Assembly (NCBI GenBank): GCA_903813345.2
Contig: CAIIXF020000002.1
Coordinates: 10,994,150 to 11,058,149, forward strand
Length of the DNA stretch: 64,000 nucleotides
Reading direction: 5' to 3'
From: Owenia fusiformis
Lineage: Eukaryota; Annelida; Polychaeta; Sabellida; Oweniidae
Shown: positions 1 to 64,000 of the stretch, piece after piece
Position numbering within the stretch: the stretch's first letter is position 1
How the letters are laid out: every line of letters starts with the position of its first letter
Made by a program: the position numbers and the translations under genes
Notes under the pieces: model-generated
The model's database searches: none
What the model was told of the DNA's origin: nothing
The model's input: only the letters and a program-made list of their open reading frames with translations

Positions 1-225
1 CATTATTTCCATTCAAAAAGCAGTTATGAAGAAATACATACCGGATTTTTCGAAGAATTTTTGAAGCGGTAATTTCAAAATGGCGGCAAATTGAATCACA
101 TATGATGGATTTCCCTATCACGTGACCGAAACACACATAGAATTGAGGTCGGGCATGGAATTCCGTCTCTCCGCCAATCAAAAGCCAGTATTTCAGTCTG
201 TTAGGTATCCAGTTGATATACGTCC

Positions 226-2236
226 ATGGTTTCACCAACAAATGAAGCGTTCATGGAGAACCAATCCGAGAAGATAGAAGTTATCCAAGATGACAAGGAA
301 AGTACCAAACCAACAGAAAAACAGCATGTTTCACCAACAAATGAAACGTTCATGGAGAACCAATCTGAGAGGGTAGAAGTTATCCAAGATGACAAGGGTC
401 AGAATCTCTTTGTTAATTTAACACCAAGAAAGGCAGCTACTTACAGAAGCCCAAAGAAAAAACTAACCAGAGCAAGGGCAAAGTCGAAGCCAGAAACCTG
501 GAAAGGAAATGTAAAAAAGCTAATCGGCTAGCAGGACGAGCATGTATAAACTCAAAGGGACGGAAAATAGAAGAGAGGTCTGTCAAAGCAATTGATTGTT
601 CATCTTGTAGATATCACTGCAATGAGAAAATAAGTCAAAAATCAAGGGAATCAATATTCAGGGAATTTCGCTCAATGGATTCCGATAAACGACAAAAAGA
701 TAATATATGTACCCTCATAATTCAGAATCCAATAAAGAAAAACAAATGTGCCACATGTAAAGGCCAGTATAGTACAAGAAAGGCAAATTCGAGAGTGTAC
801 AGATTATACAATGAAGAAGGTCATCCTGAACACGTACGTAAAGAGATGTTTCTGAGTACATTAGCCATTTCCCACAAAACTGTTGGAACAGATAAAAGAG
901 GAAGGAATGTGTCATATAAAAAAACACCAGAAAAAAGCATCACTGATGTCAAGAATCATATCGAAGCATTTCCAAAGATGGCTTCACACTACACTAGAAA
1001 GGATTCTAACAAAGAGTACTTGGACCAAGGCCTTAATATCAGAAAAATGCAAGAGTTATATGTTGAGAGATGCCGAATGAATGAAACAAATCCAGTAAGC
1101 GAACGTATGTACAGAAAGATTTTCACAGAAAACTATAATCTTTCAATAAACCAAAGAAAGATCAATGTCATATCTGCACTAATTTTGATTTCACTCAACC
1201 AGAACAAGGAGAGGAAACCCATAAGAAATACAATGAACATATCCGACAAAAAGAACAAGCAAGGAAAGAAAAAACAGTGGATAAGGAAAGGAACGAGCGA
1301 AAAAAGATTCTACTTGCCATGACATTTGACATAGAAGCAGTTCTTGCTACACCATGTGGGAGAGTATCTCAAATCTTTTACAAACGGAAGCCTGTTTCTT
1401 ACAACCTGTCTGTATATTCACTGGGGGACGGTAAGGGAAGCTGTTACCTGTGGGACGAAACAAATGGACAGAGGGGTTCAAACGAAGTTGGGACTTGTCT
1501 GATCCAGTATATAAATAGCCTCCCATCTATAGTTCAGCACATGACAACGTATTCCGATACCTGTGGTGGGCAAAACAAGAACCAGTTCATAGCATTGGCG
1601 CTACTGCATATTATAAATACCACAACTCTTCCTTGTTTAAAGATGATCGATCAAAAATTTCTTGAACCAGGGCACACAGAAATCGAGTGCGACTCAATGC
1701 ACTCCTGCATTGAAAATGCGAAAAAGGAGACGCCTGTATATATACCCAGTAATTGGGACATAGTCGTTAGGATGGCGAGGAGGCGAAACCCCTACACTGT
1801 TGTCCCCTTGAAATTCACGGATTTTTTGGACATAATTAAAGGCCTTAAAAAAGATCTACCCGAACACAAAAAGGGATAGCACCGGAAAGGTGGTTTCCTG
1901 GCGGAATATCAAATGGCTACGCTTTGAAAGAGGGGAGGGAATACAATCCAATTTAAATATGATTATGACGAGGATGACTTCCATGAAATTAAAGTGAATT
2001 CACTTTCAAAAAGAGGTAGACAAAGGTCCAAAGAAACAGAATCCCTACCTCACCTTTATACCGGAAAACTTTCTGTATCCAAAGAAAAGAAGGAAGACCT
2101 GCTCTCTCTCTGCAAGTCCGGTGTCATTCCCGAAGAATACCACAATTTCTACGAGAAGCTATCCGTAAAGAATAAAGGTGGAAATAGACTACCTGGCCCA
2201 GCAGTTTCAGAGTCCGAGTATGACACTAATGATTGA
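226..2236 (+). pseudogene. DUF7869-type DDE transposase-like gene, frameshifted
   Basis: The frames change four times along one recognisable protein. Frame 1 covers 226-~515, frame 0 ~515-1141, frame 2 1142-1879, frame 0 ~1880-1945 and frame 2 ~1949-2236. Seen: a Lys/Arg-rich N-terminal part with PETWKGN; a Cys cluster (CSSCRYHC, then CATCKGQY); KKDQCHIC just after the shift at ~1142; a first acidic position in TFDIEAVL; a second in SDTCGGQNKN (~1550-1585); a third block GHTEIECDSMHS (~1670-1705); and a C-terminal stretch LYTGKLSVS through IPEEYHNFY. These blocks are typical of the RNase H-fold DDE proteins grouped as DUF7869, which are common in invertebrate genomes and probably transposon-derived. 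Two shifts lie at homopolymers (A6 near 516; AAAAAGGG near 1873), so sequencing error is as possible as decay. No terminal repeats were found. The family call is from motif memory. Confidence 0.72.
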
Positions 2237-3115
2237 ACCCATAAATGTGAGTCAAATACTTGTATTATTGAAATAATGTATACTATGTTTAATCTGAGTC
2301 ATGTAATTGTAATAAAAATTATTAAAACGTTAGAAGTAAGGTAATTCTTACGCATATATCATTCAATTTTCTTTTCATGACTTGTTTCATGCTTGATTAT
2401 GAGAACCAGGACACAGCACGCATAGAGTAGTGACATTGTAATGATATATTGAGCAAGTCTTAAAAACACTGAAAATCTGATAATGCCTTGAAAATCAACA
2501 AAATAAGACTTAACTTGCAAATTAAGCTTTAAACGTATAATTATGATGATTGGTATACAGTTGGTATAGTATCATGAATGTCATAATCACAGATAAAATG
2601 TCGCTACATACAATATATACCTGTAGCACACAAAGGTATATCATTGAGATAAATCGTGAAAATAGACAAAATGCACTAGCTATTTAATAATAAATACAAG
2701 TTATTTTGTTTGTAAACGATGTGCTAATGTTAAATATGAAGTAGTAATCTTGCAGATGCAGTTACAGAACCATTCTATACAAAGCATGACACAAAAATTG
2801 ATTTAAACATGTTCCTGTACAAAGTTCTATAATGTTATGGAACCTTTCTGCATTGGTAACACAACATGAATATTCAAAATAGTCCCTCCATAAAAGTGCT
2901 ATTAGTTACATAAGAACCTTTTTGTGTAAATATTTTTTTCAAATTTTACACATGCAAAAAGGTTCTATTTGCAAAAATGAGTGTAATTAAAAAACCATTA
3001 ATGGGAAAGCTTAACTATAAGTTGTACAGAGACCTTATCCTGAGTTATGTTATCCCTGAATATCAATGAAATTGAGATGAACCCTGATTTATGAGAATGT
3101 TTCAGATCTTTAAAG
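2237..3115. other. AT-rich intergenic stretch
   Basis: No coding frame is convincing. An AATAAA-like signal lies shortly after the DUF7869 relic (AATAAAAATT near 2311), which could be its original poly(A) signal. Between ~2760 and 2960 short words such as GTTCTAT and GGAACCTTT recur. They resemble the words of the tandem repeat at 4.8-5.3 kb. Confidence 0.4.
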
Positions 3116-3517
3116 TTGATTTTCTCAAAAGTAACATTTTGTGAGATACAACCTTTTTGCATGAAACCCTCGATATGTACAAATACAACCATGAGTAAAA
3201 TACCCGTTTTGATATTTGGACACTCATTAATACACTGGTTCAACATTTTTCAAATGAAATGTAAAAACAATCTTGGACTATCTTTAACCCAATTTGACTT
3301 GATTTTTCGTGGTATTAGAGGTGGAACATTTGAGTGGTCACCTAAATCAAGATCAAGATTTCAGAAGAAAAGTTTAGTCGCCTATTTAACAGATATGATG
3401 GTAAAATCAGACCCTCATATAGTTTACTTACAATTAAGTGGAAATGACTTAGATATTCCCAACTTTAACATTGAAAAAATATTCACGGCAATCAAAAGTT
3501 TCGCCGAATTTATTTAA
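3116..3517 (+). pseudogene. SGNH-hydrolase-like fragment
   Basis: The translated frame has VLIFGHSLIHW, which matches the block I serine region of SGNH/GDSL hydrolases (G-x-S), then FRGIRGGT, then PHIVYLQLSGND, which matches the G-N-D block III. The usual spacing between these blocks is kept. The C-terminal D-x-x-H block is missing because the frame stops soon after, so the domain is cut off. Related SGNH modules occur in host esterases and as ORF1-type modules of some LINEs, and in a region this rich in transposons the second origin is plausible. The true start is unknown; MSKIPVLIF, starting near 3191, is the likely beginning of the conserved part. Confidence 0.5.
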
Positions 3518-3688
3518 ACAAGGATTGAGATTGCGCCTAAAACACAAGGGGAAAATCTACGACACCGTTTTCGTCAGTATTCTAAAACGTAAGTTTTCGC
3601 TGTCCGTTTTTTTTACCTTATTCCTCCTATTCTTATTGACTCATTTTGGCTCACGTAGTCAGTAGACAAATTTTTCTTTTGTTTTCAG

Positions 3689-4597
3689 TTTTGGGAAATT
3701 AAAAAGAAAGAAACTCAAAAGGCACCAGCAAAGCCGGAAACTGAGGTGCCTGAAGAAGCAAACAGCAGCAGCAACGATGATACAGATCAGTTCAAAGAAA
3801 AATCAAAGAACAGGTACAGCCTAGTTTTATTGACCAGATGCTTAAAACAATCTCTTTAGAAGGAAATACAAGTTAAGTTGAATTTTTTTACAGATTTTGG
3901 TTAGAATGGAAATGGCCTCAGTGTCTGAAAAAATACAAGTAACATTTTAAGAAATGTGATGGCAAATAGCGAGGAATTTTTTGAAGCTGAACTACCTGAA
4001 GCTTGAATTCTGTCTTTCAATTTGAAATTGAAATAACTAACCTATAACAGACAATCAAAAAAAATGTAAAACCTGTTTAATAGATGCTCAACTTGAAAGA
4101 ACTCTCTAAGAACTTACACAATAGTCACCATTTTATGCACATATTAATAGTGAATTTTCATCATGTTACATTTTCAGTTGTAAACTTTCAGTTGGTCCCA
4201 GTGCAATCATAACTGTACCTTTATGCCCTTAAATTAATATATTCCAGGTAACAACTATAGAAGAAATACTCATCATTGAAGAGGAAATTCCAAGCTCTAG
4301 AAGACAGGGTCATTGAAATCGAAGAAAAGAGTGAGAAGAGGTCTTCAACTGACAATGATTTACTCTATGCTGTGTCCCATTTCAAGGACTGATATTCAGG
4401 ATACCATTACCACACTTGCACTGAAACAATTTACCAAGGATGAATTGATAAATAAAAGTGTTTCAGGGAAGAAGTCGCATTTGGGACAAAAGCCACCCCT
4501 AGATCAGGAGAACTACAAAGAAGTCATGAGAGCAGTGATGAGTAAAACTGGCTGTTCAAAGGATGTTTTTAACGCAAAATTTAGAAACTATCAATAA
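3689..4597 (+). pseudogene. BEN-domain-like gene remnant
   Basis: Two coding-like blocks lie in the same orientation. The first (3689-3813) follows TTTTCAG, ends before GTAC and encodes a charged Lys/Glu/Ser-rich stretch. The second (~4248-4597) follows ATTCCAG. It gives a short coiled-coil-like segment (KRKFQALEDRVIEIEEK), then after one frame change near 4390 a C-terminal segment with GKKSHLGQKPPLDQENYKE and a final stop. The pattern of a basic turn, L-D-x-E/K and a helix rich in V/A resembles the C-terminal half of BEN DNA-binding domains. The proposed exon phases do not join cleanly, so this is either a decayed copy or my exon limits are wrong. It could belong to the same element as the SGNH-like fragment upstream. 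Confidence 0.35.
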
Positions 4598-4824
4598 GTT
4601 CTACGTCGCAAGGCAAAGTAAAAAGTAAGATTAGATATTAAGGCCAAACAAAACACTTTTTCTGTTTGATGTTAAATGTGTTTAAATAAATGTTTATTAT
4701 AAAGTACGCATTTAAAACATAAATTCTGCATATTATGTTGATTAAATCACTGACAATCTTTGTGGAAATTCAGATTCTATACCAGTGCTTTTCATGATCA
4801 ATGTAAGTTCTAGCAATATTCCAG

Positions 4825-5258
4825 TCATGCCATCTTACAGACCTGATCAATAACTGCAAATGAACTGTGATTATGGTTAAAAGTTCTATACAAGTTCCTT
4901 TTTTGATCCATGTCTGTTCTTTACAAATTAGTTAGGAACTACAAAAGAACTGTTGTTACGGACAAAATGAAAGAACTGCGCTGTCACAGTTCTAGCAATT
5001 TAGTGTATGAAAGGTTCTATACAAGTTCCACATTTTTATCCATCGGAGTTCTTTAAAAGTTCCTATACCACCATTCCAGAAAGGAAACACATACATTCAA
5101 GGGCTACAAAAGAACTGTTATTACAAAAAAATTGGACAAAATGAAAGAACTGCACTGTCACAGTTCTAGAAATTTAGTGTATAAAAGGTTCTATACAAGT
5201 TCCACATTTTTATCCATCAGAGTTCTTTAAAAGTTCATATACCACCATTCCAGTGTGC
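4825..5258. repeat. Imperfect ~174-bp tandem repeat, about 2.5 copies
   Basis: Blocks starting near 4936 and 5110 are nearly identical over ~140 bp. Shared words are GACAAAATGAAAGAACTG, GTTCTATACAAGTTCC and ATACCACCATTCCAG, at an offset of 174. A third, more diverged copy precedes them from ~4825. No coding frame runs through it. Confidence 0.7.
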
Positions 5259-5480
5259 GTCATTTGAAGGAGGTTGTGTATGTTATAATGCATGGTTTCA
5301 TTGGTCTATTTTTTTTGTTTGATTGCGTTTGTCTAGCTGGTTGTGATACATTAGGAAACTAATTAAAAGAAAAGAACATGAATTTAAAGGCGATATATTA
5401 AAACAATCATAAAACTTGAAAATCAGCAACCTTAAAGCCTACTGGAATCTTCTAAAAAACTAAAAAGTACTACAGGGGAA

Positions 5481-5745
5481 GTGAGTGACACTGAATATAT
5501 ATCACTAGATGAGTGGTATGAATACTTTAAAAAACTGTATTCCTGTAAAAATGATAATGCTAATGACACAGAATCAAGGAAATGTATCCAAAAATTGTAT
5601 TCATTGATTTTCGGAAAGCGTTTGATACAATCTGTCATGAAAGACTTGTTTATAAATTACTTAAAGCTGGCATGGGTGGAAATCTATACCAAATCATTAA
5701 ATCTATTTATTCACTTAACTCATTCGCTACGAAGGACGTGATATG
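5481..5745 (+). pseudogene. Non-LTR retrotransposon fragment (linker plus RT start)
   Basis: The first part encodes EWYEYFKKLYS, the usual linker between the endonuclease and reverse transcriptase of CR1/Jockey/RTE-like LINEs. After an internal deletion and frame change the sequence reads FIDFRKAFDTICHERLVYKL, which is RT motif A (F-x-D-F-x-K-A-F-D), followed by a helix ending in IIKSIYS. The RT is cut off before motif B. A relic from later in the same kind of RT lies at 13.8-14.4 kb in the same orientation, perhaps from a related element. Confidence 0.72.
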
Positions 5746-7598
5746 ACATCAAAAAGCACATATGTTGACCTCGGAGGATGTGATATCATATCCACACAGA
5801 AACCCAAGAATTGAAATAGCCTAATTCACCATACTTTGCTCGTGGCTCCCTCAAATTCCTCCCAATACGTCCTTGATATACCAACATTGTACAGTGCGTA
5901 TAAAAAAAACGCAACCGATTGTTATCTTGGAAAAGCACAGAACCAGTGATAACAGCATTGATTTCATTCAATGCACCATAAAGCCACGTGTCTCCTCTTT
6001 ACAATGACATATCATTCATTGATATTTGGTCACGGTTGGGCAAGTAATCATTCCATTTGCAAAGTGGGCCAAAATTAGCTTGGAAACAAGAAACATCCTA
6101 AGAAAAAAGCGACGGAGGGCAAAGAGGGTGCATGGTATAATTGGTATTAAGCTCTTATTGAGTTTAAAGCTCCCACAATTTTTGAAAACGAAATGTAGAA
6201 TAATATGTGAAAGTATAGGATGGACTAATTGTTCTTGGAAAGTTTTGGAAAGCAACATTGCATAAAATATTTAAGCAAGAGATATGTTCCAAAATACTTT
6301 CAGGAAGATATAAAGCTCCGTAATGTAAAAACAATGTATTCTCAGTATTCAATAATAACATTCTTTATAGGTTTTTTGGTCTTAAGCATATCAGTGATTA
6401 TATCAATTCGGATGCTGGTGTCACGTAATAAATAATAACTAGATGTAACTCCTAGTACATGTAAGTACTGCAAGTTTCAGTTCTAAATAAAATACAGTTT
6501 AGTTAAAAAATTGTTTAGAATACATACATTTTGTAACAATTTCACCATTTCTGACTGTATTTTGCATATTTTTAGGTGTCGATGGTTCAATGATTATATT
6601 ATATAACCTCCTGAAACTACTCTCATATATATTTGGTGGTACAGTGATATGGAATCTTGTCTTAAGGGGTCTTACGGAATTCTTGTTTTAGAGAAGAAAA
6701 TCCTGAAAGCTGCAGTTTAATATTATGAATTATAGGTGAAAATTGCACTCGCTACAGCTTCTCCCACTTTTAGATGCTAATAAACCTGTAACTACACTTA
6801 CTATGACCTTAAGTCTACTCATATGTATTATTGGTATTATTATCTAGAGGCAGAATCAGAAATTATGGTAAATAAAAGTAAAATTTAAGAGATAAATTGT
6901 TCTGAATAGTGCATTTTATCACATTTTCACGATATCTGACTGCATTTTTTGTCTTTTGGGTCTTTTTAAGAGTCCATGCAGATATGAATACTTGATCTAG
7001 AGCTCTAGAATTTTCAATACCAGAATTTGGTAGCACTTTGTCTTGATATCCTGTGTTTGGTATGAGAATGTCCCAAAATTTTGAATTTAGAGGTATGGCA
7101 ATGGTTAATTTTTGCTTTTCTACATATTACTTATATAATATATATCTAAACTACACGCACATGTGATTGAATTTTGAAATATGTTTGAAAACACATTTTC
7201 TTGTATTAGGCAGATAACATTTTAAAGACTTCTAGGTTGGATAGACTCTCCATTTAAGTCCATATTATAGAATTATGAAAAGTTAAATAAAGTACATAAG
7301 ACGATATCCTAACATATCATATGATGGCTGATGCTCTTTGTATTTCATGGTTAACATGTAATTGTCATGTTTCTCACCTCTACTAATTAATATACCCATA
7401 ATCTCATTTCAGTGGGCAACATAGTGAAATCTTAGACCATGGGCAGAAGGTCCTTAGGTCCACGATTTCAAAATGTTGTTAAAATGAGATCATTAGTATT
7501 ATTACCATCTTGAATTATACGCAACTGAACAAGATCTCATTTCCCACAAATATCCATTTCCATTGAAATATCCATTTGGCCGACCACTATACAAAGAA
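5746..7598. other. AT-rich sequence, no supported gene
   Basis: Only short chance frames occur. One frame at 6229-6435 ends in a hydrophobic segment that could span a membrane (FFIGFLVLSISVIISI), but it has no recognisable relatives or conserved flanks and I do not call it a gene. No clear repeat was seen. Confidence 0.4.
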
Positions 7599-7702
7599 GT
7601 TATTCACCGGGAGGGATTTGATATGGGTAATATCCCTCGGATGATATCAATATCGATATCATCCGAGGGATATTACCCATATCATCCCGACAGGTGAATA
7701 AC
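7599..7702. mobile_element. Small foldback (MITE-like) element, ~104 bp
   Basis: This is an almost perfect inverted repeat. The left arm runs GTTATTCACC...TATGGGTAATATCCCTCGG and the right arm is its reverse complement, ending GGTGAATAAC. Only a short AT-rich loop (ATCAATATCGAT) separates the ~45-bp arms. The transcript or single strand would form one long hairpin. No target duplication is clear. Confidence 0.75.
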
Positions 7703-9248
7703 GACCTTATACCATGGAATGAAAAACTGAAAAACTGAAAAACTGAATTTTTTTGAAACAATGATTTTTTGGGGAATTTTTTTTGAATTTAGCCATCACT
7801 ACATGATTACATTAGTCACATTTATATACCTGATAATGCTCTGACCATGGTATAAAGTAAAATATGAGCCTTCTAAACTAGTACTAAACCGCTTAATATT
7901 AGAACAGGCAAACTTGAATTTAAAACTAGATTATTGTTTATTTGCCTCATTTTGAATAAAGTGGCAAAACTATGGAATAAATATATAGATGTTATTTAAC
8001 GATGGGAGGGATATGATCCATGCAATATGGATCATTTATTTAACAATAAAAAATATGTAGCTATATGAAAATATGCATCTCAATTGATAATCTTAATCAC
8101 AATCATTAAAACCCTGTAATTGCAAATATTTTGAAGAATTATTGAACTCCATTATAAGAGGATGGTTTTAGCATTCACTCAGTCTACCATCATCTTGATT
8201 CAAAAGATTTCAGTTGCTCCATTTTCACCTTGATAATTTAAACAGGGAATCAACATTCACTGAGTAAACAAAACAAAATACATATGTACTCAGAGTAATG
8301 TCTCAAGGTAAAGTAATCACCATACTAAACTTATTATGATTGTGTGAGATCCAGTTGTAAGATAAAAGTTTATGTTGAATCAATTTTGGATCTGCCCTAC
8401 ATAAGTAAGTAAGAGTTAATAAAACATATTTCGATGCATTACATATACATGTAGAGAAGATGCTTTCTTTAAAATGTCATGTTTAGGTTATATTTCCCCT
8501 GAAGCCTACAGTATATTATTAAATGATGAAGAATCAAAAACAGTTTAATAAACATAATTGAGATTTCTATTTAGATCTTGTATATTCATATGAAGATATA
8601 CTCAATTGAAAATATTGTGAGGAGATAACAAATCTAAACTATGCACAATCTTTTACACTTTAGAAATAGAAACTGTTGAACATTTTATAGTTTGAACTTG
8701 CTGGATAGATTTTCAAAATTTTGACCTAACAGATTTTTGAAACACACCCACTTTAACCTGGACACTCCAGATTACATTATTAACTTGGGAAAATGAAATA
8801 TATATTGGTATCTCAGACTGTATATTGACTGTGATAATGGGGTGGGGGTAGGGGTGTTATGGGGGTAGGATTGCACATACCCCCCCCCCCACACCCAAAT
8901 GATAGATTAGCTGTGCCAGGGAATAATTGGCTCTGCCGGGGTATAATTATTATTGTTTTTTCAAAATGTTGAAACTTGTTGTTTACATTATGTAATTTGG
9001 TCTTAATGCAGACTAAATCTAAAAATCAGAAATTTGATTTCATTCTTTTTTCTCATGGTGGAATTAAACTTATATTGGCATTTTAGTAATTTTATTTTAT
9101 GGGGATCAAAATTCAGCATATTGGGTTAGTAATAAGCAAGCTACACATGTTAAGATTAGAATCAGAGACTTCAATTAATAACTGGGTAATATTGTTTCAC
9201 TTAAAGACTTTTGTGTTCACATGATGTTCTTACTTAAATGCTTTTTAG
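7703..9248. other. AT-rich sequence with a G/C homopolymer patch
   Basis: No gene is supported. Near 8838-8896 a G-rich run (GGGGTGGGGGTAGGGG) is followed by a run of 13 C, which is probably a slippage-prone remnant of a MITE. The rest is plain AT-rich DNA. Confidence 0.4.
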
Positions 9249-9487
9249 GTTCATGAAGAAATACAGACTGGTATTAGGATTATGGTTCGGCAAAAAGAAA
9301 CCATCAATGCACAGTTTCCTGACACCCATCACTGAGAACTTGAACAATTTGTTTCTCAACGGTAAGGACATTGTCTTTGTTTGTTATGATCATTCTTGCT
9401 TTGTATTTCCAATTATATAAATAACATAATACTATTTGAACTGGTGTTCAATCACATTAATGTGCTTTAAAATTATAGCATTGCTTA

Positions 9488-9775
9488 GCAGGCCCGAAAT
9501 CTCCTTAAAAATTTGGACCCACCTTTTTACCCCTAAAGTGTTATAGGGCCACAATTAGTGGGCCCTTTGGGCATTAATGGGCCTTTTGAGCATTAAAGGA
9601 CTTTTTGAGCATTAAAGGGCATTTTGAGCTTCAAAGGGCCTCTTTGGGCATTGAGTGGCCTATTTGGGCATTAAAGGGCCTTTTTGGACATTATTGTAGA
9701 AAATGGGACTTAATTTTCAAACTTTGGGCCCAATTTTTGGTTTTAGGGGTCTTGACACTTTTTCTGCGCTAAAGT
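9488..9775 (-). mobile_element. GGGCC-rich MITE fragment with ~27-bp internal repeats
   Basis: It lies in intron 1 of the EnSpm-like gene. Read on the minus strand it matches the inside of the element at 39584-39913: CCCCTAAAACC, GGGCCCAAA, then CCCATTTTCT, in the same order. A word like GGGCATTAAAGGGCCTTTTT recurs about eight times at 25-28 bp spacing, so the internal part has expanded in tandem. The terminal repeats are not preserved. Confidence 0.55.
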
Positions 9776-10375
9776 GAGAATCTATGGATATAAGCCATTG
9801 TGATATTTCCTTTACATGCTGTTGATATACATACTTGTTACTTTACTTCAGGTGTTAAGGTTCATACAACCGCTGGACATGAGAGGACTTGCAAAGTAAT
9901 GATGCTAACAGGAACATTGGATCTTATGGCCCAGTGCGCTATCCAAGAAACAATACAGTTTAACGGGAAACACGGATGTGGTTTTTGTGAACAGCCTGGC
10001 CACTCAGCTAAAGTTGGAAAAGGCTACTCTCATGTTTATCCTTGTCTTCCACTTGATGAGCCTCAGACCTTGCGAATGCCCAAGAACATGGCCAAACATG
10101 CAGAGGAAGCAATAGAGACTGGAACCACTGTAAGTGTTTATCTTCTCATTCAACCTTGTTACAGTATCCAAATATAAATGTCAAACTGTGATTCTTAGCT
10201 GTAAGAACAAAGGGTGAATACAAAACAACCAATGTTAAAGGTGCGCAACATCTTCAAAGTATGAGTAGGAAAATAACATACTTTAGCTGAATGAAATGGA
10301 TAAGCTTACATGTATCATGAATCAATAAAAGATATATATATAAACCAGTTAATGATGTTTTGATAAAATATGACA

Positions 10376-10545
10376 GGGGCGTAGCCAGCTTTCAGTCCGG
10401 GAATAACTGACACTAAGGGTGTGCGCCAAAAAAATTCGTTTTTCAGTCAGGGGAATGTGATTGTGGCATTCTATTTTTATTGGTTATCAGGGGGGGGGGG
10501 GGGATTGCACCCATCGCACCCCCCTGGCTACACCTATGGATGATG
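10376..10545. mobile_element. MITE with GGCGTAGCCAG-type ends
   Basis: The left end AGGGGCGTAGCCAG and the right end CTGGCTACACCTAT are imperfect inverted repeats around ~145 bp, with a run of 14 G near the right end. It lies in intron 2 of the EnSpm-like gene. Pieces with the same end sequence occur near 29575, 29855, 37840 and 40973, so this is a dispersed family in this genome. Confidence 0.6.
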
Positions 10546-11750
10546 TATGAGACTCGATTTCATTGTTAAAGGCCAGCTAATGGCCTCTTTTAGTAAAAAG
10601 TCTATACTAGTGTGTAATTCACCATTATAAAATTAATTCTGTTTGAATTAAATAAGAGCAATTTGTGACAAGTATATATCAGCTACCTGTCCAACTTCAA
10701 TATTATATTGTAAATCATTACCATGACCCCCTCCCACGGAAAGTTTAACTATTAACCTGTTTATTTACACTATTGATCTGACTATCAATCAATAAACTTA
10801 TATTCATCACTTATTTCAGGTAAAGGGTATGAAGGGTTTCCAGTATTACCCTTAATTTCAACAACTTCGATGATACTATGGATAGACTGGTTGTAGACTG
10901 GCTTCATGGGGTGTGTATCGGAGTACATCTGAAACAGATGAAGTATCTTTTTGACTCCAAATATAAAAACGAAGCATTCTCCCTCATTGCCTACCAAGCA
11001 GAGATTGATGAAGACATCAAGGCCATGCATCTGACTTGTGAATTCACCAGAACACCAAGATCTATCTATGATTATGGACAATGGAAAGGTTAGTGGCAAC
11101 GAAATACATTACAATCTGGTAAACATACATGAAATACTTTATCAGACATCTGTAACATAGTCTCCTAGAATGATCTGTCACCCATATTTGATTTATTTTT
11201 TATTCTATACAGTATTTATCAGGCAGATATATCACATTGTACTTAGGATAAACCAAATGTTTGTAACCTAATATAGGATCATCTTCATAAATGAACTCAT
11301 GGTTATTGATATTTGCAATTTTAACGACACTCACTTGTGCAGATATCAAATAAATGTGTGGATAAATCTCAGTCGTGAGATAAATCTCAGTCATTCTTTG
11401 TGTTTATTTAACAGCATCTGAACACCGAGCATTTCTGTTGCTCATGGCTCCTGAGATTTTCTGGAATCGTCTTCCCATGGAGTATTTTGTCCACTATATG
11501 ATGCTTGCAACAGGTGTTCGACTTTTACTAGGAGAGGCAATAACCACAGAAGAATTGGAAACGGCCCAAGAACTTCTATATTTGTTCCACAGTCTACAAG
11601 AGACCTACTATGGTATGTGCCCTTATACAAAGCATGAGAAGTGAGAACAGGGATATTAATAGTATGATTGTAGAAATAATACCACACACTCTTACACAAA
11701 TACACTAGGTACTAGAATTGAAGCTTTTTACATACAGTGAAACCTTTATA

Positions 11751-11835
11751 CAGTAAAACCTGTCTAATCCGAACACCCATGGGACCAGCAAAAAGCGTTC
11801 AAATTGGCAGGTGTTCAAATTTCGAGGATTTTGTT
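11751..11835. mobile_element. Left end of a pogo/Tigger-like MITE
   Basis: CAGTAAAACCTGTCTAATCC followed by GAACACCCATGGGACCA resembles the terminal repeats of pogo/Tigger-class MITEs, which commonly read CAGTRAAACCTNT then GGACACC and GGGACC. A partial related sequence in inverted sense (CTGAACACTTGGGTTATCC) lies near 12250. I could not find a clean right end, so the full extent within intron 4 is open. Confidence 0.35.
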
Positions 11836-12593
11836 GGTCGGGGGGATTTTCATTGTTCAGTGCACTATATTGAACACTTAATACTAAGTCAGAAAAAAAT
11901 ACATGTTGTTGATGAGTTAATTCTACAATAGGCCTATAGCCTATATGCTATGTTTTATTTATATTTTGAACAATTTCATCATTTTAGTAAAAATAACTCT
12001 TATATTTTGACAAAAACTTTGTAATACACTGTAAAAGTATATGATAGTCTCGTACAAAATCTTATGCTTATCAAATGGCTTATCCCATATTATGGTTACC
12101 GGTATATAGCATTGCTTTACTTTTGCTTGAAAAAGTCCTTCATTGTTGTTTGTTTCTTGGCACTTTTAGCATTAGCAATATTTGAGTAGATATCTTCTTC
12201 AAGTAAAAATAATTTTTCATGAGTGTTCATTCGAGATGATATACATGTATCTGAACACTTGGGTTATCCAAATACCTTCATATTCAAATACCTTCATATT
12301 CAAATACTTTTATAAAACATTAAAATCCATACCTCTATTTCCAAAGAATTAACTCTCACATTTTAAAAATTGATCCATATATGATTGCTTTTAATAAACC
12401 TTTACCAAAAAACAGAGTCATCAAATATATACTAATACTATAATAAAAAATATTTGCAGGGGAACACAGTCTTACAATTAATGCGCACAACACTGGGAGA
12501 CATTTGGTTGATTGCGTGAAGAAATGTGATCCAATGTGGGCATTTTCCTGCTTTGCCCCAGAGTCACACTTAGGGGAATTGGTGCGTGGACCT

Positions 12594-13288
12594 AATTGTT
12601 GGTCCATATGAGCCTAATCTCCAAGCTGAAAATATCTGACTATTGGTCAACCAATCCTGTACTTTCTACTGGGTTTGCAAGGAGCATTATGTCCAGAGAT
12701 CGTTTCTATGAGGTAATGCATTCTCTTCACCTCAATAACAATGCAGATTATGTACCAAGAGATAAGGCTAATCATGACCCTCTGTTCAAAATTAAGCAAG
12801 TGTATGACATTATTGTAGCAAAATTTCAAACATTGTACAAACCCGAGATGAAAATTTCTGTAGATGAAGGAATGTGCCACTGGCATGGTCGACTCATGAT
12901 GAGGGTCTACATGCTAGATAAACCACAGAAGAGGGGAATCAAATTTTATTCCGCCAATGAGGCAGGTACAGGTTACACATGTAACATTAAGGTTTACTCC
13001 AAAGATCCCCTAGTAAGCAACCCACCATCTGCTGTTGTCCTCCGTCTGGTTTTGCCATACAACAAGCTTGGACACATCATATGCCGGGACAATTACTACA
13101 CATGTCCCCAGTTGTTCCTAGCACTGAACAACAGAGGTTTTCATGCCGTTGGAATGGTTCGTAGCAACTGTGTTGGCCATCCTAATAGATTGCGCAAGGA
13201 CCATACTATTGCAAGAGGTGAAGTTGTATACAAGGCAAATGAAGATCTCCTCGCCCTTAAATGGCAAGATAAAAAATGGTATGAATAG
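12594..13288 (+). pseudogene. piggyBac-family transposase fragment
   Basis: The 230-residue frame shows the DDE_Tnp_1_7 core: DYWSTNPVLSTGFARSIMSR, then RFYEVMHSLHLNNN, the first catalytic Asp in ISVDEGM (~residue 90), a basic KRGIKFYSANEAGTGY stretch and the second catalytic Asp in CRDNYYT (~165). The third Asp, normally in a GGVD-type motif, is missing. So are the N-terminal third and the Cys-rich C-terminal domain, because the frame ends at LKWQDKKWYE. The reading begins directly after the EnSpm-like exon 5 without any spacer, so both are truncated relics fused by insertion or deletion. No TTAA-flanked piggyBac ends were seen. Confidence 0.8.
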
Positions 13289-13347
13289 TTTTTAAGATGT
13301 CCAGGAATTATTTTGCTCATGTTGCTGAGTAGCTTTTTTTCGAAACA

Positions 13348-13612
13348 ACAAAATGTGTCATTTTTCTAAAATGTGTAAGAATTATAGGGGTTTTTGGTCA
13401 ATTTTAACAAATCTTGGGCATTGTGTATCCATGGCAACCTATGAACTGAGACTTAAAAACTTCTTGGATCTGGAAGTGTATAGTATATGTTATAAAATGA
13501 TATATAACATTTTATATACAGTATATCCAAAAGTAAATAATTTCTTTCAGGCAACAAAATGTGCCAATTTTCAAAAAAGTGTCAGTATTATAGGAGGTTT
13601 TGGCCCAGTATT
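13348..13612. repeat. Direct repeat pair of ~58 bp
   Basis: Two diverged copies of a block starting CAACAAAATGTG and ending TTATAGG-GTTTTGG occur at 13348-13405 and 13555-13612. The ~150 bp between them are AT-rich and contain the palindromic ATATAACATTTTATAT region. There is no coding evidence. Confidence 0.5.
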
Positions 13613-13754
13613 GAATGAGTTAATGAAATTAGGAATCGATCAATTATCACACAAGAAAATAAAGATGCAATGATGAATATACAGAAACTGCTAATTTTAA
13701 GCTTAATAATGAGCCTTCATATTCAACTCAATCTATGAAACTTAGGGTGAAACT

Positions 13755-14461
13755 TCCACAGGGAATCTTGGATACATGTCCTTGTAATGTTGGAGTCAAA
13801 CAAGGTGATTGTCTCTCACCAATACTTTTGACTTATTCTTAAATGATATGGTAGATACTCGCATTGCCAATTGTAAGCATAGATTCACTATAGAGGGTGG
13901 ACACATGATCAACTCATTACTCTATGCTGATGACTTATGCTGATGGTTATGTTTTCATCATCCTTTGATGAAATGCAAATCAACCTATATAAATTGCAAG
14001 AATACTGTTGTTGGAAGGAAATTTATGTCAATGTAGCGAAATCACAAAACTAGTTATAGGTGATGAATATAGCTATAATGGTAGCAAAAGTGTGAAATAT
14101 AAAAACAAGATGTAGTATTCACTAATTGATACACATACTTAGGGATAGAAAAGGGTCTAGATACTGCCAGCCAAGAATTGGCACTTAAAGCACAAAAGGC
14201 TTGGTTTAGCTTAAAAATCAACTCTCTACTCTGCAAATATTAGATCTGTAAAGATCTTCATTTATTTGATGCCTGTATTAAACCAGTATTACTCTACAAC
14301 TCAGAAATCTGGTGCGCAGATAAGTGCAAAAAATTATGTTTGATTTTGAAAGAAAATTGAAAATATACAAATAAAGTGCTGCAGATGGATCCTTGATGTC
14401 AAACACAACTGCAGTAACCTTGCAATACTGAGTGATGATGCTGGACCGACTGAGTTTGGTA
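13755..14461 (+). pseudogene. Non-LTR retrotransposon RT (motifs B-E) relic
   Basis: The frame shifts repeatedly, but the order is clear: CPCNVGVKQGDCLSPI (RT motif B), FLNDMVDTRI, LLYADD (motif C, catalytic, at ~13920-13935), then MQINLYKLQEYCCW, a thumb segment with YLGI and AQKAWFSLK, LFDACIKPVLLYNSEIW, and WILDVKHNCSN. This is the C-terminal half of a CR1/RTE-like RT. It ends at ~14461, where sequence typical of a Gypsy RT starts in the middle of a reading frame. It could derive from the same kind of element as the fragment at 5.5 kb. Confidence 0.75.
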
Positions 14462-14972
14462 TTCTCAAGTTGGAAAAGGAAGGTCTTAAAGTGAAATCAT
14501 CCAAGTGTTTTCCTTTCCAAGATAAGGTGAAATACTTACGACATATAACTTCTGCCAAGGTTATTGAAACGGATCAAGGGAAAGTCAGATGCATACAGGA
14601 GAGGAAAAGTCCGAAGAATCAGAAGGAGTTAAGATCATATCTTGGGACAACAAACTTTTGTCGACAGTTTGTCGCTAACTATTCACATATTGCAAATTCA
14701 CTGAACAAAATGCTAGAGACAACAAGTGTACTAAAGCCTTTACTGTACTAAAACAAAAGCTAATAACAGTGCTGAGTCAGAAACAAGAGGGACGTACAGT
14801 CATTATTGCCTACTCTAGCAGAAGCTTGCATCCCAATGAACATAACATGGAACAATACTCATCTATGAAGCTTGAGTTACTGACTTTGAAATGGGCAATA
14901 ACAGAAGCGTTTTCGGAGTATTTGATGTTTAATATGTTCATTGTGAAAAAAGACAATAACTCTTTAAGCTAA
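14462..14972 (+). pseudogene. Ty3/Gypsy RT-RNase H relic
   Basis: The first part reads KLEKEGLKVKSSKC, then a degenerate YLRHITS (normally YLGHxVS), then KNQKELRSYLGTTNF and RQFVANYSHIA. This is the RT thumb/connection region of Gypsy polyproteins. After TKAFTVLKQKLIT about 35 residues are missing, and the frame resumes at VLSQKQEGRTVIIAYSSRSL, followed by KLELLTLKWAITE, the N-terminal half of the RNase H domain. The internal deletion and frame change make it non-functional. No LTRs could be assigned. Confidence 0.8.
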
Positions 14973-17031
14973 GTTCACACAAACACACGACTAAGATGCT
15001 TGTAAATAATACCCCTCCATTAATGCTTATAACCTGAGTTTGCAGTACTAGCGGATTTGAAAGTCAATACCATCTGGGGGAAACAATCCTGTATGTTGAA
15101 GAGACTCTTCCTTTAGATTGCTTTGCGCATATTGGTTTAGATGTAAATATTCAACTGATCTAAACTTTATATTCAACTGATTTATTAAGATGTAAATAAT
15201 TAATTGATTGATTGAATTGATTGAGTATATTTATTCATATATATTTAACCACATATATTCAATCATATTTATATATCATATATAACTGTATTTAATCACA
15301 TATTTATTGAGTAATTGAGTTAAGTAAGGTAAAGTGTACCAGTATGGTACAGTTTAAAAATTGTATTTTCGTAACAAAGTGTGTTTGTTTAATAAAACTA
15401 ATTCAAACATATATAATACACTTATCTTCCAATCCAGGGAGCTGATGAGTAACAGACGAGGACCCATTGATGCCAGAAGACAAATTGACAGCTGAAGAGA
15501 CGAATGCCAGGGAATACCTAAATCATATGCTAGATAATGCCTGGAGCAGATGCCTGAAGTCTGAAGGAAGTGAATGTTGATCATTCCCAGTGATGAATGT
15601 TCAAATAGTCCTGCTGTAGAAGATAGGATACAGTCGACCCAATTAAAGATACACAGAGACATGTCAATGGACATAAAAATTCATAATTTAAATATTATAG
15701 ACTCGTATGAAAGTCATCCTGGTCTTTCACTACATTCATTAGAATCAAGATCACATCAATCTAATTGGTTGTTGCGCGACTGGAATGTATTTGTATTTTT
15801 GTAAATTCGTAAAATAAGTTATTTGAAAAAATTTCAGTTTAAATCACAGACGAGGCGTCTGTAGTTCAAGTGTGTGGGGTTGTTACAACCTGCTCTTCAG
15901 ATTAATTAATAATTATAATTAATGGATTAATTAATTAATTTCATTCGTGGATGTTTAATGAATGAAATCCTAGTGTCTACTGGTATGAGTAATACAATAA
16001 TCTAGGTGTAAGATCTTCTGTCTAGAACTTAACATAACTTAAATGATCAATGACAATAGAATGTACTGTTTCACCTGCAAACGATTGGAACTGGTTACGT
16101 ATTTATTGTAACAAAACGCTATTTTCTGTCAAAAATATCAAATTGATGTTTGATATTATCCAATAAAAATCTAAATACAATTTCAAATATTTGCAAGCTA
16201 AGCATAATTTAAGCAAATATAAGCAATATTTTGACTGAATGATCAATTTAGCTCTACCTGTATATAAACAAGTGCCGAATTGCAGTAAATTCATACAGAA
16301 ATTGGAATCAATCAAATGCTAACAAAACTATGGAAGGAAATTAAAACGAAATGGACTAAGGAAATATTAGCTACTTTTGGACTTAACAAATTTTGGCTAC
16401 ACTTCAGACTTCGAAAATATTTGGCTGCAACTCTGAATTACGCACTTGGAACCAGGAACAAGGAAGTGAAATAAAAAGAATTGGAACGCTATATCAAACA
16501 TCTTAAGTTGATCAATAGTGAGAACATGTGAGTACCAGAGACTCACAAGATCCTGAAACAGCCCTTAGTGATTATCGGTCATGTGTTGCACGTCACACTA
16601 TTAAGGACCGAGGATAGACGACAGATTGGACTCTTTGGAGGGAGCCAAATGGTATAGTGTTTTAACCTCTCACCTGGATTTTGGCAAATATCACTGGACA
16701 GCACTGACGCTGAAGACTGCATTTTGCACTTAATGTGGTTTGTTTGACTTCACTGTTTGGGGAGGCATCAAAAGTTCCATGTCGGATAGAAAACTCAATA
16801 AATCTTAGTTAGGGGGAAGGGGGTTCAAACCCATTTCAGTTTCCTATCCAACAAATTTCAAAATTTCACTCGGGAAGCCTTGGAATGGTTTTAAATTAAG
16901 CTTTTACTTGATGCTTTCTTCATCAAGATCATTCCAATGGATTCTATTCTATCAAAAGTTGTTAAAAGCCGCAAATTATGATAGGAATTAACAAAAACCA
17001 TGTTTGTTTTAATTGGAATTCTTATTGTCAA
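14973..17031. other. AT-rich stretch between two Gypsy relics
   Basis: No clear gene. TA-rich microsatellite-like sequence occupies 15170-15310 and 15900-15945 (repeats of ATTAATTA). A frame at 15574-15804 ends with a Ser/His-rich stretch and could be the tail of a retroelement polyprotein, but nothing in it is diagnostic. Paired LTRs were sought by eye and not found. Confidence 0.35.
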
Positions 17032-17480
17032 AAAGCGTTTGATGAATTGAAAAGAAGGTATATTTGTTCAGCCATGTTGAAAGTCCAAACAGTTCATTCT
17101 TGACACTGATGCTTCTGCTTGCCAAGTTGGTGCTGTACTTCAACAGGAAATAGATGGCAAGGTCAAGGTTCTTAGTCATTATAGCAAGTCTGAGTAAGAC
17201 AGAAAGAAACTATTGCGTCACAAGACTTGACTTTTAGCAATTGTCAGAGCTCTGAAGGTCTTTCATCATTATCTTTATGGTAGTCACTTTAGAGTTTGAA
17301 CTGCACATCGAGATTTGACTTTGTTGATGCATTTCAAGAACCAGAGGGCCAATTGGATAGGTGGATGTAAAGGTTAGTAAAGTTAGAAAGGCAGTATGAC
17401 TAGGAGATAGAACATCAGTCTGGCACTAAGCACTTGAATGCTGTTTGTTTTCGATAATTCGCTGTTTGTCAGAAGCCAAA
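17032..17480 (+). pseudogene. Second Ty3/Gypsy RNase H relic
   Basis: A broken frame reads AFDELKRRY, then FILDTDASACQVGAVLQQ (catalytic Asp-containing start of RNase H), KVLSHYSKS, LLAIVRALKVFHHYLYGSHFRV, TAHRDLTLLMHFKN, and finally YD-EIEHQSGTKHLNAV. At least four in-frame stops interrupt it. The sequence differs clearly from the copy at 14.5-15.0 kb, so a second Gypsy family is involved. Confidence 0.78.
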
Positions 17481-19261
17481 TATTGTTTAAGTTTTGGGGG
17501 GAAATGAAAAGTCTTCTATAGACTAGGCCTATCATTTATTTTACTTACCAATCTTTTTTGCACTTCCTTGTTTATTTAAAATTGACTAAATCAGTTCAAG
17601 TTCCGGTATAAAGCTTAAACTACTTGGACTTGGAGATTAAGAAAGTTGGTTGATAAATAAGTGAGCAATGAACTGATCCATGCATGGAAGTGGAGGGAAG
17701 AATGCATTTCAAAATTTTAGGTCTCATTGAAACCAATGGTACAATAATATTAAAAACATAATATAACCATCCTTTTAACCTGTCTAGATAGTCCACATTG
17801 GTTTTGGTTGCAAACATTTTCGATATGCTAAAATATTGGATTGGCACATAAAATATGACATTTTATTATTGAAATAGTGTGTCCTTTGTTCAATCTTTAT
17901 ACTGGTGTTAAAAAGATAATATTTTCTTGCAATGTATACATAGTGAAATATTTGATGAAATGAAAATGTCAACTTTTATTTCAAAAATGGCGGGAAAATT
18001 GAAACTTGAGAAATTAAAAGCTGACAACTTTTATTTTGAAAAAAATATTATTGAATTTGTAAAATGTAGCCTGTGTAAGGGTGAGTTATCTTATAAACGT
18101 TTAATGACATTCTATAGAAGCTGCCTTAGTCATTAAAGAGTTCCAGGTGTTATTTTGTGTAGCCTGTGTCTTGTGGTCAAGCTACAACATCCATGCCTTC
18201 CATGGCCTCTGCGCAAATGGCAGCCAATCTAAGGCGGGGGTATAAAGGAATTCTTAGTGACGGAAATGACAAAATATTGCTTCTGGGACGAGATCAAACG
18301 ATTGACATATTTTTACTCAACCTGTTTTGTAATTTAACAATCAACACAAATTAACATACTATATTTAAGCAGATACCGGAGATATTCATAAAAATATATT
18401 TTTTTTTGATCGATAAACTCACCGATTATTAAACCGGAAGTGTCTTCTCTGAGGTCCGCGAAGAAAACGAAGAAGGAAACATACAACGATTTTATTCATT
18501 TCACTTTTGCAGTGGATTTGATTTTAAATGCTTCTAAATGATCCTTGAATGCTTACTTTGACTTCCTATAAGAACTGTTTTGACTTCCCCACTTCATAAA
18601 AAGAACATTATCACTTTTTACTCGACTCGTAAATTTACTTCCGGTCTACCGAAAAAAAGTTCTTAGAACCTTTTCAATCCTCAGTCTAAATTTGGCTTTT
18701 TAAAGGTTCAGTAACCTTCGTGGTGCGGCAACTTGGAGCAGTCATATACTTGTTCAATTTTACTAATCAGTAAAGATTTTGATGTTTAGAATAGGCCCTT
18801 GGGAGAATGGCGTTGAGGTCACATTTAGTGATGCCCAATTGGAGGCTAGCCTAAAAAAACGTTGATACAAATGAAGGACTTTTGAAGGGGAAGTTTTTGC
18901 AAAAAATTGAAAAAATATTTTGTGCCTCTTGTCATTTGAAAATCCTAAAAATCGGCATGGGAATCTAATAGGCAATAGATTTGGAAGTGTATTCTCTGAT
19001 GTCCCCGGGCTGATGTCCCTACATTCCCGATAAACTGCATCATGATGTGCTGTATCTAGAATTCAACAAGATCATTTTCTTCATCCCAAAGTCTCCTTCA
19101 TACTTTTTGCCACCTTCAAATGGGATTCCCCGTATGCTGTAAGCTTGTGAATATAGTAAAGCCAATACAAGTGATTAATTTCATTAAACATGGATGGTTG
19201 AGCATTGGAGCGAGCCCATGAATTTTTAAAAAATTGTGTACATAATATCCGGACCTCAGAG
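17481..19261. other. AT-rich stretch, no supported gene
   Basis: Several short frames show no family features. The phrase TCTCTGAGGTCCG or close variants occur at ~18448, 18993 and 19253, which hints at fragments of one dispersed repeat. Nothing else stands out. Confidence 0.35.
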
Positions 19262-19267
19262 AACAAA

Positions 19268-21385
19268 CTTCATAATGAAAAAAATTGTACCAACATGGAA
19301 TCGAACCTGCGTCGTGGGAGTATTACATACCTGCCAACCTACCGTATTTTTACGGGAATCTACCGTAAATTTTTCGTTTTTCCGTAAAAAAATGACAAAC
19401 TACCGTAAGAAAATGCCATTTTTTTCCCGTAAAAACGCCCGTAAAAAAATCTACCGTATTTTTTCCGAAATCTACCGTAAATTTTTTTTTTAAAAACTCA
19501 TTTTTTCCATGAGAACGGCCGTAAATTCTACCGTAAATTTTTGAAAATCTACCGTAAATGTTTGAAAATCTACCGTATTTCTGCTAAAATCAACAGTATT
19601 TTTGTTCAAACTACCGTAAAATCTCCCGTTTTTTTTGGAAATGCTTAAAATTGAAGTCTTTCTGTACTGTCCCTGTAATAACCTTTACCAAACCGAATAT
19701 AAGGTATCGGCAGGATATTGAATCGATTCAAAATTCTAAATCACATTCCCCGTCCGGGAAAGTCCATGAAGTTCGTAAACAGACCGCAGAACGTTGTAGC
19801 TACGTTCATTCAGTTCGCACACAGTTTAAAACCGATTCGGCAACGTTTTGCAGAACGCAGAGACAACTGTTTCTGGTGTGATAGCTATTTTTTGTTAATT
19901 CGTTCATAAGCAGTTTTTAATACGTTCATCTCGTCTTTATTCCGTCTGCAGTACGTTGGTATCAAGTTTAAGTGGGGTTAAATTGTGCGTTCGTCTGGTC
20001 TACACAACGTAACCAAGCAGTTCAATTACGTCCTTAATCAGTTTAAACCAGTTGACAATTAGTTGTACCTTGTTCTCAATACGTCCTAATATGTTACTGA
20101 ATTATCCACCAAATTTCCATACGGTTAAACTCGTTCTAAAATAGTAAACATCGTGTCCCTAATCCGTGCAGAACGCATTTATTTTTTTCGGTCGAGTTGG
20201 GTCTGTCTACGAACAGAATGAACGAGCTACAAACGGACTAGATTGGGGTACTCACGGCTGCAATTTACGCCTGACTACACAACGTCGTAATACGTCCCTA
20301 GTAACTTTGAAGTACGACACTTCCGTTCGCAGTGTGTCCCCAGTGCGCCCAGGTCGTCTTAAGTACGTTATCACTCGTGCTGATTGCAGAACGTGACGAT
20401 CACCAGAAAATTTTGAGCATGCTCTAAGTTCTGGAGGACCTACTCGTTCAAGTAGTTTCATGAAGTTTGTAACAGATCCAAAACGGTTCTTAGTGGGTTC
20501 TTAGTACGTCCAATTCGTTCGTGCACAGTTTAAGCCCATTTTCGAGAACGTAGTGAGAACTAGTTTGGTGTGATAGCAGGGTTAACATACTGTTCTACCG
20601 CAAAAACTACCGCATTTTTTCAAAATCTAACGCAAAACTACTGCATTTTTTCAATTTTTTCCGCAAAACTAGTTTTTTTAAATCTACCTCAAAAACTACC
20701 GCATTTTTTCAAAATCTACCGTAAAAGTACGCATCTTTTGCATATCTTCCGCAAAAGTACCCGTTTTTCAAAAAATTACCGTAAAAACTACCGCATTTTT
20801 CGAAATCTACCGTAAACTACAGTATTTTTTCAAAATCTTCCACAAAACTACCGGTTTTTAAAAAACCACCATAAAAACTACCGCATTTTTTCAAAATCTA
20901 CCGTAAAACTACCGCATTTTTTCAGAATCTTCCGCAAAACTACCGATTTTTCAAAAAACTACCGTAAAAACTACCGTATTTTTAAAAATCTACCGTAAAA
21001 CTACCGCATTTTTTCTAAATCCTCTGTAAAACTACCGCTTTTTTAAAATTTCTACCGCAAAATTACACTTTTTCCAAATATATACCCAAAACCTCTGAAA
21101 CTACAGTATTTTTTAAAAATCTACCGCAAAAACTACAGTTTTTTTAAAAATTTCCCGCAAAAACTACCGTATTTTCTAAATCTACCGCAAAAACTACCAT
21201 TTTTTTTTACAAATCTACCGCAAAAACTACCGGATTTTTGTTGAAAAATACCGTAAAATCTACCGCATTTTGAAAAAATCTACCGCAAAAATACAGCAAT
21301 TTAAAAAAAATTGACCGCAAAATTTTGGTCTTAGGTTGGCAGGTATGTATTAGGCGAACGCCATAACCACAAAACTAGAGTGTGT
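19268..21385 (-). mobile_element. tRNA-derived (SINE-like) sequence split by an insertion
   Basis: On the minus strand the part at ~21348-21385 reads like the 5' half of a tRNA, with an A-box-like segment GTGGTTATGGCGTTCGCC. The part at ~19268-19320 supplies a B box GGTTCGATTCC (19297-19307), followed by a run of seven T that would stop RNA polymerase III. If the 2-kb insert is removed, the halves join at TAATA in the anticodon-loop position. The anticodon and T stems no longer pair well, so it is more likely a SINE or tRNA relic than a working tRNA. Wording in the D-arm/anticodon region resembles tRNA-Val. Confidence 0.55.
19326..21347. mobile_element. 2.0-kb minisatellite-rich element with short TIRs
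   Basis: The ends CATACCTGCCAACCTA and TAGGTTGGCAGGTATG are perfect 16-bp inverted repeats, flanked by the direct repeat TATTA (19321-19325 and 21348-21352), a likely 5-bp target-site duplication. The flanking parts (19339-19640 and 20587-21315) are degenerate arrays of ~20-35 bp units built on CTACCGTAAAA / CTACCGCATTTTTT, in the same orientation on both sides. The middle (19650-20580) is another degenerate repeat with words CAGTTTAAA, ACGTTC and TGGTGTGATAGC. No transposase frame exists, so it must move by a protein supplied elsewhere. Confidence 0.75.
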
Positions 21386-21439
21386 TTTCTTTTTGTAAAA
21401 TCTATATTTCAATAATAAAACATATGTAAATAATATAAT

Positions 21440-21990
21440 TATACATAGACCCAGTTACATTGTTTAATTTCTGTACAGTTTTTCATTTTCAAAATATCCA
21501 TGTATACTTCCAGTTTTGTCTCTATTGAAAATTTGTATTTCCCTCCTGGTTATTAAAACTTCTTTATAATTCTTATACTTATTTATTCCTATAATTTGTT
21601 CAAAAATGATATTATCAAAAAAATTCCATATATCCCTTATTTTTGTACACTCATAAAAATTATGTTTAACATTGTCAATTACATTACAATTTTAAAAAGA
21701 AATATCTCTAATTCTAAAACCATTTAAAATCTCATTACATGGATATACGTTGTGTAATGTTTTCCAATGAATAATTAAGAGTTTGGTATCTACTTTGCAC
21801 TTAAATGCTCTAATCCAAGTTGCACATGAAATATCCTTACCATTATACTGTAGAAACAATTTTCTTTTATCTGTACATATAATCCAAAATCTGATGCTTC
21901 ATAACATATTATCTCTATACCATTTAAATATAGTAGAGTGGCTTGTACATACATTACCTTTAAGGCTCTTTGGCCGAAGTGCTAAAGAAC
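21440..21990 (-). pseudogene. LINE ORF2 C-terminal relic
   Basis: The minus strand encodes, with one stop, KVDTKLLIIHWKTLHNVYP, then NGFRIRDIS, NCNVIDNVKHNFYECTKIRDIW and KNYKEVLITRREIQIF. The W-K-x-L-H-N-x-Y-P motif followed by a spaced C-x-x-H-x-F-x-x-C pattern is the C-terminal end of many L1/Tx1-like ORF2 proteins. Only this end remains, consistent with 5' truncation during target-primed reverse transcription. Confidence 0.6.
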
Positions 21991-24900
21991 CTTAAAATGT
22001 AGGCTCTCCAGTCACTGCCTTATTTTTAACATCGGTGCACATGCGTATTGGAGGGAGTGGAGGGATCGAGTGTGAGTTTGGACCAACTTTTGCAAGTTTG
22101 ACCAGGAAATCACCTTTCATTTGGTATGTTAGTAACCTTTTTGATCGTATTGGTATGTAAGAATCATATATATGTCGAAATATAAGCATAAATGTCACAG
22201 TTTGAAGGATAAATGTCAGAATATTTACCGGAAGTGTTTATATTTCCAAAGAGCTTTCGGACTTTTCTCTTCTATTACTAAAGGTAGATTGATGGTGATG
22301 ACTTTGGACAATTCCACAGGATAGCTCCATATGTGCCCTTTCAAATCAAAAAAAAATTTGCATAGATAACCCATTGAGAAAAAAAGATATGACCGCTTTT
22401 TCCGCTATCTATCCGAATTTTAAACAATTTTCAATAGATTTCAAACTCAAGACCACCGTCACAAAAAGTCAAATATTTGAAGTGAACAGAATCATTTCGT
22501 CATACTTTTTGTAAAATTACATACACACAAGATAAACAGAATAAAATATAAAATCTGTACATTTTCACTAGTGATTGCACTGATAAATCTTGATTTCAAT
22601 CAACCATCATCCCGATTTTAAATTTAGATTTTTTACTAGCGCCATCTGTGGAGTTTTCCCGGTGTCAGAGGGGGAGAAACACCAGGGTTCAAAGATGACA
22701 TACGCTTATAATGTAAATCTGTATTGAGATGACACGGTCGCTGATTGGTCAAAAGTCGACAAACAAATGACGTCATCAATGGCGGTTTCAAAATTTTCGA
22801 AATACGCTTCGAATAATATTATGTTCATTTCTGGCGTGTTAACCAATATCATAGCTTCTCATTTCACATCAAGATAAAGAAAGATGTACGGAATATGCCT
22901 ATATCAATTATAACATCCCATCGAAGTGTAGTATTTGATAACTAGCCGATGAAAATTCGAACGAACGAAGGTGGTAAGCAAGAGAGGTAATTATGTCTGT
23001 CATCTTGAAACTCTGGGGCTTTCCCTCCTCTTTCCCGGTGTGTACCTAGTACAGTGCTTTATGTACCTGTTACGCATCCAAGTATGGGATAAAAACAAAT
23101 ATTTTGAACTTGCTTTCTCTTGAGCTTTCGAAAGTGTACCCTCTCCCCACTTGGCAAAATCTGTCTCGATAAATATTCTTTTTACTCAAACTTACTCAAA
23201 CAAATGAATTGTCCTTTCTTTTCAATGCACATGAACATATTTTTAGTCGTAGAATCCCACCATTCGTTTAATATCTAGCCAGTTTATTTAATTCAGTTAC
23301 CCCGTGCGACATTTTAATATTTAAATCCGTGGGACGTTAATAGCGATATATTACATTAGGCTGTATGGATAAATGTGATGACTGTGTCGATAGGCAGTAC
23401 TTTGCTGTGCCGATGGCAAGGCCCATCGGCGTGCCGACCTGTGCCTATCGACGTGCCGATCGGCCTGCCGACTACGCGCCGATTGGAGCATGCCGATGTG
23501 ATCTTAGGCATGATGTGTACTGTACTATTTGTTGTAACTGGTTTTGTTTATGTTCGATTTTACTTACTCCGTGGGGTGAAAACCGAAGTAATGTTACGGA
23601 TATTGATGCAATAAATACACTATATGGAACAGAAAACTAAGGTTGGTGCAGTATTTTCTTCTACTGTGTATCAATGAAAGGATGAACGATTTTTGTAGGC
23701 ATCTCATTCGGTGGTGCATTTAGTAATGTATTTTTTGGACGTATTCTTTGCAAATTGATGCCCGGGGATAACATGAAATAAGCGAAAAACTATTGAGTCT
23801 GAAATTCCTGAAAACTACACAAAATTTAGTAATTTGTTTATTTTCATCGTTAGGGCATGGTCTACATTGCCCAACGACCTCGGGGTATAAAGATGTAACC
23901 TACATACGATCATAAAAAGCCAATTGAGCATTGGAAACCACCTAATATGTTCTACTTAAGCCATAATATTGTATTTTTGATTTGCGGTTACGCAAAAAAT
24001 TAACGGTTTCGCGAACCTCGTTCAAATATGTATCCCAGATTCATTGTTATTAATTTTGTCATATTCATCAGTACTTGATTCTAATTCTTCTTTTGCCTCT
24101 TCATTGCTATCTTTTTGACTTAAATTGGTTTCATAAATAAAGCAAGACACAATTTTTTCCTTGCCCTATAGAGGCTCAAACAAGAGCGTCTATTGCGAGT
24201 CTTAAAAACAAATATAAGCAATTCAATATTCCATTTCTTACCCATTATAACAATTACAACATGGAAAGAGGCTATCAGAACTAGCAACCTTGACTTGAAA
24301 GATGTACATGCACGTAACCGTCCGCTAAATATCTAATGGACATCTAATACAATACGTTACCGTCCATAGAATTCATACGTAGTCGTCTAACGACATTGCG
24401 TTTGAAACCTTATTATTATTTACAATATTACCACGTTCCTGTTCTGGATTTCTCATTGTATGGCTTGCTTATACACACTTTACTTACTGTTAATAGTTTG
24501 AGTGGGTCTGGGGCACATATACCGAGTAATCACGAGAATGGACTAAAAAATATGAACTTGGACATCTCAGTCGGTAAGTTTACAGCTTATATTCCGCTTC
24601 TAGTAAACCACCTGGCAGACTTGACCCAGTCTTTATAACCATCCATATATACGTCACCGAATGGAACTAGTTGAAAAGGAAATCTTATCTGTGAATCTTG
24701 CCTACAGGTGAGAAAAAGGACATGCTGTCTTTCCAATCCGCCATTTTTTGTTATCGTTACCGAAACATTTTGCAAATCGCCTTGACATAACCGTCATGCT
24801 ATAACACCGTGGAGTAGGTCTGAGTGAAATTGCTTGCCTTGCCTCTATATCAGTAATATGAGTAGTTGTAACACGTTGTCCTGTACACGAAATGAAGGTC

Positions 24901-24998
24901 AAGTGTTTTAACATATCATATGTGTTAAACACACACAAACAGTAAGTTGGTTGCGTAATCAATAACACTAACACTAACCTTAATCAATATCAAATAAA
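21991..24998. other. Intergenic region upstream of the sulfotransferase gene
   Basis: No gene is supported. A CRE-like palindrome TGACGTCA (22768-22775) lies 24 bp from an inverted CCAAT motif (ATTGGTC near 22744). They could mark a promoter but stand 2.2 kb from the first coding exon. A GCCGAT-rich block lies at 23.4 kb. The DNA just before the sulfotransferase ATG has repeats of AACACT but no TATA box, so the transcription start cannot be placed and a 5' non-coding exon may be missing. Confidence 0.35.
23376..23506. repeat. GC-rich GCCGAT/CGGC minisatellite
   Basis: GTGCCGAT, CATCGGC and close variants recur about every 12-18 bp in both orientations, giving a strongly hairpin-prone and locally GC-rich segment in otherwise AT-rich DNA. 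It lies within two overlapping short open frames, but these reflect the repeat and not a protein. Confidence 0.55.
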
Positions 24999-27900
24999 AT
25001 GAATAACATAGAAGATGATACAAATGATGAGCAAACAGATAATCATCAGCAAGAAACAGATTTGACAACTGTGGATTTTAATGTACCGGCGCGGGTAATA
25101 TTGAAGCATGGTATAAAAGCAGCCTTATACAAGGGTGAATTTTATCCCAACATTTGGCCAAAAGTGTCAATTCCAAATGAGCCAGATGTTAACATAACAT
25201 GGAAAGATTGGTTTGAAAGCTTCAAGGACTTCAAGGCAAGAGAAGATGACGTCATTGTATCATCATATCCCAAATCAGGTAATAAAATGTAAGCCAACCT
25301 GAAAATACAAATGGTTGAAGATGCTTTGAAGGGAGATTCAGATTTCAGAAATGTAGCTTTTAAAACCGGAATTCAGCAAGTTAAGCACATAAAGACGATT
25401 CACTATTTTACATCTCATATAGTATAATGAAACCATACTTTGAAGAGATCTCCAAGACCAAGTGATAGCGATTTCCCGCTCTGGGCAGCCATTTTGAATT
25501 TTCTGAGGTATGAATCAGACAAGAACACAAATGTGTACAAAATGTCCCCACCAATGGGTGATCCCATGAAATGGTTATCCTGAAAATGAGTAGACAAGAC
25601 TTTACCAACACAATCTGAGGACGGAAAATCCAAAATGGCCACCTTAAAATTTACCCAGAATGCCAAAAATTTAGTCAGTTCTAGATTTTCAAACTAAGAA
25701 CCACCCCTGAAAATTTTTAATTGATCCGTCACACAGTTAACTAGAAAACATGTAAACAAGACTTTACAGACAAGATTTTAGGATGGAAAATCCAAAATGG
25801 CTGCCTTGACATTTACCCAGAATGTCAAAAAACTAATCTGTTCCTAGATTTTCATACTAAGAATCATCCCTGAAAATATGACATTGATCTACCAAATGGT
25901 TCACCTGAAAATCCAAAATGGCTGCCATGACATTTACACAGAATGCCAAAAAACTAATCAGATGTAGATTTTCACACTAAGAATCATCCCTGAAAATTTG
26001 AAATTGATCTACCAAACGGTTCACCTAAAAACGCGTAGACAAGACTTTACAGGCAAGATTTTAAGACGGAAAATCCAAAATGGCTGCCTTGACATTTATC
26101 CAGAATGCCAAAAAACTAATTAGATCTAGATTTTCATACTAAGAATCATCCCTAAAAATTTGAAATTGATCTACAGAACGGTTCACCTGGAAATGCATAG
26201 ACAAGACTTTACAGACAAGATTTTAGGACAGAAAATCCAAAATGGCTGCCTTGACATTTGCCCAGAATGCCAAAAAACTAATCAGTTCTACATTTTCATA
26301 CTAAGAATTATCTCTGAAAATTTGAAATTGATCTACCAAACGGTTCACCTGAAAACGCGTAGACAAGACTTTACAGACAAGATTTTAGGACGGAAAATTC
26401 AAAATGGCTGCCTTGACATTTACCCAGAATGCCAAAAAACAAATCAGATCTAGATTTTTATACTAAGAATCATCCCTGAAAATTTGAAATTGATCCACCA
26501 AACGGTTCACCTGAAAACACGTAGACAAGACTTCACAGACAAGACTTTAGGACGGAAAAATCCAAAATGGCGGACAATAAAAAAGTGATTATGTGTTTTT
26601 GCTGATTTCTTCTTACAAAATTATCACATATAACTACTGTTAACAATAACATAGGCTTTTACAACAAAGTACATCTGAAATTATTTATAAAGCTACTAAA
26701 TAGTTAAAGTATGAAAACTCAAAAACACCATTCAATATGATACAAAGTATTATCGTGCGCTAACTTTTCCTAAGACATTCAAAATGGCTGACATGACTGA
26801 GCTAACAGGTCCAAAACCTAATCAGATCTAGAATGAAGTGAGCTGAACAAGATGTTAAAGTTTTAAAAGCAACTGTGAAGCCGTTTTTCTTAAAGTTTGC
26901 AGACAAGGATTTTAGCATTTGACTTCAAAATGGCCGACAGGAAGTAGGTATCGACTTGAAACTTTTTCATCCACATCTGTATGCACTCATAAGTTATCCC
27001 TGAAAATTTGAAGGTGATATCTGTAGCGGTTTTGGAGAAAACTCCCGGACGTACGGACAGACGGACGGACAGACGGACGGACGGACGGACGTACGGACAG
27101 ACAGACGGACGCGCCTAGGCCGACAATATGGCCCCACACTATGTGGTGGGGACATAAAAAGCAAAACTATCATTGAGATCTACAGTAAAATTAAAATTTT
27201 ACAAGGTCAAAATCCGAAAAATGATTCAATATTTGCAATCTGCTCAAAATCATCTTTTAACTATAAGAAAGCTATACTTCATAAAATTAACGAAAATTCC
27301 CGTTTTAAACAAAAAATATTCCTTAAGTTTAAAAAAATCAGATTTTTGCTTAAAACTTATCACCACTCATCAGCATACATCGTTCCCCCAAAGTAGTGGT
27401 ATCGATATGGTGAACCTTTTGAACACGCGTTTCTCTTAAACCAGTTATCAAAACATTCTGAAGATTTTTACACATCGTCAATTTAATGGTCATCTTTTGG
27501 ATGGTAACATTATAATTTGAACTCTATATTGTTTTAGAAAACACATCAGACACTTCTTTTGTTCTTGGTATCATGTGTTCGGAAAAATTTCTTTTGTATA
27601 ACTATAATATTGGGAGGTCTAAGAAAATGTTGTATATGATATTGTATATGCTATTTTGTTCCAACAAGGTTCGGAAAGACATTTTATTTCATTCTCAAGA
27701 GTTGGTAGAAAGGAACAAAAAACAATTGCACTAAAAAACAAAACAAAAATGTTAACAAAAACAGTTATATAAAATATATATAAACAATTTTTGCATTAGT
27801 TTGTCGCCAATCAGTCAACATTACATAAAGGACCGTGTTTTTACAGAATGTTTTCAATAATTGGTTTAAGAGAAAAACATTGTTGAATTCAGTTCGCCAT

Positions 27901-30357
27901 ATCGATACCTATCCTTTGAAATTGTATTGTGACTTGTATTTGAGATATGCTCCGGACAGACAACCGGACTGACGGACGGACGGACAGAGGGCTTCACTAT
28001 ATCCCTACCGGACTTTGATCGTCGGGGTTATGAAAAACGGAAAACCTCTAACCTGATTTGATTGAGATGATTGAAGTAGGCATAGAAGATATTCTCGTGT
28101 GTCTGTATTTCCAGGGCACCATTGGATGAATGAGGTTGTCTATATGCTTCAACATGGCACAACAGATAGCGCCAATGAAGATAAGTTGCGCAACTTCGTG
28201 GAGTTTAGGACAATGGATGAACTTGAGAGCATGCCATCACCAAGGCTTTTGTTGACCCATCTGAAATATGATGATATGCCCAAAGTAAGAAAAGATAATA
28301 TACTTTAACAATTATACTATTACCCCTTCCCCGACATAGAAAACTTCGTTTAGTTCGATGCAAAATTTTAAGAATAAAAATTATTCAATATAACCTTAAT
28401 GTAATATTGTCGGTTTATTTGCATGCTTTCCACAATCAACTATTATATAAAACAATGATAGGAGGTAAACGTTTCATGTTAGATGATTGATTCCAGGACG
28501 TTTTCACTAAAGGGTGCAAGATGTTCTACATGTACAGAAATCCAAAGGATGTGGCAGTATCATACCTCTACCACATGGAGGCATTCAACTACGCATATTG
28601 TTTTAATGGTGGATGGACTGAATACTTTGACATGATGCTGAACGGACCGCGTGAGTCAAGTCCTTCTATGACTTGATATGACTAATATTCCCTTTTCTCT
28701 TTCTGTAATCTGTATGTTCCGACTTCTCAATTTCCTTGCAGTATGTTTAATTATTATTCGTTGAACTATAGATGAATATGGTCGATGGATTGATTCTGTT
28801 CCTGACTGGCTAGAGAAGATATCAGGGAACCCAAACATTTTGGTCATTAGCTATGAGGATTTGAAAAAGGTAGTTTAAAATGCACCTTCTACTCGTCAGA
28901 CCATTATCCAACTTTGCTAAGGAAGAAAGGCGTCCGTTTTTAAAGAATTTCAAGGGGGCAATTTTGTCTATTATTTTGTCTCCTAGGCTATATGCTAAAT
29001 GTTACCAGTTCTTCCCATCACCAGGGTTCCGTCTTTTCAGCATATCATTTTAGTGTCGTGATATGTCGTCTTGTGATTTTACTTGAATAGGAATTCATCG
29101 ACACAGCCAAGAAATTATCCGCACACATTGGCAAGACTTACAACGAGGAGTTCTATGAGAAACTAGCAGAGACGTGCAGTATTGACACAATGAAGAAAAA
29201 TGATAAGCTAGATTTCGCAAAATTGATAACGGGAAAACCAGCCATACGAAAAGGCATGTTTAACATAAACACAACTTGGATATCAAAAAGGATATTCAGC
29301 CGTAAAGGGTTTGTAGAAAAAACCGGATACCGGGTAGTAAATCCTCCAAGCTGGGTTCAAACTTGGTATCCGGTCGAAACAGTCGAAAAAAAACGAAAAA
29401 TACGAATATATAACGTAATTAGATCATTCGAAAACGTGTAAGATTTGTTTTGAATTTAAAAAAATGTATGTACCTGTAACTTCCTTCAAAATTGAGCTAG
29501 AAGCTTTAAATAAAAAACATTTTAAGGCCCTTTTCTTCCTTTATCAACATGGTCATATTTTCATTGGTTATGGGGGGGGACCCCTCCTGGTTACGCCTAT
29601 GACATTGTAAGACGATTTGGAAAGCATGACAAATCAATCTTACTCTATTTTCAATAGTTCGTATGTTGGTACGTGAATTGTTTTGATTATGATTTAAATC
29701 TGTATAATCGTTACTTTAGCAGAGAGGTGACGTGTGCTAATTTACATGATGCAACGTATAAGATATTGATTATTTATCATAATTTAAGTTTTCCCAATTT
29801 TCGACAAAACGTCCACTGAAGTGTAAATTGTTACGTCTTACAATGTCATAGTTGTAGCCAGGAGGGCCTGCGATGGTGCGATCGCCCCCCCCCCTTACCA
29901 ATAAAAATATGTTCATGATGATAGAGGAAGAAAAGAGCCTTAAAATGCTTTTTATTTGAAGCTTCTATCTCAATTTTGAAGGGAGTTACATACATTTTTT
30001 GTAAATTCAAAACAAATCTTAAACGTTTTCTAATGATCTAATTGTGTTACATATTCGTATTTTTCGTTTTTGGGGTACCCGTTTTTTTCGACCGGGTACC
30101 AATTTTGAACCCAGCATGGAGGATTTACTACCCGGTACCCGTTTTTTCTACAAACCCCAGGTGTAAAGAATCGCATAATAATTATCAAATAGAAATAAAT
30201 AATTTAAGAATGTTTTAATATTTAGCTAAGTGTATGTATTATTTCAGGCCAAGTTGGAGACTGGAAGAATTACTTCACAGTGGCTCAGAATGAACAATTT
30301 AACACCATCTACGACCCAATTATTGACAAACTGAAGTGTAGAGTCCAATTTGAGTAA
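24999..30357 (+). CDS. Cytosolic sulfotransferase (SULT family), six exons
   Basis: Transfers sulfate from PAPS to hydroxyl or amine groups of small molecules. Exons: 24999-25278, 28115-28284, 28497-28650, 28772-28869, 29091-29307 and 30248-30357, together 342 codons plus stop, slightly long for the family (~290-310) because of an acidic N-terminal extension of ~35 residues. Seen: PAPS 5'-phosphosulfate loop YPKSGHHW (residues 90-97, split by intron 1), catalytic His in LLLTHLKYD (H142), 3'-phosphate motif YRNPKDVAVSY (163-173) with its Arg and Ser, and the C-terminal RKGQVGDWKN (305-314), split by intron 5. There is no signal peptide. All phases fit. Oddity: intron 5 begins with a mobile element that has removed the donor GT, so this copy may yield only truncated protein. 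The acceptor substrate cannot be read from the sequence. The HHW in place of the usual TTW/THW is a variation in the loop. Confidence 0.85.
25430..27158 (+). mobile_element. Pearl-like element: ~160-bp tandem repeats plus ACGG microsatellite
   Basis: Within sulfotransferase intron 1, about seven copies of a ~160-bp unit run from ~25440 to 26575. Shared words are AAAATCCAAAATGGCTGCC, TGACATTTACCCAGAATGCC, ATCATCCCTGAAAATTTG and GTAGACAAGACTTTACAG. After a unique-looking stretch comes a (GGAC/AGAC)n microsatellite (27049-27112), then a short hairpin-forming tail around CCCCACACTATGTGGTGGGG and ACATAAAAAG. A ~160-bp tandem core followed by an ACGG-type tetranucleotide repeat is the known layout of bivalve pearl (Helentron-related) elements. 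The homology itself was not tested. Confidence 0.65.
27390..27922. mobile_element. Inverted-repeat element in sulfotransferase intron 1
   Basis: GGTATCGATATGGTGAAC at ~27400 and GTTCGCCATATCGATACC at ~27892 start ~75-bp inverted arms that also share TTTCTCTTAAACCA and AAAACATTCTG. The ~370 bp between them are AT-rich and non-coding. It lies just upstream of a second ACGG-type microsatellite, so the two may be parts of one element. Confidence 0.6.
27945..28045. repeat. Second ACGG microsatellite with hairpin tail
   Basis: GACTGACGGACGGACGGACAG is followed by CCCTACCGGACTTTGATCGT and CGGGGTTATGAAAAA. This repeats the plan of the pearl-like 3' end ~900 bp upstream (tetranucleotide run, short palindrome, G-rich word, A-rich end) with different sequence. 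That suggests a related but distinct element. Confidence 0.5.
29308..30158. mobile_element. 851-bp element with ~300-bp inverted repeats at a splice donor
   Basis: The left arm (29308-~29613) and the right arm (~29847-30158) are reverse complements at roughly 85-90 percent by eye. Both start GGTTTGTAGAAAAAAC and share ACCGGGTAGTAAATCCTCC, TTAGATCATT, TTTGTTTTGAATTT, GTATGTA and the inner CTGGTTACGCCTATGACATT. No transposase frame exists. It sits directly between the last base of sulfotransferase exon 5 (CGTAAAG) and AG-GTGTAAAG, which looks like the original donor. Removing it would leave a normal ~88-nt intron. A short AG may be duplicated. Confidence 0.8.
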
Positions 30358-30806
30358 AAAGGATGCTGAAAATTAAAATCTTATAATCGGATATTGATGA
30401 ACTTCTCTCTTTGGTAATTGGAAGTTGTGCATGATTATGTTTTGGCAAATTCTACAAATAATAACAAAGAAATTAAAATTGAGGAACGCAATATTAACTA
30501 TTATATGCGTTCCGAAAGACACCACTTGTTTGGAAACACATGGATGGATCATCTAATCAAGATATTTTAGGAATGGTAGTCATGAAGATGTGAGGACAGT
30601 TCTCATTTAGTACATTTACCATTTATGGCAAATTGGACAACTTTTTCAGCAGCCAATTTCGAAAATGTCCAGTGGTCATTGATCATGAAAAGTAGGACAA
30701 CGTTAGAAAAATTGGCCTACAAGGAATGGTGATATTGTATTTGCAATGTGGGGACATTAAATTACGGCATTTTGACTATACTATTACAATAATTAAGATG
30801 TTTTAA

Positions 30807-30812
30807 AATAAA
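30807..30812 (+). terminator. Poly(A) signal of the sulfotransferase gene
   Basis: AATAAA lies 450 bases after the stop codon and is followed ~15-20 bases later by a T/GT-rich stretch (GTTATATTGTGTGTTTT), the usual arrangement of an animal cleavage site. No canonical AATAAA occurs between the stop codon and this site. Confidence 0.5.
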
Positions 30813-30939
30813 ACGAGTTATATTGTGTGTTTTAATTTGGAATTCGTGGTTCTAAATGCCAAAGTCTCTCATAGGTATTCAGCTCTGATGTTTAAACATA
30901 AAAAGCCACACAAACATCGAGCCATCGTTTTATCATCAC

Positions 30940-31460
30940 TAATTTCACAATTAGAACTATTCTTTAAAACAGAGTTCTGTTTTGACCTCCAGTCAATTCA
31001 AATAATTTCTCATATCATTTACAGGACAAGGATCACAATGTACATGGTCAGCATTTTTGAAAATGTGATATCATTCGTAGAAAAGAAACAAATGAAAAAA
31101 CTGAATTGAAAGGCGATCTATTTTTCTTTTTATGACCGCCATTTTTGTTTCAAACAATTTTCTTAAATTTCGAAGATTGTAGAGCCATATATTGGGTACA
31201 TTTTCTTAAAAATTCACAAGATACTGTTCAGTTACCTTACCCGAGGGCTACTTTTAGCTATTATTTAGTCACAAAAAAAAGTGATTTCTTCATGTTTAGG
31301 GTCATTCTGACCATGGCCATTGTAATCCTGGTCATGTAAATGATATGTGGAACTATTTAAATTGACTGGAGGTCAAAACAGAACTCTGTTATCTTTGCTA
31401 AAAATGTCAAAAAATGACACATTTTTGTCACTTCCTGTTTTGTAATTTCCTGTAAGTACC
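30940..31460. repeat. Dispersed repeat family R, head-to-head pair
   Basis: A ~340-bp unit at ~31115-31460 (+) has the words GACCGCCATTTTTGTTTC, CATATATTGGGTACATTTTC, AGGGTCATTCTGACCATGG and AACAGAACTCTG. A second, partial copy in the opposite sense lies at ~30945-31060, so the two form an inverted pair around ~230 bp. Further copies lie at 33.55-33.7 kb (minus) and 52.26-52.64 kb (plus). No coding frame is shared, and the family is not one I recognise. Confidence 0.7.
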
Positions 31461-33005
31461 GCTGCACCTTAACTTTGTATTTTTCCAAAATATCACTAAA
31501 TATGAAAAGGTTGCAAATAAAGTTGATCCTTGTGTGAGCCCTATAATTATTTACTTTGCCAAAAATGAATATAATGGTAATTAAAATATTTTAAAAACAT
31601 TCAATAGGTAAAATAGGAATATTATCATTAACAACAACGACTTTTGAATTAAGATGGCATTTTCAGGTCAGAAATATATAATTCTTCACTGTTTTTTTTA
31701 TAAAAATGGCCACACGCAAATGGACTATCATACTTCTCAATATCAAATTTGCCTCCTATATTGTGATGTGTCGCAAAAAGGTCGCGCACGCATTGTTACA
31801 CATTTTCGCTTTTTAACACCACAGAATGTGACGTTTTTTGAGAAAAATGTACACATATGGAAATCCTTTCGTCCTCCACATTTGCCTCAATATCTCAAAA
31901 TATTTAAGGCGAATAACTCTGATATCGTATATGTATTAAAAAATGGGATGGGTGCATTATTAAACACGAATCAATTGATATTTTAGGTGAAATAAATATA
32001 CGTGTTGCTGTGCTTGAAAATAGGCGAATGGCGTAAATTAGCCCTATTTTAATGAATTTTGAAAACCTTTCGTCCTCCACTTTTCCACATACAACAGAAA
32101 ACACATACTTTTGCGAACAAAATCAACTATTTATTAATAAACTAGAGTTTAAGAGCAAAATAATCATGTATGATATATTAAAAAATGATTTTATAAAACT
32201 TCCATCTACCTTTATCAAGACGAAAAATAAGTATAATAGTCAAATATTGTTTGAGTTATGAGCGTTTAAAGACGAAAAATAATTCAAAATGTAACGTGTC
32301 AATAGGGGATATTTGCCAGATGTTTTGGTAAAAAACTATTTTTTTTAAAAAGAACGCGCAAGAATCGTGAACGGAGTGTAGTTGATCTAAAAACTTCATC
32401 GAAACAGCTTTAAAATGATATATAACTAGAATTAGAATATTATCTTATAATCCGGGGAATCAAAGTTACATTCACGCGATACCCTTAAAAAGCCAATGTG
32501 CCACCTTTATTAAAAATGTTTTTTTTATCAAACTCATATTTTTGATGGTTGCACCTTGTGGCAAGCCGTTGAGCCTTTTCGTGTCTCCTTTTTGAATGCA
32601 GACAAGTAAAAATGAATAGTTGATGGATCAATCTATAATGATAATGGGTCACTTCATAGTAAGCTACCCAATACATAGGTTTTTGTGATTTTCTGGAGTT
32701 TTGGCACACATTAAATAAGGATTATGTCAATCATGTGTTTGTCGAAATCACTTGTTTTCAGCATGGGCGATAACCCTGTGACTAGATGACCTTCAAGTAT
32801 ACTTTCCCGAGTTAAAAAATGCCCAACCACAAGGAGCCGAATTTCCGACGTGTGAGCCAGTATCAGGCCTCCTAGACTTCCAACAACGCGAAAATCAGTT
32901 CTGATACCGCGAACTACGTTCCTTGCACTCGAACCACGAATCTCATATCGCGAACGTGAAATCTTATGTCGCGCACCACCATTTCCTTGTTTCAGAACAT
33001 ATTTC
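31461..33005. other. Non-coding stretch, unexplained short frames
   Basis: A 110-residue frame at 31654-31986 and another at 32052-32261 show no family motif. The phrase CCTTTCGTCCTCCAC occurs in both (31867 and 32068), which suggests a local duplication and not a gene. Near 32880-33040 CGCGAAC recurs several times upstream of the Cys-rich frame. Confidence 0.35.
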
Positions 33006-33092
33006 TTGTACCTCGCACACAGATCCGTTACCGCGAACAATTTGTACATAATACATCCGGGTGTTTGGGATTCCAAGTTACATGTATATACC

Positions 33093-33470
33093 AAAATGCA
33101 ACGGAGTGAAACAAGGAAACGAAATTCAGTTTCTCCTCCGCTTTTGCCGGACTTTCGTTCCTTTGAAAAGCATGCAATATTAACATCCACGCCCCGAGTT
33201 GGCAGGGCTTTAAATGATGTGTCAAAGGACAGCACTGCGTCCCACAGTCATTCATTTTTGCGATCAGAGAGTATCTGCGCACGGTGTGGTGTAATAGGAG
33301 ATGTCATTTGTAAAAACCACAACGAAAGTGTAGAGGTGTGTGATAGCTGTGGTTGGACCAGAAACTGTCTTGACACTAGTATATCACACGCTTGCAACGA
33401 TGATCATGTTCCCAACATCCATTTTTGTGACTCATGTGGATGGCTGAGAGACTCAGCTGATTTCAGGTAG
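33093..33470 (+). CDS. Hypothetical cysteine-rich protein or first exon
   Basis: I do not recognise this protein. From the Met at 33093 it encodes ~125 residues. A basic/Ser/Pro-rich N-terminal half is followed by two or three related Cys units: ICARCGVIGDVIC, VEVCDSCGWTRNC and IHFCDSCGWLRDS. The repeated C-D-S-C-G-W and the regular His/Cys content (KNHNES, SHACNDDH) suggest zinc binding. The frame stops at 33470, but the last codons read TTC AG-GTAG, so a splice donor at 33467 could continue the protein in a downstream exon. The segment is richer in G and C than its surroundings. A longer in-frame Met exists at 33006. No neighbour gives a functional hint. Confidence 0.4.
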   Translation, partial: KMQRSETRKRNSVSPPLLPDFRSFEKHAILTSTPRVGRALNDVSKDSTASHSHSFLRSESICARCGVIGDVICKNHNESVEVCDSCGWTRNCLDTSISHACNDDHVPNIHFCDSCGWLRDSADFR

Positions 33471-33534
33471 ATCTACCGTCTTTGTATAGTTTAAATCTTT
33501 TTTCTTACACTGGTTTAGGTGCCATGGTAGTTAA

Positions 33535-33710
33535 CAGGAAATGACAAAACAGGAAGTAACAAACCATGCTGGATTTCAAACGTTTTTTGAACCAAGATAT
33601 CAGAGTTCTGCTTTGATCTCCAGTCAGTTTAACTAGTTCCACATACCTTTTACATGACCATGATCACAATGACCATGGCCAGATTGACCCTAGACATGAT
33701 GAAATAGATG
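33535..33710 (-). repeat. Copy of dispersed repeat family R
   Basis: On the minus strand it repeats the family words GGGTCAATCTGGCCATGG, ATGATCATGGTCATGTAAA and AGCAGAACTCTGATATC, followed by a CATTTCCTGTT-like end. It covers only the second half of the family unit. Confidence 0.65.
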
Positions 33711-33891
33711 TCAATTAGACATTAGACCATAAACAGATCGGATAATTATTGTGAATTACGATTTAGATGCAGTTCTTTGACCTACCTGTCCGTGATTTCT
33801 ACTCGAAGGGGCGGTATTTCTACTCGAAGGCGCGGTAACCTCTACGGAAAACGGCGGTATGAACGGGAAGGGGCGAATTTGATCCCTACCT

Positions 33892-34520
33892 GTGAATTAG
33901 TTTCTTAATAGCCCTTAGTGATTCCCTAGTATGCTCGGGTTGTGCTTAAATAGCCCCAATTAGTTTCTTAATAGCCCTTAGTGATTCCCTAATGTGGCCG
34001 GGTTGTGCGTAAATAGCCCCAATTAGTTTCTTAATAGCCCTTAGTGATTCCCTAGTATGCTCAGGTTGTGTTTAAATAGCCCCAATTAGTTTCTTAACAG
34101 CCCTTAGTGATTCCCTAATGTGGCCGGGTAACCGGGTTGTGCGTAAATAGCCCCAATTAGTTTCTTAATAGCCCTTAGTGATTCCCTAGTATGCTCAGGT
34201 TGTGCCTAAATAGCCCCAATCGGTTTCTTAACAGCCCTTAGTGATCCCCTAATGTGGCTGAGTTGTGCGTTAATAGCCCCAATTAGTTTCTTAATAGCCC
34301 TTAGTGATTCCCTAGTATGCTCGGGTTGTGCTTAAATAGCCCCAATTAGTTTTTTAATAGCCCTTAGTGATTCCCTAGTTTGCTCGGGTGTGCTTAAATA
34401 GCCCCAATTAGTTTCTTAATAGCCCTTATTGATTCCCTTATATGCTCCGATTCTGCTTAAATAGCCTTAATTAGTTTCTATATAGCCCTTAGTGATTCCC
34501 TTATAGTCTTGTGGTGCTTT
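33892..34520. repeat. 63-bp tandem array, ten copies, two alternating variants
   Basis: The unit contains AATTAGTTTCTTAATAGCCC, TTAGTGATTCCCT and AATAGCCCC. Unit starts are spaced 61-64 bp, with one 72-bp step where GGGTAACC was inserted. In the first part the variants TATGCTCGGGTTGTGCTTAA and GTGGCCGGGTTGTGCGTAAA alternate, giving a 126-bp higher-order unit. The array decays towards its right end. Confidence 0.85.
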
Positions 34521-36290
34521 AGTAAGTGTCCCAAATTAATCTATTTAAATAATAAAAAAAGCATTTGACCTCACATGAACAATGTATGACAGGCTGAGTT
34601 GAATTGTATGATGAATTTGGCTAAGATAAAGCTTTAAAAGTTTGTTTTTTTGAAAAAGAAATACCAATGCAAAGATTGGACAAAGGACACACTAGTTTAA
34701 GAATAAATATCAAATGTTATTTACGAGCCATTTTTTTGAAAAAACATGTGCGGATGATTGCTATGCATTGGTGTGAATGATCTCTTATTAAAATATACTC
34801 TTGACCCCTGAAAGTTCAAAAGACACTTTTTAAAATTTAAAAAAGAGGTTTCACATATCACACTTTGATAACATTGGGTAAGACCACAATATAAGCCAAA
34901 GAAGTTTAAAGTTAATATGGGGCCTTTAAAAATGTCAATGTTAGCATTGTGTTTCAACAATGAAAATTATTTTGACAGTCAAATCTTAAATGAAACAAAA
35001 GGTTTAGAAGATAATGTTAATCCCAACTTTAAATTAGGTTGCGTTTTAGGGGTTAATCAACAATATTTCCTCGAGTTATAATTTTCACCAATAAATACTT
35101 CTTTAAATACACAAATTAATCTAACTCTGGTCAATTTAAGCTACTAGATAGTATTTGTGATGATCTTATGTGTTAGAAATAAATATTAAACATTATTTTA
35201 AATATGAGGTGAAATTGTAGAGGGCGTCACCTTTAGGCCCAATTTCTCATTTCAAATTCTTTTTCTAGGGCCAGGACCAACTTAGAGTGACCTAGGTCAC
35301 ATAATATTTCTCTAATTTTGGCCTTGCTGCTGACCTATTACATAGTCTGTAAGTCTTGATAAATCTTGCATCTGGCAAAACTATGCTATGTCATGAAATG
35401 CAATTTTAGTTTTGGTGCAACATGTATCGTATTTAATTTTGATTTCAACAGTAAATAAATGTACCTAGATCTAACATAATGCATCACTTCATAGTAAAAA
35501 ATATATATCTGGTGTCCCAGAAAAGTATTTTCTGGGCAACTGATAAACCAAATTCACTAAAAATTTGCACAAAAGATCAAACAAATATATATTCTGTGAT
35601 CAGTCAAAATAGCTTGTCTGTGTGTCATGACTAATTAATTTGTTTCATTCTTCCAAAATATCCAAAATCCATTTATTCTCAAAATTCATTGGAGATGATA
35701 TTGTTAGAATAAATACGGAAAAGTATTTTTGCTTGGAAATGGGTTAATAAGTAACGTTTACACTGATATTGGATATTTTGACATACTGTGTTTAATTTAC
35801 AAATACACACATAATATATGAGCAATTTCTTACTTATTCATAGTGCTAGCAGAAGAAGAATTTGGTTCATCTATTCCTGAGAAATTACACGTCAAATTAT
35901 TTCCCGTTTTTTGGGTGCAAACGATATAAAGTTCTCAGTGCGTTGCTCCGGTATGGGATCTTTTGACATTCTACGTTGAATTAATTAGTACTCACATTTA
36001 CTTGATCTTTTTCATAGTGTTATACGTTGTTAATGATACTCTTGGGCTACTTTGTACAAATTTTCAGTGAATGTGGTTGCCGAGAAAATACTTGTCAAAG
36101 AGTGTCTCATTTTTGGGACACCCGATATATATAACACCATGCTGTATAATTATTTCATTGTAAATATGTAAACTTAAGGTCAAAATTAATCATAATGAAT
36201 AGTTTGCATATTTTTTCTAGAAATACCACAAATTATTTTTGCTTTCATATGGTACCAATGTCATTATGATCTCATAATGATTAATATAAA
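34521..36290. other. AT-rich stretch, nothing supported
   Basis: No gene. The phrase GGTGTCCCAGAAAAGTATTT near 35510 is echoed near 36115 in diverged inverted form (GGGACACCCGATAT), as if a ~600-bp decayed inverted-repeat element lay between them. The evidence is weak. Confidence 0.3.
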
Positions 36291-36419
36291 CTGTTACTAT
36301 GGAAACGAACGATTAAAATAATTTTTTGCCTAAAAATCTTAAAAAAACACCAGTGCATCTGTAAAGCTCAATATGCAAGCTTTTGATCAGTATCAAAGCC
36401 CAAAAATACCTTCTACCTT

Positions 36420-37550
36420 TCTCATTCAATATCTGGATTTGTTAAAATTCTCGATACTAGATACATGTGTTTGATTTAGGCCTCTATCTTTTTGCATAAT
36501 GACATCAAAATCACAATGATATTGTTTGCCTGATATATAAATACATGTTAGTGTTGTGTTCAGTCACGTATAAACACAAAATAGTTTATCTTCAATACTA
36601 TTAGGCTACAAAAGCACATGATATTTGTTTGTATTTTGTAAAATCACCAAAAATCGAGCGTTTCTATTTCTATGACATCACAATGATCCTGAAACCTTGA
36701 GAAATGTGTATTTTTAACAAGTTTGTTAAATTACCTTTACAATGATAGTTTTAATATGATATATGTTCAAACAGTTCTCTAGATATCTTCGAAGTATATT
36801 CCTGGACTTAATAGTGACATCATTGCAGTTACCATGGAAACCATCATTTTTAGAAATGTTCTCACCTGTTTTGATTTATTTTAGTCATTAGGCATGTTAA
36901 CACAGATGCTAAGCTTTCCAACAGTACCATGATTAGACAGTAACCTTTTTATAGATATATTAAACGTGACATTTTAATGTTGAGGATTTTTAAATTATCA
37001 TTGAAAATGTATAAAATAGAATATAAATGTCTCAAATATATCTGGATTTGTCAAAAATCTCGATATTAGATATTTGAATTAGGCCTCTATCTCTTTGCAT
37101 TATGACATCACAATCATAATGATATTGTTTGCCCGATAATATACATATAAGTGTTGTGTTAAGTCACTTTTAAACACAAAATAGTTTAATTAGATAATGT
37201 AGCTTACATTACCATACGACACGTGTCTAGATTCTGTCAAAATCACCGTAAATCAAGCGTTGTTAGTTCTTTGACATCACAATAGGCTCGAAAATCCTAA
37301 AAATATGTTTTTTCAAAAGGTTTTTTAAATTACCTTTACAGTGGTACTTTTATCATGATGTATGGTCAAAGCGTTCTCTATATATGTTCAAAAGTATATA
37401 ATTTGTCCTTAATACTGACAACATTGCAGTTACCATGGAAACCAGCATTTTTAAGAACTTTTCCACCTGTTCTGAATTTTTATAGTCTTCAAACATGTAA
37501 GTGCAGGTGTTTAGCTTTCCAACGGTACCAAGATTAGCCGGTAACCTTTT
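36420..37550. repeat. Two direct copies of a ~540-bp unit
   Basis: Blocks at ~36427-36960 and ~37037-37548 match in order: ATCTGGATTTGT, TTAGGCCTCTATCT, AATGATATTGTTTGCC, TAAACACAAAATAGTTTA, AAATTACCTTTACA, GCAGTTACCATGGAAACC and TAGCTTTCCAAC. They are ~610 bp apart and roughly 75-80 percent alike by eye. Neither has an open frame through it, and I do not recognise the family. Confidence 0.7.
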
Positions 37551-37609
37551 GGAGGTTTAAACTTCTTTATTTGAAGACTTTATGAGATCTGGCTACTCAT
37601 CTATTTAGG

Positions 37610-37860
37610 CTAGTACCCTGTCACCCAGTTACCCGGTTACCCGGTCACCCGGTTTTTTACACAAACTCGCCGCTCCCCCGCCAGAAATTCTTTCCAAATC
37701 ACGTAGTCTAGTTTTTCACCATTCTGAGCACGTTTCGTCTGATTTTTTGCCCAAACTGTCAAAAAGCCCCCCCCCCCCTTTGGCAAAGACTTGGCAAAAC
37801 GAACTCCCCCTAATGGCAAAACTGCCAGTCCCCCCGGTAAATCCTGGCTACGGGACGAGG
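37610..37860. mobile_element. Decayed MITE with CTGGCTACG end and ACCCGGT repeats
   Basis: The left part has a short run of TTACCCGGT/CACCCGGT. The right part has a run of 14 C and ends CCTGGCTACGGGAC, the same end type as the MITE at 10.4 kb. The left terminal repeat is not recognisable. Confidence 0.4.
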
Positions 37861-37962
37861 CCTCAATAACGACAATAAGGCCTCCGTTTGGGCGTTGCTG
37901 GCTTTGATCGTTTTGGGGCCAGCCAAGTTATGAACCAAGAAAACGAATGGCTATTCACAGCA

Positions 37963-38088
37963 TACCCCCATAGATGTGGGGTTATTTTGAGGTTTTTTGA
38001 TATTTAGGACATTTGTTTCTCAAAATTTTGAGAAACAAATGTCCTAAATATAAAAAAAACTCAAAATAACCCCACATTTATGGGGGTA
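37963..38088. mobile_element. Palindromic MITE, 126 bp, with 9-bp target duplication
   Basis: Nearly the whole element is one inverted repeat. The left arm starts TACCCCCATA and reaches GAGGTTTTTTGATATTTAGG and CATTTGTTTCTCAAAA, and the right arm mirrors it to TATGGGGGTA. The direct repeat TTCACAGCA flanks it on both sides (37954-37962 and 38089-38097). The arms differ at only a few bases, so the insertion is fairly young. Confidence 0.85.
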
Positions 38089-38131
38089 TTCACAGCATGG
38101 ACTTCAAATATAGTACTAGTCTAGTCTAGAT

Positions 38132-38178
38132 CTATAGTAAACCATATAAGAATTTAATTCTTATATGGTTTACTATAG
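38132..38178. repeat. 47-bp perfect palindrome
   Basis: CTATAGTAAACCATATAAGA and its reverse complement surround a short ATTTAAT-like centre. It lies 44 bp right of the palindromic MITE and has no visible target duplication. It could be a very short foldback element. Confidence 0.6.
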
Positions 38179-38931
38179 AACTTAACCAAACCTTAATATC
38201 GTAGATCTACGACGTCAGGAGTAGATAACTGGGCCAGACGGGTTTGGTTAACTTTAGACGGTGAACACCGCCTCTAATGCGTTGGATTGTCGTAAGGACG
38301 TGCATGAATGCACCTAGGTTAACTTAACCTCAGCCTATGTTCAATTCCTTCGAATTTTTTTACAACAGTGATCTGAGTAAAGGTTTCTATCGTTTCTTTA
38401 CGATTGATATATTATTTGATAAAACCTTATCATTATTATATGCTTTTACCTATCTTTGGTCAACACTGTCTTTCTTTAGGCAAGGAAACAGAACGAAGTA
38501 TAACTTTTCTCGACTCCTAAATTATTCTTTATTATCGCCCAAAATAGTCTCTAACCAATCACTTTGTCACGGTTTAGAGGCTATTTTCGGCGCCATGCTA
38601 AAAGTCTGTGAAAGAAAAGTCTTTGTGTAATTTAAATAAAGTTGAACTACTACATATATATGTGATCAACAGAGTTATTAAGGTATGCTGCAATTTTATC
38701 TTCAATAATATTATTTCATTTTGAACCAGGTTTTGTTATCCATTTTTACCAAAACACCCGTGAATTTCGAACACAAAATATGAAACTGTCAACAATTTTT
38801 AGATTTTTTTCAAAAATCAGCAGATTTTGTTTTGACCACAATTTTTGCATTCATGATCTCTAATTCAATACAAATAGGTTGATATAAGGCCCATCACTGT
38901 AATCATGCCCTTCCTCTTGAAAACCCATGTT

Positions 38932-40321
38932 TACTACTTTTTTCAAGGCCCGACTGCGTCGCTAACTTGCTAAATATAAGAGTTAACTGACGTTTGGGAG
39001 TCTTGACTTACTTTCTAAAGGTTAGAACCCGAATCTTAATGAAACCATATCACCTTTGTTCCGTCAACCATGGAGCATTTGCCACAACATCCAAGAGGTA
39101 AATCATGGATCGAGAAAATGAATGATTTCCTTGTAACATATTTGAAAACCGAATATTTGTTCGTTGTTTTCACGATTTACAGGTTCGTTTGTTCTTCAAT
39201 GTTTTGGTCTAAATTATAAAGCATCACCAACAGGTCTTACTCTATTAATCGACTAATACAGCAGACGGGTAGGTACGAAAATTTCCAATGAACATGCGTG
39301 ACATATACGGGATTCGCGTGACAAATCCGAACAAATTGCGTTCGTTTTTTTCCGACGTTCGTATTTTTACCGTATCATAAACATATTTTGAAAAAATTTT
39401 TACAGAAACATATTTGCGTGACAATTACCAGGTAAAATGCGTATTTGCGTGACATTTTGTGTCACGCAAAAAAAACTGGCGTGACTTCAAATTCTTCAGC
39501 AAATGCGTGACAAATACGCAAATTGCGGGACAGTTGACAGGCCTGCAATAGTGGGAGTGTAGATCACGCAGTTTCGTTCGTTGCAGGGGCGGATCTGGGA
39601 ACCAACAAGGGGGGGGGCCCAAACTTCTGGTCTGCGAAAAAAAACGTCCGCGCTTGCGCGGAAAAAAATTTTGGGCCCCTAAAACCCAAAAGTGGGCCCA
39701 AATTTTGAAATTTTGAGGCCCATTTTCTTCAAAATTTGGCCTAAAATTAAAAAATAAGGCCTTAGAAGGCCCATTTATGACCAAAAAGGCCTACTTTCTG
39801 GGGCCTTTAGACCTTTTTTGGCTCAAAAAATTTTTTGGGCACAAATTTTTTTTTCTGGGCCCACCCAAGGGGGGGGGCCCGGGCCCCTGGGCCCCCCCCC
39901 AGATCCGCCAGTGCGTTGCGTACTTCACTTGAAATTGGTAATTTTAAATATTGACTACTTCACTTAGCTTGGCGGATGTAGAACATTGCTTAATATTCTT
40001 TTAATTTTCACACCAGACATGCTTGGTTGACACGTCAACAAAGTAAAGTTCAAGGGTCAATGCGTTATTTCGTGATAACTACAACGCCTTCCCGGAAGTC
40101 AACATTGATGAAAAATGAAAAAGTCGGAAAAGCATTTACGCTAATTTCTATCAAATGCTATGTTTATGCATCATCATCGACGCAACAAAGGTGATATGGT
40201 TTCATTAAGATTCGGGTTCTAACCTTTAGAAGGTAAGTCAGACTCCCAAACGTTAGCTAACTCTTATATTTAGCATGTTAGCGACGCAGTCAGGCCTTGA
40301 AAAAAGTAGTAGTGGAGTTTC
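38932..40321. mobile_element. 1.39-kb element with ~125-bp inverted repeats
   Basis: The left arm starts TACTACTTTTTTCAAGGCC and continues GACTGCGTCGCTAAC, ATATAAGAGTTA, AAAGGTTAGAACCCGAATC and ATGAAACCATATCACCTTTG. The right arm is its reverse complement at 40188-40321. Between them lie a segment rich in GCGTGACA (39290-39520) and a nested MITE. No transposase is encoded. A target duplication was not found. Confidence 0.75.
39584..39913. mobile_element. Nested hAT-like MITE, 330 bp
   Basis: Ends CAGGGGCGGATCTGG and CCAGATCCGCCAGTG are near-perfect inverted repeats, flanked by CGTTG direct repeats. CAGGGGCGGA-type ends recall hAT MITEs, but those normally make 8-bp duplications, so the class is uncertain. 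The inside is made of GGGCCC, GGCCTTTTT and AAAATTTTG words. The family also occurs at 9.5-9.8 kb. Confidence 0.65.
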
Positions 40322-40562
40322 AAGTCTAACATCCCTGGCCCAAAAATACTTGGAAAGTTCTCAAAATGGTGAAAAACTGCATAATTTGGAAAGAATTTCA
40401 TTCTGGGAAGGGGGTCGCTATATACTCGTTGTCGTTGTCAAAATTTGAAAATTGGCCGAAAATAATTACATGTATGCCAAATAAGTCCAATATAGAGTAC
40501 CACATCTATAAAATAGACAATTAAAACCTTTCTTTTTAGAAAAACTGATGTAGGTAGCAATC

Positions 40563-40766
40563 ATGGCAGATTCAAAAGAAGAACCCAGGGCACTGGTCAG
40601 TTCTCTATTGAGAGAACTTAAGGACTTCAAACCTTACATAGAAGAACATATTAGGAAAATAGATGGGACAATTACGCTTCTACTCATGAAGACAGACATG
40701 GTGAAAAGAAGAATACAGCTGACTCATCAACAGCTACTACATCAGCTGAACAGGGTATGTTCATAA
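40563..40766 (+). CDS. Hypothetical short protein or exon, helical
   Basis: I do not recognise it. The frame from the Met at 40563 gives 67 charged residues with heptad-like Leu/Ile spacing, for example LLRELKDFKPYIEEHIRKID and later RRIQLTHQQLLHQLNR. This fits an amphipathic helix or coiled coil. A TTTTTAG acceptor-like site lies upstream (40541), and CAG-GGTATG near 40755 could be a donor, so it may be one exon of a larger or broken gene. The composition looks coding (few Cys, codon-like third positions), but a chance frame cannot be excluded. Confidence 0.3.
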   Translation: MADSKEEPRALVSSLLRELKDFKPYIEEHIRKIDGTITLLLMKTDMVKRRIQLTHQQLLHQLNRVCS

Positions 40767-40790
40767 TACTCACAATCATTTTTAGAGGTG

Positions 40791-40870
40791 TCATGCACAC
40801 GGACGTCAAGTACGTTTCTGGCGAAAGCTGGAGCATAAATTATTTAAGAGGACTGGAAACAAGATGGCAG
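40791..40870. repeat. 80-bp exon-like block with an inverted copy at 45159-45240
   Basis: ACGGACGTCAAGTACGTTTC, TGGCGAAAGCTGGAGCATA and GACTGGAAACAAGATG recur in reverse complement at 45159-45240 with ~12 differences. On the plus strand a frame KYVSGESWSINYLRGLE is open here. The copy at 45.2 kb has a stop at the same place. The two copies lie outside the 42.2-44.7 kb element and face each other across it. Confidence 0.55.
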
Positions 40871-42240
40871 TCTATTTCAATTCTGCCAATTCGTGTTGGC
40901 CTATTTATCACTTTTGACTCAGCCTGTTCATTTAGTTTTACTTACCTTAGATGCTTAGTAATCTATTTCAGTGGCGTAGCCAGGATTTGGTGACCGGGGG
41001 TTCTATTTTTATGTTATTCACACCCCCCCCTTCCTCAAATAAAAACATGTTTGCGCCATTTGTACAATTTACACTCCATCCAAAAGTTTGGCAATCCGAA
41101 CGAACCCATTGGATTTTGTGTTAAAGCATCTTTAAGTTGGAATTCTTTATTTGCATAATTTGTAAAGAAAAAAACTATTTTGGGAGTGAAAATATAAATT
41201 GACATCATTTTAATACCTTCATGAGTAAAGTAGACAATTGAATTTGAATTTTATTTAACAAAAAATGATGATGATGATGAAAGGAATTGACTATATCAAG
41301 AAGCTTCTCTCATTGAAATAACACAGGACGTAAAAATGATTTTCAAAAATGACCTTGTAGCTTTGTAACATAAATGTCTACAAAGGAAAAAAACGCAGCG
41401 TGCAAAAAGGTTAGACAACTCAATTTTCTGCATCAAAATACTTTTCAGTGAATCTTTTACTGAATATCTATCCTGAAATCTGATTTGTCCCGAATCCACC
41501 ATTATTTCGTCTAATTTTGGGAAGACCCTGGACCGTGATTTTTTACCAAGGAATATAAACTATTTTGCACAATTAATTCTTTAACTTAAAAGCTACTTCA
41601 TATAGGACAAAATAAGTCACCCCATGCAATGGTTTATCCTTATTTTGCAATGATATTGTTGGAAGCCAGTTTGGATCAAATGCAAGGCCATGCAAGGTCA
41701 TTGTTAATGGCGCAGACACCCTATACCGTACTCGGAAAGATCGTTCTTCTATGATAATTTTTCACAACGTTTACCATGGGCGTAGCGCTAATTTTCTAAG
41801 TAGTACGCCACCACCACGGAACAAGAGTTGAGTGAATCAAAAAACGAGCATTTAGGGCCTAGGGGGGTCTGGGGGTTCTCCCCCACGAAAATTTAGAAAT
41901 TTGGTTGTATTTGGAGTGAATTTGCAGCCATCTGGTACGCCTGTGCGTACCCAGCGTACCGGGCGCTTCGCCCATGTTTACATGTTAAGGCTTTTTTAAC
42001 TATCCGGGATATTCATATTACTGAAGAAAACATCTGTTATTCATTAAATAAGTGGGTCTCGGTTATGCTTAGTGTAAAAAAAATTTAAAAATTCTTTGTA
42101 CGTCCCCGGAGCAGATCAACTGCAATTGATAATAATAACGTTTTGATGTATATGAACCATTTATGAATGAAAGCGACTGTTCCACTATGAAACATATTTT
42201 GTTAAGAAGTTCAGACGGCTTGATAACAAATTAGGCCTAC
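40871..42240. other. Non-coding stretch with MITE pieces
   Basis: At 40972-41035 a left end GTGGCGTAGCCAGGATTTGG plus a C-run marks another MITE of the GGCGTAGCCAGG type without its right end. At ~41776-41980 ATGGGCGTAGCGCTAA and GGGCGCTTCGCCCATG bound a ~200-bp segment that may be another short inverted-repeat element. A (GAT)n run lies near 41267. No gene is supported. Confidence 0.4.
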
Positions 42241-42245
42241 ATTAT

Positions 42246-44655
42246 CACAGGCTGGTATCGAAAAATTTGTCCGCTGTGACGGAGCGTGCTATTTTGCATA
42301 GAATCACTAGGAAATCCACACAATTTATTTTTTTACTCATATGTTTTGCTATATCAAAGAACATTACTGACTCCATGCAATGAATATATCATTTGCGGGT
42401 AACTTTAAATTCTGTTTGAAATCCAACAACGCTATGAGTAAAAGCTATTGAAAACGGCGCCGGAGTATCATACTCCAAAATGTACCATTTCTTTTATTTC
42501 TTTTTAATGGTACAATATAGCGACACGATAATATTTACATATGTTTTCAGCATAACTCTGAAGGTATTAATGAGATCTTTATGTATTGGGTATTTTTAAA
42601 TTTTTTGATAAAAATGATAATTAATTTTTTTGTCCGCTGTGACGGAGCAGTTTCAAATCTGAAATGCGTTAGGAGCGAGCGTGTCAAATCTCTCTTTCGT
42701 AAAGTATTCTAAAAAATGAAACGTAACAAAAGTACACATTTCAAATTCTGAGATGAATATACGACCACTCTTTAAGCTTCTTTTCTCAGTTTGTACTGCA
42801 ATCCAACTTATGCATGGTAATCATGAAAATTATAGTCAACTTCCATTTCAGTGAAGGGTATTTGCCTTTCGTAGTGCCCTCTGTGGATCCATCGGCCTGA
42901 CATGGTCATTTTTTAAGGTAACTTAATTATTTGAAGTAAAATGATTTATGAAGCTAAATACATTTAATGGTATGGACTGTGGATTGTTCTACCCTCTTTA
43001 GTCGTTCCAAAAGGTAAGTTGAATGTATCTTGAAATATGAAAATGCAAAATTTGATTTTAAGATCGTTCTTTATTTGACTAAGAGTTATGACTATCTGAT
43101 GCAACTACAGTAAAATATATGTACAGTGAATACATATGGAGCCCAAAAATGTGTTCCCACTAGATGTTCACTCCATAGAGGCAATTTCATACAGAAGTCA
43201 GAGGAATATTTGATAAGAAGAGGTATTCACTAGAGGCCCTAGAGAAAGATATTCATTGATACAGGTTTTACAGTGCAGCACGTTTACAAAGACTTTTTTT
43301 TATAATTTTATTCTATGAAAAACGATGAATTTCAAATAATAACAAATTAAATCTGTATTGGGATCATCTTATATACAGTAATATAATATTATGTGGTAAA
43401 AGGTTATACATCTGTCGGAATGCATGATGTATGTGCGCTATTTCGAATAAGTAAATTCATATTAGCCCTATTTACACTACACGTGACATTTCAAAACGTC
43501 TAGGCGAAAACGTATTAGAAATATTATGTTGAGTTTACATCATGTTGATTCATGTTGATTTCAGTACAAACCTCCAAAAATGCTAAGAGTGGTCGTTTTT
43601 ATATCTCAGATTTACATTACCCCATATCTCCAAGAGGCTGCTTGTCATTATTTAGGAAAGTGATTTGTGACGTTCTCTCTTCTAAAGCCCGGTAAACACC
43701 AATGGGGCAAGTTGGGACCTCCATAGACTTAACATTGCGTGGGACCTCGTGGGACCTTTTGGGATTTTGCCCCATGAAGTCCTTGGGACTCCATGGGACT
43801 CCGTGGGATTTTGCCCCATCTTGCCCCATCGAGTCCCACGAGGTCCCATGAAGTCCCACGTGGGACTCGATGGGGCAAGATGGGGCAAAATCCCACTAAG
43901 TCCCATGGAGTCCCATCGAGAATGAACATGTTCATTCTTTCCATGGGGCATCGTGGGATTTTCGATCATATGACGTGTTGTGTGAAGCCCGACATACACC
44001 AATGGGGCACAGTGGGATTTGATGGGACTCCATGGGACTTGATGGGACTCCATGGGGCACGATGGGACAAAGTCATCAAGGTCCCATGGGACTTCGTGGG
44101 ATTCGATGGGGCAAATTGGGATTCGATGGGGCAAGATGGGACTCGATGGGGCAAGTGGGATTTTGCCCCATTGGTGTATACCGGGCTTAAGGGTACTTTT
44201 AAAATATATAATTTGAATCTTAAATTCTTAACGTAGTTCACAGTTAAAACTGCTCCGTCACAGCTGACAAAAAATGTAAACATTATTTTTTATAAAAAAT
44301 ATTAAAAATACCCAATACATCAAGATATCATTAATACCTTCAGAGTTATGCTGAAAACATATGTAAATATTATCGTGTCACTATATTGTACCATTAAAAA
44401 GAAATAAAAGAAATGGTACATTTTGGAGTATGATACCCCGGCGCCGTTTTCAATAGCTTTTACTCTTAGCGTTGTTTGACTTCAAACAAAAGTTAAAATT
44501 ACCCGCAAATGATATACCCATTGCATGGAGGAAGACATTTTCTTTGGTATAGCGAAACATATGAGTAAAAAAATAAATTGTGTGGGTTTCTTAGTGTTTC
44601 TATGCAAAATAGCACGCTCCGTCACAGGGGACAAATTTTTCGATACCAGCCTGTG
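42246..44655. mobile_element. 2.41-kb element with ~400-bp inverted repeats
   Basis: The left arm (42246-42653) and the right arm (44246-44655) mirror each other from CACAGGCTGGTATCG, with only scattered differences. The direct repeat ATTAT flanks the ends (42241-42245 and 44656-44660), a likely 5-bp target duplication. Each arm begins and ends with the phrase GTCC-CTGTGACGGAGC, a second-level direct repeat. The ~1.6-kb centre encodes nothing recognisable and holds a nested minisatellite element. Confidence 0.85.
43685..44188. mobile_element. Nested element built of GGGACT/ATGGGGCAA minisatellite
   Basis: Ends AAGCCCGGTAAACACCAAT and ATTGGTGTATACCGGGCTT are inverted repeats. Inside, 9-18 bp words such as CATGGGACT, GATGGGGCAAGATGGGA and GGGATTTTGCCCCAT repeat in both orientations. 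A second internal end-like sequence (AAGCCCGACATACACCAAT) at 43986 suggests two joined copies. Long open frames on both strands here come from the repeat period being a multiple of three and should not be read as proteins. Confidence 0.65.
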
Positions 44656-45768
44656 ATTATTTGAATATTAATACCATATGATTTTTCAATGTTTTTTATT
44701 ATGTAATGATATTCATGAAAATGGAAAGCATGTACACTGAAACAATAACAATTTAAACCTTACACAATCTCTAAGATGAGTGGAGTGTATCTGAAAAAAA
44801 ACAGAACTATTTTTTGCAATGGATTGATTTTTCTTGAAAAAGTGATGGATAGTAAAACTCGTTTGAACAAATGCTTCTGTTCATAAATGATATATGCTTT
44901 TGAATAACTCATTTCACAACGTTTTTTATTATTTAACACAATTGATTTGGTTTGGGGGACTTGCCAGCCCCGGGCACGTCCAAAGAAATATTTTCAATTT
45001 TAATTGAAATAAAATAAAACAGAGATGTACACATTTGAAAGAACATGTGCTTTTCCAATATTACAACTATAGTCCAGATATTTGTTCGTGTAAATGTTGT
45101 AAAAATTACAGTCACCAAGAGGAGGTAATTTCAGGCGAGATTCGGGAAATAAAAAGGTAGGTCATTCTTGTGTCCAGTCCTTCAGATAATCTATGCTCCG
45201 GCTTTCGCCAGAAACTTACTTGACGTCCGTGGTCATGGATACCCTATTGTTCCGATCCATGGAATTATGCCCTCGGAACAGAACACAGAACACAAATTGA
45301 GAATTTCGGTTCGGTTCTGGAACAAGTACATTTTACCCTTTCACAACTTAAATCGCCACAAAACAGCATTTTCTTTCAATATTTTTGCACCAAAAGAGGT
45401 TCATTCTTTGCACTCCTTCTCTTTGAAGAGTTTTGAAGAGCTTTTTTGCTACCAAGTAGACCCTAGATAATCAACTTATTTTAATCTTATACACGCAGTC
45501 ACTCTGTGCCGAACTGTCCAGAAATTGTTCCGTTCTGAAGCAAAGTGTTCCCCAACGAATCGTTACGATTTTTTTTGTTCTTTAACATCTCTAATCATTT
45601 TGGTGTTTCTTATTTTTCAAGATTTCTAGCTTCAAGATGGGATTCCTGGTGAGTAGAAAGTGTAGGCATTTTTTAAAAAAAAGCAGGGACATTCTAATTT
45701 TTCAACTTAATGTTTTTTATCTGTGGCTTTCTAATTTTTCAAAGTCCAATTTATTTATAAGCAAGAAT
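44656..45768. other. Mostly unremarkable AT-rich stretch
   Basis: It contains the inverted copy (45159-45240) of the block at 40.8 kb. The following frame to 45470 has no recognisable domain. No other feature is supported. Confidence 0.4.
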
Positions 45769-46348
45769 CAGGGCCCCGTTTTTGTACCATTCGTAGTAAC
45801 GAATGTTCGTAAATCCATTGTTTGATTTGCGAATTTCGCAAAGTTGCATTTTCGTAAATTTACGAAAATAGTGACGTCATCCCTGTTTTTGTTCGTAGAT
45901 TTAATACCACCTCTGACCCTTTCATAACTTTGCGAACGGCCCCTTATTTATTCATTTATATTGTGATTTGTGACGTTTTGTCATTCTTAATCAGAGAACA
46001 CAAAGGGCAACACCGTTATCAACATATTATCAACCTATTTCTATATCTATTTTAGTACTTTTCATGGAATCTTTATTTTTATAAAGTTCTTATTGTATGA
46101 CTTTGGTTTTATTATTTTGATCAACCCTGTTTGTTGTACTATTTGTCCTGACAACTGTGGAATATGACGTCGACCTATTCGTAAATCTCACATTAAACAA
46201 TTGGAAAGTTATGAATGACTTACGAAAGCGTACAAAAATGATCCATTCGCAACTTTTCGAATTCGTAACTCATTCGTAACTTTTTAAATATTTACGAATT
46301 TACGAATTGCGAACGTTCGTTAACGAACGGTACAAAAACGGACTCCTG
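45769..46348. mobile_element. 580-bp MITE with CAGGGCCCCGTTTTTGTACC ends
   Basis: The left end CAGGGCCCCGTTTTTGTACC and the right end GGTACAAAAACGGACTCCTG are inverted repeats, continued inwards by ATTCG/CGAAC words. Near both ends, TTCGTAA/TTACGAA occurs many times, so the subterminal parts can fold on themselves. CAGG...CCTG ends suggest a hAT-like MITE, but no 8-bp duplication is visible. Confidence 0.6.
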
Positions 46349-46375
46349 ATTATTTCAAGTTTGGGCTTTTTTATT

Positions 46376-46697
46376 AGGAGGCCCCAACGGGGGGCCTCCT
46401 ATTAATTTTATAGATATTATTATTAGGAGGCCCTCCTGAAAGGGCCTCCTATAGCTTTTGTAGCTTTTCTTTATTCTTATTCTTTATTCTTATTAGGAGG
46501 GCCTCTATAGCTTTTGTAGCTTTTCTTTATTTCTTTATTTCTTTCTTTATTAGGAGGCCCTCCTGAAAGGGCCTCCTATAGCTTTTGTAGGTTTTCTTTA
46601 TTTATTCTTATAAGGAGGCCCCATCGGGGGGCCTCCTATCAATTTTGTAGATATTATTATTCTTTATTATTAGGAGGCCCTCCTGAAAGGGCCTCCT
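46376..46697. mobile_element. Stack of six family-G Helentron-like 5' ends
   Basis: Six copies of a 5' palindrome built on GGAGGCCC/GGGCCTCC start at 46376, 46425, 46495 (right half lost), 46552, 46613 and 46672. Each is followed by 20-40 bp (for example ATAGCTTTTGTAGCTTTTC) and a TTATT-rich tract, then the next copy. Two subtypes exist: palindrome loop CCTCCTGAAAGG with downstream ATAGCTTTTG (copies 2, 3, 4, 6), and loop CCCAACGGGG or CCCATCGGGG with downstream AT(T/C)AATTTT (copies 1, 5). These look like the starts of six elements, each interrupted near its beginning by the next. Confidence 0.8.
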
Positions 46698-46753
46698 ATA
46701 GCTTTTGTAGCTTTTCTTTATTCTTTATTCTTATTCTTTATTCTTTATTTATT

Positions 46754-46891
46754 AGACTCCAGATGAAAATCTGGAGTCTATTGCTTTTGCCAGTTTTCTT
46801 TATTATTATTAGACTCCAGATGAAAATCTGGAGTCTATTGCTTTCGTCAGTTTTCTTTATTATTAGACTCCAGATTGAAAATCTGGAGTCT
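46754..46891. mobile_element. Stack of three family-A Helentron-like 5' ends
   Basis: Three copies of the palindrome AGACTCCAGAT-GAAA-ATCTGGAGTCT start at 46754, 46811 and 46865, each followed by ATTG(C/T)TTT..CC/G..GTTTTCTTTATTATT. They continue the series of family-G starts directly to the left. The third runs uninterrupted into its own body. Confidence 0.8.
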
Positions 46892-48645
46892 ATTGTTTTT
46901 GCCTGTTTTCTTTATTATTATTATTATTATTCTTTTTTCTTCCTCCTCGCCAAAGTTCTCGTCAACTATAACAGCTTACTTAATCCAACTAACATGGTTA
47001 ACTAAGGACTGTATCCGGCTTTCTGGGAAATTAGGTCAACTTTTTATCTAGGTCAAAGGTCAAGAACTAGGTCACAATATTGTGTTTTCACTTTTTTGCC
47101 AGTTTTCTCAGTCGTCATTCAGTATTTTCGCTCCTGTTTTTTTTCATCATGTTCCTTTGAAAAAACGCTAATTCCGAAAGGCAAATCGTTTTTTGATTAC
47201 TCTTACCGATTTTGAGATATATGGCGTCCGAAAAGTAGGTCAGAACAGCAAGTTCTCCAAATTCAACATATGAATTATAAAATAAGTGTAGAATTTTCTC
47301 AGGAATCTGAATCTGCAAACCAAATTTCGATCAGACTTCCGGTTCGGAAGTTATGGCGTTTTGAAAGCTCAAAAATAGCTAAATTTGTGCCCCATGTTAA
47401 GTCGATGGGAAAAAAGATTTTTTTGAAGTGTAATATACGAGATATAGACTGAGTACAGCTTAATATAATGATAGCCCTTAAAAGAAGGGGACCTAAAAAG
47501 CCAACTAGCTTCAAAATCTGGACAGCAAAATGCCTAGGTCAAAATCTAGGTCAAATTCATAGTTTTTCCTTATTTTTGTGATTCTGACACTACATTTTAA
47601 TGATTTGCTTCAAAATTTTGTATACAGGTAGCAAAGAGTGTGCTAATAGTGTGAGCCTTTTGCCGTCAGAAAGTATTTTGACCCACTTTTGAGATATGGT
47701 GTCCGAAAAGTAGGTCAAAATAAAAAATTCTCCAAATTCAACGTATGAGTTATGAATTAAGGGTAGAATTTTCCCAGGAATCCGAATCTGCAAACCAAAT
47801 TTCGATCTGACTACTGGTTCGGAAGTTATGGCGTGTCCAAAAAGTAGGTCAAAATAAAAAAAAATCCAAGTTTAACGTATGAGTTATGAATTAGGGGTAG
47901 AATTTTTTCAGGAATCCGAATCTGCAAACTAAATTTCGATCCGACTTCCGGTTCGAAAGTTATGGCATTTTGAAAGCTCAAAAATCGCTAAAATTGGTGC
48001 CCCACGTTATGGCAATGGGAAAAACGATTTTTTTTGAAGTGTAAATTACGAGATATAGACTAAGTACAGCTTCAAATAATGAAAGCCTATAAAAGAAACG
48101 GACCTCAAAAGCTATCTAGCTTCAAAATTTGGACACCAAAATGCCTAGGTCAAAATCTAGGTCAAATTTATAGTTTTAACTTATTTTTTAGATTCTGACG
48201 CTACACTCTAATTATTTGCTTCAAAATTTTGTATACAGGTAGCAAAAAGTGAGTTAATAGTGTTAGCCTTTTGCCGTCAGAAAGTATTTTGACCGACTTT
48301 TGAGATATGGTGTCCGAAAAGTAGGTCAAAATAAAAAGTTCTCAAAATTTAAAGTATGAGTAATGAATTAAGGGTAGAATTTCCTCAGGAATCCGAATCT
48401 TTAAACCAAATTTCAATCCAACTTCTGGTTAGATAGTTATATCGGTTTGAAGTCTCGAAAAGTCGATCTGATGATATCTCCATGTTAAGCCAATGGAGTC
48501 GAAGATAACATTCTTAAGAGTCGTCTCAATGTCTATATTCTAGATGACTCAGCTTATTCTGGATGACTCAGCTTACAAGTTTTCTGGATGACTCAGCTTT
48601 AAAATCTGGAGTCTTAAATTGAACTTGTTCAATTTACATGTCTAG
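46865..48645 (+). mobile_element. Helentron-like element A3, innermost, complete (1.78 kb)
   Basis: Starts with the GACTCC palindrome and a (TTA)n tract. Its body begins CTTCCTCCTCGCC, with ATCTAGGTCAAAGGTCAAGA soon after. It contains three ~480-bp units, each with TTTTGAGATAT, CCGAATCTGCAAACCAAATT and GGAAGTTATGG. The 3' end has ATCTGGAGTC (half of the 5' palindrome), the hairpin TTGAACTTGTTCAA and CTAG. An asymmetric terminal inverted repeat, a 3' hairpin and a CTAG end, with no protein, fit a non-autonomous Helitron/Helentron. Confidence 0.75.
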
Positions 48646-51084
48646 TTATTATTATTATTATTATTCTTTCAGAATCTTCCTCCTTCCCAGATTTCTCACC
48701 AACTAAAAGAATTTACTTTAAGCTGCTTACATGATCAACTAGGGGCAGTACCTGGGATGATGGGAAATTAGGTCAAATTTTTATCTAGGTCAAGGGTCAA
48801 GAACTAGGTCAAATCAAGGTCAAATCAACATTCTGTCAATTATCTTCGTTGTTGTTTGTCGTAACTACTTCATCTTAGTTTTTTCATGTAGCTTAGAAAA
48901 AAACAAATCGAGAGTGTGCCATCCGTTTTTTGATTACTCTTAGCGATTTTGAGATATGGCGTCCTGAAAGTAGGTCAAAACCAAAAAGTTCTCCAAATTT
49001 AACATATGAGCTATGAAATAAGGGTAGAATTTTCTCAGGAATCCGAATCTGCAAACCAAATTTTGATCCGACTTCCCGTTCGGAAGTTATGGCGTTTTGA
49101 AAGCTCAAAAATCGCTAAATTTGGTGCCCATGTTAAGTCAATGGGAAAAAAGATTTTTTTGAAGTGAAAAATACGAAATATAGACTGAGTTCAGCTAAAT
49201 ATAACGAAAGCTTTTAAAAGAAGGGGACCTCACAAGCCATCTAGCTTCAAAATTTGGACACCAAAATGCCTAGGTCAAAATCTAGGTCAAATTCAAAGTT
49301 TTTCCTTATTTTTGCGATTCTGACACAACAGATTAATTATATTCTTCGAAATTTTGTATACATGTAGCTAAGAGTCTGCTAATAGTGTTAGCCTTTTGCC
49401 GTCAGAAAGTATTTTGCCCCATTTTTGAGATATGGTGTCCGAAAAGTAGGTCAAAATAATTTTTTTTCAAAATTTGACATTTGAGTTATGAATTAAGTAT
49501 AGAATTTTCTCAGGAATCCGAATCTGCAAACCAAATTTCGATCCGACTTCCGGTTTGGAAGTTATGGCGTGTCCGAAAAGTAGGTCAAAATAAAAAGTTT
49601 CCAAATTTAACGTATGAGCTATGAATTAAGGATAGAATTTTCTCTGGAATCCAAATCTGCAAACCAAATTTCGATCCGACTTCCGGTTCGGAAGTTATGG
49701 CGTTTTGAAAGCTCAAAAATCGCTAAATTTGGTGCCCCATGTTATGTCAATGGGAAAAAATATTTTTTTGAAGTGTAAAATACGAGATATAGACTAAGTA
49801 CAGCTAAACATAATGGAAGCCCATAAAAGAAGGGGACCTCAAAACCTTCTAATTTTGAAAATGTGGACAACAAAATGCCTAGGTCAAAATCTAGGTCAAA
49901 TTCAAAGCTTTTCCTTATTTTTGCGATTCTGACACTACACTTTAATTATATTCTTCGAAATTGTGTATACATGTAGCCAAGAGTGTGCTTATAGTGTTAG
50001 CCTTTTGCCGTCAAAAAGTATTTTGACCCACTTTTGAGATATGGTGTCCCAAAAGTAGGTCAAAATAAAAAAAATCTTCAAATGTAACGTATGAGTTATG
50101 AATAAGGGGTAGAATTTTATCAGGAATCCGAATCTGCAAATCAAATTTTGATTTGACCTCCTGTTCGGAAGTTATGGTGTTTTGAAAGCTCAAAAATCGC
50201 TAAATTTGCTGCCCCATGTTATGTCAATGGGAAAAAAGATTTTTTTGAAGTGTAAAATACGAGATATAGACTGAGTACAGCTTAATATAATGAAAGCCTA
50301 TTAAAGAAGGGGACCTCGAAGGCTACTTAGCTCCAAAATTTGGACACCAAAATGCCTAGGTCAAAATCTAGGTCAAATTTATAGTTTTCCCTTATTTTTG
50401 CGATTCTGACACTATATTTAAATGATTTGCTTTAAGATTTTGTATACAGGTAGCAAAGAGTATGCTAATAGTGTTAGCGTTTTGCCGTCAGAAAGTATTT
50501 TGACCCACCTTTGAGATATGGTGTCCGAAAAGTAGGCCAAAGTTAAAAGTTTTCCAAATTTAACGTATGAGTTATGAATTAAGGGTAGAATTTTCTCAGA
50601 AATCTAGATCTGCAAACCAAATTTCGATCCGACTACTTGTTCTGAAGTTATGGCGTTTTGAAATCTCAAAAATCGCTAAATTTGGTGCCCAATGTTAAAT
50701 CAATGGGACCGAATAATTTTTTGAAGTATAAAAATACGAGATATAGAATGAGTACAGCTAAACATAATGAAAGCCCATAGAAGAAGGGGACCTCAAAAGC
50801 TGCTTTCCTTCAAAGTTTGGACACCAAAATACCTAGTTCAAAATCTAGGTCAAATTCATAGTTTTTTTTTATTTTGCGATTCTGACACTACACTTCAATG
50901 ATATTCTCCGAAATTTTGTATACTTGTAGCAAAGAGTGTGCTAATAATGTTAACATTTTGTCGTCAATATGTTTTTTGACCCACTTTTGAGATATGGTGT
51001 CCGAAATGTAGGTCAAAATAAAAAGTTCCCCAATTTTAAAGTATGAGTTATGAATTAGGGGTAGAATTTCCTCAGGAATCCGGA

Positions 51085-54046
51085 GGGTGTCTACAAAACT
51101 AAGACCTAAGACCTACAAAACTAAGACCCCCACGTAATAAAACTAAGACCCTGTTATAAAACTAAGACCCCCACGTTATAAAACTAAGACCCTGTTATAA
51201 AACTAAGACCCCCCACGTAATAAAACTAAGACCCTGTTATAAAACTAAGACCCTCCACGTAATAAAACTAAGACCCTGTTATAAAACTAAGACCCCCCAC
51301 GTAATAAAACTAAGACCCTGTTATAAAACTAAGACCCCCTACGTTATAAAACTAAGACCCTGTTATAATACTAAGACCCCCCACGTAATAAAACTAAGAC
51401 CCTGTTATAAAACTAAGACCCCCCACGTTATAAAACTAAGACCCTGTTATAAAACTAAGACCCTCCACGTAATAAAACTAAGACCCTCCACGTAATAAAA
51501 CTAAGACCCTGTTATAAAACTAAGACCCCCCACGTTATAAAACTAAGACCCTGTTATAAAACTAAGACCCCCCACGTAATAAAACTAAGACCCTGTTATA
51601 AAACTAAGACCCCCCACGTAATAAAACTAAGACCCTGTTATAAAACTAAGACCCTCCACGTAATAAAACTAAGACCCTGTTATAAAACTAAGACCCCCAC
51701 GTTATAAAACTAAGACCCTGTTATAAAACTAAGACCCCCCACGTAATAAAACTAAGACCCTGTTATAAAACTAAGACCCCCCACGTTATAAAACTAAGAC
51801 CCCCCACGTTATAAAACTAAGACCCTGTTATAAAACTAAGACCCCCCACGTAATAAAACTAAGACCCTGATATAAAACTAAGACCCCCCACGTAATAAAA
51901 CTAAGACCCTGTTATAAAACTAAGACCCTCCACGTAATAAAACTAAGACCCTGTTATAAAACTAAGACCCCCCACGTTATAAAACTAAGACCCTGTTATA
52001 AAACTAAGACCCCCACGTTATAAAACTAAGACACTGTTACAAAACTAAGACCCCCACGTAATAAAACTAAGACACTGTTACAAAACTAAGACCCCCACGT
52101 AATAAAACTAAGACCCTGTTATAAAACTAAGACCCCCCAGAATATTTTGAATTTTTCAGAAAATGTGTCCAACATATTGCTCTAAATGATAGGAACTTTG
52201 AAATTTTGATTAAATTTCTAGAAATAGTCTAGAGAAAAAATGAAAAAAAATGAAAAAAATGATTTGAAAAGAGGTCTATTTTCCTTTTTCTGACCACAAT
52301 TTTTGTTTCAGACAATTTTTCTTATTTTCAAAGCTCCTATCATTTGAAGCAATATATTGGGCATATTTTCTGAAAAATCAAAATATTATGTTCAGTGACC
52401 TTACCGATACCCTTACTTTTAACTTTTTTTAGTCACATTTTCAGAGGGCTGAAAAACCATTTCAGCATGGTTAGGGTCATTTTGACATGACCATTGTGAT
52501 CCTGGTCATGTAAATGATAAATGGGAGTAGTAAAAATGACTGAAGATCAAAGCAGAACTCTGCTATCTTAGTTCAAAAAATCTAAAATCACATGGTTTTT
52601 TCATTTCCTGTTTGGTGTAAATTTCGAATAACTTCTCCAAGACCTTAAGCTTATCTTTATATCTATATCTATAAGACTATCTTTTGTAGAATCTGTATGT
52701 TACTGGGGAACACATGTGCCAGAGGCAAGACTACCTCGCGAGCAGAGCAAGGCACGGTGATTGATTCTTAGTTTTATAACAGGGTCTTAGTTTTATAACA
52801 GGGTCTTAGTTTTACAACGTGGGGGGTCTTAGTTTTATAACAGGGTCTTAGTTTTATAACGTGGGGGGTCTTAGTTTTATAACAGGGTCTTAGTTTTATT
52901 ACGTGGGGGGTCTTAGTTTTATAACAGGGTCTTAGTTTTATAACGTGGGGGGTCTTAGTTTTATAACAGGGTCTTAGTTTTATTACGTGGAGGGTCTTAG
53001 TTTTATAACAGGGTCTTAGTTTTATTACGTGGGGGGTCTTAGTTTTATAACAGGGTCTTAGTTTTATTACGTGGGGGGTCTTAGTTTTATAACAGGGTCT
53101 TAGTTTTATAACGTGGGGGGTCTTAGTTTTATAACGTGGGGGGTCTTAGTTTTATAACAGGGTCTTAGTTTTATTATGTGGGGGGTCTTAGTTTTATAAC
53201 AGGGTCTTAGTTTTATAACGTGGGGGTCTTAGTTTTATAACAGGGTCTTAGTTTTATTACGTGGAGGGTCTTAGTTTTATAACAGGGTCTTAGTTTTATT
53301 ACGTGGGGGGTCTTAGTTTTATAACAGGGTCTTAGTTTTATTACGTGGGGGGTCTTAGTTTTATAACAGGGTCTTAGTTTTATAACGTGGGGGGTCTTAG
53401 TTTTATAACAGGGTCTTAGTTTTATTACGTGGAGGGTCTTAGTTTTATTACGTGGAGGGTCTTAGTTTTATAACAGGGTCTTAGTTTTATAACGTGGGGG
53501 GTCTTAGTTTTATAACAGGGTCCTAGTTTTATTACGTGGGGGGTCTTAGTATTATAACAGGGTCTTAGTTTTATAACGTATGGGGTCTTAGTTTTATAAC
53601 AGGGTCTTAGTTTTATTACGTGGAGGGTCTTAGTTTTATAACAGGGTCTTAGTTTTATAACGTGGGGGGTCTTAGTTTTATAACAGGGTCTTAGTTTTAT
53701 TACACGGGGGGTCTTAGTTTTATAACAGGGTCTTAGTTTTATAACGTGGGGGGTCTTAGTTTTATAACAGGGTCTTAGTTTTATAACGTGGGGGGTCTTA
53801 GTTTTATAACAGGGTCTTAGTTTTATTACGTGGGCGGTCTTAGTTTTATAACAGGGTCTTAGTTTTATAACGTGGGGGTCTTAGTTTTATAACAGGGTCT
53901 TAGTTTTATTACATGGGGGGTCTTAGTTTTATAACAGGGTCTTAGTCTTATAACGTGGGGGGTCTTAGTTTTATAACAGGGTCTTAGTTTTATTACGTGG
54001 GGGGTCTTAGTTTTGTAGGTCTTAGGTCTTAGTTTTGTAGACACCC
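51085..54046. mobile_element. 2.96-kb foldback (TU/FB-like) element inside A2
   Basis: Termini GGGTGTCTACAAAACTAAG and its reverse complement, flanked by the perfect 10-bp direct repeat GGAATCCGGA (51075-51084 and 54047-54056). The arms (51085-52137 and 52766-54046) consist of alternating 19- and 22-bp subunits, TAAAACTAAGACCCTGTTA and TAAAACTAAGACCCCCCACG plus TA/TT, about 25 and 30 pairs. The 628-bp centre holds a copy of repeat family R (52260-52640). No transposase frame exists. Long inverted arms made of short tandem repeats are the hallmark of Drosophila FB and sea-urchin TU elements. The uninterrupted target is preserved in A1 near 56271. Confidence 0.9.
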
Positions 54047-54184
54047 GGAATCCGGATCTGAAATCAAAATTGCAATCCGACCCCCGGTTTAGATTCTACG
54101 CCATTTTGAAGTTTGAAATTCGCACTTGCCAGTATTCACGATGCAGATTGATCAAATATACTTTCAAAAATTCCTGCATACCCT

Positions 54185-54415
54185 ACTTTACCTCTCTACC
54201 TACTCAGCTACTTATTTGACTACTTACTCAACTACTTAATTAGTTATTTCTTACTTAGCAACTTACTCAGCTACTAACTCAGGTACTTACTCAGCTACTT
54301 ACTCAGCTACCTACTCAGCTTTTTACTCAGTTACTTACTCAGCTACTTACTCAACGACTACTAAGGTACTTACTCAGCTAATTACTCAGTTACTTACTCA
54401 GCTCTTTACTGATCA
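54185..54415. repeat. 12-bp minisatellite CTACTTACTCAG
   Basis: About 18 degenerate copies of (AG)CTACTTACTC near the 3' end of A2. The same array recurs at 56410-56637 near the 3' end of A1, so it is part of the element family. A3 lacks it. An internal short tandem array close to the 3' end is common in Helentron-derived elements. Confidence 0.75.
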
Positions 54416-57400
54416 ATCTAGGTCAAATAAATCTGGAGTCTTAAATTGAACTTGTTCAATTTCACAAATCTAGTTATTCTTCCTCTTCCTCCTTCCCAGA
54501 TTTCTCACCAACTAGAAGAGCTTACTTTAAGCTGCTTACATGATTAACTAGGGAATGTATCTGGGATGATGGGAAATTAGGTCAAATTTTTATCTAGGTC
54601 AAAGGTCAAGAACTAGGTCAAATCCAGTACTTTGTCACTTTTTCCCATTATCTCGGTCGTCCTTCAATATTTTTGATCCTGGTTTTTTTCATTGTGTTCC
54701 TCATAAAAAAGTAGAAAACCTAGGGTCGATTTAGTTTTTTGGTATCTCAAACCGATTTCGAGATATCAGTGTCCGAAAACGAGGTCCAAAAAAAATTTCA
54801 CCGAATCCAATGTCCAGGATATCAGTCTTATAGAAAATTATCTCAGGATTCCGAATCTGAAAACCAAATTTCGATCTGACTTCCGGTTCAGAAGTTATGG
54901 CGTTTTGAAAATTCAAAAATCGCTAAATTTGGTGCCCCATGTTAATTCAATGGGAAAAAATATTTTTTTGAAGTGTAAAATACGAGATATAGACTAAGCA
55001 CAGCTTAACATAATGGAAGCCCATAAAAGAAAGGGACCACAAGACCTTCTTTTCATAAAAATTTGGACACCAAAATGCCTAGGTAAAAATCTAGGTCAAA
55101 TTCAAAGTTTTTCCTTAATTTTGCGATTCTGACACTACAGATTATTTATATTCTTCGAAAATTTGTATACATGTAGCCAAGAGTGTGCTAATAGTGTTAG
55201 CCTTTTGCCGTCAGAAAGTATTTTGACCCACTTTTGAGATATGGTGTCCGAAAAGTAGGTCAAACTAAAAAGTTCTCCAAATGTAACGTATGAGTTATGA
55301 ATTAAGGGTAGAATTTTATCAGGAATCCGAATCTGCAAACCAAATTTCAATCCGACTTTTGGTTTGGAATTTATGTCGTTTTGATAGCTCAAAAATCGCT
55401 AAATTTGGTGCCCCATGTTATGTCAATGGGAAAAAAGATTTTTTTGAAGTGTAAAATACGAGATATAGACTGAGTACAGCTTAATATAATGAAACCCTGT
55501 TAAAGAAGGGGACCTTGAAGGCTACTTAGCTCCAAAATTTGGACACCAAAATGCCTAGGTCAAAATCTAGGTCAAATTTATAGTTTTCCCTTATTTTTGC
55601 GATTCTGACACTATATTTAAATGATTTGCTTTAAAATTTTGTATACAGGTAGCAAAGAGTATGCTAATAGTGTTAGCGTTTTGCCGTCAGAAAGTATTTT
55701 GACCCACTTTTGAGATACGGTGTCCGAAAAGTAGGCCAAAGTTAAAAGTTTTCCAAATTTAACGTATGAGTTATGAATTAAGGGCAGAATTTTCTCAGAA
55801 ATCTAGATCTGCAAACTAAATTTCGATCCGACTACTTGTTCTGAAGTTATGGCGTTTTGAAATCTCAAAAATCGCTAAATTTGGTGCCCCATGTTAAATC
55901 AATGGGACCGAATAATTTTTTGAAGTATAAAAATACGAGATATAGAATGAGTACAGCTAAACATAATGAAAGCCCATAGAAGAAGGGGACCTCAAAAGCT
56001 ACTTTCCTTCAAAGTTTGGACACCAAAATACCTAGTTCAGAATCTAGGTCAAATTCATAGTTTTTTTTATTTTGCGATTCTGACACTACACTTTAATGAT
56101 ATTCTCCGAAATTTTGTAAACTTGTAGCAAAGAGTGTGCTAATAATGTTAACATTTTGCCGTCAATAAGTTTTTTGACCCACTTTTGAGATATGGTGTCC
56201 GAAATGTAGGTCAAAATAAAAAGTTCTCCAATTTTAAAGTATGAGTTATGAATTAGGGGTAGAATTTCCCCAGGAATCTGGATCTGAAATTAAAATTGCA
56301 ATCCGACCCCCGGTTTAGATTCTACGCCATTTTGAAGTTTGAAATTCGCACTTGCCAGTATTCACGATGCAGATTGATCAAATATACTTTCAAAAATTCC
56401 TGCATACCCTACTTTACCTCTCTACCTACTCAGCTACTTATTTGACTACTTACTCAATTACTTAATTAGTTATTACTTCCTTTGCAACTTACTCAGCTAC
56501 TAACTCAGGTACTTACTCAGCTACTTACTCAGCTACCTACTCAGCTTTTTACTCAGTTACTTACTCAGCTACTTACTCAACTACTACTAAGGTACTTACT
56601 CAGCTAATTACTCAGTTACTTACTCAGCTCTTTACTGATCTATCTAGGTCAAATAAATCTGGAGTCTTAAATTGAACTTGTTCAATTTCACAAATCTAGT
56701 TATTCTTCCAAAGCATTTTTCTCCTACTTCCAACTAGCTTTCAACTACCTACTATATGATCCTACTAGGAACCTTGTCTGGAATAGGGGGGAAAATATTT
56801 TTTATCTAGGTCAAGGTCAAAGGTCAAAATCTAGGTCAAATCTAAGTTTTTTTTCAAGTTTCTCAAGTTTGTCATTATACTTCATTATTTCTTGCGATGA
56901 ATTTAACTGAAACTACATTTAAGTATTCTCTACAAATTGTTCACTATATGTCAGCATTAAATTTTTACCGTTTTTGAGATATTTGACGTCAAAAAACGGT
57001 CAAAAAAGGTCATTTTTCAACTTGCTTCAATCTGACCAAATTTTTTTTACAAATCATCTACAAGTTCCCAGGAGTCCAAATCTGACCTCAGATTTGACCT
57101 TTGACCTTCGGTTGACCTTCAGTGACCTCCGAAAGGTCAAAAAAGTTGATTTTTCAAATCGATTTTCTGGATTCAAATTTAGGTATATCTATTCACAAAA
57201 GACCTTCTGAGGTCTAAAAAAGTAAAATTTGCAAGGTCAAAGGTCAAGGTCATCAAACGAAATCACAAACTGTGTTTTCTAAGTTTCTCAAAATTGGAGA
57301 CTACAAATCAATTTTTTTTACTGAAAGTCAGAATATATATTCCTCTAAAGGCTCTACACATATTAGCAATTGACTATTTATTAAAATTTTGCTCCAGTTT

Positions 57401-60400
57401 TGAGATATTAGAACTCAAAAACTGAAAAATGGTCAAATTTCGAAATTTTTGAGGGTCAAATTTCAACTTGCTCTAAATTGACCAAACTTTTTTTTAAAAA
57501 GCATCTACAAGATCTCAGGAACTCAAATCTGACCTTAGTTTTGACCTATGACCTTTAGTTGACCTTCAGTGACCTTCGAAAGGTCAGAAAAGTTGATTTT
57601 TCATATTGAGTCTTTGGATTCAAATTTAGGTCAGTCTAATTACAAAAAGCCTACTGAGGTCTCAAAAAGTAAAAATTTCAAGGTCAAAGGTCAAGGTCAT
57701 CAAATTAGGTCACAAACTGTGCTATCTAAGTTTCTCATACTTCAAGACTTCAAATCAATATTTTTAATTGAAAGTCAAGATATACTTTTCTCTAAGGGTT
57801 CTACACATATTAGTCATTGACTATTTATTAAAATTTTGTCCCACTTTTGAGATATAAGAGCTCAAAAACTGAAAAAGGTCATTTTTTCAAAGTTTATAAG
57901 GTCAAATTTTAACTTCCTTCAAATTCACCCAACTTTTTTTAAAAAATCATCTTCAACTTCTCAGGAGTTCATATTTAACCTCAGATTTGACATTTGACCT
58001 TTAGTTGACCTTCAGTGACCTTTGAAATGTCAGAAAAGTTGATTTTTCAAATTGAGTTTTTGGACTCAAATTTAGGGTAGGCCTAATCAAAAAAAAACTA
58101 CTGAGCTCTAGAATAGTAAAATTTTCAAGGTCAAGGGTCACGGTTATCAAATTAGGTCAAAGGTCAAGATCTAGGTCAAATCTAATTTTTTTTCAAGTTT
58201 TTTAACTTTGTCCTTATACTTCGTTATTTCTTGCGATGAATTAAACTGAAACTACATTTTGGTATTCTCTATAAATTCTTCACTATATGTCAGCATTAAA
58301 TTTTTACCGTTTTTGAGATATTTGACGTAAAAAAACGGTCAAAAAAGGTCATTTTTCAACTTGCTTCAATCTGACCAAATTTTTTTTATAACTCATCTAC
58401 AAGTTCCCAGGAGTCCAAATCTGACCTCAGATTTGACCTTTGAACTTTAATTGACCTTCAATGACCTTTGAAAGGTAAGAAAAGTTGATTTTTTAAATTG
58501 AGTCTTTGGATTCAAATTTAGGTCAGCTTAATTACAAAAGTCCTACTGAGGTCTGAAAAAGTAAAACTTTTCAAAGTCAAAGGTCAAGATCATGAAATTA
58601 GGTCACAAACTGTGCTATCTAAGTTTCGCAAAGTTCGACTACAAACCAATATTTTTAATCCTGAGTCGAAATAAACACATTCCTCTAAGGGTTGTACACA
58701 TATTAGCAATTGACTATCTAATTGAATTTTGTCCCAGTTTGAGATATAAGAGTTCAAAAGTTGAAAAAAGGTCAATTTCGAAATCTTTCAAGGTCAAATT
58801 TAAACTCGCTTCAAATTGACAAAATCTTTTTTTGAAAATCATCTACAAGTTTTCAGGAGTACACATCTGACCTCAGATTTGATATTTGTCCTTTAGTTGA
58901 CCTTCAAATTGTCAAAAATGCCTAAGAGGGCCTCCGTGAGATTGCTTGCAATCTTCAAAAGTCTAGTTATTATTTATTCTTCCTCCCTCTTTTTCTCCTA
59001 CTTCCGACTAACTTTCAACTAGCTACTACATAGTCCTACTAGGGACCTGGGCTGAACTTGGCGGGAAAGGAATTTTTATCTAGGTCAAGGTCAAAGGTCA
59101 AAATCTAGGTCAAATCTAAGCTTTTTTTAAGTTTCTCAGATTTCTTCCTCATACTTCATTATTTCTTGCGATGAATTAAAATGTAACTAGATATAAGCAT
59201 TCTCTACAAATTGCTCACTATATGTAAGCGTTAATTTTTTACCGTTTTTGAGATATTTGACGTCAAAAATCGGCAAAAATCAGTCATTTTTCAACTTGCT
59301 TCAAATGAACCAGATTTTTTTTAAAAATCATCTACAAGATCTCAGGAACTCAAATATGTCCTTACTTTTGACCTCCGACCTTTGGTTGACCTTCGGTGAC
59401 CTTCGAAAGGTAAAAAAAGTTGTTTTTTCAAATTGATTTTCTGGATTCAAATTTAGGTATATTTGATCACAAAGGACCCACTGAGGTCTAAAAAAGTAAA
59501 ATTTGCAAGGTCAAAGGTCAAGGTCATCAAACTAAATCACAAACTGTGTTTTCTAAGTTTCTCAAAATTGGAGACTACAAATCAATATTTTTTCATGAAA
59601 GTCAGGATATATATTCCTCTATAGGTTCTACACATATTAGCAATTGACTATTTATTAAAATTGTGTACCAGTTTTGAGATATTGGAACTCAAAAACTGAA
59701 AAAAGGTCAAATTTCGAAACTTTTCAAGACTAAATTTCAACTTGCTTCAAATTGACCAATTTTTTTTTTAAAACTCATCTACAAGTTCTCAGGATTCCAA
59801 ATCTAACCTTACTTTTGACCTTTGACCTTTGGTTGACCTTCAGTGACCTCCGAAAGGTCAAAAAGTTGATTTTTCAAATCGATTTTCTGGATTCAAATTT
59901 ACGTATATTTATTCACAAAAGACCTTCTGAGGTCTAAAAAAGTAAAATTTGCAAGGTCAAAGGTCAAGGTCATCAAACGAAATCACAAACTGTGTTTTCT
60001 AAGTTTCTCAGAGTTGGGGACTACAAATCAATTTTTTTTACTGAAAGTCAGAATATATATTCCTCTAAAGGTTCTACACATATTAGCAAATGACTATTTA
60101 TTAAAATTTTGCTCCAGTTTTGAGATATTAGAACTCAAAAACTGAAAAAAGGTCAAATTTCGAAATTTTTCAAGGTCAAATTTCAACTTGCTCTAAATTG
60201 ACCAAACTTTTTTTTAAAAAAGCATCTACAAGTTGTCTGGAGTTCATATATGACCTTGTATTAGAGATTTGACCTTTGGCTGGCCTTTGAATGTTCAGAA
60301 ACGAATATAGGGCCTCCGTAAGATTGCTTGCAATCTTAGATCGTTAGATCTCTAGTTATTCTTATTCTATCAAAGCATTTTTCTCCTACTTCCAACTAGC

Positions 60401-62682
60401 TTTCAACTACTTACTATATGCTCCTACTAGGAACCTCGGCTGAAATTGGGGGGAAATAAATTTTTATCTAGGTCAAGGTCAAAGGTCAAATCTAGGTCAA
60501 ATCTAAGTTTTTTTCAAGTTTCTCAAATCCTGACACTACACTTCATTATTTTTGACTGAATTTTTGCATACAGATAGATATTAGTATTCTATTAGTCTTA
60601 GCCTTTTGCCGTCTGGATAAATTTTGCCTAGATTTTGAGATATTGAAGGTCAAAAAAGGTCAAAAAAGGTCTTTTTTCAACTTGCTTCAAATTGACCAAT
60701 TTTTTTTTTAAAACTCATCTACAAATTCTCAGAATTCCAAATCTGACCTTACTTTTGACCTTTGACCTTTCGTTGACCTTCAGTGACCTCCGAAAGGTCA
60801 AAAAAGTTGATTTTTCAAATCGATTTTCTGGATTCAAATTTCGGTATATTTATTCACAAAAGACCTTCTGAGGTCTAAAAAGTAAAATTTGCAAGGTCAA
60901 AGGTCAAGGTCATCAAACGAAATCATAAACTGTGTTTTCTAAGTTTCTCAAAATTGGAGACTACAAATCAATTTTTTTTACTGAAAGTCAGAATATATAT
61001 TCCTCTAAAGGTTCTACATATATTAGCAATTGACTATTTATTAAAATTTTGCTCAGTCAGAATATATATTCCTCTAAAGGTTCTACATATATTAGCAATT
61101 GACTATTTATTAAAATTTTGCTCCAGTTTTGAGATATTAGAACTCAAAAACTGAAAAAAGGTCAAATTTCGAAATTTTTAAAGGTCAAATTTCAACTTGC
61201 TCTAAATTGAGCAAACTCTTTTTTAAAAAGCATCTACAAGATCTCAGGAACTCAAATCTGACCTTAGTTTTGACCTATGACCTTTAGTTGACCTTCAGTG
61301 ACCTTCGAAAGGTCAAAAAATTGATTTTTCAAATTGATTTTTTGAATTCAAATTTAGGTTTATTCAATCAGAAAAGATATACTGAGGTCTAAAAAAGTAA
61401 AATTTTCAAGGTCAAAGGTCAAGGTCATCAAACAAGATCACAAACTGTGTTTTCTAAATTTCTCGAAGTTTTTGACTACAAATCAATATTTTTAATTGAA
61501 AGTCAAGATATACATTCCTCTAAGGGTTCTACACATATTAGCTATTGACTATTTTTAAAAATTTTGTCCCAGTTTTGAGATATAAGAGCTCAAAAACTGA
61601 AAAAGGTCAATTTTTCAAAGTTTATAAGGTCAAATTTTAACTTTCTTCACATTCACCCAACTTTTTTCTAAAAATCATCTACAACTTCTCAGGAGTTCAT
61701 ATATAACCTCAGATTTGACATTTGACCTTTAGTTGACCTTCAGTGACCTTCGAAAGGTCAGAAAAGTTGATTTTTCAAATTGAGTTTTTGGATTCAAATT
61801 TAGGGTTAGCCTGATAATAAAATACCTACTGAGCTCTAAAGCAGTAAAATTTTCAAGGTCAAGGGTCACGGTTATCAAATTAGGTCAAAGGTCAAAATCT
61901 AGGTCAAATCTAAATTTTTTTCAAGTTTCTCAAGTTTGTCCTTATACTTCATTATTTCTTGCGATGAATTAAACTGAAACTACATTTTAGTATTCTCTAC
62001 AAATTGTTCACAATATGTCAGCATTAAATTTTTACCATTTTTGAGATATTTTACGTCAAAAACGGTCAAAAAAGGTCATTTTTCAACTTGCTTCAATCCG
62101 ACCAAATTTTTTTTTTAAATCATCTACAATTATCTAGGAGTCCAAATCTGACCTCAGATTTAACCTTTGACCTTTAGTTGACCTTCAATGACCTTCGAAA
62201 GGTAAAAAAAATTGAGTCTTCGGATTCAAATTTAGGTCAGCCTAATTACAAAAGACCTACTGAGGTCTAAAAAAGTAAAACTTTTCAGGGTCAAAGGTCA
62301 AGATCATGGAATTAGGTCACAAACTGTGCTATCTAAGTTTCGCAAAGTTCGAGACTACAAACCAATATTTTTAATCCGAAGTCGAAATATACACATTCCT
62401 CTAAGGGTTCTACACATATTAGCAATTGACTATCTAATGGAATTTTGTCCCACTTTGAGATATAAGAGTTCAAAAGCTGAAAAAAGGTCAATTTTGAAAT
62501 TTTTCAAGGTCAAATTTAAACTCGCTTCAAATTGACAAATTTTTTTTTTGAAAATCATCTACAAGTTCTCAGGAGTTCACATCTGACCTCAGATTTGATA
62601 TTTGTCCTTTAGTTGACCTTCAAATTGTCAAAAATGCCTAAGAGGGCCTCCGTGAGATTGCTTGCAATCTTCCAAAGTCTAG

Positions 62683-64000
62683 TTTATTTATTATTCTATC
62701 AAAGCAGTTTTCTCCTACTTTCAACTAGCTTTCAACTTTCTACTTTATGCTCCTACTAGATACCTGGTTTGATCTTGATGGGAAAATATTTCATATCTAG
62801 GTCAAGGTCAAAGGTCAAAATCTAGGTCAAATCTAAGTTTTTTTTCAAGTTTCTCAAGTTTGTCCTTATACTTCATTATTTCTTGCGATGAATTAAACTG
62901 AAACTACATTTAAGTATTCTCTACAAATCGTTCACTATATGTCAGCATTAAATTTTTACCGTTTTTGAGATATTTGACGTCAAAAAAGGTCATTTTTCAA
63001 CTTGCTTCAATCTGACCAAATTTTTTTTAAAAATCATCTACAAGTTCACAGGAGTCCAAATCTGACCTCAGATTTGACCTTTGACCTTTACTCGACCTTC
63101 AGTGACCTTCGAAATGTCAGAAAAGTTGATTTTTCAAATTGAGTCCTTGGATTCAAATTTAGGTCAGTCTAATTACAAAAAGCCTACTTAGGTCTAAAAA
63201 AGTAAAAATTTCAAGGTCAAAGGTCAAGGTCATCAAATTATGTCACAAACTCTGCTATCTAAGTTTCTCATAGTCCAAGACTACAAATCCATATTTTTAA
63301 TTGAAATTCAAGATATACATTTCTCTAAGGGTTCTACATGTATTAATCATTGACTATTTATTAAAATTTTGTCCCAGTTTTGAGATATAAGAGCTCAAAA
63401 ACTGTAAAAGGTCAATCTTTCAAAGTTTATAAGGTCAAATTTTAACTTGCTTCAAATTCACCCAACTTTTTTTTAAAAATCATCTACAACTTCTCAGGAG
63501 TTCATATTTACTCAGATTTGACATTTGACCTTTACTTGACCTTCAGTGACCTTCGGAAGGTCAGAAAAGTTGATTTTTCAAATTGAGTTTTTGGGTTTAA
63601 ATTTAGGATAAGCCTAATCATAAAAGACCCACTGAGCTCTAAAACAGTAAAATTTTCAAGGTCAAGGGTCACGGTTATCAAATTAGGTCAAAGGTCAGAA
63701 TCTAGGTCAAATCTGTATTTTTTTCAAGTTTCTCAACTTTGTCCTTATACTTCATTATTTCTTGCGATGAATTAAACTGAAACTCAGTTTAAGTATTTTC
63801 TACAAATTGTTCACTAGATGTCAGCATTAAATTTTTACCGTTTTTTAGATATTTGACGTCGAAAAAAGGTAAAAAAAGGTCATTTTTCAACTTGCTTCAA
63901 TCTGACCAATTTGTTTTTTAAAAATCATCTACAAGTTCTCAGGAGTTCAAATCTGACCTCAGATTTGATATTTGTCCTTTAGTTGACCTTCAAATTGTCA
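62683..64000 (+). mobile_element. Body of the next family-G element, cut by the window edge
   Basis: It opens TTATTCTATCAAAGCAGTTTTCTCC and repeats the G-type units. The last bases (GATATTTGTCCTTTAGTTGA and CCTTCAAATTGTCA) match the sequence that precedes GGGCCTCC by ~15-20 bp in G6 and G4. Its 3' end should therefore lie within about 60 bp of the window edge. Its start would be the degenerate palindrome at 46495. Confidence 0.65.

Follow-up and report, generated by a model that had tools for sequence, protein, structure and literature searches.

Canonical Helitrons (Helitron1) begin with 5′ TC, end with 3′ CTRR, and insert between A and T. HINE/Helentron elements (DINE-1, HINE-Mo, and Cg_HINE) carry a palindromic 5′ subTIR at the terminus, a 3′ subTIR some 40 bp before the end with a hairpin after it, a microsatellite inside the 5′ end, and central tandem repeats, and the cited sections of their descriptions report T-rich TT insertion without target duplication (PMC4067079, PMC7492417). 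A subTIR is there defined as a palindrome 2 to 4 nt from the 5′ terminus with a matching copy 38 to 60 bp from the 3′ terminus, 11 bp of which define families (PMC4067079, section cited). Helitrons preferentially insert close to one another (Yang & Bennetzen 2009, cited in a section of PMC12477314), and three tandem copies in Metarhizium were read, in the section cited, either as the product of two insertions into a 5′ end or as the outcome of rolling-circle replication of a DNA circle (PMC5148889). Here we describe a locus of the annelid Owenia fusiformis, within a window of 64,000 nucleotides (the whole stretch of DNA analyzed), at which nine elements resembling the HINE/Helentron group in structure and in T-rich TT insertion lie one inside another.

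The nest spans 20,577 bp, from position 46376 of the window to its closure at 66952 in coordinates extended through the right flank. The family letters A (subfamilies A1 and A2) and G are labels of this analysis and may differ from those of the preliminary description of the sequence. The features are as follows.

46376..46424, plus strand: 5′ end of element 1 (A2, outermost), hairpin AGGAGGCCC..GGGCCTCCT and start of T-rich tract; split by element 2
46425..46494, plus strand: 5′ end of element 2 (A1); split by element 3
46495..46551, plus strand: 5′ end of element 3 (A1), palindrome truncated; split by element 4
46552..46612, plus strand: 5′ end of element 4 (A1); split by element 5
46613..46671, plus strand: 5′ end of element 5 (A2); split by element 6
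46672..46753, plus strand: 5′ end of element 6 (A1); split by element 7
46754..46810, plus strand: 5′ end of element 7 (G); split by element 8
46811..46864, plus strand: 5′ end of element 8 (G); split by element 9
46865..48645, plus strand: element 9 (G), innermost and unsplit, with 5′ hairpin, TTATT tract, body, 3′ subTIR, hairpin, and CTAG
48646..54473, plus strand: resumed body and 3′ end of element 8 (G), holding a foldback-like block at 51117-54017
54474..56699, plus strand: resumed body and 3′ end of element 7 (G)
56700..58966, plus strand: resumed body and 3′ end of element 6 (A1)
58967..60355, plus strand: resumed body and 3′ end of element 5 (A2)
60356..62682, plus strand: resumed body and 3′ end of element 4 (A1)
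62683..64000, plus strand, continuing beyond the window: resumed body of element 3 (A1), whose 3′ end lies at extended 64052 (L001:52)
extended 64053-65722, plus strand, beyond the window: resumed body of element 2 (A1), to L001:1722
extended 65723-66952, plus strand, beyond the window: resumed body of element 1 (A2), to L001:2952

The preliminary description had reported nine 5′ palindromes, six of one type and then three of another, followed by 3′ ends in mirror order, and both observations held. All nine 5′ ends lie within 46376-46894, six of the GGAGGCCC type (starts at 46376, 46425, 46495, 46552, 46613, and 46672) and three of the GACTCC type (46754, 46811, and 46865), with gaps between consecutive starts of 49, 70, 57, 61, 59, 82, 57, and 54 bp. 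The six 3′ ends reported within the window were all found, three of the GGAGTC type (48645, 54473, and 56699) and three of the GGGCCTCC type (58966, 60355, and 62682). Three more A-type 3′ ends, of the families predicted, followed in the right flank (extended 64052, 65722, and 66952), and the 3′ ends thus also number nine. The stack had been proposed to hold at least nine elements; it holds nine and no more, as the flank ends close it at 66952, and the 330 bp beyond matched no reference body. Eight 5′ ends are indeed split within their T-rich tracts, but about 50 to 80 bp rather than 30 to 60 bp from their starts, and the ninth is intact. Likewise, CTAG was said to be followed by TTATT at every 3′ end; TT follows in nine of nine cases but TTATT in only five. 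Internal repeats of 445 to 477 bp occur in the elements, and none of the nine open reading frames of at least 120 aa in the window lies within the nest. We conclude that the nest is complete.

The order of closure was examined by last-in-first-out (LIFO) pairing of family labels. Closing families were correct in nine of nine cases and resumed bodies, scored against unlinked copies, in eight of eight, the ninth resumption being unrelated flank. The references for body scoring were 56 A1, 7 A2 (nine minus two interrupted), and 8 G copies, with ten A1 loci inside the tested loci left out. The mirror order was the one observed out of 1,260 possible for the nine closing families (three G, four A1, and two A2) and out of 420 for the eight resumed bodies. 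Because pairing rests on family labels, insertions of one subfamily are indistinguishable from one another. Moreover, when the first 360 bp of each of the nine bodies were compared with 100 unlinked copies and with the 8 nest-mates, the best score always came from an unlinked copy, an outcome that the larger number of unlinked copies favors. We conclude that the 3′ ends mirror the 5′ ends and, from these closer matches outside the nest, that the nine bodies are separate insertions.

The anatomy of the elements was compared with that of described classes. The 5′ hairpins start at the first base after TT, and the 3′ subTIR starts 39 bp before the terminus in A1 (58928-58966) and about 41 bp before it in G (48605-48645), consistent with HINE/Helentron subTIRs; the arm common to the 5′ and 3′ subTIRs is about 12 bp in G and only about 8 bp in A, short of the 11 bp by which families are defined. 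A 3′ hairpin lies upstream of CTAG (AGATTG-CTTG-CAATCT in A1 and TAAATTGAA-CTTG-TTCAATTTA in G), in agreement with the hairpin 8 to 35 bp from the 3′ terminus that characterizes HINE/Helentron elements. Compared with shuffled sequences, the 3′ ends of A2 and G folded modestly better (z about −2.3) and that of A1 hardly better (z −0.56). A T-rich 5′ tract of 16 to 59 bp is present in 76 of 77 measured copies, the elements have a 5′ microsatellite and central tandem repeats with no coding capacity, and TT flanks both ends, as in the T-rich insertion of HINE/Helentron elements. Assignment to the canonical Helitrons (Helitron1) was rejected, as a 3′ CTAG is present but the start is AGGAGG or AGACTCC after TT and the junction falls between T and T. 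The genome contains 58 Helitron_like_N matches, and script scans of three of these Rep/helicase loci, L114/L115 (OTU, Rep, and PIF1), L136 (Rep and PIF1), and L138 (Rep, PIF1, and Exo_endo_phos, in two frames), detected no A- or G-type ends in flanks that were short on some sides. We infer a rolling-circle mechanism, a donor enzyme, and the time order of events. Judged by sequence, the nest elements are putative nonautonomous, noncoding, HINE/Helentron-like rolling-circle elements.

To locate insertions, we sampled A1 5′ ends (97 of the 100 exact ends listed, of 148 counted; from 77 of 78 clusters, all but the focal one). Forty-three lay in another 5′ tract, 13 directly after a 3′ end, and 41 elsewhere; without a tandem-duplicated locus on C12, which supplies five of the 43, the values were 38, 13, and 40 (n = 91). 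Two of the 41 flanks from elsewhere matched sampled element DNA, one in a body and one by a truncated A end. Under even use of TTATT words across A elements, the probability of 38 of 40 insertions falling in the tract is about 5e-9, and that of the eight nested insertions of the focal nest is about 1e-4. Left flanks were read for 56 un-nested copies, comprising 39 of the 41 A1 ends from elsewhere (L063, in a body, and L041, with N, were left out) and 17 A2/G copies chosen as isolated with no script filter. These flanks had T at −1 and −2 in 56 of 56, A at −3 in 54, and TTATT in 44, and their native tract was only 2 to 13 bp long. No true empty sites were recovered, and of the single insertion into a body (L063) only the left half is seen. 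The preliminary description had named naturally tandem palindromes within one un-nested element as contrary to nesting; un-nested copies do exist in which a single 5′ palindrome leads into an intact tract and body. We conclude that the 5′ tract is an insertion hotspot and that TTATT is the target.

The arrangement recurs elsewhere in the genome. Among the first 100 exact G 5′ ends listed, there were 28 same-strand neighbors within 80 bp, against 0.02 expected from the genome-wide density, and no opposite-strand neighbors within that distance. A second complete nest, of depth four, was found at C1:20765400 and followed LIFO order in four of four cases. Of the 27 resumptions open to testing at the six loci with 3′ ends other than the focal nest, which were read whole and picked by hand from listings rather than at random, 18 were strictly LIFO (27 of 36 when the focal nest is counted); 13 further resumptions, each followed at once by another 5′ end, fell outside the test. 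By hand reading, three loci were each short of one 5′ end and C2:10678900 had two in excess. We conclude that many smaller stacks of the same kind exist elsewhere in the genome.

We propose that the focal nest very probably arose by nine successive insertions of HINE/Helentron-like elements, each into the T-rich target-word tract of the previous copy. Elements, which begin with a 5′ hairpin, would insert between TTATT and TT in one orientation, fixed by the T-rich strand. The tract directly inside the hairpin, mostly 16 to 59 bp long, is an array of the target word (TTATT/TTCTT repeats), and because of this a resident copy would present a row of landing sites within about 50 to 80 bp of its 5′ end. 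A new copy entering the tract would separate a short 5′ stub of the resident from its body while carrying a fresh intact tract of its own, and therefore the next copy could insert one level deeper. Repeated insertion into the same tract of the previous copy had been suggested from the focal locus, and the idea is supported, as neither the right flank nor the un-nested copies refuted it.

One way in which such a nest could arise is without any preference for the element's own family. In that account, to which we give close to an even chance and which accepts the nest and rejects only homing, any TTATT-rich microsatellite would be struck, own tracts being merely the commonest. Consistent with this, TTATT targets are alike in nested and un-nested copies, several listed (TTA)n sites coincide with element positions, and TTA/TTC-type tracts of at least 20 bp are few in the 46 kb next to the nest (one, both strands), so that elements may supply much of the long-tract total. 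The junctions, however, numbered 116 A-in-A (five from the C12 duplication), 1,289 G-in-G, 51 G-in-A, and 4 A-in-G, a matrix far from independent (odds ratio about 700), and the same-family excess exists despite a surplus of G over A 5′ ends of about six to one (stringencies differ). This same-family prevalence hints at family-specific homing. Tentatively, an incoming copy might be steered to residents of its own family, for example by a family enzyme held at the resident 5′ hairpin that would deliver the strand into the adjacent target array; each insertion would renew the platform, and the family would grow as self-similar nests sparing the rest of the genome.

A succession of A and then G was also considered as the only cause of the junction matrix. 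It is opposed by the higher identity of A1 and by alternation of A and G within the nest at C1:43329900 (hand reading), which we do not take as proof. Median nearest-neighbor identity was 97.9 for A1 (subsampled to the G sample size) and 93.3 for G, a comparison confounded by the far greater share of A1 copies that was sampled. Copies without a 250-bp neighbor were dropped from it (7 of 66 A1, 1 of 27 G, and 1 of 7 A2), as was L116, which is interrupted. Moreover, A1 tracts outside the C12 locus were struck by G in 5 of 91 cases and by A in 21 of 91, and timing alone does not account for the two directions together.

Other readings concern the origin of the nest itself. It is improbable that the 5′ cluster reflects composite elements with multiple 5′ termini, in which a nest formed once and transposition that began at the outermost 5′ end and stopped at the first 3′ end then copied the cluster as a unit, leaving a cluster that records a single event. 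Such elements are described for Fusarium (PMC5148889), and nest-derived multiterminus elements are proposed in maize (PMC3288121), in the sections cited; the last block of C2:10678900 has one 3′ end for three 5′ ends, and the next 2.5 kb contains no other 3′ end. Against this, the 5′ and 3′ ends of the focal nest match in number and mirror each other in family, and 3′ ends genome-wide are at least as numerous as 5′ ends (3,084 versus 2,630 for G and 588 versus 409 for A, with patterns differing in length and stringency). The composite reading is refuted for the focal locus because of its nine matching 3′ ends.

Tandem duplication or unequal exchange of a 5′ unit of about 50 to 80 bp, with bodies placed by segmental duplication, is very unlikely to have built the focal nest. 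The process does occur: at C12:1566600, six 5′ units with exact 77-bp spacing sit on a single 3′-truncated copy, for which nesting was rejected in favor of tandem duplication, and C2:10679393-10685449 holds three whole copies at exact 2,023-bp spacing. The missing 5′ ends of three nests would fit contraction by the same route. The focal 5′ ends, however, are of three kinds (A1, A2, and G) and unequally spaced, its bodies are nearer to unlinked copies than to one another, and spacing was unequal in 11 of the 12 G chains of at least four ends among the first 100 G-G junctions listed. An assembly artifact, with repeat ends collapsed or misordered, is hardly credible: such repeats are hard to assemble, but error at the focal locus is unlikely because nests of the same logic occur on C1, C4, and C5, a random misjoin would not be expected to yield a typed mirror order, and there is no N in the 84 kb examined. 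Circle integration by recombination at the tract was rejected by reasoning only, as it predicts the order 5′-3′-5′-3′ and 5′-5′-3′-3′ was observed.

Nests built by successive insertion preserve history like fossils: their ends pair as brackets do, so that the order in which copies arrived can be read off without recourse to sequence divergence. They therefore supply a direct relative clock for the families within a genome. An element can also carry its own safe harbor, a target-word array by the 5′ hairpin that pulls later copies inward and off other sequence. Should the same-family bias be real, it would offer a testable case of rolling-circle transposons targeted by family identity, for which we know of no mechanism. 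Stacks of 5′ stubs can turn into minisatellites, as at C12:1566600, and because they can also pass for minisatellites, annotation must count 5′ ends against 3′ ends.

The growth mode had been thought undescribed at this depth. Helitron self-insertion at the 5′ end is in print (PMC5148889, PMC3288121), and the literature searched yielded no account of this depth and frequency or of the link to the element's own target microsatellite. Within HINE/Helentron elements, the cited sections describe no nested stacks, and oyster HINEs differ in having GTCY, GTCC, or GTCK microsatellites in 6 of 11 elements rather than the TT target, whereas here the microsatellite is the target-word array (PMC4067079 for the stacks; PMC7492417 for both). 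Insertion of Helitrons near Helitrons is likewise described, in the sections cited, without a self-carried target array or repeated use of the same 5′ position (PMC3288121, PMC12477314). Head-to-tail arrays in bat and silkworm are alike in being clusters of whole copies, and C2:10679393-10685449 is of that kind; they differ in their order, 5′-3′-5′-3′ instead of 5′-5′-3′-3′, which the cited section attributes to bypass of a termination signal (PMC4067079). Nested maize Helitrons are alike as proposed intermediates of multiterminus elements (PMC3288121, section cited). The FoHeli elements of Fusarium oxysporum also carry 5′-terminus clusters, with duplicated stretches typically under 200 bp, that are ascribed to self-insertion; some of these elements have several 5′ termini and one 3′ terminus, whereas here each 5′ end has its own 3′ end, mirrored, to a depth of nine (PMC5148889, sections cited). 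The FoHeli excess of 5′ over 3′ termini is seen in the last block of C2:10678900 (three versus one) and not in the focal nest (nine and nine). We conclude that the focal nest is a real, unusually deep variant of known Helitron self-insertion.

Nine consecutive 5′ ends were found between 46376 and about 46906 in the window (G000:C2:10994150-11058149, in a genome of 498 Mb), six of family A followed by three of family G, in the order A2 A1 A1 A1 A2 A1 G G G from the outermost element 1 to the innermost element 9. Subfamilies A1 and A2 were separated by the sequence after the hairpin, and each 3′ end was assigned to G, A1, or A2; in hand-picked pairs from isolated copies, 3′ GTGAG goes with A1 and GTAAG with A2.

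Family A 5′ hairpin: AGGAGGCCC..GGGCCTCCT, six copies in the nest
Family G 5′ hairpin: AGACTCCAGAT..ATCTGGAGTCT, three copies in the nest
Post-hairpin sequence: A1, TATAGCTTTTGTAG; A2, AATTTTRTAGATATT and variants
3′ ends: A1, GTGAGATTG; A2, GTAAGATTG
Isolated A1 pairs, hand-picked: C1:11600542 + 11598730; C1:46663701 + 46665537
Isolated A2 pairs, hand-picked: C1:3683751 + 3682350; C1:43771954 + 43773287

The nine 5′ ends in a row and six 3′ ends within the window that the preliminary description had reported were all present, and the next 20 kb to the right (L001) contained a further three 3′ ends of A type (L001 positions 52, 1722, and 2952). These bring the closings to nine for nine openings and complete a nest of 20,577 bp, which ends at 66952 when window numbering is continued past 64000; the DNA beyond the last 3′ end (L001 2952) matched no reference body.

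Under last-in-first-out (LIFO) pairing of openings with closings, every closing end has an expected family, as does the body resuming behind it. When bodies were assigned by blastn with only unlinked copies as references, the closing families agreed with prediction in 9/9 cases and the resumed bodies in 8/8, the ninth resumption being outside sequence. Moreover, the first 360 bp of all nine bodies matched an unlinked copy best (88.9 to 98.9% identity), and by bit score the best unlinked copy exceeded the best nest-mate for 9/9, in an uneven comparison of 100 unlinked copies with 8 nest-mates and by a small margin for elements 3, 2, and 1. Local duplication would be expected to give the reverse, and thus the focal bodies speak for separate arrival. 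Both results support the main interpretation offered earlier, repeated insertion of each new copy into the previous one.

Within the nest, the resumed body of element 8 contains two 42-bp tandem-repeat blocks in opposite orientation (51117-54017), foldback-element-like, with arms 99% complementary over 847 nt and separated by 891 nt. The nest also carries 243 AGGTCA half-sites, or 11.8 per kb, compared with 0.46 per kb in the remaining window and right flank. It has 48 AGGTCA direct repeats with 0-5 spacing, with none in that remainder; we take these to resemble nuclear-receptor sites, as candidates from sequence. Elsewhere in the window, a 230-aa open frame at 12596-13288 matches DDE_Tnp_1_7 (PF13843, E 1.8e-48), a piggyBac-type transposase, and short arrays of tandem 10/20-bp units resembling TGGGACTTGA lie at 44013-44162 within frames open on both strands.

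Eight further loci, picked from listings and one of them extended, were examined. C1:20765400 is a complete A2 nest, 4-deep, with LIFO in 4/4, and C5:40931000, cut at both ends, gave 2/2. At C1:43329900, which reads (A2 (G (A2 (A1 (A1 (A1 A) (G G) G) A) A) (G (G (G (G G) G) G) G) A) G) A), one G opening is absent and strict LIFO held in 5/10, or 10/10 once one opening was added by hand. One opening is likewise absent from C1:28549300 (2/4) and from C4:15055600 (4/5), and the last block of C2:10678900 (1/2) has three openings and one closing. The latter locus also holds three head-to-tail A2 copies at exact 2023-bp spacing within one outer A2 copy (G000:C2:10679393-10685449, L084:494-6550). No 3′ end was seen at C5:11609000 or C12:1566600. 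Strict LIFO held in 27/36 testable resumptions at the seven loci having 3′ ends, the focal nest counted, with 13 more outside the score because another 5′ end comes at once. C12:1566600 is a clear counter-case to nesting, a minisatellite derived from the end of a transposon: six A1 5′ units exactly 77 bp apart on one 3′-truncated copy (G000:C12:1566923-1567335, L090:324-736). The exact units indicate that tandem duplication is another way for 5′ stacks to expand, and that units can likewise be lost.

Un-nested copies, a check proposed in the preliminary description, were present: 65 of 97 A1 5′ ends (sampled from the 100 exact ones listed of 148) pass into an intact tract, the T-rich TTATT/TTCTT stretch inside the hairpin, and body, 31 run first into a further 5′ end (A in 26 cases, G in 5), and 1 was classed as other. 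Upstream lay an A1 tract in 22, an A2 tract in 19, a G tract in 2, a 3′ end directly in 13, and other sequence in 41, 2 of which match sampled element DNA (one lies within a body, the other next to an A end that is truncated). With the C12 duplication removed (91 ends), the upstream values were 17, 19, 2, 13, and 40 and the downstream values body 64, A 21, G 5, and other 1. Un-nested left flanks (n = 56) ended in TTATT in 44 cases and TAATT in 6, the rest being similar, and had a tract of only 2-13 bp; the elements' own 5′ tracts measured 16-59 bp in 76/77. Single copies therefore need one target word, of which an A1 tract offers five on average; across the initial 46 kb of the window, TTATT density was about 2.9 per kb and strand. 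L063 is an insertion into a body; TTATT belonged to the target there, on the left side, and the 3′ end of the inserted copy was not found.

Genome-wide, 409 A 5′ ends (exact arms), 2630 G 5′ ends (up to 2 mismatches), 588 A 3′ ends (up to 3), and 3084 G 3′ ends (up to 2) were counted with patterns of unequal length, which makes the counts not strictly comparable. The 5′-5′ junctions with an 18-48 base gap numbered 116 for A in A, 51 for G in A, 4 for A in G, and 1289 for G in G, figures that the short gap windows, the use of exact patterns, and differences in tract length could distort. In the first 100 listed G-G junctions, which all lie on C1, 5′-end chains were of size 2 (20), 3 (18), 4 (6), 5 (4), and 6 (2). 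The focal nest is the deepest seen, yet no singular event. If tracts alone decided, A insertions would lie mostly in G tracts, which outnumber A tracts; the counts contradict that, and a same-family insertion bias is likely. Composite elements that carry several 5′ ends remain a rival source of the bias, as does tandem duplication; either would lift same-family counts only, but the 3′ end counts limit their share. Timing of family activity also remains a rival, but G after A predicts G equally often in A1 and G tracts (observed, 5/91 in A1 tracts, compared with 1289 G-in-G junctions for the 2630 5′ ends of G), A1 after G predicts A1 within G tracts (observed, 2/91), and neither order alone yields both low counts.

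By analogy with the Helentron superfamily, insertion into a tract would proceed by nick, strand transfer, and replication; Helentron-type insertion is described as occurring at TT within T-rich DNA (PMC4067079). Rep/helicase genes with long open frames gave 58 matches in the genome, and one copy (L138), with two frames, resembles Helentrons in having an endonuclease domain with Rep/helicase. No A- or G-type ends were found at three Rep/helicase loci, with flanks short on some sides. A 3259-residue open frame at G000:C5:12401160-12410936 (L114/L115; first 3113 residues scanned) has OTU, DUF6570, Helitron_like_N, and PIF1 domains and belongs to a large set of long Rep/helicase frames, of which several lie on small contigs.

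The growth mode had been put forward as not known at this depth. In the literature searched, with subscription journals mostly outside it, neither a nest as deep as this one nor reuse of a target-array tract by an element's own copies was found; self-insertion as such is already in print for Fusarium Helitrons, together with multiple 5′ termini (PMC5148889). In other sources, maize multi-terminus Helitrons are derived from nested Helitrons (PMC3288121), Helitrons are cited as preferring insertion near other Helitrons (PMC12477314), and oyster HINE anatomy includes a 5′ microsatellite (PMC7492417). Nested LTR elements in maize (PMC2773423) come no closer to the focal nest than these Helitron cases.
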